Origin: Aerococcus tenax
GTDB lineage: Bacteria; Bacillota; Bacilli; Lactobacillales; Aerococcaceae
DNA: 64,000 nucleotides
Assembly (NCBI RefSeq): GCF_003286645.3
Contig: NZ_CP127382.2
Location: 930,001 to 994,000, forward strand
Direction of reading: 5' to 3'
Part shown: in pieces, positions 1-64,000 of the stretch
How the letters are laid out: each line of letters starts with the position of its first letter
Position numbering within the stretch: position 1 is the first letter of the stretch
Notes under the pieces: generated by a model
What the model was told of the DNA's origin: nothing
The model's database searches: none
The model's input: the letters and a program-made list of their open reading frames with translations, nothing else
Translations under genes and position numbers: made by a program

Positions 1-1
1 T

Positions 2-64
2 AAGAACTTTATGACCATATTAGATAAGGTCTTACCCAACTATGATTTACACTTGGAGGAGTAA
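2..64 (+). CDS. 3' end of a truncated upstream gene
   Basis: The second reading frame is open from the window edge to a TAA at 62-64 and encodes about 20 C-terminal residues ending in NYDLHLEE. A promoter and a new gene start follow directly, so this is plausibly the tail of a real protein whose body lies outside the window. The fragment is too short to identify a family. In Bacillus a transketolase gene lies near yneF, but nothing here proves that identity. Confidence 0.4.
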   Translation, partial: KNFMTILDKVLPNYDLHLEE

Positions 65-93
65 AAGCCTCGGAGCTTATCATTTTCTTAAAC

Positions 94-122
94 TTGGCAA
101 GTCAGATAATTTTTAGTACAAT
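94..122 (+). promoter_or_regulatory. Promoter of yneF
   Basis: TTGGCA at 94-99 and TACAAT at 117-122 are separated by 17 bases, which fits a vegetative sigma-A promoter. The yneF start is 35 bases further on, with a G-rich ribosome site at 141-148. Confidence 0.7.
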
Positions 123-157
123 TAAAAAGATGTTTATATAGAGGGGGGAAATCATTC

Positions 158-376
158 ATGTCAAATTTCGCTTGGATTATTATTATCATTATTACTTTGA
201 TTATCGGTATGATCTTAGGTTTCTTTATTGCTCGTCGTTATATGATGAACTATTTCCAAGATAACCCACCAATTTCAGCTGATATGATTCGGACTATGAT
301 GGCACAAATGGGGCAAAAACCATCCGAAAAACGTGTCCAACAAATTATTAATTCTATGAAAAAAACGAAAAAATAA
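158..376 (+). CDS. yneF: YneF family (UPF0154) small membrane protein
   Basis: This 72-residue protein has one N-terminal hydrophobic helix (residues about 5-26, rich in Ile) ending in FFIARRY. A short polar cytoplasmic tail follows with the family-typical pattern NPPISADMIRTMMAQMGQKPSEKRV. Both the length and the layout match the UPF0154/YneF family of Bacillota, whose function is unknown. A GAGGGGGG ribosome site lies 8 bases upstream of the ATG. It has its own promoter and terminator, so it appears to be monocistronic. Confidence 0.88.
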   Translation: MSNFAWIIIIIITLIIGMILGFFIARRYMMNYFQDNPPISADMIRTMMAQMGQKPSEKRVQQIINSMKKTKK

Positions 377-383
377 ACTTTAG

Positions 384-418
384 GAGGTTGGAGGAATTCC
401 AGCCTCTATTTGTTTTAT
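384..418 (+). terminator. Intrinsic terminator after yneF
   Basis: GAGGTTGG (384-391) pairs with CCAGCCTC (399-406) through one G-U pair, around a 7-base loop. A T-rich stretch follows. Confidence 0.7.
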
Positions 419-474
419 GCTTTTTTAAAAGGCTAGCTTAGCTGATGCTTGAAAATCCTAGCGAGGTGACAAAA

Positions 475-1131
475 ATGTGGTTTTATAACTTTATGGCTTA
501 CTTGGTTAAAGGCTTAATTCGAATTGTCAATGGAAAACCAGAACTTTCCTATCATGAGGACTATGATCCTGACCAACAATATTTAATTGTTGCTCCCCAC
601 CGTAGTATACTTGATCCGGTCATTATCGGCATCCATACCTTACCTAAACCGGTTCATTTCTTAGCCAAACAGGAGCTATTTTCATCTGCCTTGGTGAATT
701 GGTGCTTAGACCACTTGGGCGTTATGCCAGTCGATCGAGAAAATCCTAGCATGGCTTCCTTAAAATCGGCAGTAACAGAACTCAAAAAAGGTGAAGATAA
801 CGTTGGACTTTTTCCTACTGGATCCCGTTATTCGACAGAAATTAAGGATGGGGCAGCTGTATTAGCAAAAATGGGCAAAGTTAATATTTTACCTGTTGCC
901 TACCAAGGACCGATTCATATTTCTGGACTCTTTTCAAGAAAGAGACAAAATCGGGTAAAGTTCAGAGTGGGAAAACCCATCTATTTGCCTGCTGGTAAGA
1001 AATTATCAAAAGAAGAACTCAAGGAAATCGACCAGCAAATTGGGCAGGCTTTTCAAGAAATCGATCGGGAAATTGATCCTAATTATCATTATGACCTTGA
1101 AAAAGCTATTCGAGAGCGAGATCGTAAATAA
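475..1131 (+). CDS. plsC: 1-acyl-sn-glycerol-3-phosphate acyltransferase
   Basis: This PlsC-family enzyme acylates lysophosphatidic acid to phosphatidic acid at the inner face of the membrane during phospholipid synthesis. The HX4D catalytic motif is visible as HRSILD (residues 42-47), and the acyl-acceptor motif is FPTGSR (113-118; the usual form is FPEGTR). Its length of 218 residues is normal for the family. I chose the ATG at 475 because GAGGTGA lies 6 bases upstream; an in-frame ATG at 445 has no good ribosome site. The C-terminal tail is charged. Downstream cdsA (25.5 kb) uses the product, phosphatidic acid. Confidence 0.88.
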   Translation: MWFYNFMAYLVKGLIRIVNGKPELSYHEDYDPDQQYLIVAPHRSILDPVIIGIHTLPKPVHFLAKQELFSSALVNWCLDHLGVMPVDRENPSMASLKSAVTELKKGEDNVGLFPTGSRYSTEIKDGAAVLAKMGKVNILPVAYQGPIHISGLFSRKRQNRVKFRVGKPIYLPAGKKLSKEELKEIDQQIGQAFQEIDREIDPNYHYDLEKAIRERDRK

Positions 1132-1233
1132 AAAATCCTATTGTGGCTAGGTTAGCGTTGTGCCTAGGTAAAATTTAAAAGCGAGAGAATAATTTTTCTT
1201 TGTCAAATAGTATTAATGAAAATTTTTATAGTT

Positions 1234-1266
1234 AAAGTCATAGCTCAAAAAGTTATGGCTTTTTTA
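1234..1266 (+). terminator. Probable terminator downstream of plsC
   Basis: AAAGTCATA (1234-1242) pairs with TATGGCTTT (1254-1262), followed by a T-run. It lies about 100 bases after the plsC stop. Confidence 0.5.
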
Positions 1267-1690
1267 TTAAGATTATTAATATAGATTATCTTTAAACATA
1301 TTTATATCACCTAGGTAAGAAATGATTTGAAGAAAAGAATTGATTCACTAAAAACTATTGTTTAAACGCGTTAAAAATTAATCCAGTCAGTCAGTTTTCA
1401 TATTTTATTTTGTAGAGCTCCAAATGATAGCATTAAACCACTCTATTGGAATAGCAATGGGTTTGGTCCTTTATAAACAATTTAAAAAGGGAAAATTGTA
1501 ATGGCCTAAGTCTCAGAAATTTAAAGCAGATTTCAAAGCGACAGTGGTAATGTTACTCGGTTGCTTACCATTTCTCGATTTTTGATACGCTTAAGTATAG
1601 AGAATCACTGTTTATTTGACTTACTCATCTTTATGCACCTCATATTACAGCTTACTTTTAGCAAATAAAATCTTATATTTTAAATTATAA
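1267..1690. other. Gene-free stretch upstream of the first T-box
   Basis: I see no convincing gene here. One open frame of 25 codons (1424-1501, beginning MIALNHSIGIAMG) resembles the glycine-rich membrane segment of small Bacillota proteins. It has no ribosome site and may be a gene remnant or chance. The rest is AT-rich without clear repeats. Confidence 0.4.
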
Positions 1691-1691
1691 G

Positions 1692-1720
1692 TTGACTTTA
1701 TCTTTAAAAATATTTATTAT
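1692..1720 (+). promoter_or_regulatory. Promoter of the first T-box/trpX unit
   Basis: TTGACT (1692-1697) and TATTAT (1715-1720) have a 17-base spacer. The second trpX copy at 40.3 kb has the same arrangement (TTGACT-17-TAATAT), which supports its reality. Confidence 0.75.
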
Positions 1721-1726
1721 TGTTTT

Positions 1727-2017
1727 AACAGCTTAAGAAAGGAGCATGTAATTATGTTAGTTAAATATCTTATCAACCAGAGCGCATGCTCTTCTTATCA
1801 AAATGTACGATTTTACTTTAGCTATTTTAGATAGCGTTTGTACTATGAAACATCATAGATACAAACGTCAAACTTAAGTTTGTATCTATGATGGCTAAGG
1901 ATCTTAAGCGTGTCTAGCCCTCATAGAATGGATAAATTCTATCTGGGTGGCACCACTATTAATATATGCTATTATTCAGCCCATTTAGTTTTTTCCATAC
2001 TAGGTGGGCTTTTTTTA
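1727..2017 (+). promoter_or_regulatory. T-box leader, predicted tryptophan-responsive (copy 1)
   Basis: The T-box core CTGGGTGGCACCAC is at 1943-1956. It is preceded by a stem III-like hairpin (ATAGAAT, 6-base loop, ATTCTAT). A terminator follows: GCCCATTTAGT (1979-1989) pairs with ACTAGGTGGGC (1999-2009) before seven T's. The terminator 5' arm GCCCA can instead pair with TGGG of the core, giving the classic antiterminator switch. The TGGC bulge would pair with a tRNA ending GCCA, so discriminator G, as in tRNA-Trp. The 5' part is unusual: GCTTAAG (1731-1737) can close with CTTAAGC (1903-1909), and two mutually exclusive long hairpins lie between. The specifier is not securely placed; TGG occurs at 1892-1894 and 1929-1931. 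Trp specificity is inferred mainly from the downstream trpX. Confidence 0.82.
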
Positions 2018-2039
2018 TACCTTTTGGGGGAGTGATAGT

Positions 2040-2072
2040 ATGGAAGGTCCGTTTAACAGTCAGAAAAAATAG
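2040..2072 (+). CDS. Possible 10-codon leader peptide between T-box and trpX (copy 1)
   Basis: An ATG at 2040 with GGGGGAG 7 bases upstream opens a frame MEGPFNSQKK followed by TAG. The same frame, length and ribosome site occur at 40672-40704 with one residue changed (S for N). It contains no tryptophan codon, so classic Trp attenuation is not indicated. Conservation could also reflect the recent duplication alone, so translation is unproven. Confidence 0.35.
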   Translation: MEGPFNSQKK

Positions 2073-2110
2073 AAAGTTAACCGTTTTATATCGAATAATG
2101 GAGGAAAATC

Positions 2111-3076
2111 ATGAAAAAATATTTACGTTATCTAGCAGCAGGTCTATTAACCTGTACATTAGCCGCTTGTTCAAACCAAGGCAAGGAAGGTAGTAAAGAT
2201 AAAGTCGATGTGGGTATCATTCAATATATGGAACACGACTCCCTACAAAAAGCTAAGGAAGGTTTTCAAGATACTTTGAAAGAGGCCGGTTATGAAGAAG
2301 GCAAGAATTTAGAGATTGAATTCCATAACTCCCAGGGTGACCAGTCAAACTTGCAAAGCATTACCCAACAATTAAAGGGTAAAAAGGACCTGATTTTAAG
2401 TATTGCTACTCCAGCTGCACAAGCCATGCTCAATACTGACAAGGAGACCCCACAATTATTTACGGCAGTGACTGATCCGGTCGGTGCTAAATTAGTTGAA
2501 AGTAAGGAAAAACCCGGTAAAAATATGACCGGCACTAGTAACATGACCCCGGTTGCTGATGTTGTTAACTTATTATTAAAAGCTGATCCAAGCATAAAAA
2601 CGATTGGTATCTTGTATAACTCAAGTGAAATGAACGCGCAAGTTCAATATGAACAAGCCAAGGAATATATCGAATCAAAGGGCGTAAAGGTCGAAAGTAT
2701 GACAGTGACATCAACTAATGAAGTTCAACAAGCGACTAAAATCTTAGCAGAAAAAGTAGATGGAATTTACCTACCAACCGATAATACCATTGCTAATACC
2801 ATTCAAACCATTGGTAAAGTCCTAATGGAAACCAAGACACCATCAGTTGCTGCTTTCGATGCCGCTATCGAAGGTTCCCTATGTGCCTATGGGGTAGACT
2901 ACTATAAATTAGGCCAACAAACTGGAAATATGGCTGTAGATATTTTGAAAGGAAATAAAAAACCAGCAGACATTCCAGTGGAATCTTCTAAGGACATGGT
3001 CATTAAGGTAAATGATGAAATGGCTGCTGCCCTGGGAATGAACAGTGAGGATTTGAAGGTTCGTTTAAATGGATAG
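2111..3076 (+). CDS. trpX: TrpX-type ABC transporter substrate-binding lipoprotein (orphan copy)
   Basis: The protein has 321 residues and belongs to the ABC_sub_bind family (PF04392), whose TrpX members are predicted tryptophan binders. A lipoprotein signal is visible: KK, a hydrophobic core, then LAAC with the lipidated Cys at residue 20. The mature protein shows the two-lobed periplasmic-binding style (VDVGIIQYMEHDSL, ILSIATPAAQAM, VDGIYLPTDNTIANTI). It is about 92% identical to the second copy at 40.7 kb, with about 27 differences by eye. Unlike that copy, it is not followed by an intact permease or ATPase; only a decayed trpY remains. It may supply a second binding protein to the TrpYZ encoded at 41.8-43.5 kb. 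A GGAGG site sits 6 bases before the ATG. Confidence 0.85.
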   Translation: MKKYLRYLAAGLLTCTLAACSNQGKEGSKDKVDVGIIQYMEHDSLQKAKEGFQDTLKEAGYEEGKNLEIEFHNSQGDQSNLQSITQQLKGKKDLILSIATPAAQAMLNTDKETPQLFTAVTDPVGAKLVESKEKPGKNMTGTSNMTPVADVVNLLLKADPSIKTIGILYNSSEMNAQVQYEQAKEYIESKGVKVESMTVTSTNEVQQATKILAEKVDGIYLPTDNTIANTIQTIGKVLMETKTPSVAAFDAAIEGSLCAYGVDYYKLGQQTGNMAVDILKGNKKPADIPVESSKDMVIKVNDEMAAALGMNSEDLKVRLNG

Positions 3077-3146
3077 TGAATAAAATTATTTAGAAAAATG
3101 AAAGATAAATAGCCAGACAAGATGTATTTAGAAGAAGTCAAGAAAA

Positions 3147-3320
3147 ATGGGCTTAATGATATCTAGAGTTTTGCAAATAGTATATAATCTATCCTGCAAA
3201 TGGGGATAGGTTACTTTTAGAATCATAGGTTAAGCCGCCGTATTGGCAGAGAAAACTTCTCACTAGGGTGCTTTCTCTCTTATATTATTAGCCAATTAAA
3301 GTCATTTTCATTAAAAAAGA
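3147..3320 (+). pseudogene. trpY: Decayed remnant of the trpY permease gene
   Basis: The DNA after trpX copy 1 aligns by eye with the start of the intact trpY at 41792. Shared landmarks include TAGCCAGACAAG and TATTTAGAAG upstream, the start region TTAATGATATCTAG, and TTACTTTTAGAATC further in. In-frame stops (TAG soon after the ATG at 3147) and small indels destroy the frame. Similarity fades after about 3320. The bases from 3321 to 3595 may hold further unrecognisable remnants; I see no gene there. Confidence 0.7.
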
Positions 3321-3595
3321 GTTTCGATTAACAGTTAATTAAGAGAGCAAGTGGTTTAACAAACTCGTTTAAAATTCTGGTCTTTCCTTATGACCCCTAG
3401 CTGAAAGTATTCTAGTTTCATTCAACAAATGAAGCAAAGAAGAAATTCAAAGTGAAGTGAAAACGTCTGACCTGCGTAAACGACCATGTATCTTAAAAAC
3501 TCTTATAAAAGAAATCATTCTGGTAACAATGTATATTGCTTTGTCATATAAGAAGTATTGGCGTATATCTAAAATCATTGGATCATGTAAATTAG

Positions 3596-3618
3596 GGCAG
3601 CCAAGTGCTGCCTTTTTT
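3596..3618 (+). terminator. Intrinsic terminator after the trpX/trpY-remnant unit
   Basis: GGCAGC (3596-3601) and GCTGCC (3607-3612) form a perfect stem with a 5-base loop, followed by six T's. It has probably been retained from the ancestral operon. Confidence 0.8.
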
Positions 3619-3689
3619 AGTATTAATATATAATGTAAAAGTAAATAATCTTTTTATTTAATTGGCATCTTAGTAAAATTCCCAAGATT

Positions 3690-3709
3690 TTATCATGTTT
3701 TCATGATAA
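3690..3709. promoter_or_regulatory. Perfect palindrome upstream of the PTS IIC gene, putative operator
   Basis: TTATCATG and CATGATAA are exact inverted arms around TTTT. They lie 37 bases before the IIC start and just upstream of an AT-rich AAGATATTAAAA that could hold the -10 box. The symmetry suggests binding by a dimeric regulator, which is not encoded nearby. Confidence 0.4.
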
Positions 3710-3745
3710 GATATTAAAAATACTTTAAAGCAGGAAGGTTAATTT

Positions 3746-4795
3746 ATGCAGAATTTAAAAATTAAGGATATCTTTAATCAAGTTTTAAATGGGGCATCAA
3801 CAGGTATTGTTATCGGTTTGATTCCTAGTGCCATATTAGGCGCATTAACTCGGTCTTGGCTTAGTACGCCAGGCTTTTTGGCTGACTTTGCTGGCTCTAT
3901 TCAAGCCTTTCAATTTGCCGTACCTTTTTTAGTCGGTCTATTTGCGGCATTGCAGTTAAATATGAAGGGCATGGAAACTGCAGCATTAGCAGGAGCTGCT
4001 TTTTTAGGGAGTGGGGCAGCTCGCTTAGTCGATGGGACTTGGGCACTTAAGGGAACGGGAGACTTAATTAACACCATTATCACCGTCTTTATTGCTGCTA
4101 TTTTTATTAAACTTTATAACAATCGATGGCAAAGTCTCAACATTGTGGTTCTTCCTTTACTGGGAGGAATTTTACCAGGTTTTATTGGTCGTTTAATCCT
4201 ACCCTTGGTTAGTCAACTGACTTTACTTTTAGGCCAGGGGATTGCTCACCTCACAGAGATTCAACCATTAATTATGGCTATTTTAATCGCTATTGCCTTT
4301 GCCATTATTATCGTTACGCCTTTGTCTAGTGTGGCGATTGCTTACGCGGTATCCATTAGTGGTCTAGCGGCTGGGGCAGCTAACTTAGGAATTGTAGCGG
4401 TTGTATTTACTTTTCTCTATGCCTCATCGCGGGTTAATAGTAATGGAATTACTTTTTCATTATTATTTGCTGGTCCAAAATTGTTTATGGCCAACTACTT
4501 ACAAAACCTAAAAATGACCCTACCCATTGTGATTAATGCAGGGGTAGTAGGGCTGTTTGGGTATCTATTTAATATTCAGGGGACTACAGAATCAGCTGGT
4601 TTTGGTATCACAGGTTTGTCTGGACCGATCAACGCTTATTATTTTATGGATGGTAATGTCGTGGTTAATATCCTGGTCCTCTGCCTAACCTATGTGGTAG
4701 TGCCTTTGGCGATTTCTATTATTACTCATCAGACTTTTACCCGTATGGGGATTTATGATGAAAGTATTTATGTTTACCATGCGCCAGAACACTAA
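3746..4795 (+). CDS. Orphan PTS-type IIC membrane protein (PTS_EIIC_2 family)
   Basis: The 349-residue, very hydrophobic protein with about nine or ten membrane segments resembles the PTS_EIIC_2 family (PF13303). Recognisable parts are the N-terminal GASTGIVIGLIPSAILG, the central VTPLSSVAIA, and the C-terminal GFGITGLSGPINAY. Such proteins occur as stand-alone IIC-like permeases. No IIA or IIB domain or gene lies next to it, so phosphotransfer coupling cannot be shown and the substrate is unknown. An AGGAAGG ribosome site precedes the ATG. It is flanked by its own terminator and a palindromic operator-like site. Confidence 0.75.
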   Translation: MQNLKIKDIFNQVLNGASTGIVIGLIPSAILGALTRSWLSTPGFLADFAGSIQAFQFAVPFLVGLFAALQLNMKGMETAALAGAAFLGSGAARLVDGTWALKGTGDLINTIITVFIAAIFIKLYNNRWQSLNIVVLPLLGGILPGFIGRLILPLVSQLTLLLGQGIAHLTEIQPLIMAILIAIAFAIIIVTPLSSVAIAYAVSISGLAAGAANLGIVAVVFTFLYASSRVNSNGITFSLLFAGPKLFMANYLQNLKMTLPIVINAGVVGLFGYLFNIQGTTESAGFGITGLSGPINAYYFMDGNVVVNILVLCLTYVVVPLAISIITHQTFTRMGIYDESIYVYHAPEH

Positions 4796-4831
4796 GAACG
4801 GATAGTGAGAGGTCAGTACATTTGAGAAAGA

Positions 4832-4862
4832 GAGTCTGGGACAAAAGTCTCAGGCTCTTTTT
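4832..4862 (+). terminator. Intrinsic terminator after the IIC gene
   Basis: GAGTCTGGGAC (4832-4842) pairs with GTCTCAGGCTC (4847-4857) via G-U pairs, with loop AAAA followed by TTTTT. Confidence 0.8.
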
Positions 4863-4957
4863 AAAATGCGAACTATCTAATCAAAACGTGTTCCAAAAGA
4901 TAGGTGAAAAGGCTTGTTTAATTTTTATTTGTGACATATGATGAGTAGGTAAAATAC

Positions 4958-5036
4958 TATTCATTAGGGGAGCCACGGCTGAGAGGATTTATATCGACCC
5001 TGTAACCTGATCAAGGTAATGCTTGCGTAGGTAGTC
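4958..5036 (+). promoter_or_regulatory. TPP riboswitch (THI-box) upstream of thiW
   Basis: The THI-box landmarks are all present in order: GGGGAGCC, GGCTGAGAGGATT, GACCCTG, AACCTGATC, AAGGTAATGC, GCGTAGG. This aptamer binds thiamine pyrophosphate and lowers expression when TPP is abundant. The expression platform is not certain. CTCTCCT (5047-5053) can pair with the ribosome site AGGAGGG (5063-5069), which suggests control of translation start. A T-run at 5036-5043 could alternatively belong to a terminator, although I see no strong stem before it. Confidence 0.92.
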
Positions 5037-5074
5037 TTTTTTTGTGCTCTCCTTTATCTTTTAGGAGGGATTTT

Positions 5075-5614
5075 ATGAGTAAAAAATCAAGTCCATTGAT
5101 TTTAGTAACGGTAGCGATGTTTGTGGCCATTGGGGTGGTAATTTCACCGATTTTTCGAGTCGAGGGCTTTGCTCCTACTGCCCACTTTGTTAATGTGGTT
5201 TGTTCGGTCTTATTGGGTCCTTGGTATAGTTTATTAAATGCTATTCTGACTGCAATTATCCGGATGAGTCTTTTTTCGGTGCCTCCGTTAGCGCTCACTG
5301 GCCAAGTTTTTGGTGCTGTGCTTTCGGGAATACTATATCGTCTCTTTAATGGCTCTATCCTTGCTTGTGTAATTGGTGAAATTATCGGTACCGGGATTAT
5401 CGGAGCTATTGCTTCCTATCCAGTAATGGCGCTTCTATTGGGAAAAACAGGAATTACTTGGCTGTTTTATGTTCCTAGTTTTCTAATTGCAACAATTATT
5501 GGTGGTGTCTTAGCTTATTTTTTCTTAGCCACCTTGCGGCAAACCGGTTTGCTTTATAAAATGCAAAAACGCCTAGGAGTCAATGTTTATGACTCTTCTA
5601 AGAAAAAGGCTTAA
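5075..5614 (+). CDS. thiW: ThiW, substrate-binding (S) component of an ECF transporter for a thiamine precursor
   Basis: The 179-residue membrane protein begins MSKKSSPLILVTVAM. It shows the ThiW pattern of five or six helices with FRVEGFAPTAHFVNVVCSVLLGPWYS near residues 28-50. ThiW is predicted to take up hydroxyethylthiazole, the thiazole moiety of thiamine, with a shared ECF energising module (EcfA/A'/T) that is not in this window. The TPP riboswitch directly upstream supports the call. I chose the ATG at 5075, preceded by TAGGAGGGA; an upstream in-frame TTG at 5042 lies inside the leader. No thiE, thiM or thiD neighbours are present. Confidence 0.88.
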   Translation: MSKKSSPLILVTVAMFVAIGVVISPIFRVEGFAPTAHFVNVVCSVLLGPWYSLLNAILTAIIRMSLFSVPPLALTGQVFGAVLSGILYRLFNGSILACVIGEIIGTGIIGAIASYPVMALLLGKTGITWLFYVPSFLIATIIGGVLAYFFLATLRQTGLLYKMQKRLGVNVYDSSKKKA

Positions 5615-5725
5615 ATTCGTCATAGTTAAAGCTAAAGTTTTCAATTTTTTCTGCGCCTATAGCTATTATCTGTTATTATAAGATCACGAGAGTGAATAAG
5701 AGATTAGAGAATTAGGAGCTTTTTA

Positions 5726-6262
5726 ATGGATAATTTAATGGAAGAAATACTTATTCCCCAAGCGGAATTATTAAAACGTATCGAAGAATTAGCTAAGGAC
5801 ATTGCCGAAGAGTATCAGGATAAGAATCCTTTACTGGTTTGTGTCTTAAAAGGGGGCATGCCCTTTATGGCTGATTTAATGAAACAAATGGATATCCTTC
5901 TTGAAATTGACTTTATGGATGTTTCTAGTTACGGTGATGCCTTTGAATCCAGTGGCGAAGTAAAGATAATAAAGGATTTATCGGTCCCTGCAAAAGGGCG
6001 TCATATCTTATTTGTTGAAGATATTGTAGATACCGGGAGAACTTTAAGTTATCTGTATAAGGTCTTAAAATCCCGCCAGGCAGCTTCCATAAAAACCGTT
6101 TCTTTATTAGATAAACCGAGTCGACGCAAAAAGGACTTTCAGGCTGACTGGATCGGCTTTGAAATTCCGGATAAGTTTGTTGTCGGTTATGGCCTAGACT
6201 ATAAGGGCCAATTGAGAAACTATCCTAATATTGCTGTTTTAAAAGAAGAAGTCTATTCTTAA
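5726..6262 (+). CDS. hpt: Hypoxanthine phosphoribosyltransferase
   Basis: This enzyme salvages hypoxanthine (and guanine) to IMP (GMP) using PRPP in the cytoplasm. The PRPP-binding loop is VEDIVDTGRTL (residues 97-107). The KGG of LVCVLKGGMPFMADL (36-52), the flexible loop SSYGD (67-71) and the C-terminal FVVGYGLDY all fit the HPRT family. Its length of 178 residues is normal. GGAGC lies 8 bases upstream of the ATG. It stands alone here, not next to tilS/ftsH as in many Bacillota. Confidence 0.92.
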   Translation: MDNLMEEILIPQAELLKRIEELAKDIAEEYQDKNPLLVCVLKGGMPFMADLMKQMDILLEIDFMDVSSYGDAFESSGEVKIIKDLSVPAKGRHILFVEDIVDTGRTLSYLYKVLKSRQAASIKTVSLLDKPSRRKKDFQADWIGFEIPDKFVVGYGLDYKGQLRNYPNIAVLKEEVYS

Positions 6263-6282
6263 CCACATATTCTTACTTATAA

Positions 6283-6311
6283 GAGAAACTGGGCATTTGT
6301 CCCAGTTTTTC
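6283..6311 (+). terminator. Intrinsic terminator after hpt
   Basis: AACTGGG (6287-6293) pairs with CCCAGTT (6301-6307) around a 7-base loop, and a T-rich tail follows. Confidence 0.8.
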
Positions 6312-6452
6312 TTATTATTAGCTAAGTGAGCTAAGGCTATCAGGACTGATTGGAAAAGATCATGACTGGATGAGCTATCTGTGATTTATTTTCCTTTACA
6401 ACTATATTATCCTGTAAGATAGAATCATTTAACGTAGAAAAGAGGTTTGTAG

Positions 6453-7136
6453 ATGAAAGAAGCGCTAAAATTTGCCTTTCCCAAAACGATCCCGATTATG
6501 ATGGGGTATTTATTCTTGTCATTATCCTTTGGTTTATTAGCAACGAGTTCAGGAATTCACTCCTGGTTAACTATTTTAATGAGCCTACTTGTCTATGGGG
6601 GCTCGATTCAATTTGCCGGCATAAATGTCTTATTGGGAGCCTATGATCCCTTTGCCGCTTTTATGCTAGCTGTTATGGTGAATGCAAGACACATGTTTTA
6701 CGGCATTACCATGTTAGAAAGTTATCAGTCCCTAGGTTGGAAAAAATACTATAGTATTTTTGCTTTGTCTGATGAAACCTTTTCACTGACAGCTTCGGTT
6801 AAGGTTCCCGATCATATTGACAAGTCTTGGGTCTACTTTTTGATCAGTTTATTAGACCAGCTTTACTGGATTATTGGAACAGTTCTGGGGATTTTCTTAG
6901 GGAATTTTATCAGCTTTAGCTTAAGAGGAATTGAGTTTATTTTAACAGCCTTGTTTGTAAGTATTTTTGTCGACCAATGGCAAGGAAGCGCTAACCATAG
7001 GCCACAAATCCTTGCCCTAGCTACTGGCTTAATTTGTTTATTTATTTTCGGCCCCAACAGCTTCTTGATTCCTGCAATGTTAATTATTATTGCTATATTC
7101 TTTTTTATTTTTATACGTGAGGAGGAAGAAAGATGA
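6453..7136 (+). CDS. azlC: AzlC family branched-chain amino-acid exporter, large subunit
   Basis: The 227-residue membrane protein begins MKEALKFAFPKTIPIMMGYLFLSLSFG. The family signatures MSLLVYGGSIQFAGINVLLGAYDPFAAFMLAVMVNAR are recognisable in two parts (GGSIQFA, VNARHMFYG). With AzlD it forms a two-component exporter, known in Bacillus for 4-azaleucine resistance and in E. coli (YgaZH) for valine export. The 3' end overlaps azlD by four bases (ATGA), so the pair is translationally coupled. An AGAGG ribosome site precedes the ATG. Confidence 0.9.
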   Translation: MKEALKFAFPKTIPIMMGYLFLSLSFGLLATSSGIHSWLTILMSLLVYGGSIQFAGINVLLGAYDPFAAFMLAVMVNARHMFYGITMLESYQSLGWKKYYSIFALSDETFSLTASVKVPDHIDKSWVYFLISLLDQLYWIIGTVLGIFLGNFISFSLRGIEFILTALFVSIFVDQWQGSANHRPQILALATGLICLFIFGPNSFLIPAMLIIIAIFFFIFIREEEER

Positions 7137-7462
7137 GCTTTAACCAACAGCTATTAACGGTTATTCTATTGGCTTTGGGAACAGCCTTAACCCGTTTTAT
7201 TGTCTTTGTGGTTTTTTCGAAAAACCAAGTTCCTCCTCGCTTTGTCACTTATTTGGGTAAAGTCCTTCCTGCCGCTGCTATTAGCCTCTTAGTGGTTTAT
7301 TCCCTACAATCAAGTACCCCCTTGGCTTATCCTTATGCCCTGCCTGAACTGATTGCTATCCTTGTGACAATCCTGCTTCAGGCTAAGACTCAGCGCTCTT
7401 TATTGAGTATTGCTGGCGGGACCCTGTCTTATATGTTCTTAGTTCAAGTGGTTTTCTCGTAA
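7133..7462 (+). CDS. azlD: AzlD family branched-chain amino-acid exporter, small subunit
   Basis: This 109-residue protein has four predicted membrane helices. The AzlD-type segment TALTRFIVFVVFSKNQVPPRFVTYLGKVLPAA is present around residues 18-50, with the PP and LGKVLPAA motifs typical of the family. It starts inside the end of azlC (ATGA overlap) with GAGGAGGAAG as ribosome site. It is the last gene of the two-gene operon and ends at a bidirectional terminator. Confidence 0.9.
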   Translation: MSFNQQLLTVILLALGTALTRFIVFVVFSKNQVPPRFVTYLGKVLPAAAISLLVVYSLQSSTPLAYPYALPELIAILVTILLQAKTQRSLLSIAGGTLSYMFLVQVVFS

Positions 7463-7507
7463 TTCTTTAAAAATTAAGCTAGGGAAGAGTTAATAACATA
7501 ATGTAAT

Positions 7508-7547
7508 AAAAAATGGAGATTCACTTTTTATGAATCTCCGTTTTTTT
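7508..7547. terminator. Bidirectional terminator between azlD and the aminotransferase
   Basis: GGAGATTCA (7515-7523) and TGAATCTCC (7531-7539) form a perfect 9-bp stem. An A-run lies on one side and a T-run on the other, so it can serve both convergent genes. Confidence 0.85.
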
Positions 7548-8681
7548 AATAATTTTTAGCAATGTCACTTAACATAAACTTTTCTTCTAGCTCGCCTTGG
7601 TATTTTATACCTAAATGATGAAAGGCTTTGTCTAGGGCATGGTACATTTTTTGGAAATATTTGACTTCCATATTACTTCCCATATGGGCAATTCGCAGCA
7701 GCCTTTCGCCTTGGGGATCATCACCTTTAGTAATTAAAATACCTTCGTCCCTTACTAATTTCATCACATCCAGGCTTGAAACTGATTCAGGGAGTAAAAC
7801 ACTGGTTAATGTATTTGAGGCATGGTCTTTAGCATATAGTTCAAAACCGGCTTCTTTAAATAATTGTCGGGTAGCTTCAGCCCATTTTTGATGCTTGTTG
7901 GCAAAATCACTGTCAATCACTTGTTGAATAGCTACATCCATGGCATAAATGGCCTGTTCATTCATTGTATAAGGAAAGTCGAAATGCGGATCGTCAAAGC
8001 TGAGATAAGATTGGAAATTGGCGTAAAAGCTAGGGATAGGGGAATGACGATTTTCCATATGCTCTATGGCACGTTTGGAAAGGGTGACACTAGCCAAGCC
8101 TACAGGAGCGGAAAAGCATTTTTGACTACCACCTAGTAAGACATCCACTTTAGCTTGGTCAAAGTTAATATATTCTCCGCCAATTGCGGAAACTGAATCG
8201 ACTATAGAAAGAATATTATAGCTATTTAAGATTTGACCGATGCCATGAATATCATTAGTGATGCCGGTGGGGGTTTCACAATGGACGAAAGTTGCCACCT
8301 GAAAATCGTGGTCGTTTTCTAGAAAGGCTTTTAAGTCATTCAAATTAATCCCACGGCGCCAGTCACTTTCATAGAGCACTACCTCTGCCTGAACAAAGTT
8401 GACAAAGTCTTGAAAACCTTGACCATAAACCCCGTTACTAATCACCAAAACCCGGTCTCCTGGTTGGATGATAGAATTGACAGCAGCTTCCAGAGCCAAT
8501 AGGGCTTCACCCACCATAAAAAAGAGACAGCTTTGGTATGTAATAACTGTGATATCTGGTTTTCAACTTGACGTTGATATTGGGTGTACTTGTGGTCAAT
8601 ATCAGGATTAGTTTTTGCTTGACCATAGGCTTTAAGAACGGCTTGGGAGATATGAGTGGGTCCGGGACACAAGTTTAACAT
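7546..8681 (-). pseudogene. Class V aminotransferase (alanine-glyoxylate / serine-pyruvate type), frameshifted
   Basis: Two overlapping frames together make one PLP-dependent class V aminotransferase of about 378 residues. The N-terminal part runs from the ATG at 8681 (MLNLCPGPTHISQAVLKAY) to about ...LLHTKAVSF. The remainder continues in another frame as MVGEALLALEAAVNS... to the stop at 7546. The switch is at a run of six A's (8518-8523 on the + strand); seven would restore the frame. The PLP lysine is visible in LLGGSQKCFSAP. The gene is either inactivated, phase-variable or affected by a sequencing error. An AAAGG site precedes the start. The promoter probably lies in the region shared with the divergent enoyl-CoA hydratase gene. 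Confidence 0.8.
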
Positions 8682-8719
8682 ACGATCATACCTTTCTAGT
8701 GAGTAATCATTATCTCAAG

Positions 8720-8761
8720 TATAGCAAACATTTGACATAAAGAAATAGTTATCGCTATACT
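8720..8761 (+). promoter_or_regulatory. Promoter and putative LysR operator upstream of the enoyl-CoA hydratase
   Basis: TTGACA (8732-8737) and TATACT (8756-8761) have an 18-base spacer. Inside the spacer is ATAGTTAT (8745-8752), continuing as ATAG-N6-CTAT. TATAGC (8720-8725) and GCTATA (8754-8759) also form a wide inverted repeat. Related ATAGTTAT/ATAACTAT motifs lie upstream of the LysR gene and the SDR gene, suggesting a common regulator. Confidence 0.6.
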
Positions 8762-8848
8762 AAAGAAAAGGAATTTGTGAAAGGGCTTTCTGCGTGAGAT
8801 AATGTAGTTGTGAAAACAAACACAATATTTTTAGAAGGAGTGACTCAA

Positions 8849-9637
8849 ATGTCAGTTGTTGAGACTAAAGTTGAGAATAAAGTGGGGAAAATTATTCTAA
8901 GAAATGACCCGTTAAACATCTTGGAAATGGAACACTTACAATTGATTGAAGACGCTGTTCATGAAATGGATAACAACGATGAAGTAAGTGTTATTTACTT
9001 CACAATGGTTATGCAAAAAGAAGGAAAAATCTTCTCTGCTGGGATGGATCTCGATGAAATGCTAGCAACTCAAGAGGAAGAAAACGGAATTGAAAATTAC
9101 TGTAAAGTGTCTAAACGTAACTACTCCTGCTTCTACTGTGCTAAAAAACCCGTAATCTATGTTTATGATGGCATTGTTCGCGGTGGCGGTTGTGAAATGT
9201 CACTCTTTGCTGACTATCGGATTGCTGGTGAAAAATTAAATATTGCCTTACCAGAAATCGGCATCGGTATTATCCCAGGTGGGGGCGGTACCCAAACACT
9301 TCAACGTTTAATTGGTGTTGCTAATGCGAAATCATTAATTTATACCGGTAGACCATTGAAGGCTGAAGAAGCTAAAGAAGTTGGCTTAGTTCAAAATGTC
9401 TTTCCATCTGACAGCCTGCAAGAAGAGGCAACTAAGATTGCTGAAAAAATGGCTAAGAATTCCCCACAAGGTTTACAAGCAGCTAAACGTGCCATTAATG
9501 ATGGCGCTCACCTACCTATCGATGAAGCTTTAGCCTTTGAAACCGAAGTCTTTATTGATAACTTCAAAACTGAAGATGCTGCTGAAGGGATTAAAGCTTT
9601 CAAAGAAAAACGGGAACCTAACTACAAAAATCGTTAG
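8849..9637 (+). CDS. Enoyl-CoA hydratase/isomerase (crotonase) family protein
   Basis: The 262-residue crotonase-fold protein starts at MSVVETKVENKVGKI, preceded by AGAAGGAG; an upstream in-frame GTG at 8810 is less likely. The oxyanion-hole segments are FSAGMDLDEM and VRGGGCEMSLFADYRIA. The Glu residues matching the two catalytic acids of enoyl-CoA hydratase lie in GGGCE and LPEIGIGIIPGGGGTQ. This fits a true hydratase acting on short enoyl-CoA such as crotonyl-CoA, although the substrate is inferred. It is convergent with the LysR gene. It may work with the SDR, CoA-transferase and thiolase at 10.9-15.9 kb. Confidence 0.85.
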   Translation: MSVVETKVENKVGKIILRNDPLNILEMEHLQLIEDAVHEMDNNDEVSVIYFTMVMQKEGKIFSAGMDLDEMLATQEEENGIENYCKVSKRNYSCFYCAKKPVIYVYDGIVRGGGCEMSLFADYRIAGEKLNIALPEIGIGIIPGGGGTQTLQRLIGVANAKSLIYTGRPLKAEEAKEVGLVQNVFPSDSLQEEATKIAEKMAKNSPQGLQAAKRAINDGAHLPIDEALAFETEVFIDNFKTEDAAEGIKAFKEKREPNYKNR

Positions 9638-9668
9638 TCATTTAGAAATTAAGGCGTAGCTTACAAGC

Positions 9669-9709
9669 GAAAAGCTCCCCAAACTTTGTATAAGTCGGGG
9701 AGCTTTTTA
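9669..9709. terminator. Bidirectional terminator between the hydratase and lysR genes
   Basis: AAAGCTCCCC (9671-9680) pairs with GGGGAGCTTT (9697-9706), flanked by A's and T's, and so serves both convergent genes. Confidence 0.85.
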
Positions 9710-10657
9710 TTAGTCTTTATTGGTGGAGAAGGTAAATTTTGGACTGAGTTCGCGAAGAATATCCGTTGATGATCGAATAAATTCAACGATGGTTGGTGCT
9801 AGAGAACGATCTTGACGATGAGAGAATACATAGTCACACTTAAAAATATCACTATCAAAAACAAAGACGTTACAGTCATTAAAAGTTGGCCAAGACATCC
9901 CTGTAACTGGTACAAAGGTAGCCCCTACTCCTTTTCTTGTTAAACCGACTGCCGAATAGACAGTGGAAGTTTCCAAAATGACATTTTGTTTTAGCCTTTT
10001 ACGATTATAAAATAAATCCACTAAGCGTCTTAAGCCAAAATTATGGGGAAGTAAGACGAGGGGGAGATTATCTAATTTTTCAATATCGTAGGGGAAATGG
10101 GTGATCTCGCTTCCATATTTCTCTTGGTAGAGTGGGTTATTTTTAGGGACAATCAAATACATCTGGTCGCTATAGACATAGTGGTGTTGAAAAGCATTGT
10201 TTTCCATAGGAGCCATTTCAAAAGCGATATCAATCATGTGATTTTCGATTAAAGAATCAATGGTATCGGCATCCTCTTCATAAAATTCAAATTTAATTTC
10301 GGGATTTTTATCAAGAAAGGGTGGAATAATTAAAGGCAAGATACTACTACCTAGGGCCGGATTAATTCCTAGTTTAATTTTCCCTTTTTTGTTTTTTGAG
10401 ATCATATCAAATTCACTTAGCATATCGAGGTCGATTTCATGCTTTCTGCGCAAATGGTCTAAATAACGTTCACCGGCATAAGTGATTTGAACCGAACGCG
10501 GTAAACGAGTGAAAAATTCTAATCCATACTCACCTTCTAAACGACTTAACATTTTACTTAAATAAGGTTGGGAGACATAGAGTTTTTCAGCAGCAGCAGT
10601 GATATTACCTTCGGCGACAATTGTTTCCATGAGTACTAAGGGTGTTATGTTAGACAT
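9710..10657 (-). CDS. LysR family transcriptional regulator
   Basis: The 315-residue protein has an N-terminal winged helix-turn-helix (MSNITPLVLMETIVAEG, then ITAAAEKLYVSQPYLSKMLSRLE, residues about 18-40). A LysR substrate-binding domain follows, with GKIKLGINPALGSSILP near residue 90. I chose the ATG at 10657, with GGAGGTTT just upstream; a longer open frame begins at 10774 but overlaps the promoter region. It is divergent from the SDR-GntP-CoA transferase-thiolase run and convergent with the hydratase. It is therefore a good candidate regulator of both, with an acyl-CoA or keto acid as possible inducer (inferred). Confidence 0.88.
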   Translation of the reverse strand: MSNITPLVLMETIVAEGNITAAAEKLYVSQPYLSKMLSRLEGEYGLEFFTRLPRSVQITYAGERYLDHLRRKHEIDLDMLSEFDMISKNKKGKIKLGINPALGSSILPLIIPPFLDKNPEIKFEFYEEDADTIDSLIENHMIDIAFEMAPMENNAFQHHYVYSDQMYLIVPKNNPLYQEKYGSEITHFPYDIEKLDNLPLVLLPHNFGLRRLVDLFYNRKRLKQNVILETSTVYSAVGLTRKGVGATFVPVTGMSWPTFNDCNVFVFDSDIFKCDYVFSHRQDRSLAPTIVEFIRSSTDILRELSPKFTFSTNKD

Positions 10658-10704
10658 TTTTAGAAACCTCCAAATAGTCAGTGCATGCTTAACGGTGTGT
10701 ATAG

Positions 10705-10746
10705 TATAGCATAATTTACCAGCTATAACAATATAGTTATTGATAG
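10705..10746. promoter_or_regulatory. Putative LysR operator in front of the lysR gene
   Basis: The region contains TATAGC (10705-10710), then GCTATAAC and GTTATTGATAGC arranged as inverted halves (ATAAC-N6-GTTAT). ATAGTTAT at 10733-10740 is identical to the motif in the hydratase promoter. It lies about 50-90 bases upstream of the LysR start, as expected for autoregulation. Confidence 0.45.
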
Positions 10747-10828
10747 CGCTTTCATCTATTATTTCTATTTTCATTTCTTTTCCGATATAATAAGCATGTA
10801 AAAGAAATGGTTTGTAGTTACTTAGCTT

Positions 10829-10839
10829 GTTATAACTAT
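10829..10839. promoter_or_regulatory. Putative LysR half-operator upstream of the SDR gene
   Basis: GTTATAAC (10829-10836) is a perfect palindrome overlapping ATAACTAT (10832-10839), the reverse complement of the ATAGTTAT motif seen at 8745 and 10733. It lies about 40 bases before the SDR start. Confidence 0.4.
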
Positions 10840-10877
10840 AAATTAATACATTAGCTATTTCAAAGGAGGAAGATCGA

Positions 10878-11615
10878 ATGTTTAACGATCAAGTTGTTGT
10901 AGTTACTGGCGCAGGCCAAGGTATTGGTGCTGAAATCGCTAAAGAATTCGCTCAAGATGGTGCTCAAGTAGTCATTGTTGATTTCAATGAAGAAACTGCA
11001 CAAAAGACAGCAGAAGCCATTAATGAAAATAATGGTAAAGCAGTTGCTTATCAAGCAGATGTATCTGATTTCGACCGTGCTGAGGAAATTATTGCAGATG
11101 TTGTTGAAAAATACGGAAAAGTTGACGTCTTAATCAACAATGCTGGTATTACCCGTGATGCTTCATTGAAGAAAATGACTAAAGAACAATGGGATCAAGT
11201 TATTGCAACTAACTTAACAGGTGTATTTAACTATTCTAAAGCAGCATTTATCCGTATGACTGCCGCAGGGTACGGACGTATTGTTAACGCGTCTTCTTTA
11301 GCAGGGGTCGAAGGTAACTTCGGTCAAACCAACTATTCCGCTTCAAAAGCAGGTATTATTGGTATGACTAAGACAATCGCTCGTGAAGGTGCTGCTAAAG
11401 GTGTGACCGTTAATGCCGTTGCACCAGGTTTCATTGAAACCCCAATGACCGATGCTATTCCAGAAGAAATCAAACAAAATATGATTGATGGTATTCCAGT
11501 AAAACGTATTGGTTATCCAAAAGACATTGCCAATGCAATGAAATTCTTAGCTTCACCAGATTCAGGTTATATCACTGGTCAATTACTACAAGTTAACGGT
11601 GGTATGAACATGTAA
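10878..11615 (+). CDS. FabG-like short-chain dehydrogenase (3-oxoacyl-ACP or acetoacetyl-CoA reductase)
   Basis: The 245-residue protein is a classical SDR. It has the cofactor motif TGAGQGIG (residues 10-17), the NNAG motif, a catalytic Ser in NASSLAG, and Tyr/Lys in NYSASKAG (about 153-157). It resembles FabG and PhaB-type acetoacetyl-CoA reductases. Its position in front of a permease, CoA-transferase and thiolase rather than in a fab cluster suggests interconversion of 3-hydroxybutyryl-CoA and acetoacetyl-CoA (inferred). The ribosome site AAGGAGGAAG is strong. A perfect palindrome follows the stop. Confidence 0.85.
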   Translation: MFNDQVVVVTGAGQGIGAEIAKEFAQDGAQVVIVDFNEETAQKTAEAINENNGKAVAYQADVSDFDRAEEIIADVVEKYGKVDVLINNAGITRDASLKKMTKEQWDQVIATNLTGVFNYSKAAFIRMTAAGYGRIVNASSLAGVEGNFGQTNYSASKAGIIGMTKTIAREGAAKGVTVNAVAPGFIETPMTDAIPEEIKQNMIDGIPVKRIGYPKDIANAMKFLASPDSGYITGQLLQVNGGMNM

Positions 11616-11637
11616 TGTTGCTCGCTGCATAAAAATT

Positions 11638-11661
11638 AAAGGAACGGTTAACCGTTCCTTT
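11638..11661 (+). terminator. Palindromic hairpin between the SDR and GntP genes
   Basis: AAAGGAACGGT and ACCGTTCCTTT form a perfect 11-bp stem around TA. A partly T-rich stretch (ATCATGTTTTTT) follows. It is likely a partial terminator or an mRNA-stabilising structure that reduces expression of the downstream genes. Confidence 0.6.
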
Positions 11662-11692
11662 AATCATGTTTTTTACAGCAAGGAGAAAATAT

Positions 11693-13033
11693 ATGGAAAT
11701 TCTTGGCGTAATCGGTATATTTCTTGCGATTATCGCAATTATTTATTTATCAGTTAGAGGATTAAACATTGTTATTGCTGCTCCTCTAGCCACATTAATT
11801 GTTATTCTAACCAACCAAATGGACATCTTTGGGTCATTAATTGGTGATGCACCTTCTTATATGACCGGTCTTGCAGGTTTCTTAATTAAAAACTTTGCGA
11901 TTTTCCTATTAGGCGCAGTTCTGGCTCAATATATGGAAAAAAGTAATGCTACAGTTTCGATCGCTAACTGGGTTTTGGCCAAAGTTGGTTTAGATAATCC
12001 CTTTATTGTGCTAGTAGCTTTCGCTGGTATTGCAGCAATATTAACTTATGGTGGGATTAGTTTATTTGTGGTTATGTTTGCCTTAGTCCCATTAGCTCGA
12101 CCAATCTTTAAAAAGTTAAATGTGAATTGGTCCTTATTACCTATTCCACTATTCTTGGGAATGGCAACCGTAACCATGTCTATGCTACCAGGGACACCTT
12201 CAGTTCAAAACGCGGTACCAACGACTTACTTAGGGACTACTTTAACAGCAGCTCCTGTGTTGAGTATGATTGGTGTTATTACTGTGGTTGCTTTTGGACT
12301 GACCTACTTAAAGTTTCAATTAAATCGGAGTCTAGCTAAGGGAGAAACTTTCTATTCTTATTTAGGTGAAGGGGAATCAGTTGGAGAAGAAGCTGACCTT
12401 GACGCTGAAACAGATGAAGAAAATATCCCTCCAATTTTATTAGCCATTTTACCATTGGTTACTTTAGTTGCGATTATTTTAATCTTCAGTGATGTGCCGA
12501 ATATTATTTTGATTGCTTTAACTGTGGGTATCTTATTAAGTGCCTTCTTATATCGGAAATATTTACCAAAACAAACTTCATTATTGAATGATGGAGCTAA
12601 TAGTGCTGTCCCATCAGCCTTTGCTACCTCAAGCTCAGTAGCTTTTGGATCAGTATTAACCAGTGCTCCTGGCTTCAGTGTGGTTCAAGATGCGATTATG
12701 TCTATTCCAGGTAACCCTTTAATTGGACTATCTGTAGCAACTGCTTTACTTGGCGGGATTACAGGTTCTAGTTCTGGGGCTCTGGGGATCGTCATGCAAA
12801 ACTTTGCACCAACGTATTTAGAGATGGGAATTGCGCCTGAATTGATTCACCGTATTGCAGTTGTTGCATCAGCTGTGATTACAGTGGTTCCTCATTCGGG
12901 AGTGACAATCACCTTTAACAACTTGACTGGCTTAAGTTTAAAAAATGCTTTCATGCATCAGTTTATAATGGTTAATGGTGGTCACTTGCTTGCCTTAATC
13001 GCTATGTTAATTGCTTCAACAATTTTATATTAA
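11693..13033 (+). CDS. GntP family permease (organic/hydroxy acid:H+ symporter type)
   Basis: The 446-residue polytopic membrane protein has about 12 hydrophobic segments. The GntP-like pattern includes LAQYMEKSNATVSIANWVL, ILTYGGISLFVVMFALVPLARPIF and SSSGALGIVMQ. A charged loop (EGESVGEEADLDAETDEE) sits near the middle. GntP members carry gluconate and other hydroxy acids. Here a 3-hydroxy acid such as 3-hydroxybutyrate is a reasonable guess from the neighbours, not shown by sequence. I chose the ATG at 11693, preceded by AAGGAG, over an upstream in-frame ATG at 11666. Confidence 0.82.
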   Translation: MEILGVIGIFLAIIAIIYLSVRGLNIVIAAPLATLIVILTNQMDIFGSLIGDAPSYMTGLAGFLIKNFAIFLLGAVLAQYMEKSNATVSIANWVLAKVGLDNPFIVLVAFAGIAAILTYGGISLFVVMFALVPLARPIFKKLNVNWSLLPIPLFLGMATVTMSMLPGTPSVQNAVPTTYLGTTLTAAPVLSMIGVITVVAFGLTYLKFQLNRSLAKGETFYSYLGEGESVGEEADLDAETDEENIPPILLAILPLVTLVAIILIFSDVPNIILIALTVGILLSAFLYRKYLPKQTSLLNDGANSAVPSAFATSSSVAFGSVLTSAPGFSVVQDAIMSIPGNPLIGLSVATALLGGITGSSSGALGIVMQNFAPTYLEMGIAPELIHRIAVVASAVITVVPHSGVTITFNNLTGLSLKNAFMHQFIMVNGGHLLALIAMLIASTILY

Positions 13034-13069
13034 GAAAAGAAATGTATTTATAGAAAAGGAGAGAGATAA

Positions 13070-14647
13070 ATGGGTAAAAAGAAACCAGTTATTTCAAGAC
13101 GTGAAGCAGCTGATTTAATTAAAGATAACGATCTATTAGCTACTTGTACTTTTGGTTTAGGGGGCCTACCTGAAGACTTACTAGTAGGGGTTAAAGAACG
13201 TTACGAAGAAGAACAACATCCCAAAGACATCACTTTCATGTGGTCATGTGGTATTGGTAACAACAAACCTGGCCGTGGTGCTGACCACTTATTAGCAGAT
13301 GGTTTGGTAAAACGTATCATTGCTGGTCACGTTGGTTCTTCACCTGGTATGGTTGATAAGGTGGTTAATAACGAAGTTGAAGCCTACTTATTACCACAGG
13401 GTGTATTTACTCAACTATATCGCGCTATTGCTGGGAACAAACCTTTCTTAACTAAAGTTGGTTTACAAACTTATGTTGATCCTCGTTTAGAAGGGGCTAA
13501 AGCAACTGAAAAAACCACTGAAGAACTTATTGAACTAGCGGAATTTGGTGGCGAAGAATGGTTGAAATATCCAGATTTTGATATTGACGTTGCCTTTATC
13601 CGTGGATCATTTGCTGATGAAAAAGGGAACATGAACGTTGAAGATGAGACCTGTATTCTTGAACAACTTGAATTAGCAATGGCTACCAAGAAAAAAGGTG
13701 GTACCGTTATTGCTCAAGTAAAACAAATTGTTGAAAACAACTCTCTAGATCCTAAGAGTATTGTGGTACCAGGCGGTTTAATTGACTATATTGTGGTAGC
13801 TGACCCTGAATATCACTACCAAACCATGGGAACCTACTACAGTCCAGAATTAGCTGGAAAAATCAATGTTCCAGTGGACAGCGTTAAACCTGCACCACTT
13901 TCATCACGTAAGGTCATTGGTCGTCGTGCAGCTATGGAATTGCAACCTGATTCTGTGATTAACTTAGGTATCGGTACGCCTGACATGGTGGCTTCTGTTG
14001 CCCAAGAAGAAGGCGTTGCTGACGAATATGTGACAACTCTAGAGATGGGTATCTGGGGTGGTAGTGCTGCTGGTGGCTTAGACTTTGGTGCTTCACGTAA
14101 TGCTGATGCTTCCATTGCTATGGCTAACCAATTTGACTTCTACGATGGTAACGGTTTAGACCTTTCTGTATTAGGAATTGGGCAAATTGACCAATATGGT
14201 AACAATAACGTTACAAAATTTGGTCCTAAAGTTCCTGGTCCAGGTGGATTCATTAATATTTCTCAAAACACTAAGAACCTTGTCTTTGTAGGTACCTTAA
14301 CTGTTGGTGGTAAATCACACATCGAAGACGGTAAATTAGTCATTGATGAACAAGGTCGTGGACCTAAATTCTTGAAAGAAGTTGAACAAGTAAGTTTCTC
14401 TGGTAAATATGCTCAAGAAAACGACCAAAATATCTTATACGTCACTGAACGTGCTGTCTTTGACTTACATGAAGGTAAAGTTCGTTTAATTGAAATTGCA
14501 CCAGGAATTGACCTCCAAAAAGATGTTCTCGACCAAATGGAATTTGAACCTGAAATTGCCGAAGACTTGAAAGAAATGAATCCTGATATCTTTAAAGAAG
14601 AATGGGGCGGCCTTAAAGAAATTATTGATGCAAAATCTAAAAAATAA
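13070..14647 (+). CDS. Acyl-CoA:acetate/3-ketoacid CoA-transferase (fused alpha-beta, YdiF type)
   Basis: This 525-residue single chain joins the two CoA-transferase subunits. The N-terminal half carries FGLGGLPEDLL and the GHVGSSPGM segment. The C-terminal half carries NLGIGTPDMVA and the catalytic Glu in TTLEMGIWGGSAAGG (about residue 323). Such enzymes move CoA between acetyl-CoA or succinyl-CoA and short 3-keto or hydroxy acids through a glutamyl-CoA thioester. Next to a permease and a thiolase it would activate the imported acid. GGAGAG lies 7 bases before the ATG. A short gap with a TATAAT-like box separates it from the thiolase gene. Confidence 0.9.
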   Translation: MGKKKPVISRREAADLIKDNDLLATCTFGLGGLPEDLLVGVKERYEEEQHPKDITFMWSCGIGNNKPGRGADHLLADGLVKRIIAGHVGSSPGMVDKVVNNEVEAYLLPQGVFTQLYRAIAGNKPFLTKVGLQTYVDPRLEGAKATEKTTEELIELAEFGGEEWLKYPDFDIDVAFIRGSFADEKGNMNVEDETCILEQLELAMATKKKGGTVIAQVKQIVENNSLDPKSIVVPGGLIDYIVVADPEYHYQTMGTYYSPELAGKINVPVDSVKPAPLSSRKVIGRRAAMELQPDSVINLGIGTPDMVASVAQEEGVADEYVTTLEMGIWGGSAAGGLDFGASRNADASIAMANQFDFYDGNGLDLSVLGIGQIDQYGNNNVTKFGPKVPGPGGFINISQNTKNLVFVGTLTVGGKSHIEDGKLVIDEQGRGPKFLKEVEQVSFSGKYAQENDQNILYVTERAVFDLHEGKVRLIEIAPGIDLQKDVLDQMEFEPEIAEDLKEMNPDIFKEEWGGLKEIIDAKSKK

Positions 14648-14697
14648 TTAGATATGTTGTATAATAAAGGCCTTGAAATTAAAGGAGGATTTAGTGA

Positions 14698-15945
14698 ATG
14701 TTAAAAGCTAAAAATGAAGAAGTTGTTTTTGTTGGTGCCGCACGGACTCCTGTTGGTGCTTACCTAGGCGACTTAAAGACAGTACCAGTTGATGAATTAG
14801 GGGTGATTTCTCTTACAGAAGCTGCTAAACGTGCTGGTGTTGCCGTTGAAGATATTGAAGAAGTTATTGTTGGTCATGTCACTGGATCACAAACAACCAA
14901 TAATTTAGGTAACATTATCGGAATTGATGCAGGAGTAAAAAATACTGCAACAGGTATGACTATTAACCGTATCTGTGGATCAGGTATTCAATCCGCTGTA
15001 TCAGCCGCACAAGAATTACTATTCTCCAATAAAAGTATTATTGCCGCTGGTGGGGTAGAATCTTTATCTCGTGCGCCTTTCTATCTACCAGAATCCGCTC
15101 GTTATGAGGGGTTAAAGGGAGGCAATAAACCTTTAATTGATGCTAACTTAGCTGGCCATAGCTCTGCTTCTGGTAAAGATTCTGGTGTTAACCACATGGG
15201 GAACACTGCAGAAAATGTTGCTCGTAAATACGGAATTACTCGTGAACGCGCTGACCAATTTGCAGTAGAATCCCAACGTAAAGCTGCAGAAGCTATTGAA
15301 AACGGACGTTTCGCTCAAGAAATCATTCCGGTAGAAGTTAAAGGACGTAAAGGAAAAGTTAACGTCGTAGAAAAAGACGGCCATCCACGTCCAGGAACAT
15401 CGATGGAATCATTAGCTAAATTACGCCCAGCCTTTGAAAAAGATGGTATTGTTACTGCAGGTAATGCTTCTGGATTAAATGACGGTGGTGCTTTTGAAAT
15501 TATGACCACCAAATCAGTTGCTGAAGAACGTGGCTTAGAAATCATGGCTCGCGTCGTTGACTACCAAATTGCTGGTTGTGACCCTGCGTACATGGGCTTA
15601 GGACCGGTTCAAGCGATTAAAGACATTCTTGCGCGTCAAGAAATGGACCTTAAAGAAGACATTGATATCTTAGAAATTAATGAAGCCTTTGCAGCTCAAA
15701 CTATTGGTTGCTTGATTGAACTTGGTATTGAAGAAGATACTGACTTCTACAAGAATCATTTCAACCCACATGGTGGTGCAGTTGCTTTAGGTCACCCATT
15801 AGGCATGTCTGGTGCACGTATCATTACATCTCTATTGTATGAATTCAAGAACCATCCAGAATACCGTTACGCGATTGCTTCAGCATGTATCGGTGGTGGA
15901 CAAGGTATTGCTCTCTTACTTGAAAACGGCTACTACCAAGGTTAA
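14698..15945 (+). CDS. Thiolase (acetyl-CoA C-acetyltransferase type)
   Basis: The 415-residue protein carries all thiolase active-site elements. The nucleophilic Cys is in NRICGSGIQSA (about residue 91), the His in GHPLGMSGARI (about 364), and the second Cys in CIGGGQGIALL (about 396). It would split acetoacetyl-CoA into two acetyl-CoA, or condense them. Lactobacillales use a similar enzyme for the mevalonate pathway, but no mevalonate genes are near. The CoA-transferase directly upstream favours a degradative or reversible role. It has its own strong ribosome site (AAAGGAGG) and a terminator. Confidence 0.9.
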   Translation: MLKAKNEEVVFVGAARTPVGAYLGDLKTVPVDELGVISLTEAAKRAGVAVEDIEEVIVGHVTGSQTTNNLGNIIGIDAGVKNTATGMTINRICGSGIQSAVSAAQELLFSNKSIIAAGGVESLSRAPFYLPESARYEGLKGGNKPLIDANLAGHSSASGKDSGVNHMGNTAENVARKYGITRERADQFAVESQRKAAEAIENGRFAQEIIPVEVKGRKGKVNVVEKDGHPRPGTSMESLAKLRPAFEKDGIVTAGNASGLNDGGAFEIMTTKSVAEERGLEIMARVVDYQIAGCDPAYMGLGPVQAIKDILARQEMDLKEDIDILEINEAFAAQTIGCLIELGIEEDTDFYKNHFNPHGGAVALGHPLGMSGARIITSLLYEFKNHPEYRYAIASACIGGGQGIALLLENGYYQG

Positions 15946-15969
15946 TTTAAATCATTAGCTTAAAATATA

Positions 15970-15999
15970 AACTCCTAGGGACTCCTCCTAGGAGTTTTT
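15970..15999 (+). terminator. Intrinsic terminator after the thiolase
   Basis: AACTCCTAGG (15970-15979) pairs with CCTAGGAGTT (15987-15996) and T's follow. It ends the SDR-to-thiolase run. Confidence 0.85.
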
Positions 16000-16085
16000 C
16001 TTATTTGTAGGATCTAAATCTTAATAATGACAGGTTTCTACATATGCGTTAAAGCTGGATATTCTATTCACTTTTACGTTGGTAT

Positions 16086-16093
16086 GGTATAAT
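16086..16093 (+). promoter_or_regulatory. Extended -10 promoter of the SNF2 gene
   Basis: TGGTATAAT-type extended -10 (TATAAT at 16088-16093) lies about 47 bases before the start; the -35 region is weak. Confidence 0.5.
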
Positions 16094-16139
16094 GAGTTAA
16101 TTCAAAGAAGTTAATTATTTATAAAAAGTGGGTGAATTT

Positions 16140-19100
16140 ATGCGTTGGAGTATACCAACAAAAATGATTGAGGAAGGTAGGCAGCTAGTTAACCAGGACC
16201 GTGTGCTAAAAGTGATTCCTAATGAAAATGAAGCTATTTGGCGCGCAGAAGTTCTTGACGATGAAAAATACATCGTTATTTTAGATGGAACTGGTAAAGA
16301 AGAAGATATTTGTCGTTGTATCACCTGGCAACAAAAATCTTACTGCCCACATACTGTTGCAGTGGAATTGTTTTTACGTGACCATGATGTGGTGCGTGCC
16401 ATGGCATATTCCAAGAAACCTCTATTTCATTATCCAGAAAATGTGATGGACCAGCATCCATCAATCGATAAATTACTCACTTCCTACCGTGAAAGAATGG
16501 ATTACAAGCTCAGTGACCAGGATCAAGTCAAGACCTATCGTTTAAAGGTTCAATTCGAAATTTACGATATGACTGGACTCCAATATCAATTATCGAGTGA
16601 AAGACTCTTCTATTTAAGACTAAAAGTCGGTTATGATCAACTTTACTATGTCCAAGATTTTACGGATTTTTATCGACAACTTTTAAATGCGGGCTCATAT
16701 CGGCTCTCCAACCGCCACGATAAGGCGGTCTGGCTCATGAAAGAAGCCTTTAATGCTGATACTTATGACTTGCTTTACCAATTAGCTTTGATTAAGGAAA
16801 ATAACAATCACCGCCTAGAAGCAGGATTAAATATTTCGACATCTCACCAAAGCCCCCAACGAGATTTCTTATCTCAGAAGCAATTGGCCATGTTGATAGA
16901 TTTTTATCAAGAGCACAGTGAATCAAATCAAGATGGCGACAATATCCAATTTTATCTCGATGATGACTTAGTTGAGCTTAACTTTTATCAAGACAAACGG
17001 CCAGTCTTACTTGAACTCCAGCACAAGGATGGAAATTACCTAGTGATCATGAATCCTAGGATGCGCTTATATAAGTTCTACCAAATGATCTTCGATGGCT
17101 ACAATCTCTATAGAATTGAAGCTGACCAAAGCTATTTTGATGATTTAGAATTGTTGCAAGGAACATTTGCTGACCATTCCTACCAGTGGCAGCTTAGTGC
17201 GGATGAGGTTGAAGAGTTTATTTCTTGTTTTGGCTACCAAATTCTTGCCCATGGTCTTATCAATAATATTGTATTGTTAAGTTTCGCCTCAGGAATGGGA
17301 CCATTGAAAGTAGAGATAGCCCTAGATGTCAGTGATCGTCTCTTACAAGCTGATTTAATCTATCATTATGGCCAGTACCAGTTATCTGATACTCCAGGAG
17401 AAAATATTTTGCCAGAAAAGGGTATTATCTTAAGAGATATTAAGGGCGAAATTCAATCCGAGCAACAACTTATCAAATTAGCCTTTGAAAAATCAGATAA
17501 TCAATTTATTAGTCAATTTGATAATTTTAATCAAACCATGGAAGCTTTAAACGATTGTCAGAAATTCTTCCCTGATGAATGGACGGTGACTTATAGTCAA
17601 CAATTAGAGGAATGGCAAAATAACGATAAGCAATTAAAAGTAGAAACTGGTAAAAATGAAGAGAATCGCTTCTTAACGATTAATTTCACCCTGGATGATG
17701 TTGATGACGATGAAGTCAATGAAATTTTAAAGGCTATCGAGCAAAACGACCAATACCTGCAGTTAGATAGTGGAAAAATTATTGATTTGAAGAAAATCAT
17801 TACTCCTCAACAGAATAAGATGTTAAAACAGCTGCGTTCTGGCAATACGCATTGGGAAAATGGGGGGCAAGTTCCTGCCTACCAAAGTCTAAAATATGCA
17901 GATGCCTTAGGCCAGGCAGTGGATTTTGAACAATTCTACCAAGATATCATCCACCCAGCTCGGTCAGATTACCAAAGCAATCCAGGCTTAAAAACTGAAT
18001 TAGCTCCTTATCAAAAATATGCTGTTCAGTGGTTAGGCCAATTGGCTAAATATAACCTAGGTGGGCTATTAGCTGATGAAATGGGACTGGGGAAGACTGT
18101 TCAAACAGTGGCTTTCCTGTTGGATTACTTTGATAAACTGCCTCAAGCCAATGTGCTCATTTTAGCGCCAGCTTCTGTTATTTATAATTGGAAATATGAA
18201 ATTCAACGCTTTGCTCCAGAGGTGAAGGTTGTGGTATTAGATGGTAGTGTTGAGGAAAGAGAAAAAATTCGTCAGGAAAATCCCAAGGCCATCTGGATTT
18301 GTTCCTACCATTCCTATCGTAATGACCAAGAAGCCTACCACCAAGAATATTTTGATGTCTTGATTCTAGATGAAGCTCAAGCACTCAAGAATGAACGGAC
18401 GGTTTTATACCAATCAGTTGTTAACCAGGACAGCGGCATGCGGATCGGATTATCAGGGACTCCTTTAGAGAATAATTTAAATGAGTTTTGGGCTTTGATG
18501 CAAATGATCTTACCGGGTTTACTGCCACAGAAGAAAGAATTTCAGGCCATGTCCATTGAAAGCATTCGTAAATTGGTTAGCCCCTTTGTCTTACGTCGAA
18601 CCAAACAGGAAGTTCAATTGGAATTGCCTGATAAGTCCGTACATAATCGCTATGCTAGCTTAGAATCAAATCAAAAGGCGGTTTATCTTGCTTACTTGGA
18701 AGATATTCGCGATCGCCTGAAAGATAATGATGGCAATGGTTCTCACAAACACATGGAAATGCTTGCTGCCATCACCCGCTTGAGACAAATTTGCTGCCAC
18801 CCAGCCTTAGTTAATTCTGACTACCAAGGAACGAGTGGAAAATTTGAATATTTCAAGCGGATGTTAGAACGGGCCTTAAGTAATAATCGTAGAATATTGG
18901 TATTTTCACAATTTACATCGATGCTAGCGATCATGCAGGATTATTTAGACCAAGAAGCGATTAACTATTTTATTATTGAAGGGAAAACCAATAAAGAAAA
19001 ACGCCAAGATCAAGTCAACCGCTTCAACCAAGGTGAAGGATCCGTCTTTTTAATCTCCCTAAGAGCTGGCGGGGTAGGAATTAATCTGACCGGTGCAGAT

Positions 19101-19358
19101 ACTGTCTTTCTTTATGATCTGTGGTGGAATCCCTCTGTTGAAGAACAAGCTATCGGCAGGGCCCACCGAATCGGTCAGACCAAAGATGTTGAGGTTTACC
19201 GATTCATTACCGAAGGAACGATTGAAGAGCGCATTGCTGAATTACAAGAAGAAAAACGCCATCTTTTCGATGAACTCTTCCAAGATGAGGAAATGGGAGA
19301 AAGTTCCCACTTAACCATGGATGACTTGCGCTTTATTTTAGATATGCCTGCAAGTTAA
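16140..19358 (+). CDS. SNF2/SWI2-type DEAD/DEAH helicase with N-terminal SWIM zinc finger
   Basis: The large protein has about 1072 residues. A SWIM-type zinc site near residues 48-65 is read from CRC...YCPH. A long central region of unknown function follows, then the helicase core: Walker A in ADEMGLGKT (about 645), Walker B in LILDEAQALKNE (about 740), and motifs V-VI in GGVGINLT...IGRAHRIGQ near residue 1000. It belongs to the bacterial SNF2 ATPases that translocate on double-stranded DNA and are thought to remodel protein-DNA complexes; the cellular role is not known. I prefer the ATG at 16140; a GTG at 16128 is also in frame and the ribosome site is weak for both. Confidence 0.88.
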   Translation: MRWSIPTKMIEEGRQLVNQDRVLKVIPNENEAIWRAEVLDDEKYIVILDGTGKEEDICRCITWQQKSYCPHTVAVELFLRDHDVVRAMAYSKKPLFHYPENVMDQHPSIDKLLTSYRERMDYKLSDQDQVKTYRLKVQFEIYDMTGLQYQLSSERLFYLRLKVGYDQLYYVQDFTDFYRQLLNAGSYRLSNRHDKAVWLMKEAFNADTYDLLYQLALIKENNNHRLEAGLNISTSHQSPQRDFLSQKQLAMLIDFYQEHSESNQDGDNIQFYLDDDLVELNFYQDKRPVLLELQHKDGNYLVIMNPRMRLYKFYQMIFDGYNLYRIEADQSYFDDLELLQGTFADHSYQWQLSADEVEEFISCFGYQILAHGLINNIVLLSFASGMGPLKVEIALDVSDRLLQADLIYHYGQYQLSDTPGENILPEKGIILRDIKGEIQSEQQLIKLAFEKSDNQFISQFDNFNQTMEALNDCQKFFPDEWTVTYSQQLEEWQNNDKQLKVETGKNEENRFLTINFTLDDVDDDEVNEILKAIEQNDQYLQLDSGKIIDLKKIITPQQNKMLKQLRSGNTHWENGGQVPAYQSLKYADALGQAVDFEQFYQDIIHPARSDYQSNPGLKTELAPYQKYAVQWLGQLAKYNLGGLLADEMGLGKTVQTVAFLLDYFDKLPQANVLILAPASVIYNWKYEIQRFAPEVKVVVLDGSVEEREKIRQENPKAIWICSYHSYRNDQEAYHQEYFDVLILDEAQALKNERTVLYQSVVNQDSGMRIGLSGTPLENNLNEFWALMQMILPGLLPQKKEFQAMSIESIRKLVSPFVLRRTKQEVQLELPDKSVHNRYASLESNQKAVYLAYLEDIRDRLKDNDGNGSHKHMEMLAAITRLRQICCHPALVNSDYQGTSGKFEYFKRMLERALSNNRRILVFSQFTSMLAIMQDYLDQEAINYFIIEGKTNKEKRQDQVNRFNQGEGSVFLISLRAGGVGINLTGADTVFLYDLWWNPSVEEQAIGRAHRIGQTKDVEVYRFITEGTIEERIAELQEEKRHLFDELFQDEEMGESSHLTMDDLRFILDMPAS

Positions 19359-19392
19359 AAGTGAAACGTCAAGTATAAAATAGAGGAGGTAG

Positions 19393-20610
19393 ATGATGAA
19401 TATCAAAGGACTGTTAAAAGCGCTTTTAGGTGTTTTCTTTGCCCTACTAATTGTCATTTCAGGAGCATTTCTTTATCAAGAATTAAAGCATTCTAAGGAT
19501 GGCCAAAGCTGGGAGTTTAGCTTAAATCCTAAGAATAATTCTTCAAAAACAAGTAGTGCGCGCATTTTTTGCAATGGGGACCTACTTTACCACGATATCG
19601 TTTATTGGTCTGCTGAGCAGGGAAATGGGACTTATGATTTTAATAATAACTTCCGTTACGTTAAAGATTGGTTAGGCCAGGGAGATTTGGTGATTGGTGA
19701 TTACGAAGGCACCATCACACCAGGACGTGAGCTAACCGGTTATCCCATGTTTAATGCTCCGGTGGAAGTCGCTTCAGCTATAAAGAACGCTGGTTATGAT
19801 GTGATGGCCTTAGCAAATAATCATATTTTGGATATGGGGTCAGAAGGTGTGGCTTCAACTCAAAAAGCCTTTAATGATTTAGGGATCGATACGATCGGAG
19901 TATATACTAAGGCACCACGTTCCACTGATCAACTCTTAATTAAAGAGGTCAATGGCATTAAAATAGCCATTTTGAATTATGCATATGGCTACAACGGTAT
20001 GGAACAAAATCTCTCCAAGAAAGAATATGAGGCTTCCATGAGTGATCTTGATGAAGAAAAAATGAAGGAAGAAATTAACTTTGCTGAGCAAAATGCGGAT
20101 ATAACCATTGTTATGCCGCATATGGGTATTGAGTACCAGTTACAACCTAATGAAGAACAGAAAGCTCTCTACCATAAGATGATTAACTGGGGAGCTGATC
20201 TCGTCTTTGGGGGCCATCCTCATGTCATTCAACCAAGTGAAGTGGTCAACCATAATGGTGAAAATAAGTTTATTATTTATTCCATGGGGAATTTCTTATC
20301 TAATCAACGGATCGAAACCGTTGACAACCCTTGGACGGAAAGAGGGGTGCTGATGGATGTTAGCCTGACTAAGCAGGGAGACACCACCAAAATTGACACT
20401 ATTCAAGCCCATCCTACCTGGGTTAATCGCACTCCTAATGGCAAAAGAGGGCACGGCTTCGATCTATATGATTACACAGTTTATGTCTTAGAAGATTGGG
20501 TTCAAGGCGGGAAGTATTATGGTCAATTAGATCATGCGACTCAAGCCAGAGTTGATCGCGCTTACCAAGAAACGCTTGACCATGTCAATTTACAATTGCC
20601 TAAGGAATGA
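19393..20610 (+). CDS. CapA family protein, membrane-anchored
   Basis: The 405-residue protein has an N-terminal membrane anchor (residues about 5-28), then a metallophosphatase-like CapA domain (PGA_cap). Readable motifs are FCNGDLLYHD, DLVIGDYEGTI, VMALANNHILDMG, PHMGIEY and GADLVFGGHPHVIQP. CapA relatives take part in poly-gamma-glutamate capsule export, but many members lack capBC and have other or unknown envelope roles. No capBC genes are near, so a capsule function is not supported. GAGGAGG precedes ATGATG (19393 or 19396). It is followed closely by an acetyltransferase gene. Confidence 0.85.
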   Translation: MMNIKGLLKALLGVFFALLIVISGAFLYQELKHSKDGQSWEFSLNPKNNSSKTSSARIFCNGDLLYHDIVYWSAEQGNGTYDFNNNFRYVKDWLGQGDLVIGDYEGTITPGRELTGYPMFNAPVEVASAIKNAGYDVMALANNHILDMGSEGVASTQKAFNDLGIDTIGVYTKAPRSTDQLLIKEVNGIKIAILNYAYGYNGMEQNLSKKEYEASMSDLDEEKMKEEINFAEQNADITIVMPHMGIEYQLQPNEEQKALYHKMINWGADLVFGGHPHVIQPSEVVNHNGENKFIIYSMGNFLSNQRIETVDNPWTERGVLMDVSLTKQGDTTKIDTIQAHPTWVNRTPNGKRGHGFDLYDYTVYVLEDWVQGGKYYGQLDHATQARVDRAYQETLDHVNLQLPKE

Positions 20611-20623
20611 AAAGGAAGGTAAA

Positions 20624-21202
20624 ATGTCTGAACGCGAAAAAATGAAAGCTGGTCAATGGTACGATGCTAATTATGATGAGGAGCTATTAGCTATGCGGCA
20701 AAAGGCTCAAGGCTTAGCTAAGAAATATAATGATTGTCTATCCGAAGATTCTCAGCAAAAGGAGGCCTTCTTACGACAATTGTTTGCTCATTTCGGGGAT
20801 AAGTCTCAATTACTGGCGCCTTTTTACGTGGACTATGGCTTTAATGTCAGTATTGGTGATGATTGCTTTATCAATTACTCTGCCTACTTTATGGATGGTG
20901 CACCAATTAGTTTAGGAGACCACTGCTTTATTGGCCCTTTTTGCGGTTTCTATACGGCACAGCACCACCTACAAATTAAAAAGCGTAACCAGGGCCTAGA
21001 GCGGGCTCTTCCAATTAAAGTTGGGGCAAACTGTTGGCTAGGAGCCAATGTCTCGGTGATGCCTGGCGTAAGTATTGGTTCTGGTGCAGTGATTGGAGCT
21101 GGCAGCGTGGTAACTAAGGATATTCCGGACAACGCCCTAGCTGTCGGGGTGCCGGCTAAGGTGGTTCGTTATATTGATCAAGATGAAGATTTAGCGGATT
21201 AA
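20624..21202 (+). CDS. Maltose/galactoside-type O-acetyltransferase (hexapeptide repeat)
   Basis: The 192-residue protein begins MSEREKMKAGQWYDANYDEEL, a typical maltose acetyltransferase (Mac) N-terminal domain. A left-handed beta-helix of hexapeptide repeats follows (VSIGDDCFINYSAYFMDGAPISLGDHCFIGPF, IKVGANCWLGANVSVMPGVSIGSGAVIGAGSVV, given here in parts). The His in YTAQHHL is the likely general base. It transfers acetyl from acetyl-CoA to a sugar hydroxyl; the true acceptor is unknown. The ATG at 20624 has GGAAGG upstream and lies 13 bases after the capA stop, so the two are probably cotranscribed. Confidence 0.88.
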   Translation: MSEREKMKAGQWYDANYDEELLAMRQKAQGLAKKYNDCLSEDSQQKEAFLRQLFAHFGDKSQLLAPFYVDYGFNVSIGDDCFINYSAYFMDGAPISLGDHCFIGPFCGFYTAQHHLQIKKRNQGLERALPIKVGANCWLGANVSVMPGVSIGSGAVIGAGSVVTKDIPDNALAVGVPAKVVRYIDQDEDLAD

Positions 21203-21224
21203 ATTGAAAATAGCCTTATAGGCC

Positions 21225-21253
21225 TTGTATTCTACTTGATAATGATATATAAT
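21225..21253 (+). promoter_or_regulatory. Promoter of rpsB-tsf
   Basis: TTGTAT (21225-21230) and TATAAT (21248-21253) have exactly 17 bases between them, placing the transcript start near 21260. Confidence 0.75.
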
Positions 21254-21259
21254 AGCTCA

Positions 21260-21376
21260 GTATGTGTTTAACATATATTTATTTCACACTGCGTGGATTG
21301 AAACGCCAGGTGCTCTAGCATGAGTAGCGTTTCTTGGAAGCGTAGGCGGAAAAATAACCAAATGGAGGTAATAGAT
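21260..21376 (+). promoter_or_regulatory. Structured leader of rpsB
   Basis: The 117-base untranslated leader contains GAAACGC (21300-21306) pairing with GCGTTTC (21327-21333) around a 20-base apical part with TGCTctaGCA. Ribosomal-protein genes often carry an autoregulatory leader. Whether S2 binds this one is inference. Confidence 0.4.
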
Positions 21377-22162
21377 ATGTCACAAGTGACTATGAAACAA
21401 TTATTAGAAGCAGGGGTTCACTTCGGTCACCAAACCCGTCGTTGGAATCCTAAAATGGACCGTTACATTTTTACCGAACGTAATGGCATTTATATTATTG
21501 ACTTACAACAAACTGTCAAATTATTAGACAAGGCTTACAACGTGGTTCGTGATATTGCTGCTAATGGTGGTAACATCTTATTTGTTGGAACCAAGAAGCA
21601 AGCACAACAAGCCATTGAAGAAGAAGCTTTACGTTGTGGTCAATACTACGTTAACCATCGTTGGTTAGGTGGTTTGTTAACTAACTGGGACACCATCCAA
21701 AAGAGTATCCAACGCATGCGTGATATTGATCGTATGGAAGAAGACGGTACTTTTGATGTTCTTCCTAAAAAAGAAGTTTCTGAATTAAATAAAGAACGTG
21801 AAAAATTAGAGAACAACCTTGGTGGTATGGCTGATATGCCTAGCTTACCAGATGCAATTTTTGTGGTTGATCCACGTAAGGAAGAAATTGCAGTTAACGA
21901 AGCTAAGAAATTAAACATTCCAATCATTGCTATGGTCGACACTAACTGTGACCCTGATGATATTGACTATGTCATCCCTTCAAACGATGACGCCATTCGT
22001 GCAATCCGCCTAATTGCAAGTACTTTAGCTGACGCTGTACTTGAAGGTAACCAAGGTGAAGATGACGAAGATGCAAGCGAAGAATTAGCAACAGACGAAG
22101 ATTTAGAAAAAGTTGCTGCCCAATTTGCTAGTGAAAACGAAGAAGCAGAAGGCCAAGAATAA
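21377..22162 (+). CDS. rpsB: 30S ribosomal protein S2
   Basis: The 261-residue protein begins [27 protein letters not shown], the hallmark S2 N-terminus. It continues with [20 protein letters not shown] and [10 protein letters not shown], and ends in an acidic tail rich in Glu and Asp. The tail is longer than in E. coli but usual for Lactobacillales. S2 is needed for 30S assembly and mRNA docking. The ATG at 21377 has TGGAGGTAA upstream; an in-frame extension from 21320 runs through the leader hairpin and is not real. tsf follows, as in most bacteria. Confidence 0.97.
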
Positions 22163-22213
22163 TCTAAATCGGTTGCAGTAAAACGCTAAAAATAGTAAGA
22201 TATAAAAGAGTAG

Positions 22214-22277
22214 ATAGCTATCTTCTTAGGTAACTCAAGCTTCAAGTAGCTTTTACTTATGAGATAGCTATTTTTTT
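22214..22277 (+). terminator. Terminator/attenuator between rpsB and tsf
   Basis: ATAGCTATCT (22214-22223) pairs with AGATAGCTAT (22262-22271) and seven T's follow. The 38-base interior contains a smaller AAGCT hairpin. Partial read-through would lower tsf relative to rpsB, and no separate tsf promoter is evident. Confidence 0.75.
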
Positions 22278-22309
22278 GAAATGAATTCACTCTAGGAGGA
22301 AAATAAAAT

Positions 22310-23185
22310 ATGGCAATTAGTGCAAAGTTAGTTAAACAATTACGTGATCAAACTGGCGTGGGTATGATGGACGCTAAGAAGGCTCTTCAAGAAACTGATG
22401 GGGACATCGATAAGGCTGTCGATTACTTACGTGAATCTGGTCAAATGAAAGCTGCTAAGAAGGCGGATCGTGTTGCTGCTGAAGGTTTGGCAAAGATTTA
22501 TATTGAAGGCAATACTGCAGCTATTTTAGAAGTAAATACTGAAACTGATTTTGCTGCAAAAAATGACAAGTTCACTGAAATTATCGATGAAATTGGACAT
22601 GCCTTAGTACAATATAAGCCACAAGATATGGAAGAAGCTAAGGAAAAAGTTGAAATTAACGGCGAATCCTTAGAAGACTACCTTACTCAAAAGACTGCGA
22701 TTATTGGTGAACGGATTAACTTCCGTCGTTTCACTGTTTTTGAAAAAACTGATGACCAAGTGTTCGGACAATATGTCCACATGGGTGGGAAAATTGCTAC
22801 ACTTGTTTTAGTCAATAGTTCTGATGACCAATTAGCTTTAAATCTTGCCTTACATGTTAGTGGGATTGCACCTAAATATGTTAGTGAAGAGCAAATTCCC
22901 CAAGAAGAACGTGATCATGAACGTGAAGTCTTGACTGAACAAGCTAAAAATGAAGGTAAGCCTGAAAAGATTATTGAAAAAATGGTTGAAGGTCGTATGC
23001 ACAAATTCTATGCTGAAGTTTGCTTAAATGACCAAGACTACTTACTCGATGACAGCATGACTGTTAAAGAATTATTAGACAAAGAAGATGCTTCTGTAGA
23101 AGATTTCCGTCGCTACGCTGTTGGTGAAGGAATTGAAAGAAAAGAAGAAGATTTCGCAGCTGAAGTTCAAAGTCAAATGCGTTAA
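22310..23185 (+). CDS. tsf: Translation elongation factor Ts
   Basis: The 291-residue protein begins MAISAKLVKQLRDQTGVGMMDAKKAL, the conserved UBA-like N-terminus. The EF-Tu contact motif TDFAAKND follows near residue 80. EF-Ts exchanges GDP for GTP on EF-Tu in the cytoplasm. The length is normal. AGGAGGA precedes the ATG. The gene lies between rpsB and pyrH in the conserved rpsB-tsf-pyrH-frr order. Confidence 0.97.
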   Translation: MAISAKLVKQLRDQTGVGMMDAKKALQETDGDIDKAVDYLRESGQMKAAKKADRVAAEGLAKIYIEGNTAAILEVNTETDFAAKNDKFTEIIDEIGHALVQYKPQDMEEAKEKVEINGESLEDYLTQKTAIIGERINFRRFTVFEKTDDQVFGQYVHMGGKIATLVLVNSSDDQLALNLALHVSGIAPKYVSEEQIPQEERDHEREVLTEQAKNEGKPEKIIEKMVEGRMHKFYAEVCLNDQDYLLDDSMTVKELLDKEDASVEDFRRYAVGEGIERKEEDFAAEVQSQMR

Positions 23186-23219
23186 TCATCCAGCAAATAC
23201 TTTGTTGGAAAATACTAAT

Positions 23220-23246
23220 AGGTTGGGTTAAGCCCAGCCTTTTTAT
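23220..23246 (+). terminator. Intrinsic terminator between tsf and pyrH
   Basis: AGGTTGGG (23220-23227) pairs with CCCAGCCT (23233-23240) with one G-U pair, followed by five T's. It lies only 22 bases before pyrH, so read-through or a promoter inside tsf must feed pyrH. Confidence 0.75.
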
Positions 23247-23267
23247 TAGAAGGTTAAGGAGCGAATC

Positions 23268-23984
23268 ATGTCTACAAAATATAAACGTATCGTTTTAAAA
23301 TTGAGCGGGGAAGCCCTAGCAGGCGACAATAATTTTGGAATTGACCCTAAAACAATGAAAAAAATTGCCCAAGAACTCAAGGATGTCTACCAATTAGGGG
23401 TTGAAATAGCCATTGTCTGTGGTGGCGGAAATATTTGGCGTGGAAAAACGGGCGAAGAAATTGGTATGGAACGGGCCCAAGCAGATTATATGGGGATGCT
23501 AGCTACGATAATGAATGCCCTAGGCTTGCAAGATGCCTTAGAAAACTTAGAAGTGCCTACCCGGGTTCAAACTTCGATCGAGATGCGACAAATTGCTGAA
23601 CCTTATATTCGTCGCAAAGCCGTGCGCCATTTAGAAAAAGATCGGGTAGTCATCTTTGCTGGCGGAACAGGGAATCCATATTTTTCCACAGACACAGCTG
23701 CTGCTTTACGCGCTGCAGAAATTGAAGCGGACGTTATTTTAATGGCTAAAAATGGAGTAGACGGTGTTTATACAGCTGATCCAAAAGTCGATCAAAATGC
23801 AGAGAAATTCTCAGAGCTTTCTCACACAGAAGTGATTACCAAGGGCCTACAGGTCATGGATGCAACAGCAAGTTCTTTGAGTATGGATAATGATATTCCG
23901 ATTGTCGTCTTTAACCTTAACGAGCGTGGAAATATTCGTCGTGTTGTTGAAGGGGAAGAAATCGGAACAACGGTAAGGGGTTAG
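23268..23984 (+). CDS. pyrH: UMP kinase
   Basis: The 238-residue amino-acid-kinase-fold enzyme phosphorylates UMP to UDP with ATP. The start [27 protein letters not shown], the UMP-binding [17 protein letters not shown] and [12 protein letters not shown] are all family motifs. Bacterial UMP kinase is hexameric and controlled by GTP and UTP; the sequence looks complete. It is followed by frr after four bases, so the two are coupled. AAGGAGC is the ribosome site. Confidence 0.97.
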
Positions 23985-23988
23985 GATA

Positions 23989-24549
23989 ATGGATATTAAT
24001 AACTTGTTTACGGAAACAAAAAACCGTATGAAGAAGAGCGAGCAATCATTGCAAAATGAACTCGGCAAGATTCGTGCTGGTGTAGCCAATGCCAGTTTAT
24101 TGAATGGTATCTACGTCGAATATTATGGGGTTGATACGCCTTTAAATCAAATCGCATCAATTACCATTCCAGAGCCAAGAATGTTAATGGTGACACCATA
24201 TGACCGGAGTGCCTTAGACAATATTGATCGTGCCATTCAAATGTCGGATATAGGTATAGCTCCTACTAATGATGGGGAAAAAATTCGTTTAGTCATTCCT
24301 GCGCTAACTCAGGAGCGTCGTCAAGAATTGTCTAAGTTAGTTGGTCGTGATTTAGAAGACGCCAAAATTGCAATTCGAAACATTCGTCGTGATGCTAATG
24401 ATACCATTAAGAAAGCAGAAAAAGACGGAGAAATCACTGAAGACGATGCTCGTCGTAATGAAAAAGAAGTCCAAAAAATTACTGATGAAGTAACTGAACG
24501 TTTGGAAAAAATTGCTAGCGATAAAGAAGATGAAATTTTAAATAGTTAA
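23989..24549 (+). CDS. frr: Ribosome recycling factor
   Basis: The 186-residue protein has the RRF layout of a long three-helix bundle plus small domain. It carries ELGKIRAGVANASLL near residues 24-39 and the C-terminal IRRDANDTIKKAEKDGEITEDDARR region. With EF-G it splits the post-termination 70S ribosome. The start follows the pyrH stop by four bases. A large-loop terminator lies downstream. Confidence 0.97.
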   Translation: MDINNLFTETKNRMKKSEQSLQNELGKIRAGVANASLLNGIYVEYYGVDTPLNQIASITIPEPRMLMVTPYDRSALDNIDRAIQMSDIGIAPTNDGEKIRLVIPALTQERRQELSKLVGRDLEDAKIAIRNIRRDANDTIKKAEKDGEITEDDARRNEKEVQKITDEVTERLEKIASDKEDEILNS

Positions 24550-24570
24550 TCCTTACTTATTGCTTGAATT

Positions 24571-24632
24571 AGTGACTTTTTATTCCTTCTTTATATTTTA
24601 AAGAGGTGAATATGAAGTCACTTTTTCTTTTA
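24571..24632 (+). terminator. Terminator after frr
   Basis: AGTGACTT (24571-24578) pairs with AAGTCACT (24615-24622) around a long AT-rich loop, followed by TTTTCTTTT. Confidence 0.65.
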
Positions 24633-24738
24633 TTAAGTCCTATTGTTAGCGATTAGAATTCAGCGAGATACTCTTAAGTAATTCTTCCCGCTTTTTTCTC
24701 CTTACATGTTAAAATAGGTATTAATTTGAGAAATGAGA

Positions 24739-24768
24739 TTTACAAAATTCCTGACTAATCGGTACAAT
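24739..24768 (+). promoter_or_regulatory. Promoter of the uppS-cdsA-rseP run
   Basis: TTTACA (24739-24744) and TACAAT (24763-24768) have an 18-base spacer and lie 33 bases before the uppS start. Confidence 0.6.
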
Positions 24769-24801
24769 ATAACTAGTATTTATATTTGAGGTGGAAACAT
24801 T

Positions 24802-25542
24802 ATGAACGAAACGCATCCTTTTGATCCTAATTTAGAAATTCCCCAGCATGTTGCAATTATCATGGATGGTAACGGTCGTTGGGCGAAGGAACGTGGTCTA
24901 AAGCGTACTGATGGACACCATGAGGGCCTAAAAGCCATTCGCCGCGTCGCTGTAGCGGCCAGTCAAATCGGTGTCAAGATATTAACTGTATATGCCTTTT
25001 CTACCGAAAATTGGAAACGCCCTCGTAGTGAAGTGTCTTATCTCATGAAATTGCCTAATTTAATGGAAGCAGAACTCTTGCCCGAATTGATAGAGAATAA
25101 TGTTCAGGTTAAAATTATGGGGAATAAAGGCTCAGTGCCTAAATACACTATCCAATCTATTGAAAATGCTATAGATAAGACTAAGGATAACACTGGCTTA
25201 ATCCTCAATATTGCCTTTAATTATGGGAGTAGAGCTGAGATAGTTGAGGCGGTAAAGGAAATTGCCGGTGAAGTTAAATCTGGGGATTTAGATCTTGACT
25301 CGATAGATGAAGACACGATCAGCCATCATCTCATGACCCAACAACTTGCACCTTACAATGACCCTGATTTTTTAATTCGCTCGAGTGGGGAAGTCCGGTT
25401 AAGTAATTATTTACTTTGGCAATTGGCCTATAGTGAAATGTATTTTATTGATACTAAGTGGCCTGATTTTGACAAAAAAATCTTTTTATCATGTATTGGC
25501 GAATACCAAAGCCGTCAAAGACGCTATGGGGGCCTAAAATAG
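24802..25542 (+). CDS. uppS: Isoprenyl (undecaprenyl diphosphate) synthase
   Basis: The 246-residue [20 protein letters not shown] makes the undecaprenyl carrier for peptidoglycan and other wall polymers. The catalytic Asp lies in AIIMDGNGRWAKERGL (residues about 19-34). TVYAFSTENWKRP and the C-terminal RSSGEVRLSNYLLWQLAYSE follow; family members usually read SGE.R.SNFLLWQ. A GAGGTGG ribosome site is 8 bases upstream. It is the first gene of a membrane-lipid run with cdsA and rseP, the usual order in Bacillota. Confidence 0.96.
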   Translation: MNETHPFDPNLEIPQHVAIIMDGNGRWAKERGLKRTDGHHEGLKAIRRVAVAASQIGVKILTVYAFSTENWKRPRSEVSYLMKLPNLMEAELLPELIENNVQVKIMGNKGSVPKYTIQSIENAIDKTKDNTGLILNIAFNYGSRAEIVEAVKEIAGEVKSGDLDLDSIDEDTISHHLMTQQLAPYNDPDFLIRSSGEVRLSNYLLWQLAYSEMYFIDTKWPDFDKKIFLSCIGEYQSRQRRYGGLK

Positions 25543-25551
25543 AATGGATGT

Positions 25552-26349
25552 ATGACTATGAAGACGCGTACGATTACTGCAATTATCGCTTTAGTAATTT
25601 TTATACCTTTCTTGCTTATTGGGGGAGGGTATTTTGAAGCTTTAGTTGTCTTGTTAGGAATCGTTAGTTTGAGTGAATTACTAAAAATGATGAATGTCCC
25701 GCTTTTTTCTTTTGAGGGGCTAGTTACCCAGTTGATGATGTTAGTTGTCTTACTGCCAGACCGGGTCTTATCTTTTGTTCCCCATTCTCTAACGGTAATG
25801 GATCTCTTCTATGCTGGAATCATTTTTTTGTTTATAGCCATGGTTTATTTTCCTGAACAGATGGATTTTAAGCGCCTATGTGCTTTAGCTGTCTCAGCCG
25901 TTTATGTAGGTATTGGTTATCATTATATGATTATGACACGACGGTTAGGACTTTTTGCTGTCATTTTTGCTTTTGGTATTATATGGTTTAATGACAGTTT
26001 TGCTTATCTAGCAGGCGTTCATTTTGGCCGCCATAAGTTAGCGCCTAAAATATCACCTAATAAAACCATCGAAGGCTCGATAGGTGGGATATTGGCAGGG
26101 ATCATCTATAGTCTTTGCCTCAATTTTTTTAATGGTAGTTTGAATCTGCCACTCCTTTCAGTGGTTATCTTGGCGATTGCTCTTTGTCTCTTGGGGCAAT
26201 TTGGCGACCTCATTGAATCAGCCATTAAACGCTACTTTAAAGTGAAAGATAGTGGAAAAATACTACCAGGACACGGAGGCTTACTGGATCGATTTGATAG
26301 TCTATTGATTGTTCTGCCAATGTTCCATTATTTAGTGGCATTTTTGTAG
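25552..26349 (+). CDS. cdsA: Phosphatidate cytidylyltransferase (CDP-diglyceride synthase)
   Basis: The 265-residue polytopic membrane enzyme makes CDP-diacylglycerol from phosphatidic acid and CTP. The CdsA signature at the C-terminus is SGKILPGHGGLLDRFDSL, preceded by FGDLIESAIKRYFKVKD with the metal-binding acidic residues. About seven or eight membrane helices are visible. Two possible starts exist (ATG at 25552 and 25558) only two codons apart. It lies 9 bases after uppS. Confidence 0.95.
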   Translation: MTMKTRTITAIIALVIFIPFLLIGGGYFEALVVLLGIVSLSELLKMMNVPLFSFEGLVTQLMMLVVLLPDRVLSFVPHSLTVMDLFYAGIIFLFIAMVYFPEQMDFKRLCALAVSAVYVGIGYHYMIMTRRLGLFAVIFAFGIIWFNDSFAYLAGVHFGRHKLAPKISPNKTIEGSIGGILAGIIYSLCLNFFNGSLNLPLLSVVILAIALCLLGQFGDLIESAIKRYFKVKDSGKILPGHGGLLDRFDSLLIVLPMFHYLVAFL

Positions 26350-26361
26350 TAAGGAGTTTCT

Positions 26362-27624
26362 ATGAAAGCAATTATCGTTTTTATTATTATTTTCAGTGTT
26401 ATCGTGATATTCCATGAATTTGGCCACTTTATCATGGCTAAACGGTCAGGGATTATGGTTCGTGAGTTTGCTATTGGTATGGGTCCACGTATTTTTCATT
26501 ATGAAGGAGAAGAAACCACTTATACCCTACGTCTTTTACCAATTGGTGGCTATGTGCGTATGGCTGGTCTTGAAGATATGGATGAAGTCATCGAACCAGG
26601 GCGACAAATTAAAGTCGGTTTTAATGATGATCAAGTGATTGATTTAATTTGCTTAGACAGTAATGAGGAAGATATTGAGGCTCTACCGTTGGAAGTGATG
26701 GATAGTGACTTGTCTGAGGCTATGTATATTCATGGGGTTCCATTTGGTGAAACTGAATCCAAAAAATATTCTGTTAGCTCAGAAGCTTATATTTTGGAAG
26801 AAAATGGTAGCCTAGTGAAAAATGCTCCGCTTGACAAGCAGTTCCAATCAGCCCCTTTAATTAACCGCCTGTTAACTAATATCATGGGCCCAATGAATAA
26901 TTTTATTTTAGGTATCCTAGCCTTTATCCTTATCGCCTTTCTTCAAGGCGGTGTTTATACCAATGCTCCAATATTAGGGGAGATGGTTGAAAACTCAGCT
27001 GCTCAAGAAGCGGGATTAGAAAGCGGAGACCGGGTCATCAAGATTAATGATGAGAAGATCGATAGTTTTACTGACATGCAAAAAATTGTCAGTCAACACC
27101 CGGGTCAAGAAGTCAATTTTACCGTTGAACGTGACCAAGAGCAAAAATCTATCGCTGTTCAAGTAGGAGCGGTCGAAACAGATAAAGGTCAAAAAATCGG
27201 GCAAATCGGAGTACGTGCACCTCAAAATAAGTCCTTTGGGGCTAAGATCGCTTATGGATTTAAAGCGACTTGGGCGATTGTCGTTGGGATTATTAGCGCA
27301 ATAGCTTCCATGGTCGTTAATGGTTTTGATATTAATAACTTTGGTGGTCCGGTTTATATGTACCAGGCGACCTCTCAAACTGTAGAAGTCGGCTTTATTG
27401 CTGTGTTACAATTAATGGCTTATCTGACTGTGAATTTAGGCATAGTGAACCTCCTGCCTTTCCCAGCCCTTGATGGGGGCAAGGCCTTCCTCAATATTAT
27501 TGAAGCCATACGTGGGAAAGCTTTAAGTGTGCGGACAGAGGGAATTATTAATTTGATTGGTTTTGTCTTATTAATGGTCTTAATGATTGCCGTGACCTGG
27601 AACGATATCTTACGATTATTTTAA
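26362..27624 (+). CDS. rseP: Site-2 intramembrane metalloprotease RseP/RasP
   Basis: The 420-residue site-2 protease has the zinc motif HEFGH in helix 1 (residues about 18-22). One PDZ domain is near residues 210-280 (AAQEAGLESGDRVIKIN). The third zinc ligand is in NLLPFPALDGG near residue 365. It cuts membrane-embedded substrates such as anti-sigma factors and signal-peptide remnants. The N-terminal insertion (residues about 70-150, acidic) is typical of Lactobacillales members. It is 12 bases from cdsA and its AAGGAG ribosome site is clear. Confidence 0.95.
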   Translation: MKAIIVFIIIFSVIVIFHEFGHFIMAKRSGIMVREFAIGMGPRIFHYEGEETTYTLRLLPIGGYVRMAGLEDMDEVIEPGRQIKVGFNDDQVIDLICLDSNEEDIEALPLEVMDSDLSEAMYIHGVPFGETESKKYSVSSEAYILEENGSLVKNAPLDKQFQSAPLINRLLTNIMGPMNNFILGILAFILIAFLQGGVYTNAPILGEMVENSAAQEAGLESGDRVIKINDEKIDSFTDMQKIVSQHPGQEVNFTVERDQEQKSIAVQVGAVETDKGQKIGQIGVRAPQNKSFGAKIAYGFKATWAIVVGIISAIASMVVNGFDINNFGGPVYMYQATSQTVEVGFIAVLQLMAYLTVNLGIVNLLPFPALDGGKAFLNIIEAIRGKALSVRTEGIINLIGFVLLMVLMIAVTWNDILRLF

Positions 27625-27630
27625 ATAAAA

Positions 27631-27659
27631 AGAGAAGCCCTTTTGAGGGTTTCTTTATT
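27631..27659 (+). terminator. Intrinsic terminator after rseP
   Basis: AGAAGCCC (27633-27640) pairs with GGGTTTCT (27647-27654) and a T-rich tail follows. It sits just before polC, so polC probably has its own promoter or relies on read-through. Confidence 0.7.
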
Positions 27660-27675
27660 TTGAAGGGAGAATGAA

Positions 27676-30600
27676 ATGCTTTCTAACGAAGAGATGTTTC
27701 AAACTTTACTTAGGCAAATGCATTGGCAGAGTGATGATGAAAATATTAAGCAGGGGTCTATTGAAGAGGTGATTGTTCACCAAGTCTCTCGCTGCTATCA
27801 ATTCAATATTCGTTTCCCAGAACGCTTACCTTTTTCTGCTTATCAGCTTTTTTACGCCCAACTGACCAATACTTTTCAAGCCATAGCCAAAGTAAAATTG
27901 AAAGTTATTATCAGTCAAGTAAGTACAGCTAGTGACCAAGAAGTGAGTGCTTATTGGCCCGTGATTTTGGAATGCTTGAATTTGTCAGATGGCATGGCTC
28001 AACAAGTTTTATATGCTAATCCTCCTAAAATTAACCAGGGGAAGATGTTCCTTTATGTAGAAAATGACCCCATTCGCGAATATGTTGAAACTAACTACGT
28101 TCAGGCGATCCTGGATTGCTATCAGCGCCACGGCTTCGATAAGCTAAGTCTGAAGGTTATTGTTGATCAAGCTAAAGCGAATGAGCGGCAAGAGCAATAC
28201 CAGTCTAGACGTCAAGCGCTAGAGAAGGAAGAACAAGAAAAAGCCAAGCTTGTCCAGGAGCGTAGTGAGCAAGCCCCTTCAAATGCTAAGCAAGTTAAAT
28301 CTCCAGATCAAATTCGAATCGGTCGGTCTATTCCTAGTGACCAAGTTCAGATAATGAAAAGCTATACTGAAGAGCAGCGTCGTGCGGTAATGGAGGGTGT
28401 CGTTTTTGATGTTGAGATACGGGAATTAAGAACCGGGCGCTGCATTCTTGTCTTAAAAATGTCAGATTATACTTCGGCCTTTATTGTACAAAAATTCTCT
28501 AATAGTGACGCTGATATTGCCATCTTCAATAGTATCAAGGAAGGTATGTGGCTACGTGTCCGAGGTGATATCCAAATGGATGACCGTTTTGCTAGAGACC
28601 TCGTTGTTAATGCACGTGACCTGGAAGCCATTGAAAAGGAACCACGTCAAGATACCATGCCAGAAGATCAAAAACGGGTAGAGCTTCACTTACACACGAA
28701 TATGAGTGCCCTGGATGCTACGAATTCTGTGACTGATTTTGTCAAGCAGGCGGCCGCATGGGGGCACAAAGCTATCGCTGTTACTGACCATGGTAATGTC
28801 CAGGCTTTTCCTGAAGCTAGTCAAGCAGCTAAAGACACTGGAGTCAAGCTGATTTATGGTATGGAAGCCTATGTCGTTGATGATGGAGTTCCTATTGCCT
28901 ATAATCCCGGCCACGTCGAATTAGAAAATGCGACTTATGTTATTTTTGACGTGGAGACAACCGGTTTATCGGCAGTTTATAACACGATTATTGAAATTGG
29001 TGCGGTAAAAATGCATAAAGGCAATGTGGTCGGAGAATTTTCTGAGTTCTTAAATCCGGGCCATCACTTATCTAGTTTTACCACCGAATTGACAGGCATT
29101 ACCGACAGTATGGTAGCTAATGCTCGTCCTGAACCCGAAGTGATGCAGGATTTCTTGGATTTCTGTCAAGGAACGATTTTAGTCGCTCATAATGCCAGTT
29201 TTGACGTTGGCTTTATTGATGCTGCCTATCAAAGAAATGGCTTACCTACCATAGAAAATCCAGTGATTGATACCTTGGAATTAGCTCGCTACCTTTACCC
29301 ACATTTGAAATCTTTCCGTTTAAACACCTTGTCCAAGCATTTTAACGTCTCTCTAGAACACCACCACCGGGCGATTTACGATGCGACTTCAACGGGTGCT
29401 TTGGCATGGATTTTTGTTAAGGAAGCCAAAGAATCTCATGATATGGTTTACCATGATCAGTTGAACCGTGATATAGGTCAAGGAGACGCCTATAAAAAGG
29501 GACGCCCCTTCCATGCGACCATCTTAGCCAAAAATCAAAAGGGGCTTAAGGACTTATTTAAATTAGTGAGTGCCTCCAATGTTGACTATTTTCACCGAGT
29601 TCCGCGTATTCCCCGCTCGCTCTTAAAGGAACATCGTGAGCATCTATTGATTGGTTCCGCTTGTTCAGAAGGAGAAGTCTTTACTGCTGCCATGCAGAAA
29701 GGAAAGGAAACCGCTAAGAAATTTGCTGAGTTTTACGATTACCTCGAAATTCAACCCAAAGCTTCTTATGAACCTCTCTTACGCAACCAAGATATTATCA
29801 ATAATGAGGCTTTAGAAAATATCATTAACGATTTAGTGGACATTGGTGATGAACTTGGTATTCCAGTGGTAGCGACGGGAGATGCGCATTATCTTAACCC
29901 CGAAGATAAGATTTACCGGGAAATTTTGATCAATTCGATAAAATCTAACCGCTCTAAATATTTTCCTAGAGCCCATTTTAGGACGACCAAAGAAATGCTT
30001 GATGATTTTGCCTTTTTGGGTGAAGAGAAAGCCTTTGAATTAGTCGTTACTAATTCTAATGCCATAGCTGATTCTATTGAATTTGTAGAACCTATTCACG
30101 ACAAGTTGTATACTCCTCATATCGATGGTGCTGAAGAGTCCATTCGTAATGATGCTTTTACTAAGGCTCATGAAATTTACGGGGAGAATTTACCTGAACT
30201 GATTGAAGAAAGATTAGAACGGGAATTGGACAGTATTATTGGTAACGGTTTTGCAGTGATCTATTACATTGCGCAAAAGTTAGTGTGGAAATCGAATGAG
30301 GATGGTTATATTGTTGGTTCTCGGGGGTCAGTGGGCTCTTCCTTTGCTGCCACTATGTTAGGTATCACTGAAGTTAATCCTCTTCCCCCACACTATGTCT
30401 GCCTGAACTGCCATTACAGCCATTTCTATACCCATGGCGAAATTGGATCTGGTTTTGACTTAGAAGATAAGGATTGTCCCGAATGTGGTCAGCCTTTGTC
30501 TAAGGATGGTCATGATATTCCGTTTGAAACCTTCTTAGGTTTTAATGGGGACAAGGTACCTGATATCGACCTTAACTTCTCCGGAGAATACCAAGCCCAA

Positions 30601-31989
30601 GCCCACAACTATACCAAGGTTCTCTTTGGGGAGGACCACGTATATAAAGCCGGAACCATCTCTACTGTTGCTGATAAGACCGCTTTTGGCTATGTTTTAG
30701 GTTATGATCGAGACCATAATTTAAACTTAAGGCAAACCGAAAAAGATTTTCTCGCCAAAGGGGCTACCGGGGTAAAACGAACAACTGGACAACACCCGGG
30801 TGGGATTATTGTTATTCCAGAAAACATGGACGTTTATGATTTTACCCCGATCCAATACCCTGCCGATGAGCAAACAGCTGATTGGCGGACCACCCACTTT
30901 GATTTCCATTCCATTCATGACAATGTCTTGAAATTAGACTGCCTGGGTCACGATGATCCTACGGTTATCCGTAAGTTACAAGATCTTTCGGGAATTGAGC
31001 CGACAGATATCCCAATGGATGATCCCGAAGTCTATAAACTATTTAATGGAACCGACTCCCTTGGGGTGTCTCCAGATCAAATTTTTTCCAAAACCGGAAC
31101 CCTGGGTATTCCTGAATTTGGAACGCCTTTCGTTAGACAGATGCTAGAAGCTACTCATCCCAGCACTTTTGCTGAATTATTACAAATTTCAGGTCTATCT
31201 CATGGTACTGATGTTTGGCTGGGGAATGCCGAAACCTTGGTTAGTGAAAAGGGCATGGAATTAAAGGATGTTATTGGTTGTCGGGACGACATTATGATGG
31301 ATTTGATTCATATGGGAGTTCCTAAAAGCGATTCTTTCCAAATTATGGAAAAGGTAAGAAAGGGGAAAGGGCTGTCACCTGAACATCAAGCGATCATGAA
31401 AGAACATGAGGTACCAGAATGGTACATGGATTCCTGCGAAAAAATTAAGTATATGTTCCCTAAAGCCCATGCGGCTGCTTATGTGATTAATGCCTTGCGA
31501 GTAGCTTGGTTCAAAGTGCACCATCCTATCTGGTACTATTGTGCCTATCTCAGCGTCAGGGCTGAAGATTTTGATTTGAAAGCCATGGCAGGCGGTTTAG
31601 AATCGAACAAGGACCGTCTTAAAGAGATAAAGGCTAAGGGTAATGATGCCAGTGCCAAAGAAAAGGCCCTACAAATTGTGCTAGAATTAGTCAATGAAAT
31701 GTGGGAGCGTGGTTTGAAATTTAAGATGGTTGATTTAGAGAAATCAGACGCCAAAGACTTCGTTATCGAAGGAGATGATACCTTAATTGCGCCATTCCGT
31801 GCTGTTTCTGGACTAGGTGTCAGCGTGGCTCAACAAGTCGTTAAAGCCAGAGAAGAATCTCCTTTCTTATCAAAAGAAGATCTGAAGATCCGTGGTAAGG
31901 TCAGCCAATCAGTTATCGATCATTTAGATGAGTGCAATGCACTAAATGGCTTACCGGAAGAAAATCAATTATCTTTGTTTGACTTTTAG
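27676..31989 (+). CDS. polC: DNA polymerase III alpha subunit, Gram-positive PolC type
   Basis: The 1437-residue replicative polymerase has its 3'-5' exonuclease inside the PHP domain, the PolC arrangement. The order is an N-terminal domain, an OB region (about 225-330), PHP start LHLHTNMSALDA (about 338), and exonuclease motif I FDVETTGLS (about 421) through HHRAIYDA. The PHP remainder and palm follow. A four-Cys zinc site is CLNC...CPEC (about 910-940), and the catalytic acids are in VPDIDLNFSGEYQ (about 960). The C-terminus ends QLSLFDF, a likely beta-clamp binding motif. AGGGAG is the ribosome site. The length is normal for the family. Confidence 0.98.
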   Translation: MLSNEEMFQTLLRQMHWQSDDENIKQGSIEEVIVHQVSRCYQFNIRFPERLPFSAYQLFYAQLTNTFQAIAKVKLKVIISQVSTASDQEVSAYWPVILECLNLSDGMAQQVLYANPPKINQGKMFLYVENDPIREYVETNYVQAILDCYQRHGFDKLSLKVIVDQAKANERQEQYQSRRQALEKEEQEKAKLVQERSEQAPSNAKQVKSPDQIRIGRSIPSDQVQIMKSYTEEQRRAVMEGVVFDVEIRELRTGRCILVLKMSDYTSAFIVQKFSNSDADIAIFNSIKEGMWLRVRGDIQMDDRFARDLVVNARDLEAIEKEPRQDTMPEDQKRVELHLHTNMSALDATNSVTDFVKQAAAWGHKAIAVTDHGNVQAFPEASQAAKDTGVKLIYGMEAYVVDDGVPIAYNPGHVELENATYVIFDVETTGLSAVYNTIIEIGAVKMHKGNVVGEFSEFLNPGHHLSSFTTELTGITDSMVANARPEPEVMQDFLDFCQGTILVAHNASFDVGFIDAAYQRNGLPTIENPVIDTLELARYLYPHLKSFRLNTLSKHFNVSLEHHHRAIYDATSTGALAWIFVKEAKESHDMVYHDQLNRDIGQGDAYKKGRPFHATILAKNQKGLKDLFKLVSASNVDYFHRVPRIPRSLLKEHREHLLIGSACSEGEVFTAAMQKGKETAKKFAEFYDYLEIQPKASYEPLLRNQDIINNEALENIINDLVDIGDELGIPVVATGDAHYLNPEDKIYREILINSIKSNRSKYFPRAHFRTTKEMLDDFAFLGEEKAFELVVTNSNAIADSIEFVEPIHDKLYTPHIDGAEESIRNDAFTKAHEIYGENLPELIEERLERELDSIIGNGFAVIYYIAQKLVWKSNEDGYIVGSRGSVGSSFAATMLGITEVNPLPPHYVCLNCHYSHFYTHGEIGSGFDLEDKDCPECGQPLSKDGHDIPFETFLGFNGDKVPDIDLNFSGEYQAQAHNYTKVLFGEDHVYKAGTISTVADKTAFGYVLGYDRDHNLNLRQTEKDFLAKGATGVKRTTGQHPGGIIVIPENMDVYDFTPIQYPADEQTADWRTTHFDFHSIHDNVLKLDCLGHDDPTVIRKLQDLSGIEPTDIPMDDPEVYKLFNGTDSLGVSPDQIFSKTGTLGIPEFGTPFVRQMLEATHPSTFAELLQISGLSHGTDVWLGNAETLVSEKGMELKDVIGCRDDIMMDLIHMGVPKSDSFQIMEKVRKGKGLSPEHQAIMKEHEVPEWYMDSCEKIKYMFPKAHAAAYVINALRVAWFKVHHPIWYYCAYLSVRAEDFDLKAMAGGLESNKDRLKEIKAKGNDASAKEKALQIVLELVNEMWERGLKFKMVDLEKSDAKDFVIEGDDTLIAPFRAVSGLGVSVAQQVVKAREESPFLSKEDLKIRGKVSQSVIDHLDECNALNGLPEENQLSLFDF

Positions 31990-32012
31990 AAAAAGGGAAA
32001 ACTTATTATATA

Positions 32013-32051
32013 AAACAGGGCTGTCTAAAGGGGTAGCCCTGTTTATTTATT
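32013..32051 (+). terminator. Intrinsic terminator after polC
   Basis: AAACAGGGCT (32013-32022) and AGCCCTGTTT (32035-32044) form a perfect 10-bp stem; the tail is TATTTATT. Confidence 0.8.
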
Positions 32052-32146
32052 ATAAGTTTGATCTAGCCTGCCAGGATGCCTTTTACTAGCTAATCGCTAG
32101 ATTGCTATGTTACGATCAAAGTAAACTTATTTTTATTTGTTCATAT

Positions 32147-32161
32147 TCACTTTTAAAGTGA
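32147..32161. promoter_or_regulatory. Palindrome upstream of the P-II/DUF1538 cassette, putative operator
   Basis: TCACTTT-T-AAAGTGA is a perfect 15-base palindrome 27 bases before the P-II start. ATTCA and TGAAT flank it as outer imperfect arms. No regulator is encoded in the cassette. Confidence 0.4.
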
Positions 32162-32188
32162 CTGAATCTTTTGAAGAGAGGAGCTGTT

Positions 32189-32503
32189 ATGATGCAAGAA
32201 ATGATTATTACCATTGTTGACCATAAATATGGTCGCGATGTGATCAAAACTGCCCGGGAAGCGGGAGCTGTCGGAGCTACTGTCGTTAAGGGACGTGGAG
32301 CGGGTTATAAAGATTATGAAGCCGCTTTTGATGTCACCATCGAAGAAGAAAAAGATATTGTCTTAATGGTGGTAGATAGTGAAAAGGTAAGTGCCATTTC
32401 CCAGGCTATTGTTGAAAAAATGAACCTAAGATCACCAAATTCAGGAATTACCTTTTCCCTACCTGTCAATAATACGACCGGTTTATTGCGTGAAATTGAA
32501 TAA
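32189..32503 (+). CDS. P-II family nitrogen-regulator-like protein, single domain
   Basis: The 104-residue protein fits one P-II fold. Strand 1 is EMIITIVDHKYGRDVIKTAREAGAVGATVVKGRG, followed by a short loop, DVTIEEEKDIVLMVVDSEKV, and a C-terminal GITFSLPVNNTTGL. The canonical GlnB T-loop with the uridylylated Tyr is not recognisable; the loop (AGYKDYEAAFD) is short. P-II proteins sense ATP/ADP and 2-oxoglutarate and often gate a membrane partner. The next gene is the DUF1538 membrane protein, the likely partner. I chose the ATG at 32189 because GAGAGGAG lies just upstream; the next codon is also ATG. Confidence 0.85.
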   Translation: MMQEMIITIVDHKYGRDVIKTAREAGAVGATVVKGRGAGYKDYEAAFDVTIEEEKDIVLMVVDSEKVSAISQAIVEKMNLRSPNSGITFSLPVNNTTGLLREIE

Positions 32504-32527
32504 AATCTGAAAGAAAGGAGAGCGTCT

Positions 32528-33988
32528 ATGGATGTTTTAATTGATAGTTTTAAAGAAACAGCTTACTCGGTATTACCTGTGGTGGCAATTGTATTAGTGC
32601 TATCATTTTTTGTGGTTGATGTGCCGGCTAATATGTTGCTCGCTTTTATTATCGGGGCGATTTTACTCATGTTAGGGCTGACGATTTTTCTAACTGGTAT
32701 TGATGTGGGGATGACCCCAATTGGAAATCACTTAGGTCACTATGTTGCCGGAAATAGCTCGGTTAAGGTCATTGCAGTAATCAGTTTTATTATTGGTTTT
32801 GCAGTGACTATCGCTGAGCCAGACTTATTGATACTGGGTCTGCAAATTCAAGAGGCGACTTCAGGTGCCTTGAGTCAGCAACTAGTCGTCTTATCAGTCT
32901 CTATTGGTGTGGGGATCATGATTGCATTTGGAGTATTTCGACTCTTGAAACGAATTGCTTTAAAGCATTTCTTTGCACTTGTTTACGGAATTATTTTAAT
33001 ACTAGCTATTTTTTCTGAAGATTCTAACATTGCTATGGGCTTTGACGCTTCTGGCGCGACTACAGGGGCATTAACCACTCCCTTTATTTTAGCCTTGTCA
33101 GGTTCCCTTGCCCAAAGGATGGGGGGAAAGGACGCTGAAGACAACGCCTTTGGTCTGGTTGGCGCCATGAGTACTGGGCCAATCTTAGCGACCCTTTTAC
33201 TGATTCTATTATCGCAAAGTAATATTCAACCAGCTGAATCGGTGGTTGAACCGACACAAAATGTGTTTTATGCGATTGTATCCAGTTTTCTGCCGACTCT
33301 AGTTGAATCGATTATTGCCCTTATCCCGATTGTTCTCTTATTTATCTATATGAACTGGAGACATTTCCAACTTGATAAAGAAGAATTGATGGATATTTTT
33401 AAAGGAATTATTTATACGGTGATTGGTTTAACTATTTTCCTAGTTGGTGTCCATGAAGGTTTCATGGATATGGGGAAATTCCTTGGCCAAGCCATGGCTG
33501 AAAGAGGAAATCTATGGTTAATTATTACTGGATTTATTCTTGGTTTAGTTGTTGTCCTCGCTGAGCCGGCTGTCCATGTCTTGGGAGACCAAGTTGAGGA
33601 TGTTACGGGTGGATATATTCCTAATAAAATCCTTATGATTGCACTCTCCATAGGGGTGGCTCTAGCAGTTGGTTTGTCCATGTTACGAATTTCCAGTGAC
33701 CAGTTAATGGTCTGGCATTTCCTCTTACCTGGTTTTGCCTTGGCCATCCTCTTGTCTTACCAAGTCCCTAATCTATTTACTGGGATCGCTTTTGACGCTG
33801 GTGGGGTAGCTTCTGGTCCGATGACAGCTACTTTTATTTTAGCCTTTGCCCAAGGAGCAGCTGACTATCTCCCCAATGCAAATGCATTAGATGCCTTTGG
33901 TGTGATTGCTTTTGTTGCTATGATTCCAGTGATCATGGTAGAATTACTCGGATTAATATTTAAGATTCAAACAAAGACAAGTGATTAA
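32528..33988 (+). CDS. DUF1538 domain membrane protein (two repeats), putative P-II-gated transporter
   Basis: The 486-residue, highly hydrophobic protein has 12 or more membrane segments in two homologous halves. Each half repeats GLTIFL-G, then a LG/GLG turn, then an AEP motif (TIAEPDLLILGLQIQEATSG in half 1, VLAEPAVHVLGDQVEDVTGG in half 2), and later FDA-G--TG/SG (about residues 175 and 420). This matches tandem DUF1538 (PF07556). The repeat plan is usual for secondary transporters, but no substrate is known. It is flanked on both sides by P-II-like genes with short gaps, suggesting a complex like AmtB-GlnK or SbtA-SbtB. GAAAGGAGAG precedes the ATG. Confidence 0.85.
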   Translation: MDVLIDSFKETAYSVLPVVAIVLVLSFFVVDVPANMLLAFIIGAILLMLGLTIFLTGIDVGMTPIGNHLGHYVAGNSSVKVIAVISFIIGFAVTIAEPDLLILGLQIQEATSGALSQQLVVLSVSIGVGIMIAFGVFRLLKRIALKHFFALVYGIILILAIFSEDSNIAMGFDASGATTGALTTPFILALSGSLAQRMGGKDAEDNAFGLVGAMSTGPILATLLLILLSQSNIQPAESVVEPTQNVFYAIVSSFLPTLVESIIALIPIVLLFIYMNWRHFQLDKEELMDIFKGIIYTVIGLTIFLVGVHEGFMDMGKFLGQAMAERGNLWLIITGFILGLVVVLAEPAVHVLGDQVEDVTGGYIPNKILMIALSIGVALAVGLSMLRISSDQLMVWHFLLPGFALAILLSYQVPNLFTGIAFDAGGVASGPMTATFILAFAQGAADYLPNANALDAFGVIAFVAMIPVIMVELLGLIFKIQTKTSD

Positions 33989-34020
33989 GTATAAGCGCTG
34001 ATGGAGAAAGGGGAATAAAA

Positions 34021-34680
34021 GTGAATAAAGAACCAGTTTTATTTTTAGCCATTGTTAAAGAAGGGATGGCTAGCCGTTTATTGAAGCGCGCCAAACAAGC
34101 TGGTGCATCAGGTGGAACGATTATTAGAGCCTACGGGACTGTTCAAAGCAACTTATTGCGGTCCTTGGGTTTACAAGGAACCGAACGTGAAATCTTTTTA
34201 ACCATTGTTCCAAAAGAAAAAGAAGCGGAAATCCATGCCCATTTAGAAGATGCCCTTAAATTAAAGAAAAAGGGGACAGGTGTCCTATTTTCTTTTGATG
34301 TATCTTCTTATTTAGGCAATCAAAACCATAGCTATTTCTTTAATGAGGCAGACCAAAAAAACAAAGACCAGCTCCTGGTAACCATAGTACAAAGGGATTT
34401 AGCTGATCAAGTGGTTGATGCTGCCCGTGACGAAGGGGCTAAGGGAGCAACGATTTTACATGGTCGTGGAAGTGGCGCCCATGAAAAATCCAGCATTTTT
34501 TCCATTCAAATTGAACCCGAAAAAGAAATTGTTTGGATGGTTCTTCCCGCCAATAAAATTAAACAAGTAACAGATAACATTTCAGAGACAATGAAAATTA
34601 CGGAGCCAGGCCATGGGCTAATTTTTTCCTTGCCGATCTCAAGTGTCAGTGGCTTGATTGCTCAGGGGAAAAAAGGCTAG
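34021..34680 (+). CDS. Tandem (fused) P-II-like protein
   Basis: The 219-residue protein holds two P-II-like repeats. The first (residues about 5-98) reads LFLAIVKEGMASRLLKRAKQAGASGGTII...FLTIVPKEKEAEI...GTGVLFSFDV. The second (about 119-215) reads LLVTIVQRDLADQVVDAARDEGAKGATILHGRG...IVWMVLPANKIKQV...GHGLIFSLPISSVSGL. The second repeat is closer to the single-domain protein at 32189 than the first is. The start is GTG at 34021, with GAAAGGGG upstream. It is the third gene of the cassette and a likely regulator of the DUF1538 protein; ligand binding is unproven. Confidence 0.82.
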   Translation: MNKEPVLFLAIVKEGMASRLLKRAKQAGASGGTIIRAYGTVQSNLLRSLGLQGTEREIFLTIVPKEKEAEIHAHLEDALKLKKKGTGVLFSFDVSSYLGNQNHSYFFNEADQKNKDQLLVTIVQRDLADQVVDAARDEGAKGATILHGRGSGAHEKSSIFSIQIEPEKEIVWMVLPANKIKQVTDNISETMKITEPGHGLIFSLPISSVSGLIAQGKKG

Positions 34681-34683
34681 CTA

Positions 34684-34712
34684 TTGCTAGTTAATGAAAA
34701 ATATGTTAAAAT
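34684..34712 (+). promoter_or_regulatory. Promoter of the rimP-nusA-infB operon
   Basis: TTGCTA (34684-34689) and TAAAAT (34707-34712) are separated by 17 bases and begin immediately after the P-II stop. Confidence 0.65.
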
Positions 34713-34736
34713 ATTAGTGTTGTTATAGGAAGGAAG

Positions 34737-34763
34737 GAGTGAGCGCTAGCGCTCACTCTTTTT
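34737..34763 (+). terminator. Perfect terminator-like hairpin in the rimP leader
   Basis: GAGTGAGCGC and GCGCTCACTC form a perfect 10-bp stem with a TA centre (34737-34758), followed by five T's. It lies between the promoter and rimP. It either ends read-through from the P-II cassette or acts as an attenuator for the nusA operon. Confidence 0.8.
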
Positions 34764-34786
34764 CATGAGTAGAAAGTGAGGGAAGT

Positions 34787-35260
34787 ATGGCTAAAGTTAC
34801 TGACCAAGTGAAAGCATTAATTGAAGCTGATATTAATGAAATGGGATATCAATTATTTGATATCACTTTTTCCAAAGAGGGTAAGGATTGGTATTTACGC
34901 ATCTACATAGATAATAATGACGGCATAACGATCGCTGATTGTGTAAAAGCAAGTGAAAAGATTTCTGAAATCTTAGACAATGTCGAAAACGACCCTATTC
35001 CCCAAGCTTACTACCTAGAAGTATCTTCTCCTGGAGCGGAACGTCCTTTAAATAATGATAATGCCATCCAACAAGCAATTGGTAAATGGGTTCATTTAAA
35101 TTTCTACCATGAAATTGATGGTAGCAAATTTGTTGAAGGACGCCTTTTAGAAGCTAGTGAACAATATTTTACTTTAGAAGTAAAAGATAAGACCCGACGT
35201 TTAGTTCAAGACTTTCCGCGTAAAAGCGTGTCTTTAATTCGTTTGGCAATAGAATTTTAA
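34787..35260 (+). CDS. rimP: Ribosome maturation factor RimP
   Basis: The 157-residue protein matches RimP, which assists 30S subunit assembly. An N-terminal alpha/beta domain (MGYQLFDITFSKEGKDWYLRIYIDN) and the signature YLEVSSPGAERPL near residue 80 are visible. A C-terminal SH3-like domain follows. A GAGGGA ribosome site is just before the ATG. It is the first gene of the conserved rimP-nusA-rnpM-ylxQ-infB-rbfA operon, 12 bases from nusA. Confidence 0.95.
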   Translation: MAKVTDQVKALIEADINEMGYQLFDITFSKEGKDWYLRIYIDNNDGITIADCVKASEKISEILDNVENDPIPQAYYLEVSSPGAERPLNNDNAIQQAIGKWVHLNFYHEIDGSKFVEGRLLEASEQYFTLEVKDKTRRLVQDFPRKSVSLIRLAIEF

Positions 35261-35272
35261 AGAGGGATAGAA

Positions 35273-36640
35273 ATGAGTAAACAACTAATTCAAGCCTTTG
35301 AAATGTTAGAACAAGAAAAAGGTATATCAAAGGATACCATTATAGATGCTGTGCAATCAGCATTGGTCTTTGCTTACAAGCGAAATTTCGACCAGGCACA
35401 AAATGTCGAAGTTGTTTTTGATGAAAAAAAAGGGAGTTTCCACGTTTATTCTGTAAAAGAAGTGGTGGAAACCGTGATGGACTCTAATTTAGAAGTATCC
35501 CTAGAGGATGCTTTGGAAATCAATCGGGGTTACGAAATTGGCGATAAAATTCGCTTTGAAGTCACCCCTGAGGACTTTGGGCGTATCGCAGCACAAACAG
35601 CCAAGCAGGTCATCACCCAACGTTTACGTGAAGCAGAACGTGAAATCATTTATGAAGAATTTATCGATTATGAAGATGACTTGTTAACTGGGACAGTGGA
35701 AAGACAAGACCGGCGCTATATCTATGTGAATTTAGGTAAAATTGAGGCAGTTTTAACCCCTGAGGGACAAATCCCTGGAGAGTATTTCCAACCCCATGAC
35801 CGTATCCAAGTTTATGTGGAAAGGGTTGAAAATACTACAAAAGGGCCTCAAATTTACGTGAGTCGTACTCATCCTAATATGCTAAAACGCTTATTTGAGC
35901 AGGAAGTGCCAGAAATCTACGATGGAACCGTTGAAATTCGCGCAATTGCTAGAGAAGCAGGCGATCGGTCTAAGCTAGCTGTTTATTCTAATGACCCTAA
36001 TGTGGATCCAGTGGGGACCTGTGTGGGGCCTAGAGGTAGCCGGGTGCAAACAGTGGTTAATGAACTAAAGGGTGAAAATATGGATATTATCGAATGGGAT
36101 GAGGATCCTGCGGTTCTTATTGCCAATGCTTTAAATCCAGCTGATGTTCTCGCTGTTCATTTTGTGCCTAATGAACAGGCTTGTGTAGTCGTTGTTCCAG
36201 ACAATCATTTGTCTTTAGCCATCGGTAAGCGAGGGCAAAACGCTCGTCTAGCAGCTAAGTTAACGGGTTATAAGATTGATATTAAGTCTGAAACTGAGTA
36301 TGAAGACTATCAAGATTCTGAAGAATACAAAGAAAAATTTTTACAAGATCAAAATCTTGAAGCTGAGAGTGAAGAAGTCGAAAGCCTCTTAAACGATGTT
36401 AACGCAGGGGAAGAACTCATGAGTGATCCGGCTGCCTTAGCCTCTGATTCTCTAGTTAGTGAGGAAACTGATCCTTTATTATCAGAAGTTTCAGCAGATG
36501 ACCAAGCTGGTTTCGAAAATTACGATGAAGAAAATATCCATCCTGATGATATGGAAGAAATTGTTTCAGATGTTGAAGAATCCGATGAAGTGACATACGA
36601 TGAATTGTTGGATGAAGGTCAAGATCTCGAAAAAGAATAG
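35273..36640 (+). CDS. nusA: Transcription termination/antitermination protein NusA
   Basis: The 455-residue NusA has an N-terminal RNA-polymerase-binding domain (residues 1-125), an S1 domain (about 135-200; GTVERQDRRYIYVNLG) and two KH domains (GPRGSRVQTVVNELKGE, AIGKRGQNARLAAKLTG; about 205-345). A C-terminal acidic tail of about 100 residues (353-455), rich in Glu, Asp and Ser, replaces the acidic repeats of E. coli. It is longer than in Bacillus (about 370 residues) but such tails are common in Lactobacillales. GAGGGATAG precedes the ATG. Confidence 0.96.
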   Translation: MSKQLIQAFEMLEQEKGISKDTIIDAVQSALVFAYKRNFDQAQNVEVVFDEKKGSFHVYSVKEVVETVMDSNLEVSLEDALEINRGYEIGDKIRFEVTPEDFGRIAAQTAKQVITQRLREAEREIIYEEFIDYEDDLLTGTVERQDRRYIYVNLGKIEAVLTPEGQIPGEYFQPHDRIQVYVERVENTTKGPQIYVSRTHPNMLKRLFEQEVPEIYDGTVEIRAIAREAGDRSKLAVYSNDPNVDPVGTCVGPRGSRVQTVVNELKGENMDIIEWDEDPAVLIANALNPADVLAVHFVPNEQACVVVVPDNHLSLAIGKRGQNARLAAKLTGYKIDIKSETEYEDYQDSEEYKEKFLQDQNLEAESEEVESLLNDVNAGEELMSDPAALASDSLVSEETDPLLSEVSADDQAGFENYDEENIHPDDMEEIVSDVEESDEVTYDELLDEGQDLEKE

Positions 36641-36651
36641 AGGGGATATTT

Positions 36652-36948
36652 ATGAAAAAGCGCAAAATACCGATGCGTCGGTGTGTGGTGTCTAATGAGC
36701 AATTTCCAAAAAAAGAGTTAATTCGGGTTGTCCGTACACCAGAGGGCGAAGTTGCTATTGACCCGAGTGGGAAAATGAATGGACGCGGTGCCTATGTAGC
36801 GACCGACCCTGACATAGTTCAAAAGGCATGGGATAAGCACCTACTGGACAAGCACTTGGAAGTTAGCATTGATGACGCTTTTTATAATGAATTAAAGGAT
36901 TACGCTGATCATATGAAAGCTAGAAAAGAGCTATATGGCAATGAATAA
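36652..36948 (+). CDS. rnpM: RNase P modulator RnpM (YlxR)
   Basis: The 98-residue basic protein carries the DUF448 pattern MRRCVVSNEQFPKKELIRVVRTPEG...IDPSGKMNGRGAYV, typical of YlxR. YlxR/RnpM binds RNase P RNA in Bacillus and modulates its activity. It overlaps the start of ylxQ by 14 bases, so translation is coupled. GAGGGGA is the ribosome site. Position between nusA and ylxQ is the conserved one. Confidence 0.94.
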   Translation: MKKRKIPMRRCVVSNEQFPKKELIRVVRTPEGEVAIDPSGKMNGRGAYVATDPDIVQKAWDKHLLDKHLEVSIDDAFYNELKDYADHMKARKELYGNE

Positions 36949-37222
36949 GCGCTTAAATCTTTTAGGGCTTGCCCAGGTTGCCGGTGGCTTGATCAGTGGA
37001 GAAAGCAGCGTTATTGAAGCCGTTCAAAAGGGTAAGGCACTTCACGTCATCGCAGCGACAGATTTAAGTGAGCGTTCATTAAAAACCATTAAGAACAAAT
37101 GTGATTTTTACCAAGTTCCCTTGAGTTTAGAATTTACCCAAGCAGAGATAAGCCAAGCCCTCGGTAAGAAGCGGTCAATTTGCGCTTTTACTAATCAAGG
37201 CTTTGCTAAAAAATTTAATTGA
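36935..37222 (+). CDS. ylxQ: L7Ae/L30e-type RNA-binding protein YlxQ
   Basis: The 95-residue protein shows the L7Ae fold pattern: LGLAQVAGGLISGESSVIEAVQKGKALHVIAATDLS (residues about 9-45), KNKCDFYQVP, then ICAFTNQGFAKKF. Members bind RNA kink-turns; the role of YlxQ is not settled. It begins inside rnpM, at ATGGCAATG (36935 or 36941). Confidence 0.93.
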   Translation: MAMNKRLNLLGLAQVAGGLISGESSVIEAVQKGKALHVIAATDLSERSLKTIKNKCDFYQVPLSLEFTQAEISQALGKKRSICAFTNQGFAKKFN

Positions 37223-37293
37223 TTGTGTTTCAAGTGATATTTCTTATAGGAGAGAACAAATCATGAAGCGATAAGATTAAGGAAGGTGATGAC

Positions 37294-39558
37294 ATGTCAA
37301 AAAAACGTGTCTATGAATATGCAAAAGAAAAAAATATTTCTAGTAAGGAGTTATTAGCTAGTGCTAAAAAGGCTGGATTATCCTACACTAGCCATATGTC
37401 TTCGATGACAGATGAAGATATCCAAACCATGGAAAAGTATTTTGCAAAGGGAAAAAGTCAGCCTAAGCAAAAAGAGTCTAGCCAAGAGAAACAAGGTAAT
37501 AAGCAATCTCAGTCTGAAAAAGCTGGTAAAAAACAAGAAAAGCATAATCATAACAAAGGCGAGAAAAAACCAGCGAATAAGCAAGAAGAAAAAGGCCAAG
37601 ACCATAAAAAGAAGGACGGTCAATCCGGCAAGAACAGCCAATCAAACACTAATAAAAAGGCCAATAAGAAAAACAATAAAAAGAATCGCCGTAAAAATAA
37701 CAAACAATCAAAATATGAGGACAAGCATTTAAAACATAATCAACGTAAAAAAGTCCAACATAATAATTCTTCGGCTCCTAGCCGCAAGAAAAAAGAAAGC
37801 CCAGAAAAAATTGAATTTACTGATGGCATGACCGTTGCTGAGTTAGCTAAAAAAATCAAAAGGTCTCCAGCTGATATTATTAAGAGTTTGATGATGCTTG
37901 GTGTTATGGCCAACCAAAACCAAGATTTAGATTCAGATACTATTCAATTAATTTTAGCTGAATATGGCATTGAAGCTGAAGAAAAGGTTATCATTGATCC
38001 TACTGACTTCGACCATTATTTTGAAGAGGCTAAAGAAGAAAAAGCGGATAATTTACAAGAACGTCCAGCCGTTGTAACCATTATGGGTCACGTTGACCAC
38101 GGGAAAACTACCTTACTAGATTACTTAAGACACGCCAACGTGGTTGAAGGGGAAGCTGGTGGCATTACCCAACATATTGGTGCCTACCAAGTCCATGCTA
38201 ATGACAAAGAAATTACCTTCTTAGATACTCCGGGGCACGCGGCCTTCACTACCATGCGTTCACGTGGAGCTGACGTTACCGATATTGTCGTCATTGTTGT
38301 AGCAGCTGATGATGGTGTTATGCCACAAACTGTTGAAGCCATTAACCATGCTAAGGCCGCTGAAGTACCTATTATCGTAGCAGTTAATAAAATTGATAAA
38401 CCACAGGCCAACCCTGACCGCGTTAAACAAGAATTAACCGAATATGAGTTGATTCCAGAAGAATGGGGCGGCGATACCATTTTTGTTAATATTTCAGCCA
38501 AGTTTGGTGAAAATATTGATGAATTACTTGAAATGATTCTCTTAGTGGCTGAAGTTGAAGAACTAAAAGCCAATCCTAATCGCAACGCCCTTGGTTCTGT
38601 GATTGAAGCGGAATTAGATGCCCATCGTGGTGCCGTAGCGACTATTTTGGTTCAAGAAGGGACTTTACACCAAGGAGACGCTATTGTTGTAGGAGACACT
38701 TATGGACGGGTTCGTACCATGACTAACGACCAAGGTCGTCGGATTAAGTCAGCAGGTCCTTCAACACCAATTGAAATTACCGGTTTACAAGAAGCTCCTC
38801 AAGCAGGCGACCGTTTTGTGGTCTTTGATGATGAAAAGACTGCCAGAAATATTGGTGAACGTCGTGCCCAACAAGCTCAAGAATTACGCCGCCATCAAAC
38901 CCATAAGGTCACCCTTGATAACCTGTTTGATACCATTAAAGAAGGCGAAATGAAGACCGTTAATATTATTATTAAGGCCGATGTCCAAGGTTCTGTTGAG
39001 GCTATTGCCTCCAGTATGAAGAAAATTGATGTTGAAGGCGTTAAGGTTGATATTATTCATGGTGCTGTCGGTGCCATTAACGAGAGTGATGTATCCTTAG
39101 CGGCAGCTTCCAATGCAGTTATTATTGGCTTCAATGTCAGACCAACGCCAACAGCTAAAACCCAAGCCCAAGAAGAAGAAGTCGAAATTCGTCTTCATAA
39201 CGTGATCTACAACGCGCTTCAAGAAGTTGAAGATGCAATGAAAGGTCAGTTAGATCCAGAATATAAAGAAGAAATTACGGGTTATGTAACGATTCGGGAA
39301 ACCTACCATGTTTCTAAGTTAGGAACTATCGGTGGAGGTTATGTCACGGATGGATATATCGAAAGAAACAGTAAAATTCGCTTAATTCGCGATAATATTG
39401 TTATCTATGAAGGTCAATTATCTTCATTACGCCGTTTCCAAGATGATGTTAAACAAGTTAACAAAGGCTATGAATGTGGATTGATGATTGAAGACTATAA
39501 TGATATTAAAGTTGACGATCAAATCGAAGCCTACCATATGGTAGAAGTGAAGCGTTAA
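37294..39558 (+). CDS. infB: Translation initiation factor IF-2
   Basis: The 754-residue IF-2 has an N-terminal conserved piece ([19 protein letters not shown]), then a Lys/Asn/Gln-rich low-complexity linker (residues about 50-165). The G domain carries [12 protein letters not shown] (about 263-274), DTPGHAAF and NKID. The C-terminal half ends in the fMet-tRNA-binding C2 domain. IF-2 places initiator tRNA on the 30S subunit and promotes joining. GGAAGGTGA precedes the ATG. A three-codon frame ATG-AAG-CGA-TAA sits 31 bases upstream, probably by chance. Confidence 0.97.
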
Positions 39559-39579
39559 TATTTAACAAGGAGTGGTTTT

Positions 39580-39933
39580 ATGTCTACGAATCGTCGCGTA
39601 GAGCGAGTTAGCCAAGAAATCTTACGCGAAGTTAACTCGATTCTGCGTAAAGAAGTGAAAGATCCTCGTGTCAAAAATATTACCATTACTGATGTTGATT
39701 TAACTGGTGATTTACAAAACGCTACCATCTATTATTCCACCTTATCCGATTCACAAAGTGAACATGAAAAAGTGCAAAAGGGACTTGATAAGGTCAGTGG
39801 CTTAGTACGTTCGTTGTTAGGTCAACGCTTACGTATTTATAAGACACCAGAAGTTGTCTTTAAGCGGGATGAATCGATCGAATATGGTCAACGTATTGAC
39901 CAGTTATTGGCTCAGTTAAATAAAGAAGATTAA
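39580..39933 (+). CDS. rbfA: Ribosome-binding factor A
   Basis: The 117-residue KH-like protein shows RVERVSQEILREVNSIL at the start. ITITDVDLTGDLQNATIYYSTL follows near residues 35-57, and a LRIYKTPEVVFKRDESIEYGQRI end fits RbfA. It is a cold-shock-related factor in 30S maturation. It is the last gene of the nusA-infB operon, 21 bases after infB. Confidence 0.95.
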   Translation: MSTNRRVERVSQEILREVNSILRKEVKDPRVKNITITDVDLTGDLQNATIYYSTLSDSQSEHEKVQKGLDKVSGLVRSLLGQRLRIYKTPEVVFKRDESIEYGQRIDQLLAQLNKED

Positions 39934-39954
39934 TATTCTTAGAAGAGACTGTGA

Positions 39955-40055
39955 CAAGCGCGTCAAAGAGCAAGACCGTTGGAAGAAAAATGTGTCAAAA
40001 TTTTCAAAGAGATTTTTCCACCATCTTCTTCCAACGAAAGCTTGCTCAGCGCTTG
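39955..40055. repeat. Long imperfect inverted repeat after rbfA
   Basis: Three paired blocks nest in order. CAAGCGC (39955-39961) pairs with GCGCTTG (40049-40055), GAGCAAG (39968-39974) with CTTGCTC (40041-40047), and CGTTGGAAGAA (39977-39987) with TTCTTCCAACG (40026-40036). The 38-base centre also contains weaker pairing (AAAATTTT). It could be a non-autonomous repeat of the MITE/BOX kind, or a strong mRNA 3' structure for the nusA operon. Confidence 0.7.
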
Positions 40056-40070
40056 AAACATATTTTGAAA

Positions 40071-40101
40071 AGAGGCTGTGTATCTGTAGGCCTCTTTTTT
40101 C
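40071..40101 (+). terminator. Intrinsic terminator of the nusA-infB-rbfA operon
   Basis: AGAGGC (40071-40076) and GCCTCT (40090-40095) with a T-run afterwards. The 220 bases that follow up to the next promoter hold no gene, only AT-rich DNA and a small ATCGATC/GATCGAT inverted repeat (40191-40213). Confidence 0.75.
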
Positions 40102-40323
40102 TTTTAAACTGAAACTTAGAAATGAAATTTTAATAAAAGACTAGCCGAGTGGATTAAGAAATCAGAGCTTGTTTTGAAATAATGATCAAGATCGATCAAA
40201 ATAATAGATCGATTTTAAAAAAATATTCTCCAAGAATACCCTTAAATAAGTCTTTTCGCTCTTTTATTTAAAAAATCAAATTTAAAAATCTAGAAAATAT
40301 AAACTTATATTTTAAATTAAGAG

Positions 40324-40352
40324 TTGACTCTGCCTTAAAAATTGTTTAATAT
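40324..40352 (+). promoter_or_regulatory. Promoter of the trpXYZ operon
   Basis: TTGACT (40324-40329) and TAATAT (40347-40352) with a 17-base spacer, matching the layout upstream of the first T-box. Confidence 0.75.
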
Positions 40353-40358
40353 TACTTC

Positions 40359-40648
40359 AACAGCTTAAGAAAGGAGCATGTGATCATGTCAGTTAAATAT
40401 CTTATCAAGCAGAGCGCATGCTCTACTTATCAAAATGTACGATTTTACTTTAGCTATTTTAGATAGCGTTTGTACTATGAAACATCATAGATACAAACGT
40501 CAAACTCAAGTTTGTATCTATGATGGCTAAGGATCTTAAGCGTGTCTAGCCCTCATAGAATGGATAAATTCTATCTGGGTGGCACCACCATTAATATATG
40601 CTATTAATAAGCCCATTTAGTTTTGTCCAAACTAGGTGGGCTTTTTTT
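40359..40648 (+). promoter_or_regulatory. T-box leader, predicted tryptophan-responsive (copy 2)
   Basis: It is nearly identical to the leader at 1727-2017; only a few base changes are visible. The core CTGGGTGGCACCAC is at 40575-40588. The terminator is GCCCATTTAGT (40611-40621) with ACTAGGTGGGC (40631-40641) and seven T's. The two overlapping long hairpins are kept here: CATCATAGATACAAAC (40483-40498) pairs perfectly with GTTTGTATCTATGATG (40510-40525), or alternatively with the CGTTTGTACTATG arm just upstream. Uncharged tRNA-Trp is expected to favour read-through into trpXYZ. Confidence 0.85.
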
Positions 40649-40671
40649 ATACCTTTTGGGAGAGTGATAGT

Positions 40672-40704
40672 ATGGAAGGTCCGTTTAGCAGTCAGAAAAA
40701 ATAG
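40672..40704 (+). CDS. Possible 10-codon leader peptide between T-box and trpX (copy 2)
   Basis: The ATG at 40672 with GGGAGAG upstream encodes MEGPFSSQKK then TAG. Frame, length and ribosome site equal those of copy 1. Sequences just after it differ more between the copies (AGCAAATC versus AAAGTTAACC), so the frame is at the 3' edge of the well-conserved leader block. Confidence 0.35.
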   Translation: MEGPFSSQKK

Positions 40705-40741
40705 CAAATCAATTGTGTTTATTTAGTTTTATGGAGGAAAA

Positions 40742-41710
40742 ATGATGAAAAAATATTTACGTTATCTAGCAGCCGGTCTATTAACCTGTACATTAGCCGC
40801 TTGTTCAAATCAAGGCAAGGAAAGTAGTAATGATAAGGTGGATGTGGGGATTATCCAATATATGGAACATGATTCCCTACAAAGAGCTAAGGAAGGTTTC
40901 CAAGATAGCCTGAAAGAAGCCGGCTATGAAGAAGGAAAGAATTTAGCGATTGAATTCCACAATTCCCAAGGCGATCAATCGAACTTACAAAGCATTACCC
41001 AACAATTAAAGGGAAAAAAGGACCTGATTTTAAGTATTGCTACTCCAGCTGCACAAGCCATGCTGAACACTGACAAAGAGACCCCGCAATTATTTACGGC
41101 AGTGACTGATCCTGTCGGCGCTAAATTAGTTGAAAGTATGGAAAAACCGGGTAAAAATATGACCGGTACTAGTGATATGGCTCCTGTCGGTGATGTTGTT
41201 GATTTATTATTAAAGGCTGATCCATCCATCAAAACCATCGGGATTTTATATAACTCAAGTGAAGTAAACTCAGAAGTCCAATATGAACAAGCCAAGGAAT
41301 ATATTGAATCCAAGGGCTTAAAGGTCGAAAGTATGACGGTGACATCAACTAATGATGTCCAACAAGCGACTAAAATCTTAGCAGAAAAAGTAGATGGAAT
41401 TTACCTTCCAACAGATAACACGATTGCTAATACCATTCAAACGATCGGTAAAGTCTTAATGGAGACCAAGACACCATCCGTAGCCGCTTTCGATGCTGCT
41501 ATTGAAGGTTCCCTATGTGCCTATGGGGTAGACTACTATAAATTGGGACAACAAACCGGGAATATGGCAGTGGATATTCTCAAGGGCGATAAAAAGCCTG
41601 AAGAAACTCCAGTAGAAATGTCTAAGGACCTAGTCGTTAAAGTAAACGATGAAATGGCTGCTGCCTTGGGAATGGACAGTGAAGAATTGAAAGCACGTTT
41701 GAAGGAATAG
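40742..41710 (+). CDS. trpX: TrpX, tryptophan ABC transporter substrate-binding lipoprotein
   Basis: The 322-residue lipoprotein has a signal peptide ending LAAC. It belongs to the ABC_sub_bind (PF04392) family, with SIATPAAQAML, FTAVTDPVGAKLVES and GIYLPTDNTIANTI typical of TrpX. It would bind tryptophan (or a precursor) outside the membrane and deliver it to TrpY. The start may be the ATG at 40742 or, by analogy with copy 1 and with better spacing from GGAGG, the one at 40745. It is followed by intact trpY and trpZ and preceded by a T-box. Confidence 0.88.
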   Translation: MMKKYLRYLAAGLLTCTLAACSNQGKESSNDKVDVGIIQYMEHDSLQRAKEGFQDSLKEAGYEEGKNLAIEFHNSQGDQSNLQSITQQLKGKKDLILSIATPAAQAMLNTDKETPQLFTAVTDPVGAKLVESMEKPGKNMTGTSDMAPVGDVVDLLLKADPSIKTIGILYNSSEVNSEVQYEQAKEYIESKGLKVESMTVTSTNDVQQATKILAEKVDGIYLPTDNTIANTIQTIGKVLMETKTPSVAAFDAAIEGSLCAYGVDYYKLGQQTGNMAVDILKGDKKPEETPVEMSKDLVVKVNDEMAAALGMDSEELKARLKE

Positions 41711-41791
41711 TAATCAAAGCGATCAATAATTATTAAAGGAAATGAAAGTTAAATAGCCAGACAAGGCATATTTAGAAGAGGTGCAAAAAGA

Positions 41792-42676
41792 ATGGATTTA
41801 ATGATATCTAGTGTTTCGCAGGGAATGATGTGGTCAATTTTGGCCATTGGGGTATATATTACTTTTAGAATCTTAGGCTTAGCCGACTTATCGGCTGAGG
41901 GGAGTTTCCCTCTGGGGGCGGCAGTCTGTGCTAAATTATTAGTCAATCAGGTACCCCCTTTATTAGCGGTTCTAGCAGCACTTCTAGCAGGCGCTCTGGC
42001 TGGCTTTCTAACTGGTTTCATGACCACAAAGATGAAAATACCGGCCCTCTTAGCAGGGATCTTAACCATGACCGGCCTTTACTCCGTTAACTTAAGAGTT
42101 ATGGGACAAGCCAACACCCCCTTATTAGGAGAAAAAACCTTGTTAACTTCCTTAGAGAACTTAGGCTTATCGACAACATGGTCACCATTTTTACTAGGCT
42201 TATTAACCGTCATGGTTATTGTTTTAGGACTTGTGATTTTTATGGGCACTGAGTACGGATTGAGTTTAATTGCAACTGGTGATAATGCCTTAATGGCAGA
42301 AGCTAACGAGATTCGAACGGACCACGTGCAATTAGTGGGCTACATGATTTCCAATGCCTTGATTGCTCTATCGGGGGCTTTAATCGCTCAGTATAACGGC
42401 TATGCTGACCTATCAATGGGAACCGGAACCATCGTCATTGGTCTAGCTGCCATTGTGATTGGCGAAGTCTTATTAAGCCAAGTAAAATTACCAAGTCGTT
42501 TATTGTCAATTATTTTGGGTGCGATTATCTACCGAGTAATTATCGACTTAATCATGAAATATATTCCGATTTTACCAAGTGATATCAAGATACTATCCGC
42601 CATAGTCTTAGCAATTATCCTATGGGGCCCACAAGTAGAATGGAAGACTAAGAAAAGCGCTCATTTAAATGATTAA
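41792..42676 (+). CDS. trpY: TrpY, ABC transporter permease
   Basis: The 294-residue membrane protein is of the BPD_transp_2 type, as in branched-chain amino-acid transporters. It starts MDLMISSVSQGMMWSILAIGVYITFRILGLADLSAEGSF, a characteristic TrpY N-terminus; about eight helices follow. It forms the channel for TrpX-bound substrate. GAGGTG lies upstream of the ATG, and the gene overlaps the open frame leading into trpZ. A badly decayed copy of this gene is at 3147. Confidence 0.88.
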   Translation: MDLMISSVSQGMMWSILAIGVYITFRILGLADLSAEGSFPLGAAVCAKLLVNQVPPLLAVLAALLAGALAGFLTGFMTTKMKIPALLAGILTMTGLYSVNLRVMGQANTPLLGEKTLLTSLENLGLSTTWSPFLLGLLTVMVIVLGLVIFMGTEYGLSLIATGDNALMAEANEIRTDHVQLVGYMISNALIALSGALIAQYNGYADLSMGTGTIVIGLAAIVIGEVLLSQVKLPSRLLSIILGAIIYRVIIDLIMKYIPILPSDIKILSAIVLAIILWGPQVEWKTKKSAHLND

Positions 42677-42692
42677 AGAAAGGAAAATGATC

Positions 42693-43499
42693 ATGAATGA
42701 ATTAGTTCAATTAAAGAATTTAAATAAGGTATTTCAAACGCAATCGAGTAAACCCCATCAGGTCATTAAAGATTTAAATCTTTCGATTAAAGATAACGAT
42801 TTTATTAGTGTTATTGGCAGCAACGGCGCAGGAAAATCAACCATGATGAATCTTATTGCCGGAACGATTCCCTTGAGCTCTGGACAGATTTATTTAGACG
42901 ACCGTGAAATTTCTGCTTTACCAGCTTATAAACGCGCAAAAATGATTAGTCGGGTCTTCCAAGACCCACAAATGGGCACAGCGAAATCCCTTAGCGTAGA
43001 AGAAAACTTAGCCATTGCTTATAAGCGAGGACACAAGCGCAGCTTTCAAACATCTATTACAAAAGATATGCGCGAAGAATTTCGCTCCCGTTTAAGTACC
43101 TTAGGCATGGGATTAGAAAACCGTATGCAAGAACAGGTAAGCTCATTATCAGGGGGCCAACATCAAGTCTTAACTTTACTTATGGCTGTCTTACAAACTC
43201 CAAAACTATTACTTCTTGACGAGCATACGGCTGCCTTAGATCCGCGCACAAGTGCAATGGTAATGTCTTTAACCCAAGACTTGGTCAGCGAGTATCAATT
43301 AACTACTTTAATGATCACCCATGATATGAATGATGCGCTAACTTATGGCAATCGTTTAATCATGCTTCATGATGGCCAAGTAGTTGTTGATATCTCTGGA
43401 GAACAGAAAGAAAATTGTAGCATTGACGACTTACTACAACTCTTCCATCATAATGTCGGTGAAAGTCTCAATAATGATGAGTTATTATTAGCTAATTAA
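42693..43499 (+). CDS. trpZ: TrpZ, ABC transporter ATP-binding protein
   Basis: The ABC ATPase has about 268 residues. Walker A is GSNGAGKST, the signature SLSGGQHQ, Walker B LLLLDEHTAALD, and the switch His is in MITHDMNDAL. The signature has Q-H-Q instead of the more usual Q-R-Q, as commonly seen in this TrpZ group. I prefer the ATG at 42693, 9 bases after GAAAGG; in-frame ATGs at 42669 and 42687 are alternatives. It energises TrpXY. Confidence 0.88.
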   Translation: MNELVQLKNLNKVFQTQSSKPHQVIKDLNLSIKDNDFISVIGSNGAGKSTMMNLIAGTIPLSSGQIYLDDREISALPAYKRAKMISRVFQDPQMGTAKSLSVEENLAIAYKRGHKRSFQTSITKDMREEFRSRLSTLGMGLENRMQEQVSSLSGGQHQVLTLLMAVLQTPKLLLLDEHTAALDPRTSAMVMSLTQDLVSEYQLTTLMITHDMNDALTYGNRLIMLHDGQVVVDISGEQKENCSIDDLLQLFHHNVGESLNNDELLLAN

Positions 43500-43519
43500 G
43501 TAAAGCCGAATTCTTTTAA

Positions 43520-43542
43520 TGAAAGCGCTTTTTAGGTATACT
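43520..43542 (+). promoter_or_regulatory. cre-like box and -10 element upstream of the aldehyde dehydrogenase
   Basis: TGAAAGCGCTTTTT (43520-43533) matches the cre consensus TGWAANCGNTNWCA except in the last two positions. TATACT at 43537-43542 is a likely -10. The overlap suggests CcpA-dependent carbon catabolite repression. Confidence 0.5.
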
Positions 43543-43587
43543 GAGATTACATTTTTAACTGTATTTTGAGATGAAAGGGAGATAACA

Positions 43588-45069
43588 ATGGATATTAAGG
43601 ACCTTAAACTTGAAAAGCGTTATCAATTGTTAATTGATGGTGAATGGACTAATGGCAGTGGGCAAGACACGATTGAAGATTTTAGCCCGGCAAATGGCGA
43701 AAAATTAGCTGAAATTACCGATGCCACTGAGGAAGATGTCAATCAAGCTGTTGCCACTGCCCGTCAAGCCTTTCCTAAATGGGGAAGGACGGATGTCAAA
43801 GAAAGAGCCAAAATTCTTAATCAAATTGCTAAAGTTATCGAAGATAACCAAGAGCGTTTGGCTTTGATTGAAACGATGGATAATGGTAAGCCGATTCGAG
43901 AAACCCAAGGAGCTGATATTCCTTTAGCAGCTGACCATTTTCGTTACTTCGCTAGTGTTATTCGTAGCGAGGAAGATAGTTTTAAAATGTTAAACGACAA
44001 TACCTTATCCATGGTTCTCCGGGAACCAATTGGCGTTGTCGGCCAGATTATTCCTTGGAACTTTCCTTTTTTAATGGCGGCCTGGAAAATAGCGCCAGCT
44101 TTAGCAGCAGGGGATACTATTGTATTAAAACCCTCCTCTTCCACTTCTCTAAGCGTTTTAGAGTTAGCTAAATTAATCAATGATCTTTTACCCAAGGGCG
44201 TATTAAATATTATTACTGGGAGTGGTTCAAAGAGTGGCGAATACCTCCAACACCATCCAGATATTGATAAAATCGCCTTTACCGGGTCAACTTCGGTTGG
44301 CCGCCAAGTAGGGATTTCAGCAGCTGAAAACCTCATCCCAGCTACCCTGGAATTAGGCGGAAAATCGGCCAATATTTTCTTTGAAGATATGGATATGGAA
44401 CAAGCCTTAGAAGGAGCTCAATTGGGTATCTTATTCAATCAAGGGGAAGTATGCTCAGCAGGATCACGAATTTTAGTGCAAGAATCGATTTATGATGAAT
44501 TTATCGGTCGCTTAAAAGAAGAATTTAAAAAGGTGAAAGTTGGTTTGCCTTGGGAAAAGGACACCCAACTAGGTGCCCAAGCTAGTCAAGCCCAACATCA
44601 AAAGGTGAGCGAATACATTCAAGTAGCTTTAGCTGAAGGAGCTGAAATTATTACCGGTGGTCATTCAGCTTCAGAAGGAGACCTTGAAAAGGGCTATTAT
44701 TTTGAACCCACTTTATTATTAGCAGACAACAATATGCGGGTGGCTCAAGAAGAAATTTTTGGTCCCGTTGCTACTGTGATTAAATTTAAAGATGTCGAAG
44801 ATGCCATCCGTATTGCTAATGATAGTGATTATGGTTTAGCAGGCGGTGTTTTCACTAAAAACTTAGACACAGCCTTTAAGGTAGCTCGTGGAGTAAGAAC
44901 AGGACGAATTTGGATTAATACCTATAATAGCTTTGAAGCTGGGGCACCATTTGGGGGCTACAAGGATTCAGGGATTGGTCGAGAAACTCATAAAATGATT
45001 CTTAATGCCTATACTCAAGCGAAAAATATCTATATTAATTTAGCTGATGGCAGATCAGGCATGTATTAA
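43588..45069 (+). CDS. NAD(P)-dependent aldehyde dehydrogenase (acetaldehyde type)
   Basis: The 493-residue protein is a complete class I/II-type ALDH. It carries IPWNFPFLM, KPSSSTSLSVL, the cofactor loop FTGSTSVG, the catalytic Glu in TLELGGKSANIFF (about residue 254), and the catalytic Cys in FNQGEVCSAGSRI (about 288). It resembles the ExaC/AldB group that oxidises acetaldehyde and related aldehydes to acids; the substrate is inferred. It is single-gene, with a cre-like box in the promoter and a large terminator hairpin downstream. GAAAGGGAG is the ribosome site. Confidence 0.88.
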   Translation: MDIKDLKLEKRYQLLIDGEWTNGSGQDTIEDFSPANGEKLAEITDATEEDVNQAVATARQAFPKWGRTDVKERAKILNQIAKVIEDNQERLALIETMDNGKPIRETQGADIPLAADHFRYFASVIRSEEDSFKMLNDNTLSMVLREPIGVVGQIIPWNFPFLMAAWKIAPALAAGDTIVLKPSSSTSLSVLELAKLINDLLPKGVLNIITGSGSKSGEYLQHHPDIDKIAFTGSTSVGRQVGISAAENLIPATLELGGKSANIFFEDMDMEQALEGAQLGILFNQGEVCSAGSRILVQESIYDEFIGRLKEEFKKVKVGLPWEKDTQLGAQASQAQHQKVSEYIQVALAEGAEIITGGHSASEGDLEKGYYFEPTLLLADNNMRVAQEEIFGPVATVIKFKDVEDAIRIANDSDYGLAGGVFTKNLDTAFKVARGVRTGRIWINTYNSFEAGAPFGGYKDSGIGRETHKMILNAYTQAKNIYINLADGRSGMY

Positions 45070-45129
45070 TCATTGTCTAAGTTGATCGAAACAGTCCTAG
45101 AAAAGCTAATTAAATAGTAAAACAACAAG

Positions 45130-45191
45130 GACTAGAAAGTGCTACTTCACTTGCTTAAAGAGACAAGTTGTAGCACTTCTAGTCTTTTTTC
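45130..45191 (+). terminator. Strong terminator after the aldehyde dehydrogenase
   Basis: GACTAGAAAGTGCTAC (45130-45145) pairs with GTAGCACTTCTAGTC with one bulge. An inner CTTG/CAAG pair adds to the stem, and TTTTTT follows. Confidence 0.85.
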
Positions 45192-45234
45192 TTTGCATCT
45201 TAAAGGTGAAATATCCCTAAGCCTCTAGAAAATT

Positions 45235-45243
45235 TGTTATAAT
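45235..45243 (+). promoter_or_regulatory. Extended -10 promoter of recQ
   Basis: TGTTATAAT (TATAAT at 45238-45243) is an extended -10 about 30 bases before the recQ start; no clear -35 is seen. Confidence 0.5.
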
Positions 45244-45272
45244 AAAAAGACGTGATGGAGAGGGAGGTTTCT

Positions 45273-47063
45273 ATGCTAATTGAGCATGCTTTGGAAAAAT
45301 ATTTTGGCTATAAAACGTTTCGCCCCGGACAAAAGGAACTCATTGAGAGTATTCTAGCTGGTCGCGATAGTTTGGGGATTCTACCCACTGGCGGAGGCAA
45401 ATCAATTTGCTATCAATTACCTGCTTTAATCTTACCTGGTATTACTTTAGTAATCTCTCCTTTAATCTCATTAATGAAGGACCAAGTAGATAGTCTTAAT
45501 GAACATGGAATTCATAGTGTCTATCTCAACTCCAGTCTATCCAGTGAGGATTATTTTGCTGTCCTGGATAGGATCAATTCTGGACAAGTCAAGCTGATTT
45601 ATGTATCACCAGAAAGGTTAAAGAGCGAGTCTTTTCTACAATTAGCGAATGACTTACCCTTAGATCAAATAGCTATTGATGAAGCCCACTGTGTTTCCCA
45701 ATGGGGACACGACTTTAGAGCCTCTTACCGAGAGATTGCTAACTTTATTGGTCTGTTAAATCACCGACCGGTTGTGAGTGCCTTTACAGCCACAGCTACC
45801 AATCGGGTTCAACAGGATATTATTCATCAATTGGCTCTTGAGAACCCCTATGTCCTCATTAATTCCTTTGATCGTCCCAATCTGACTTTTGAGGTTATGG
45901 AACCAGAATCCAAGAAGAAGACTGTAATTGATTTAATAGATAAAGAAGAAGCAGCTATCATTTATGCTTCTTCTCGAAAAACTGTTGACCGTTTGAGTGA
46001 ATGGCTAAGAGACCAAGGACTTCCGGTGAGCGCTTATCATGCGGGAATGAGCCCAGCAGACCGTATGGCTTCGCAAAATGACTTTATCTATGAGCGTACT
46101 AATATTATTGTGGCAACCAATGCCTTTGGGATGGGAATTGATAAACCTGATGTTCGGCGCGTGATCCATTATAACTTGCCCACTAATTTAGAGAGTTACT
46201 ACCAAGAAGCAGGCCGGGCAGGCAGAGACGGCTTGCCGGCTAGAGCCATTCTTCTCTACAGCCCCAAGGATATCTTGACCGCTAAATTTTTAATTAGTCA
46301 AAGCAATGATCCCACTAGTGAAGGTCGCTTAAATGATATGATTAATTATGCAACGACCTCTTCCTGCTTGAGACAACACATTTTAGCCTACTTCGGTCAG
46401 GAAGCTCCTGACCATTGCCAAAATTGCTCCAATTGTTTGCAGCAAGTCAAAAAGATTGATGTCAGTCGAGAAGGACAAATGATCCTCTCTTGTATTGTTA
46501 GAATGGCTTATCCTTATGGCATGACCCTAGTCACAGATGTTTTAAAAGGTAAAAAACTCCAAAAAATTAAAGACAAACACTTTGACCAATTATCAACCTA
46601 TGCTTTGTTAAAAGACATGAATGAGCAAACAATTAAGAATATTATTTCTCAATTAATTTCTGAAGGGGTCTTGGCGGTTAATGAATATAAGGGACTTAGC
46701 CTTACGGAAAAGGCGCTCCCAATTCTAAAAGGAAATAAGTGCCTTTATATTAAAGAATCTGCCTATATTCGATCAGAAAATAAACCGAAGACTAGTCAGA
46801 AAGCTCAATCATTGACTGATCATTTATCGCCAGAAGATGAAGAATTATTTGAAGCACTTCGTGAATTACGCTATAGTTTAGCTAGTGAAGAAAATGTTCC
46901 TGCCTATATTATTTTTAATAACCAGAGTCTCCTTGATATGGTGGAAATAAAGCCTAAGAACTATCAGGAATTTCTTGATATTAGCGGAGTAGGTCCAGTA
47001 AAGGCAGATAAATATGCAGATGACTTCTGTCAGTTAATCGAAGATTTTGTAAGTATTAAATAA
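45273..47063 (+). CDS. recQ: RecQ family ATP-dependent DNA helicase
   Basis: The protein has about 596 residues. Walker A is LPTGGGKSICYQLPA (about residue 40), the DEAH box is AIDEAHCVSQWGHDFR (about 135), and motif VI lies in YYQEAGRAGRDG. A zinc-binding RecQ-C-terminal domain has Cys residues in SSCLRQH and CQNCSNCL. A C-terminal HRDC domain (about 530-595, LRELRYSLASEENVPAYIIF) completes the RecQ layout. It unwinds 3'-5' in repair and recombination. I chose the ATG at 45273 after GGGAGG; a GTG at 45252 is less likely. truB follows 14 bases later. Confidence 0.94.
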   Translation: MLIEHALEKYFGYKTFRPGQKELIESILAGRDSLGILPTGGGKSICYQLPALILPGITLVISPLISLMKDQVDSLNEHGIHSVYLNSSLSSEDYFAVLDRINSGQVKLIYVSPERLKSESFLQLANDLPLDQIAIDEAHCVSQWGHDFRASYREIANFIGLLNHRPVVSAFTATATNRVQQDIIHQLALENPYVLINSFDRPNLTFEVMEPESKKKTVIDLIDKEEAAIIYASSRKTVDRLSEWLRDQGLPVSAYHAGMSPADRMASQNDFIYERTNIIVATNAFGMGIDKPDVRRVIHYNLPTNLESYYQEAGRAGRDGLPARAILLYSPKDILTAKFLISQSNDPTSEGRLNDMINYATTSSCLRQHILAYFGQEAPDHCQNCSNCLQQVKKIDVSREGQMILSCIVRMAYPYGMTLVTDVLKGKKLQKIKDKHFDQLSTYALLKDMNEQTIKNIISQLISEGVLAVNEYKGLSLTEKALPILKGNKCLYIKESAYIRSENKPKTSQKAQSLTDHLSPEDEELFEALRELRYSLASEENVPAYIIFNNQSLLDMVEIKPKNYQEFLDISGVGPVKADKYADDFCQLIEDFVSIK

Positions 47064-47077
47064 TAGGAGGTGAAGCC

Positions 47078-47989
47078 ATGGATGGCATAATTCCTTTATG
47101 GAAGGAAAGAGGGATGACTAGTCACGATTGTGTCAATGCCTTACGAAAATTGTTAAAGACCAGGCGGGTGGGCCATACCGGTACCTTGGATCCCAATGTG
47201 AGTGGCGTATTGCCAATTTGTGTGAATAAGGCGACAAAAATGGCTAATTGGATCACTGATAAGCAAAAGGTCTATCAAGGAGAAATTACCTTAGGTTTTC
47301 AAACAGAAACAGAAGATTTGGACGGAAAAATTGTTCGCCAAACGCCTGTGAAGGAAGCTGTCGATGGACAGCTTATTCAAAAAGCTATGGATAGCATGTT
47401 AGGTACAATTACTCAAGTCCCTCCCATGTATTCTGCTGTTAAGGTTAACGGTCGAAAGTTATATGACTATGCCCGCCATGGTGAGAAGGTTGACCGCCCG
47501 AAAAGACTGGTTAATGTCTATGAATTTGACCTTATAAAGCCCTGCCGATACGATCAAGACCAGCAAGTGCAAAGTTTTAATTTTCGCGTCCGTTGTGGCA
47601 AGGGGACCTATGTGAGGACCCTTGCTTCAGACTTAGGAGAGGCACTAGGCTATGCTGCGACCATGACTGACCTTAGTCGGATAGCCTCGAGCCCCTTTAC
47701 CCAATCACAATGCTTTACTTTATCTGAAATTGAAGATCAAATTAGTCAAGGAAAAAATGATTTTATTTTTCCCATCGATTTTTTGATCCAAGACTTAGTT
47801 CATATTGAGATTAGTGGCAAATTAGAAAAACTCGTCAGCAACGGGGCGGTTTTAAATAAAAATAATTTGGCCGAAGAATATCGAGACCAATTGCCGGTAG
47901 CTTTTTATGGCCAGCAAGGACTCATGGCTATTTATGGACAACATCCTAGTGATGAAGAACAAATGAAACCGTTAAAAATGCTGATATAA
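47078..47989 (+). CDS. truB: tRNA pseudouridine(55) synthase TruB
   Basis: The 303-residue enzyme makes pseudouridine 55 in the tRNA T-loop. The catalytic Asp lies in HTGTLDPNVSGVLPICVNKATK (given in parts; residues about 32-50). QVPPMYSAVKVNGRKLYDYAR and GTYVRTLASDLGEALG are typical. The start MDGIIPLWKERGMTSHDCV is standard. TAGGAGGTG precedes it. It is followed by ribF, the usual Bacillota order. Confidence 0.96.
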   Translation: MDGIIPLWKERGMTSHDCVNALRKLLKTRRVGHTGTLDPNVSGVLPICVNKATKMANWITDKQKVYQGEITLGFQTETEDLDGKIVRQTPVKEAVDGQLIQKAMDSMLGTITQVPPMYSAVKVNGRKLYDYARHGEKVDRPKRLVNVYEFDLIKPCRYDQDQQVQSFNFRVRCGKGTYVRTLASDLGEALGYAATMTDLSRIASSPFTQSQCFTLSEIEDQISQGKNDFIFPIDFLIQDLVHIEISGKLEKLVSNGAVLNKNNLAEEYRDQLPVAFYGQQGLMAIYGQHPSDEEQMKPLKMLI

Positions 47990-48016
47990 CTGATGACTTT
48001 AACAATGAGGTGTCTT

Positions 48017-48973
48017 ATGCAAGTAATAACCATTCATCATCCCATAGATCAGAATCTTAAAAATAATGAGGGCATCGTTTTAGCTTTGGGTTTTTTTGAT
48101 GGCGTCCATCGTGGCCATCAAGCAGTGATTAAAGCTGCAAGGAAGGAAGCCTTCAAACGCAAGCTTCCATTAGCAGTGATGACATTTAATATTTCACCTT
48201 TAATTGTTAATCAAGACATTCACCCTAATCAAATGAAATACCTGACGCAAAATCAAGAAAAGATGCTTTTACTTGAGACTTTTGGGGTAGATCGGGTTTA
48301 CTTAGTTGATTATACCAGTGCCTTTTCTAATCAAAGCCCCAAAGCTTTCGTTGATAATTATCTAGTTGGTTTAAATGCTAAGGTAGTTGTTGCGGGCTTT
48401 GATTATACCTATGGAGCTAAAGCCATAGCCAATATGAAAAACTTGCCAGACTATGCTGAAGATCGCTTCAAAATTATTGAAGTCCCCGTATTGAATGAAA
48501 ATAATAATAAAATTGCTTCCAAACAGATTCGTAAGGAGCTGACTGAGGGATCACTGGAAGAAGCCAACCAGGCTCTAGGCTATCCTTACTTCTTCCGTGG
48601 TTTAGTTATAAACGGCTTTAAACGAGGCCGTACCCTAGGCTTTCCAACGGCTAATATCTATACCCAGGCCAGTACTTTAATTCCCAAAGTTGGTGTTTAT
48701 TTGGTTCAATGTCAAATCAACCATCAGCTATTCTGGGGGATGGCTTCCATTGGATATAATGTCACTTTTGGTGATGATAATGACAAGACCATTGAAATTA
48801 ACTTGTTTGATTTTGAATCAGAAATTTATGGTGAAGAAATGCTGGTATTTTGGTACGAATATTTACGGGGTGAAAAGAAATTCTCTAGTGTAGAGGCTAT
48901 GGTGGAACAGTTGAATCAAGATAAAAGTGACTGTCTAAGTCGTCTACAAAAATATGAAAATTATCAAAATTAA
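48017..48973 (+). CDS. ribF: Bifunctional riboflavin kinase/FAD synthetase
   Basis: The 318-residue protein makes FMN and then FAD from riboflavin. The N-terminal adenylyltransferase has ALGFFDGVHRGHQAVI, AGFDYTYG and SSKQIRKEL-like KIASKQIRKEL. The C-terminal kinase carries GFKRGRTLGFPTANI (about residues 200-215) and a Glu in KTIEINLFDF. I chose the ATG at 48017, with GAGGTG upstream; a frame from 47993 is open but lacks a ribosome site. It follows truB after 27 bases. Confidence 0.95.
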   Translation: MQVITIHHPIDQNLKNNEGIVLALGFFDGVHRGHQAVIKAARKEAFKRKLPLAVMTFNISPLIVNQDIHPNQMKYLTQNQEKMLLLETFGVDRVYLVDYTSAFSNQSPKAFVDNYLVGLNAKVVVAGFDYTYGAKAIANMKNLPDYAEDRFKIIEVPVLNENNNKIASKQIRKELTEGSLEEANQALGYPYFFRGLVINGFKRGRTLGFPTANIYTQASTLIPKVGVYLVQCQINHQLFWGMASIGYNVTFGDDNDKTIEINLFDFESEIYGEEMLVFWYEYLRGEKKFSSVEAMVEQLNQDKSDCLSRLQKYENYQN

Positions 48974-48980
48974 ATTCTCT

Positions 48981-49013
48981 AAAAAGTTGGTGTTGATTTT
49001 GCCAACTTTTTTA
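48981..49013 (+). terminator. Intrinsic terminator after ribF
   Basis: AAAAAGTTGG (48981-48990) and CCAACTTTTT (49002-49011) form a stem with a T-rich tail. The following 190 bases to the hrcA promoter hold nothing I recognise. Confidence 0.8.
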
Positions 49014-49205
49014 TTTTGTCATTTTTTATGCGGCTAGGGACCGATCCAAGGTAAAGGTTGAGTCGCTAGTAAGTTATCTATCACTGCCAGCTGTTATTAC
49101 TAAATAAGGGCTATCTTTTAACTTTATCTATGAAATCGTTTTGCTAAAGATCAAAATAGGAATTGTAATGACTAGGAAATTCTTTGAAAAACAGTTTGAC
49201 TTTTA

Positions 49206-49234
49206 TTGACATATGCACTTAACCATGTTAGTAT
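49206..49234 (+). promoter_or_regulatory. Promoter of the hrcA-grpE-dnaK-dnaJ operon
   Basis: TTGACA (49206-49211) and TAGTAT (49229-49234) have a 17-base spacer; CIRCE begins 10 bases after the -10. Confidence 0.8.
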
Positions 49235-49243
49235 ATAGATATG

Positions 49244-49270
49244 TTAGCAGAAGGAGCTGTCAAGTGCTAA
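49244..49270 (+). promoter_or_regulatory. CIRCE operator (HrcA binding site), degenerate left arm
   Basis: TTAGCA-GAA and AAG-TGCTAA are 9-base arms with a 9-base spacer, exactly the CIRCE geometry. The consensus is TTAGCACTC-N9-GAGTGCTAA; the inner three bases of the left arm and one of the right arm differ. HrcA, encoded just downstream, would repress here until heat stress. Confidence 0.85.
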
Positions 49271-49283
49271 AAGAGGTGATAAG

Positions 49284-50354
49284 ATGTTAAGTAAAAGACA
49301 AATTATTGTTTTAAAAGCGATTATTGACGCCTATAGTCAAAGTGAAGAACCGATTGGCTCTAAATCGATTCTAAAACTGACTGGCCTTGAGGCAAGTTCT
49401 GCAACTATTAGAAATGATATGGCAAAACTTGAAAAACTTGATTTGATTAAAAAGATGCACTCGTCTTCCGGAAGAGTGCCCACTGAAGCCGGCTATCGTT
49501 TCTACATTAATTATATTCTTCCCAAGAACGGTGGAATTATCGATAGTGGTTTAAGTGAAGCGGAAAATGAAAAGGTGAGTGAAATATTTCAATCACCTTA
49601 CTTGGCCTTAGATGAAATTGTCAATCGCTCAACTGAACTTTTAGCTGAGCTAACTAACTATGTAGCGATTTCTTTAGGACCTGACGCTTACCATTATCAC
49701 TTAGCTGGCTTTCGCTTTGTACCGGTAACTAGCCGGCAAGTGATGCTTGTCTTAGTGACAGAAGAAGGTACAGTGGAAACGCAAATCTATCGTTTGCCAG
49801 ACAGTGTATCTATGGAAGCCTTAGAGGATATGGCAAATATAATTAACCGTGATTTAATTGGTTTAAGTCTTCCTAGTGTTCTTGTACGCCTGAAAAGTAA
49901 CTATATGTCCTATTTTGATGAATCAATTCGACGTTTACTTTATGAAGGAAGTATAATCGAAGATTTACTAAAAAAAATGGATGCTTCACGCGTCTTTGTT
50001 AAAGGTAAGGCAAATCTTTATAACCATCTCTATCAAAGTGATGCTTATCAACAGGTAGAGAATTTAAATCGTCTATTTGCTAACCCTAACTTATTAGATA
50101 CACTCATTGATCCTGGTGATCAAGGGATTCAAGTGAAGGTAGGTAAGGATATGCAGGCTGATGGCCTCAATCATTTATCTATTATGGCTACCAATTTTGT
50201 TGGTGGTAATAATGATCAACAAACGATTTCTGTGGCTATTCTCGGCCCAGAAAATATGTCTTACCTGCGTATGGCTCAACTATTTCAAGGTGTGAGACTA
50301 CAGCTCAATCACTATATCGATTCATATTATAAAAATGATAAAGAGGAGGGGTAA
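49284..50354 (+). CDS. hrcA: Heat-inducible transcription repressor HrcA
   Basis: The 356-residue repressor begins MLSKRQIIVLKAIIDAYSQSEEPIGSKSI, with a winged helix including SSATIRNDMAKLEKLDLIKKMHSSSGRVPTE (given in parts; residues about 37-68). The effector-responsive domain contains LSIMATNFVGGNNDQQTISVAILGPENMSYLRMAQLF. It controls class I heat-shock genes through the CIRCE upstream. AGAGGTGA is the ribosome site. It is followed by grpE with a gap of four bases. Confidence 0.96.
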   Translation: MLSKRQIIVLKAIIDAYSQSEEPIGSKSILKLTGLEASSATIRNDMAKLEKLDLIKKMHSSSGRVPTEAGYRFYINYILPKNGGIIDSGLSEAENEKVSEIFQSPYLALDEIVNRSTELLAELTNYVAISLGPDAYHYHLAGFRFVPVTSRQVMLVLVTEEGTVETQIYRLPDSVSMEALEDMANIINRDLIGLSLPSVLVRLKSNYMSYFDESIRRLLYEGSIIEDLLKKMDASRVFVKGKANLYNHLYQSDAYQQVENLNRLFANPNLLDTLIDPGDQGIQVKVGKDMQADGLNHLSIMATNFVGGNNDQQTISVAILGPENMSYLRMAQLFQGVRLQLNHYIDSYYKNDKEEG

Positions 50355-50358
50355 ACAG

Positions 50359-51021
50359 ATGAGCAAAGTTCATGATAAGAACAATCAGGATGTTGACCCA
50401 GAAAATATAACTGAAGATGAAAAGTCAGTCCAGGATAAAAACAAGGCTCAAGATTTGAAACAAAATCAAAATAATAAAGCCGATAAGGATAATGAGTCAG
50501 AAAACCTGGCTGATGATGAGAAAAATAAAACCGCAGAAGAAGATAAAGAAGTCCATGAGAATGAAAAAGAGAGTGAACTTCAAAGTATAAAGAAAGAACT
50601 TGAAGACAAAAATGATCAAATTCTTCGCTTATCTGCGGAAATTAAGAATATTCAAAGAAGAAATAATAAGGAAAGACAAGATGCTGCTAAGTACCGTTCC
50701 CAACATTTAGCTGAAAAACTCTTAGGTGCAGTTGATAACTTAGAACGGGCCTTGACTATTGAAGCAGATGATGAAGCCAGTCGCAGTATGAAACGCGGCA
50801 TTGAAATGGTACTGGAAAGTATTCAAAGTGCCTTTAATGATGAAGAAATTAAAACGATTGATCCTAAAGGTGAAAAATTTGATCCTAACTTCCATCAATC
50901 CGTTTCATCTGTCCCTGCTAATGACGGTCAAGAATCAGATACTATAGTTGAAGTCTATCAAAAAGGCTATGTCATCAAAGACCGTGTCTTAAGACCAGCT
51001 ATGGTAGTCGTTGCACAATAA
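50359..51021 (+). CDS. grpE: Nucleotide exchange factor GrpE
   Basis: The 220-residue protein has a long charged, disordered N-terminal part (residues 1-80, rich in Asp, Glu, Lys, Asn). Then comes the GrpE coiled coil and beta-wing, with IQRRNNKERQDAAKYR, LLGAVDNLERAL, FDPNFHQSVSS and a C-terminal GYVIKDRVLRPAMVVVAQ. It releases ADP from DnaK. I chose the ATG at 50359, preceded by GAGGAGGGG; an open frame from 50335 overlaps hrcA. The N-terminal extension is typical of Lactobacillales. Confidence 0.95.
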   Translation: MSKVHDKNNQDVDPENITEDEKSVQDKNKAQDLKQNQNNKADKDNESENLADDEKNKTAEEDKEVHENEKESELQSIKKELEDKNDQILRLSAEIKNIQRRNNKERQDAAKYRSQHLAEKLLGAVDNLERALTIEADDEASRSMKRGIEMVLESIQSAFNDEEIKTIDPKGEKFDPNFHQSVSSVPANDGQESDTIVEVYQKGYVIKDRVLRPAMVVVAQ

Positions 51022-51039
51022 TAAAAAAGGAGATAATAA

Positions 51040-52860
<1,821 letters not shown>

Positions 52861-52867
52861 TCGACTA

Positions 52868-52906
52868 TAGTAGGCTTGTCCCTGGCTTAAGGCAGGGACA
52901 AACTAC
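52868..52906 (+). other. Hairpin between dnaK and dnaJ without a T-run
   Basis: GTAG then TTGTCCCTG (52876-52884) pairs with CAGGGACAA (52893-52901) then CTAC. No T-tail follows, so it is more likely an mRNA processing or stability element that sets dnaK above dnaJ than a terminator. Confidence 0.6.
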
Positions 52907-52931
52907 TGTATCGAGGATAAGGGGGTAAAAT

Positions 52932-54092
52932 ATGGCTAAAGGAGATTACTATGACATTTTAGGTGTCAGTAAAGACGCCAGCCAGAAAGATATCAAGCGT
53001 GCTTACCGTAAACTAGCAAAAAAATACCATCCTGATTTAAACCATGATCCCGGTGCTGAAGAAAAATATAAAGAAGTAACGGAAGCATATGAAGTTTTAA
53101 GTGATGAAAACAAACGGAAACAATATGATCAGTTTGGTCATGCTGGTGCAAATGGTGGCTTCGGTGGCTTTGGCAATGGAAGTTATCAATCCTACTCAGG
53201 ACAAGGTTTCTCTGGCTTTGAAGATATCTTCGATCAGTTCTTTGGTGGTCAAGGTGGCTTCGGTGGCTTTGGCTCGTCTGCTAGCCAACGGTCTAGGACT
53301 GCACCTCGCCGTGGGGATGACTTACAATACACCATGGATTTAAGCTTTGAAGAAGCTATCTTTGGTAAAGAAGAAACGATCTCATATAAACGCGAAGAAG
53401 CTTGCCAGGTTTGTGAAGGCTCTGGTGCTAAGCCGGGAACGTCGAAGAAAACTTGTCCAACCTGTAATGGACAAGGGGTCGTTCAACAAGTAAGAAATAC
53501 CCCATTTGGACAAATGGCTAGTCAAACCACCTGTAGCCAGTGTCAAGGTGAAGGTAAAATTATCGAAGACCCATGTACTAATTGCCAAGGAAGCGGTCGA
53601 GAAGAGAAGACCCATACGGTTAAAGTGAAGGTTCCAGCAGGTGTCGAAGATGGGCAATCGATTCGTCTTTCCGGACAAGGTTCAGCTGGCTACAATAAGG
53701 GTCCAGCTGGGGACCTCTATGTGGTTTTCCGTGTAGCTAAAAGTAATATCTTCCAACGCAAAGGGTCACAAATCAGTATTGACTTGCCTCTAAACTTTGC
53801 CCAAGCCGCTCTGGGTGATGAAGTTGAGGTTCCAACCGTTCACGGCAAAGTGAACCTTAAGATTCCTGCAGGTACACAAAGCGGAGATACTATCCGCTTA
53901 CGGGGTAAAGGCGCTCCAGTTTTAAATCGTGACCGCAATGGAGACCAATTAGTCAATATTAAGATCATTACACCTAAACATCTCAATGACAAACAAAAGG
54001 CTGCTCTTCGTGACTATGCAAAGGCATCAGGAAATAATGTCACTGAAGAAGAGAAGAATTTCTTTGATAAAATTAAAGATGCCTTTTCATAA
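52932..54092 (+). CDS. dnaJ: Chaperone DnaJ
   Basis: The 386-residue type I J-protein has a J domain ([20 protein letters not shown], with HPD at about residue 33), a Gly/Phe-rich stretch (about 72-120), and four CxxCxGxG zinc repeats ([32 protein letters not shown]). The C-terminal substrate domains follow. It stimulates DnaK ATPase. It ends the hrcA operon with a clear terminator. Confidence 0.98.
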
Positions 54093-54132
54093 GCAAAATG
54101 AGGTTGAATTTTTTAATTGATTTTAATCATCT

Positions 54133-54162
54133 AAAAACCGTAATCTTCTTCCTAGGAAGGTT
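54133..54162 (+). terminator. Intrinsic terminator of the hrcA-dnaJ operon
   Basis: AAAAACCGTAA (54133-54143) and TTACGGTTTTT (54151-54161) pair, with an inner CTTC/GGAAG-like extension. Confidence 0.85.
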
Positions 54163-54291
54163 ACGGTTTTTGCTTTAGCTTTACTAGAACTTTTTAATGG
54201 TTTGTTTTAGATATCATCTGATCTCTCCATGGCTATATGTTATAATGAAGGGTGAACTCTTTATAGATTAGATAAGGAAGTGAGCAAACGA

Positions 54292-56130
54292 GTGACAAAA
54301 GCAATTGATATGAATGAATTAAAAGAAAGACAGAAACGCATTAGAAATTTTTCGATTGTGGCCCATATTGACCACGGTAAGTCAACCTTAGCTGACCGTA
54401 TTTTGCAAAAGACTGGGACGGTTTCTGACCGGGAAATGCATGATCAACTACTTGATTCCATGGATTTAGAGCAAGAACGTGGCATCACTATTAAACTAAA
54501 TGCCGTTGAATTAGAGTACCAAGCAGAAGATGGCCAAGAATATATCTTCCATTTGATCGATACTCCGGGGCACGTCGATTTTGCCTATGAAGTATCACGG
54601 AGTCTGCAAGCCTGTGAAGGGGCGCTTTTGGTGGTTGACGCGGCTCAAGGGATTGAAGCTCAAACTTTGGCAAATGCTTATTTAGCAGTGGATAATGATT
54701 TAGAGTTAGTGCCAGTCATCAATAAGATCGATCTACCTGCAGCTAATCCTGAATATGTTAGAACTGAAATTGAGGATATTATTGGTATTGATGCGAGCGA
54801 GGCGGTCTTGTGTAGTGCTAAGACTGGGATTGGTATTGAGGAAATCCTGGAACAAATTGTGACTAAAATACCTGCTCCCCAAGGGGATATCGAAGCGCCT
54901 CTCCAGGCATTGATTTTCGACTCCGTCTATGATTCTTATCGGGGAGTCGTTCTTAGTGTGCGGATTGAAAACGGCATAGTAAAACCTGGTGATACCATTG
55001 AATTAATGAGTAATGGTAAGCAGTTTGATGTCACTGACCTAGGAATTATGTCGCCTCACCCCATTAGTCGGGATTATTTAATGGCAGGGGATGTTGGCTA
55101 TATTACTGCAAGTATCAAGACTATCCAAGATACTAAGGTGGGCGATACTGTGACTTTAGCGGATCGTCCTGCAGCAGAAGCCTTACCTGGTTATCGTCCC
55201 ATGATGCCTATGGTATATAGTGGTCTATATCCAGTAGATTCTGCTGATTATGTTGCCCTTAGAGAAGCCTTAGAAAAGCTGCAATTAAACGACGCCTCTC
55301 TAACCTTTGAGCCGGAATCATCCCAAGCTTTAGGTTTTGGCTATCGGTGTGGTTTCTTAGGTATGCTCCATATGGATGTTACTCAAGAACGACTCGAACG
55401 TGATTTCAACCTTGATTTAATCATGACCGCACCATCGGTTATTTACCATGTTTATAAAACCGATGGGGAAATGGTAGAAGTCTCCAACCCTTCTGAAATG
55501 CCAGATAATACCCAAATCGATTGGATTGAAGAGCCTTACGTCCGTGCTGAAATTATGGTACCTAAGGATTTTGTTGGAAATGTCATGGAACTTGCCCAAC
55601 AAAAGCGGGGAAATTTTGTCAACATGGAATACCTGGATGATATTCGGGTGAATATTATTTATGAAATGCCCCTGAATGAAGTGATTTTTGACTTCTTTGA
55701 CCGTCTAAAATCCGGCACCAAGGGCTATGCTTCGCTTGACTATCAACTGATCGGTTATCAAAAGAGCAATTTAGTCAAACTCGATATCTTACTGAGCGGA
55801 GAACCTGTCGACGCCTTGAGTACTATCGTTCACCGTGATTTTGCCTATGACCGCGGACGTAAACTAGCCGAAAAATTAAAAGAAGTGATTCCACGGCAAA
55901 TGTTCGAAGTGCCTGTTCAAGCAGCCATTGGGAATAAAATTATTGCCCGCACTACGATCAAGGCTTATCGAAAAGATGTTACTGCCAAGTTATATGGTGG
56001 TGACGTCACCAGAAGACAGAAGCTGTTGAAGAAACAAAAAGAAGGTAAGAAGCGCATGAAGGCAGTAGGATCTGTTGAAGTGCCTCAGGAAGCCTTCCTG
56101 GCCATCTTGGATATGGATGATGAGAAATAG
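54292..56130 (+). CDS. lepA: Elongation factor 4 (LepA)
   Basis: The translational GTPase is about 612 residues long. It has [14 protein letters not shown] (G1), ERGITIK (G2), DTPGHVDF (G3), NKIDLPAA (G4), EF-G-like domains and the LepA-specific C-terminus ([17 protein letters not shown]). It acts on stalled ribosomes or in initiation. The start is unsure. GTG at 54292 has GGAAG 11 bases upstream; GTG at 54280 overlaps that site; ATG at 54310 lacks one but gives the usual N-terminus [24 protein letters not shown] extended -10 ends at 54246. Confidence 0.94.
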
Positions 56131-56140
56131 AGTTAAAGAA

Positions 56141-56167
56141 AAAAGACTGCTTAGGCGGTCTTTTTTC
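56141..56167 (+). terminator. Intrinsic terminator after lepA
   Basis: AAAAGACTGC (56141-56150), loop TTAG, GCGGTCTTTT (56155-56164) and further T's. Confidence 0.85.
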
Positions 56168-56199
56168 ACCTGAAGAATTAAACATGAGGAGGCTAAGTT

Positions 56200-56421
56200 T
56201 TGGATTTAAAAATTATTCACACTGAAGAGGGGCCTGCTTTACTGCTGCCAAATGAAGAAATATTTAAAGAATATAGTCAATGGACTTTAAAGGAAAATGA
56301 TGACCAAGAAGATAGCTTTATTTTACTTCCACGGGTAGATAACCCTTATCGTCATGCTTGTGATGGGGAATTTTACCTGGGAGAGGCCTGGGATGATTAT
56401 GATCATAAGGAGGTGGACTGA
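56200..56421 (+). CDS. MazE/PemI-like antitoxin
   Basis: The 73-residue acidic protein begins with TTG at 56200, with AGGAGG 7 bases upstream. The middle PALLLPNEEIFKEYSQWTLKEND resembles the AbrB/MazE swapped-hairpin antitoxins. The C-terminus is strongly acidic (GEAWDDYDHKEVD), as expected for a segment that wraps a basic MazF toxin. The start-stop overlap with the toxin gene (TGATG) supports a type II toxin-antitoxin pair. No N-terminal KWGNS motif is seen, so it is a divergent member. Confidence 0.72.
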   Translation: MDLKIIHTEEGPALLLPNEEIFKEYSQWTLKENDDQEDSFILLPRVDNPYRHACDGEFYLGEAWDDYDHKEVD

Positions 56422-56762
56422 TGGCCTACCAACCACGGCAAAAAGACATTGTCTGGATTAATTTTAACCCTTCCAAAGGTCACGAAATTCAAAAACGCCG
56501 GCCAGCTTTAATCGTTTCCTCCGATGACTACAACCATGCCACCCATTTTGTCATTGTCTGCCCGATAACCAATACAAAAAGGAAACTTAAAACCCATTTA
56601 AGACTAAAGGGCTACCAAACTACAGGTCAAGTGATGACCCAGCAAATGTATTCTTTAGATGTGACTGAAGCTGGTGGAAGAGAAATTCAATACATCGAAA
56701 GATTGTCTAAGAAAGATTTCCATCTTATTAAACAACTGATTCAATATAATTTTGATTTTTAA
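56421..56762 (+). CDS. mazF: MazF/PemK family endoribonuclease toxin
   Basis: The 113-residue protein matches the MazF/PemK fold. It has KDIVWINFNPSKGHEIQKRRPALIVSSDDYN (residues about 9-40), with the catalytic Arg in RRPALIVS. VCPITNTKRK and VMTQQMYSLDVTEAGGREI near residues 70-90 carry the second conserved region. Such toxins cut mRNA at short sequence motifs. It is translationally coupled to the antitoxin. GGAGGTG precedes the ATG. It lies between lepA and a Balon-like gene, outside any mobile element. Confidence 0.88.
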   Translation: MAYQPRQKDIVWINFNPSKGHEIQKRRPALIVSSDDYNHATHFVIVCPITNTKRKLKTHLRLKGYQTTGQVMTQQMYSLDVTEAGGREIQYIERLSKKDFHLIKQLIQYNFDF

Positions 56763-56834
56763 CCATTTGAGTATTTTAAAGTAAACCTTTCCGTTAGTAA
56801 AAAGCCAATATTTATTTTATAGTAGATATAGAAG

Positions 56835-56848
56835 TTAAAGCGCTTAAG
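56835..56848. promoter_or_regulatory. cre-like palindrome upstream of the Balon-like gene
   Basis: TTAAAGCGCTTAAG has the palindromic cre core AAGCGCTT but deviates from the consensus at three outer positions. It lies 15 bases before the start codon, where a repressor would block transcription. Confidence 0.35.
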
Positions 56849-56863
56849 GGAAAGGAGACTACT

Positions 56864-57934
56864 ATGACTGTCGACAAACGTTTATATCGTGTAGTTAAAG
56901 CCAATGCTGAAAAGGGGAGCCCGAAAATTTCATTGTATATGCCAACCCATCGAGCTGCTCCAGAAAATCAGCAGGATCCTATCCGTTATGAAAATTTACT
57001 CAATGAAGTCAAGACGCAATTAGAGACTAATTATCCCGATAGTGATTGGCAAGGGACTTTTGATCATTTGTCTAAATTAATTGATGAAAAAGTCGATTTT
57101 TGGCAAAAAAATAAAGAAGGCTTGGTGATACTAGCTAGTGAACAGTTGATTGAGATCTTTAGATTACGGCAAGAGCAAGAAGAAATCGCCTATGTAGGAG
57201 ATTATTTCCATTTGGTTCCCTTATTAGCTTACTATGAGGAAGCTTTTGATGTGATTTTGGCCGATATTGCTAAAGACCAAGTCCAATTATACTTAGCTGA
57301 CCAGTATTCTTATGAACCGACTGAAATTGATGAAATCAAAAGTTCATTTTACGATATTTATGATGATAATGATTCTGAAAACAAACAAACGACATCTAGG
57401 GGGCAAGGGTCTATTCATTCTAATCAAAGCAAATCCGCCCAAGTCGAAAGAGATCGTGATAAATATTTCAGCTACCTAGATCAAGAATTCGACAAACTGG
57501 CTAAGGATGTGGAAAGAAAAATATTATTAGCTGGAACCAAGGAGAATATTGCTGCCTTTAAAAAGGAAGCTTCATCGAAGGCTTACTTGGATACAGCGAT
57601 TGAGCAGCCAATTAGCGGCGAAAACCACCAAAGAATTAAAGAGCTTTTAGCTGAGACTCTTTCACCACTAGCCAAAGACAATGTTAGAACCATAGAAGAT
57701 AAAATTGAAGAGGCTAGGGGAGCTTCTCTCCTTATGGAAGAAGTTGAGGATATTCAGCTTGCCGCTAAAGAAGGACGGATTGCTGAGCTAGTAATATTCT
57801 ATGGAGAGTCATCGACTTATGCGAGTTTGATTGATAAATTAATCCATCAAACCATTATAAATAGTGGGGAGATTTCAGTTATTCCTGCTAGCTCGGTTTC
57901 AGAGACGTCTACTTATGCCTTGTTACGTTATTAG
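56864..57934 (+). CDS. Balon/baeRF-type aeRF1-like protein, putative ribosome-hibernation factor
   Basis: The 356-residue protein begins with ISLYMPTHRAAPENQQDPIRYENLL (residues about 22-46), the hallmark of bacterial archaeo-eukaryotic release-factor-like proteins. An N-terminal alpha/beta domain, a middle LLAGTKENIAAF region and a C-terminal domain (AKEGRIAELVIFYGE) follow. The family includes Balon, which occupies the ribosomal A site during stress together with EF-Tu. No GGQ peptide-release motif is present, as in that family. A Gln/Ser-rich linker is near residues 170-195. Function here is by family resemblance only. AAAGGAG precedes the ATG. Confidence 0.72.
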   Translation: MTVDKRLYRVVKANAEKGSPKISLYMPTHRAAPENQQDPIRYENLLNEVKTQLETNYPDSDWQGTFDHLSKLIDEKVDFWQKNKEGLVILASEQLIEIFRLRQEQEEIAYVGDYFHLVPLLAYYEEAFDVILADIAKDQVQLYLADQYSYEPTEIDEIKSSFYDIYDDNDSENKQTTSRGQGSIHSNQSKSAQVERDRDKYFSYLDQEFDKLAKDVERKILLAGTKENIAAFKKEASSKAYLDTAIEQPISGENHQRIKELLAETLSPLAKDNVRTIEDKIEEARGASLLMEEVEDIQLAAKEGRIAELVIFYGESSTYASLIDKLIHQTIINSGEISVIPASSVSETSTYALLRY

Positions 57935-57982
57935 GAGAATGAGCTTATTAATAGGGACTAAGTTTAACTGGATATGAAATTC

Positions 57983-58026
57983 TGGTGTTGATTGAGGACT
58001 TAAATTCCTCATCGACACCATTTTTC
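57983..58026 (+). terminator. Intrinsic terminator after the Balon-like gene
   Basis: TGGTGTTGATTGAGGA pairs with TCCTCATCGACACCA (mismatches inside), followed by TTTTT. Confidence 0.85.
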
Positions 58027-58128
58027 TTGGTTAATACCGTAGTTAAAATAGGAGCTCCTTTCCCTGATCGACATAGTCAAAGCTTAAGTTTTTAATTTTA
58101 AAATAGAAAATTATTTTCTTAAGGCTCA

Positions 58129-58156
58129 AGTTAAATTCCTATAGTATAATTTAACT
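58129..58156. promoter_or_regulatory. Inverted repeat spanning the fhs -10 box, putative operator
   Basis: AGTTAAATT (58129-58137) and AATTTAACT (58148-58156) are exact 9-base arms with a 10-base centre. The likely -10 TATAAT (58145-58150) sits inside the element. A dimeric repressor binding here would block fhs transcription. The -35 region is not recognisable. Confidence 0.5.
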
Positions 58157-58182
58157 ACTAAGCAGTGAAATGAGGTTATAAC

Positions 58183-59865
58183 ATGTTAACGGATATCGAA
58201 ATTGCACAAGCTAATAAGTCTTTACCTATTAAAGAGATTGCCAAAGAAGTCAATTTAAACGAAGAGGATCTGATTCCTTATGGCCATGATAAGGCTAAAA
58301 TTAACCATCAAGCCCTTGAAAAATTAAAAGATAATAAAAAAGGTAGGCTAATTTTAGTAACATCGATTAATCCTACCCCTGCAGGCGAAGGAAAATCTAC
58401 CTTGACTATTGGCTTAGGTGATGCCCTAAGACGCTTAGATAAAAAAACCATGATTGCCCTAAGAGAACCCTCACTGGGACCGACAATGGGATTAAAAGGC
58501 GGGGCAGCTGGTGGAGGCTATGCCCAAGTTGTGCCTATGGAAGATATTAATTTACATTTTACCGGTGATCTACACGCGATTACTCAAGCTAATAATCTTC
58601 TATCAGCAATTATTGATAACCACATTCAACAGGGGAACCAGTTAGGTATTGATAGCCGACGGATTACCTGGAAACGGGTCATGGATATGAATGACCGGGT
58701 GCTACGTCATATTGTGGTAGGTCTGGGGAGTCCTGGTAATGGCTATGTACGCGAAGATGGTTTTGATATTACTGTTGCCTCAGAGATTATGGCAATCCTT
58801 TGCCTTTCTAGAAATCTTGATGAATTACGTCAACGCTTCGATAAAATTGTGATTGGCTATACTCGAGACCAAGAAGCGGTTACAGTAAAAGATTTAGGCT
58901 GTTCTGGTGCTATGGCCTTATTAATGAAGGATGCTATTTTACCGAATTTAGTACAGACCCTAGAACATACGCCAGCATTGATCCATGGGGGACCTTTTGC
59001 TAATATTGCCCATGGCTGCAATTCAGTGATTGCAACCGATACAGCTCTTCGTTTAGCAGATTATGTGATCACTGAAGCTGGCTTTGGAGCTGACTTAGGG
59101 GCCGAGAAATTTATGGATATCAAGGTTCCTATCTTAGAAAAATCTCCCGATGCCGTAGTTATCGTGGCTACTGCAAGAGCCCTAAAACATCACGGCAATC
59201 CTAATTTGGATAAAAATGCCGCTTTAGAGGAAAGACTCGAGGCAGTTAGAAAAGGCTTTGCTAACCTAGGTCGACATATTCAAATTATGAAATCCTACCA
59301 AGTCCCTGTTTTAGTAGCTATTAATCACTTTAAGGACGATACTGACGAAGAGATTGAACTGATAAAAGAGCTCTGTCAAAAAGAGGAGACGCCTTCTTAC
59401 TTGGCAGATGTCTGGGAAAAAGGAGGTCAAGGGGCGCTTGACCTTGGTCAAGCCGTGATCGACTCCATTGATGGAGAGCAAAATACTCACTTCCAACCCC
59501 TTTATCAAGCTGATCAAAAGAGTATTGAAGAAAAAATTCAAGTAATTAATCAAAAAATATACGGTGGGGAGGGTGTTGAATATTCAGCCGAGGCTAAGAA
59601 ACAATTAGCGGCTATTAAGAAAAACGGCTGGGATCATTTACCGATATGTATGGCAAAAACCCAATATTCTCTGAGTGATGATCCTAAATTGCTAGGTGCT
59701 CCAGAGAATTTCACCCTACATATTCGTGAGTTAGTTCCCAAGCTAGGGGCAGGCTTCATTGTTGCTTTGACGGGTAACGTTTTAACCATGCCAGGTTTAC
59801 CTAAGCAACCAGCTGCTCTCAAGATGTCCATTGATAATCAAGGAAAGATTAGTGGACTTTTCTAG
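58183..59865 (+). CDS. fhs: Formate-tetrahydrofolate ligase
   Basis: The 560-residue enzyme makes 10-formyl-THF from formate, THF and ATP. The ATP loop is [26 protein letters not shown] (given in parts; residues about 63-85). [33 protein letters not shown] motifs, [13 protein letters not shown] and the C-terminal [21 protein letters not shown] are all conserved. With thyA and folA downstream it supports the one-carbon pool. GAGG lies 8 bases upstream. Confidence 0.97.
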
Positions 59866-59937
59866 CAATTCGCTGACTATGCCCAAGTCTATGAGTTGTG
59901 CTAGAATGGAACAGAAGTTAAAAGAGGAGCGATTATT

Positions 59938-61854
59938 TTGCAAGATTACTTAGCTAAAAATTGGAGTAAAACATATGGCATCAAGCAGTTACTTGATGAG
60001 GTATCTTTTTTAATTCGTGAAGGCGACCATATTGCCTTGATCGGCCCCAATGGATCAGGAAAGTCCACCTTATTAAAAATTTTAGCCGGTAAGGATCATT
60101 TGGATAGCGGAACGATTGAACATAGTAACGATTATTCCATCGGTTTAGTTAGTCAAAATCCAGACTTAGATGATCAGCAAAGCCTCTTTGAAGCGGTATA
60201 TTCTGGAGATAGCCCCTTAGTCAAAACAGTTAAAGCCTATGAACAAGCCACACAGGCTCTATCTCAAGATCCTAATGATGAAAAGAAACAAAAGAAATTT
60301 TCACATTGGGAAAGCGAAATGAATCGCTTAGATGCTTGGCAGTTAGATACAAATATTCAAACTATCCTTACTAAGTTGGAACTCAAGGATCTCTATCAAA
60401 AGGTAGGGCATTTAAGCGGGGGCCAAAAACGCAGGTTGGGATTGGCTAAAGTATTAATTGATGAACCTGATCTTTTATTATTGGATGAACCGACTAACCA
60501 CATGGATTTTGAAATGGTCAAATGGCTGGAAAATTATATTAATAATTATAAAAAATCAGTGGTTATTGTGACTCATGACCGTTACTTCCTGGATACGGTA
60601 GCCCAACGGGTATTTGCCTTAGATAGAGGGAAACTGACTGAATACCAGGGAAATTACCAAGATTACTTGAACAAACGTGCCGTTGAGTTAGATGTTGAAG
60701 CCGCTAATCAAGCCAAGCAAAAGAAATTGTATAAGCAGGAACTGGCCTGGATGCGCCAAGGGGCTAAGGCCAGATCTACCAAGCAACAGGCCCGTATTAA
60801 TCGTTTTAATGATCTTAAAGAGGATTTAAATCAGCACCGGTCTCTTCAAGGTTCCGTTCAACTAGACTTTGATCAAGAACGTTTAGGAAAAAAAGTTATT
60901 TCTCTAGAAGACGTTAGTGTGGGTTATGATAGCCGCCAGCCTTTACTTGAAGATATTAATTTACTAATCCAAAATCGGGACCGCATTGGTATTATTGGTG
61001 AAAATGGTGTCGGTAAGACCAGCTTACTAAATACCATTGCGGGAATAATCCCTCCTTTAAGCGGACAGATTGACATTGGACCTACTGTTAAGATTGCTTA
61101 TTTCCAACAAGTTCCTACTGATTTACCAGAAGATAAGCGACTAATTAACTATATTAGTGAAGTTGCTGATGAAATTGTCTATGATGATGGACGTAAACTG
61201 TCAGCATCGCAAATGTTAGAAACTTTTTTATTTAACCGGGAAAGCCATGGGCAATTAATTGCTAAATTGTCTGGTGGTGAAAAGAAACGTTTGTATCTTT
61301 TGCGATTATTAATGGAACGGCCTAATGTCTTATTCCTAGACGAACCTACCAATGATTTAGATATTGATACTTTAACAGTCTTAGAGGATTACCTGGCTCA
61401 ATTTCCGGGTGCGATGTTGACGGTTAGCCATGACCGCTACTTTTTAGATAAAACGGTTGATAAATTATTAATTGTTCATAAGGACAAATCTTGTCAACTA
61501 TTTTTTGGAAACTTCACGGACTATGAAAGTGAGCATAAAGAAAAAGCTAAAAGTAGCCATTCTTCAAAACAAAGTTCAGGACAAAAAGTTGAAGTTACAC
61601 ATAAAAGTAATGACTCTGACACTATTCAAAGCAGTAAGAAGAGAATGACCTATAAAGAAAAGCAAGATTGGCAAGTTATTGAGAGTCAAATCGATCAGTT
61701 AGAGACTGATATCCAAAGAATAGAAAATGATATGCTAGCAAATGGATCTGACTACGGAAAGTTATCTGAGTTGCAAAAAGAAAAAGAAGGCAAAGAAAAT
61801 GATTTGCTAGGAAAAATGGAATATTGGGAGTATCTGAGTGAATTGAAACCTTAA
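59938..61854 (+). CDS. ABC-F family ATPase (Uup-like)
   Basis: The 638-residue protein has two ABC domains and no membrane segments, the ABC-F layout. The first domain has GPNGSGKSTLLK and HLSGGQKRRLGLAKVL with LLLDEPTNHMD; the second has GENGVGKTSLLN and KLSGGEKKRLYLLRLL with LFLDEPTNDLD. The inter-domain linker is charged. A C-terminal coiled coil (about 570-635, after a Ser-rich spacer) makes it most like Uup, which binds DNA or ribosomes; some ABC-Fs give antibiotic resistance, but nothing here points to that. The start is TTG at 59938 with AGAGGAGC upstream. Confidence 0.88.
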   Translation: MQDYLAKNWSKTYGIKQLLDEVSFLIREGDHIALIGPNGSGKSTLLKILAGKDHLDSGTIEHSNDYSIGLVSQNPDLDDQQSLFEAVYSGDSPLVKTVKAYEQATQALSQDPNDEKKQKKFSHWESEMNRLDAWQLDTNIQTILTKLELKDLYQKVGHLSGGQKRRLGLAKVLIDEPDLLLLDEPTNHMDFEMVKWLENYINNYKKSVVIVTHDRYFLDTVAQRVFALDRGKLTEYQGNYQDYLNKRAVELDVEAANQAKQKKLYKQELAWMRQGAKARSTKQQARINRFNDLKEDLNQHRSLQGSVQLDFDQERLGKKVISLEDVSVGYDSRQPLLEDINLLIQNRDRIGIIGENGVGKTSLLNTIAGIIPPLSGQIDIGPTVKIAYFQQVPTDLPEDKRLINYISEVADEIVYDDGRKLSASQMLETFLFNRESHGQLIAKLSGGEKKRLYLLRLLMERPNVLFLDEPTNDLDIDTLTVLEDYLAQFPGAMLTVSHDRYFLDKTVDKLLIVHKDKSCQLFFGNFTDYESEHKEKAKSSHSSKQSSGQKVEVTHKSNDSDTIQSSKKRMTYKEKQDWQVIESQIDQLETDIQRIENDMLANGSDYGKLSELQKEKEGKENDLLGKMEYWEYLSELKP

Positions 61855-61928
61855 GCTAAGATAGGAGAGTTTTGAGGGAGACTCTGTGGTACTATGAAGC
61901 CTTAATATGATTATTGGAGGGAAAAGTA

Positions 61929-62870
61929 GTGAAGCAATATTTAGACTTGTTACAGACCATTTTAGAAAAGGGCCATGACAAGTCCGACCGGACCGGTGTG
62001 GGCACGCGTTCAATTTTTGGTTATCAGATGCGTTTTGATCTTAATGAAGGTTTTCCGATCTTGACAACTAAGAAGGTAGCCTTTGGTCTGATAAAGAGTG
62101 AACTTCTATGGTTTTTAAGAGGAGACACTAATATTCGTTATTTATTAGAAAATAATAACCATATTTGGGATGAGTGGGCCTTTGAAAACTGGATAAGCAG
62201 TGAGGACTATCAGGGCCCAGATATGACCAATTTTGGTTTGCGGGCAGAAAAGGATCCAGAATTTAAAGCCGAATATTTAAACGTTAAAGCAGACTTTTGT
62301 CAAAAGATCCTTAATGATGAAGACTTTGCTAAAGAATATGGTGAATTAGGTAATGTCTATGGCAAACAATGGCGGGATTGGGAAACTCGTGATGGGGGCT
62401 CTATCGATCAAATTGCTAATATTCTAGAGCAGCTTAAAAATACCCCTGATTCTCGCCGAATCATCTTATCCGCCTGGAATCCAGAAGATATCCCTAATAT
62501 GGCCTTGCCTCCCTGTCATACCTTAAGTCAATTTTACGTTAATGATGGCAAGCTTTCCTGCCAACTCTACCAAAGAAGTGGCGATGTCTTTTTAGGGGTT
62601 CCTTTTAATATTGCTTCTTATGCTTTATTAACTCATTTAATTGCCCGTGAAGTCGGCTTGGAAGTCGGGGACTTTGTTCATACTTTTGGTGATGTTCATA
62701 TCTATAATAATCATTTCGACCAGGTAAAAGAACAATTAAGTCGTCAACCTGGTCAATTACCCCAGCTTGAAATAAAAAGTGACAAATCCATGTTTGACCT
62801 TGAAAAGGATGATATCGTATTGAATAATTATCACCCTCAGGCTCCGATAAAGGCTTCAGTGGCTGTATAG
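61929..62870 (+). CDS. thyA: Thymidylate synthase
   Basis: The 313-residue ThyA makes dTMP from dUMP with methylene-[17 protein letters not shown] is at the start, the catalytic Cys is in MALPPCHTL (about residue 194), and the dUMP-binding stretch is [18 protein letters not shown]. An insertion near residues 85-140 makes it of the longer Gram-positive type. The start is GTG at 61929 with GGAGGGAAAAG upstream; a TTG at 61914 overlaps that site. It is paired with folA, which recycles the dihydrofolate it produces. Confidence 0.96.
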
Positions 62871-62911
62871 ATTTAGGCTGATTGAAAGTGTATGGATAAA
62901 AGGAGGCTATC

Positions 62912-63412
62912 ATGTTAATAGCTATATGGGCCCATGCGGCTAATGGTATTATAGGAAAAAATAACCAACTTCCTTGGCATATTAGCGAAGATATGAAATT
63001 TTTTAAGCAAGAAACCCTGCATAAGACTGTAGTTATGGGCCGAAAAACCTTCGAGTCGATGGGCAACCGCCCATTAAAAGAGCGTAAAAATTACATTCTG
63101 ACCCGTAAGAAAAGCTTGCCGGGGGTTAACGCTAATAATGAGGATCAGGTTCAAATCATTAATCAGATGGATGAGATTATCGAACTAGCAAAAGACGAAA
63201 ATGTTATGGTTATCGGAGGCGCAGAAATTTACCGCTTATTCTGGCCTTATTTGGATGAGCTTCGTATTACTAATATTGCTGAAAATATTGAGGGGGATAC
63301 TAGCTTTAATCCTGATCTGAGCCAATTTAGACGCTATGCGGTTGTTGACCAAGATCTTAATAGTGAATCGAATTATCATTACCAGTTCGAATTCTGGGAA
63401 AAAAAGAAATGA
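62912..63412 (+). CDS. folA: Dihydrofolate reductase
   Basis: The 166-residue enzyme reduces dihydrofolate to THF and is the trimethoprim target. IWAHAANGIIGKNNQLPWHISEDMKFFKQ (given in parts) holds the substrate site with the acidic ED near residue 27. VVMGRKTFESMG binds NADPH, and VMVIGGAEIYRLF is the second conserved segment. No resistance change can be judged by eye. AAGGAGG precedes the ATG. It follows thyA after 41 bases. Confidence 0.95.
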   Translation: MLIAIWAHAANGIIGKNNQLPWHISEDMKFFKQETLHKTVVMGRKTFESMGNRPLKERKNYILTRKKSLPGVNANNEDQVQIINQMDEIIELAKDENVMVIGGAEIYRLFWPYLDELRITNIAENIEGDTSFNPDLSQFRRYAVVDQDLNSESNYHYQFEFWEKKK

Positions 63413-63430
63413 GACTAGGGAGGTTCTACG

Positions 63431-64000
63431 GTGGAAAATAAAAAGAAGCAAAGAAATCCATGGAAAATTGCATTCTTAAGCTTGCTTACCTTTTTGGTGA
63501 TTTTATTTGCTTCTGCTTATTTTTATATCTATCAAAATAGTCAAGCAAATACCTACCAAGACAAAATCCAAGTGAATCAGCCTAAGAATCCTGACCAGGC
63601 AATGGTTCCAGTTAAACTAGCGATGACCGTTGACCATCTGGTCCGTCTTCTCAACCAAGAAAACCTGCCTTTTCTTTTGGAAAATAATCAGGACGCGGTC
63701 GTTATAAAAGGGAAAATTCAGCTTTTAAACCAATCCCTTGCTTACACCTTAACTACTCGCCCTGAGGTCCATTCCAGTGGCAATCTTAGTTTGAAAGTAG
63801 TTAATTTCTCTATACTATCCTTAGATCTTCCTTTAAATCTCTTTTTACCCATTCTTTCCAAGATAATGCCTAGTGACTTGCCTTTAGCTGTTGATACTGC
63901 ATCAGAATCGGTCATTATTTCTTTAAAAGAATTACTAGCTAAGGAAGGCATTGCCTTTGAAGTTGAAACAATCGATTTGACTAATGATCAAATTGTTTTA
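63431..64000 (+). CDS. ypmS: YpmS-like (DUF2140) membrane-anchored protein, 3' end outside window
   Basis: The frame from GTG at 63431 is open to the window edge (190 codons). GGGAGG lies 9 bases upstream. A cytoplasmic basic start (MENKKKQRNPWK) is followed by one membrane helix (about 13-34), then a predominantly extracellular domain with VPVKLAMTVDHLVRLLNQEN and LNLFLPILSKIMPSDLPL. This matches DUF2140/YpmS proteins, often found downstream of folA in Bacillota. Function is unknown. The C-terminus is missing. Confidence 0.75.
   Translation, partial: MENKKKQRNPWKIAFLSLLTFLVILFASAYFYIYQNSQANTYQDKIQVNQPKNPDQAMVPVKLAMTVDHLVRLLNQENLPFLLENNQDAVVIKGKIQLLNQSLAYTLTTRPEVHSSGNLSLKVVNFSILSLDLPLNLFLPILSKIMPSDLPLAVDTASESVIISLKELLAKEGIAFEVETIDLTNDQIVL

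Follow-up and report, generated by a model that had tools for sequence, protein, structure and literature searches.

The window (the whole 64-kb stretch of DNA that was analysed) contains three genes, all on the forward strand, that encode in order a single P-II domain protein, a membrane protein with two DUF1538 repeats and a protein of two fused P-II domains, abbreviated here as P, D-D and P-P (Table 1). The reading frames were verified, the genes are separated by 24 and 32 bp, and ahead of all three starts a Shine-Dalgarno-like motif can be seen by eye; the three genes are one compact unit, bounded by hairpins on both sides. A preliminary description of this DNA had reported three tightly spaced genes of these kinds, and its coordinates, frames and Pfam domains all proved to be right. 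The upstream neighbour is a 1437-aa polC-like ORF that ends at 31989 and the cassette is followed by a rimP/nusA/infB-like series, these names being our reading of the list of open reading frames.

Six terminator-like sites were found against a shuffle mean of 2.7, and the promoter-like sites (8, with 7.5 expected) do not allow a promoter to be placed for the cassette. An Rfam gathering scan of the entire window gave no matches. Riboswitch control was considered and rejected: among 25 related loci scanned with Rfam only tmRNA, L21 leader, tRNA and SECIS matches were found, none of them linked to ions or to c-di-AMP. At two of these 25 loci a tmRNA gene lies just upstream of a P-P, D-D-P cassette (L095:2049-2401 and L122:4821-5169), a site which is perhaps an insertion hot spot.

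Table 1. Features of the cassette and its surroundings, in positions of the window
Feature	Position	Strand	Description
Terminator-like hairpin 3' of polC-like ORF, upstream limit	32013..32044	+	14 pairs, 6 G-C
Single P-II domain protein (P)	32189..32503	+	104 aa, ATG start; PF00543 E 1.1e-8, 35.8 bits (cut-off 25)
Tandem DUF1538 membrane protein (D-D)	32528..33988	+	486 aa, ATG start; two PF07556 stretches, E 2.2e-125
Codon E97, N-half, motif EP, candidate ion/proton residue	32816..32818	+	E in 100% of 127 aligned D-D; position computed from frame
Codon D173, N-half, candidate ion/proton residue	33044..33046	+	D in 98% of 127 D-D
Codon E346, C-half, candidate ion/proton residue	33563..33565	+	E in 100% of 127 D-D
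Codon D423, C-half, candidate ion/proton residue	33794..33796	+	D in 100% of 127 D-D
Fused double P-II (P-P)	34021..34680	+	219 aa, GTG start; two PF00543 stretches, E 6.8e-15, 55.7 bits (cut-off 25)
Weak terminator-like hairpin, downstream limit	34737..34754	+	5 pairs counted

Linkage and co-occurrence of DUF1538 and P-II genes

The Pfam model PF00543 is weak on derived copies of the P-II domain (4 of 10 related DUF1538 proteins match it, none above the cut-off), so that the counts of linkage rest on two custom P profiles. The first started from the C-termini of fused proteins and was rebuilt after hits from relatives had been added; the second, the singles-only profile, was made from 16 single P proteins, with rows from the window and 14 loci, 12 of which are among the 141 counted below. 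A triple P-II protein at L057 scores 26 against the PF00543 cut-off of 25 and that of L243, from the second phylum sample, matches no Pfam family; in one source P0081 is annotated as 'nitrogen regulatory protein PII'.

We collected 155 DUF1538 loci, comprising 32 from relatives, 80 from a genome collection, 20 from one phylum sample, 16 from a second and 7 from plasmids (7 of the 9 plasmid records with a match). Since the 80 collection loci are the top 80 among 571 confirmed matches, they favour proteins resembling that of the window, a bias absent from the phylum samples, which were drawn by genome. A P-II gene lies on the same strand within 1 kb of DUF1538, or is fused to it, at 153 of the 155 loci, and no P-II ORF was found elsewhere in these stretches. 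After removal of 14 near-identical loci the conserved gene linkage that characterises a PII-transporter pair is found at 139 of 141 distinct loci with either profile. The exceptions with the first profile, L070 and L245, both lie at a contig end; with the singles-only profile L245 gains a P at the contig end and L062, in which both genes are broken, is no longer counted. The preliminary description had proposed a dedicated P-II/transporter system and had named in advance a lack of conserved linkage as grounds for giving it up; linkage turned out to be near universal in these samples.

The commonest layout is D-D followed by P-P (65 of 141), followed by P-P then D-D-P (32), two separate DUF1538 genes and then P (7) or P-P (5), P-P then D-D (4), D-D then a triple P-II protein (4) and D-D, P-P, P (3), with the others at 2 or 1 each. 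The window layout is found at 3 loci, all from Aerococcus or the window's genus. A single and a double P-II at the same membrane gene, earlier called unusual, is a recurring layout. DUF1538 and P-II are fused at 35 of 141 loci, with scores of 41-98 bits for the singles-only profile, and these natural fusions lend indirect support to a physical complex between P-II and the carrier. In a metagenome-assembled genome titled Candidatus Atribacteria (L107) the order P-P-D-D-P occupies one open frame of 851 residues, the P-P part of which is also supported by the Pfam model. Two alphaproteobacterial plasmids (Methylocystis, Chelativorans) carry two DUF1538 genes and then one gene annotated as P-II family nitrogen regulator. 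L190 and L195 each have a lone DUF1538 gene with one P gene after it and no further DUF1538 gene called in the stretch, and may represent a homodimeric form.

Co-occurrence at the level of genomes points in the same direction. Among 60 relatives DUF1538 is present in 31 and the P profile matches in the same 31 and in none of the other 29. In the first phylum sample a P match of at least 45 bits, a threshold set for both phylum samples after the scores had been seen, is found in 32 of 33 DUF1538 genomes and in 1 of 68 others (G115); the one exception, G122, has no P match, and its DUF1538 is a remnant interrupted by six stops. Twenty of these 33 genomes were seen in a wide view and the others through short loci (G062 also as L082). 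On short stretches G149 and G122 have no P beside DUF1538, and G149 has, on another contig, a P-P gene adjoining a DUF1538 fragment. In the second sample all 15 DUF1538 genomes have a P match (14 of at least 45 bits; G168 at 33.6), as does 1 of 85 genomes lacking DUF1538 at the 45-bit threshold (G257), G221 being counted among the latter with a DUF1538 match of 21.5 bits, under the cut-off, and no P match. At E 0.001 any P match is found in 52 and 25 genomes of the two samples, 20 and 10 of them without DUF1538; all matches in DUF1538-less genomes except those of G115 and G257 are below 42 bits, and the weaker ones, in a further 19 and 9 genomes, look like ordinary GlnB-like PII. Fisher tests of co-occurrence, which ignore shared descent, give tiny P values.

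The related P domains of G257 (L308) and G115 (L309) come from genomes with no DUF1538 match, and that of L309 matches the first half of the profile only and no Pfam family. One phylum draw included both the L082 record, titled Anaerolineaceae, and a record titled Firmicutes (G066); one of these titles is probably wrong.

PII proteins usually have several targets, and the P-II proteins could be co-expressed partners that act elsewhere, on an enzyme or a regulator, with the membrane protein merely recruiting them as AmtB sequesters GlnK; an orphan P near a murI-like gene in G019, G023 and G026 would fit, though these genomes retain the cassette. We consider this explanation highly unlikely in view of the co-occurrence among relatives and the covalent fusions, and of the fate of damaged copies: in G036 (L062) both genes are broken, and G122, with its DUF1538 remnant, lacks a P match. 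Within the window's genus PF00543 matches are absent from the three genomes that lack DUF1538, and 10 of the 12 that have it show all such matches at the cassette locus, the exceptions being G010, with a canonical PII elsewhere (the only high-scoring one among the 15 genomes), and G014, with an orphan double. Since the matches in this genus are so confined, the cassette PII probably does not double as a nitrogen regulator that serves other targets as well.

Fold, motifs and number of the P-II domains

The single P of the window is 99% identical to that of the nearest genome, G001, and the profile built from single P proteins matches 34 PII sequences in the PDB. The P-P model (pTM 0.82) has the PII (ferredoxin-like) fold in its second, canonical-like domain, and its pTM suggests that the two P domains are held in a fixed arrangement. 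The first domain is of a divergent type in which, in the predicted model, a short helix replaces the T-loop; the T-loop region of the second domain has low confidence (pLDDT 53), as expected of a flexible loop. Some of the PDB rows that span both P domains are tandem folds of the AcrB or coproheme-decarboxylase type.

In canonical PII proteins the B-loop lysine contacts the ATP phosphates. The cassette proteins have PG.GI in place of the canonical B-loop GDGK/R, with I at aligned position 87 in 70% of the singles (n = 31) and 75% of the second domains (n = 124), and the B-loop glycine is mostly lost in the D-D-P fusions; binding of ATP in the canonical manner is therefore doubtful. The divergent first domain and the loss of the B-loop consensus in the fused third domain could mean that the P-II domains have degenerated into a constitutive structural or assembly subunit that senses no ligand. 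Such a role appears improbable to us, because most second domains and singles keep GRG.G, the EKE lysine and the glycine-rich B-loop positions and because the second-domain T-loop region behaves in the model like a flexible loop.

The number of P domains per locus varies. With the first profile 44 of the 141 loci carry three domains, 78 carry two and 16 carry one, while 1 has four (in two cassettes) and 2 have none, some of the one-domain loci being cut by a contig end; with the singles-only profile the corresponding figures are 46, 76, 16, 1 and 2, a slight shift that is due to weak domains near the threshold, mostly from the second phylum sample (L240 is a triple in one count only). The three-domain loci are built as 1+2, as 2 plus a fused 1 or as 3 fused. 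The 1+2 set can also be completed in trans: G014, with a single-P locus, has an orphan P-P, and G019, G023 and G026, with P-P loci, have an orphan single. Among the 31 DUF1538 genomes of the relatives, 15 (G012 included) hold only two intact P domains in the genome. A strict rule of three P domains, or of a 2+1 hetero-trimer, was rejected, since two domains per locus are commoner than three, and the variation between 1, 2 and 3 argues for no fixed stoichiometry. Of the mixed hetero-trimer that the preliminary description had envisaged, the possibility stands, with three domains at 44-46 of the 141 loci, and the necessity does not, as the commonest layout has the double P-II alone; a hetero-trimer of single and double P-II may be one arrangement rather than the rule.

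The orphan double of G014 (L313:3656-4423) lies away from the DUF1538 locus. Each of the orphan singles (L311 in G019, L315 in G023 and L314 in G026) adjoins its murI-like gene with, within about 3 kb, a CBS-domain gene, perhaps for a DarB/CbpB-like c-di-AMP receptor, the CBS domain (PF00571) having been tested in L311 only. In G012 broken single-P remnants lie near a mutS2-like gene (L312).

The membrane protein and its proposed regulation

D-D of the window contains two homologous DUF1538 halves, which match PF07556 in two stretches at 416.4 bits, above the curated threshold of 22.6. The preliminary description held DUF1538 to have no established substrate. UmpAB of Halomonas zhaodongensis, however, is a DUF1538 heterodimer described as a two-component antiporter from a salt-tolerance screen, which exchanges Na+(Li+,K+) for H+ with an optimum at pH 9.0 and functions in E. 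coli when cloned without a neighbouring P-II gene (PMC5484666). Like UmpAB, the window protein belongs to this Pfam family and has two homologous halves, whose order follows that of the split pairs: in 4 of 4 complete pairs the N-half is nearest to the first gene and the C-half to the second (Chelativorans entered the comparison with its second gene only). The halves are here fused into one gene, unlike those of UmpAB, and P-II genes are linked to it, a link of which the main text on UmpAB makes no mention. The scores for the NCBIfam models of UmpA (NF041627; 167 bits, cut-off 490) and UmpB (NF041628; 144.1 bits, cut-off 500) fall so far below their cut-offs that D-D is a relative of UmpAB and not an equivalog. 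The nearest named genome among the tblastn matches listed is Aerococcus sp. HMSC062A02 (L063), whose protein is 74% identical across residues 1-485. P0030, on a 2.06-Mb contig, is a form of the window protein of 273 residues that begins at its residue 214 and differs at one residue; it may come from a close strain in which the gene is broken or was wrongly called.

An AlphaFold2 model of D-D (m320d6518db9c; pLDDT 86.5, pTM 0.86, 16 sequences in the alignment) has 19 helices of at least 4 residues in two similar halves, in agreement with the 12 or more hydrophobic segments noted earlier, and a comparison of the model with the PDB gave no convincing structural match. Many basic residues lie at both termini and few in the linker between the halves, and P-II is fused C-terminally, and in L107 N-terminally as well, from which both ends are probably cytoplasmic and the halves inverted relative to each other. 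Apart from the acidic residues of Table 1, R138 and R387 are conserved in 97% and 95% of the 127 D-D proteins.

Our preferred reading, to which we give a probability of about 0.6, is that the cassette encodes an antiporter of monovalent cations and protons under PII control of the kind known from GlnK-AmtB or SbtB-SbtA. Its direct basis is the anatomy of the locus, the near-exclusive linkage, the co-occurrence, the natural fusions, the PII fold and the conserved charged residues. D-D would be a fused UmpA/UmpB-like pair that exchanges Na+, K+ or Li+ for H+, with E97/E346 and D173/D423, one Glu and one Asp per half, as candidate ion/proton sites. The P-II domains, single and double, would form a dedicated regulator at its cytoplasmic side, the flexible T-loops of the single P and of the second domain of P-P would reach into the transporter, and transport would be switched by a small cytoplasmic ligand, most likely an adenine nucleotide, bound in the P-II clefts. 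Antiport has been shown by others for a relative, UmpAB; we infer the cation specificity of the window member, the direct contact, the gating, the ligand and the stoichiometry. Since UmpAB is active in E. coli without an adjacent cloned P-II gene, P-II need not be essential for transport; E. coli has PII proteins of its own that are present in such a host.

P-II may alternatively regulate a DUF1538 branch that carries an organic anion, bicarbonate, ammonium or an osmolyte, the antiport of UmpAB being peculiar to one distant pair. Halomonas UmpAB is the one characterised DUF1538 pair that our literature searches found, the window halves are 26-43% identical to their split relatives and miss the UmpA and UmpB cut-offs, and GlnK and SbtB regulate carriers of ammonium and of bicarbonate. 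Against this, the Glu and Asp positions are kept in 12 of 12 aligned rows of split genes and window halves and in 98-100% of the 127 D-D proteins, which fits one cation/proton mechanism, and we judge a different substrate to be unlikely.

Control of an adjacent membrane carrier by a PII protein is known from GlnK-AmtB, and GlnK1 is the best Foldseek match (E 2.8e-6), but D-D is not an ammonium channel and the canonical B-loop lysine is not conserved in the cassette P. SbtB-SbtA, a PII-like protein with a Na+/bicarbonate symporter, likewise differs in that its carrier is of another family and in that the cassette P-II is tandem, with fusion to the carrier in some relatives. A further likeness is found in G016 (L310:3170-7474), where a PII-like gene, with a PF00543 score of 29 bits for the one of two that was tested, lies directly 3' of a PF00999 Na+/H+ exchanger gene twice in tandem, though this is one locus and the antiporter family is unrelated to DUF1538.

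A bolder form of the antiporter reading, which we offer tentatively and which probably goes too far, is that a built-in asymmetric PII pseudo-trimer gates a widespread alkali cation/proton antiporter. In many lineages each antiporter would then have three P-II domains, a T-loop-poor first domain being joined by T-loop-bearing second, single or fused ones in a 1+2 set, a triple fusion or P-P with D-D-P. The pseudo-trimer would sense an adenine nucleotide, AMP or c-di-AMP, and so couple Na+/K+/pH balance to the energy or osmotic state of the cell.

Our literature searches, which covered the full texts of journal papers free of subscription, found no paper that links DUF1538 or UmpAB to P-II, and the terms P-II, PII and 'nitrogen regulatory' have zero occurrences in the main text of the UmpAB paper (PMC5484666). 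The antiport of UmpAB is already known; the samples examined here add to it the near-constant, dedicated and often fused PII partner of DUF1538. If our reading is true, alkali cation/proton exchange would join the processes under direct PII control, and this would bear on the meaning of 'P-II family nitrogen regulator' annotations beside DUF1538, including those in genomes with no other PII gene. The cassette would furthermore offer a small system, of two or three proteins, for direct tests of gating, fusion and asymmetry of PII.
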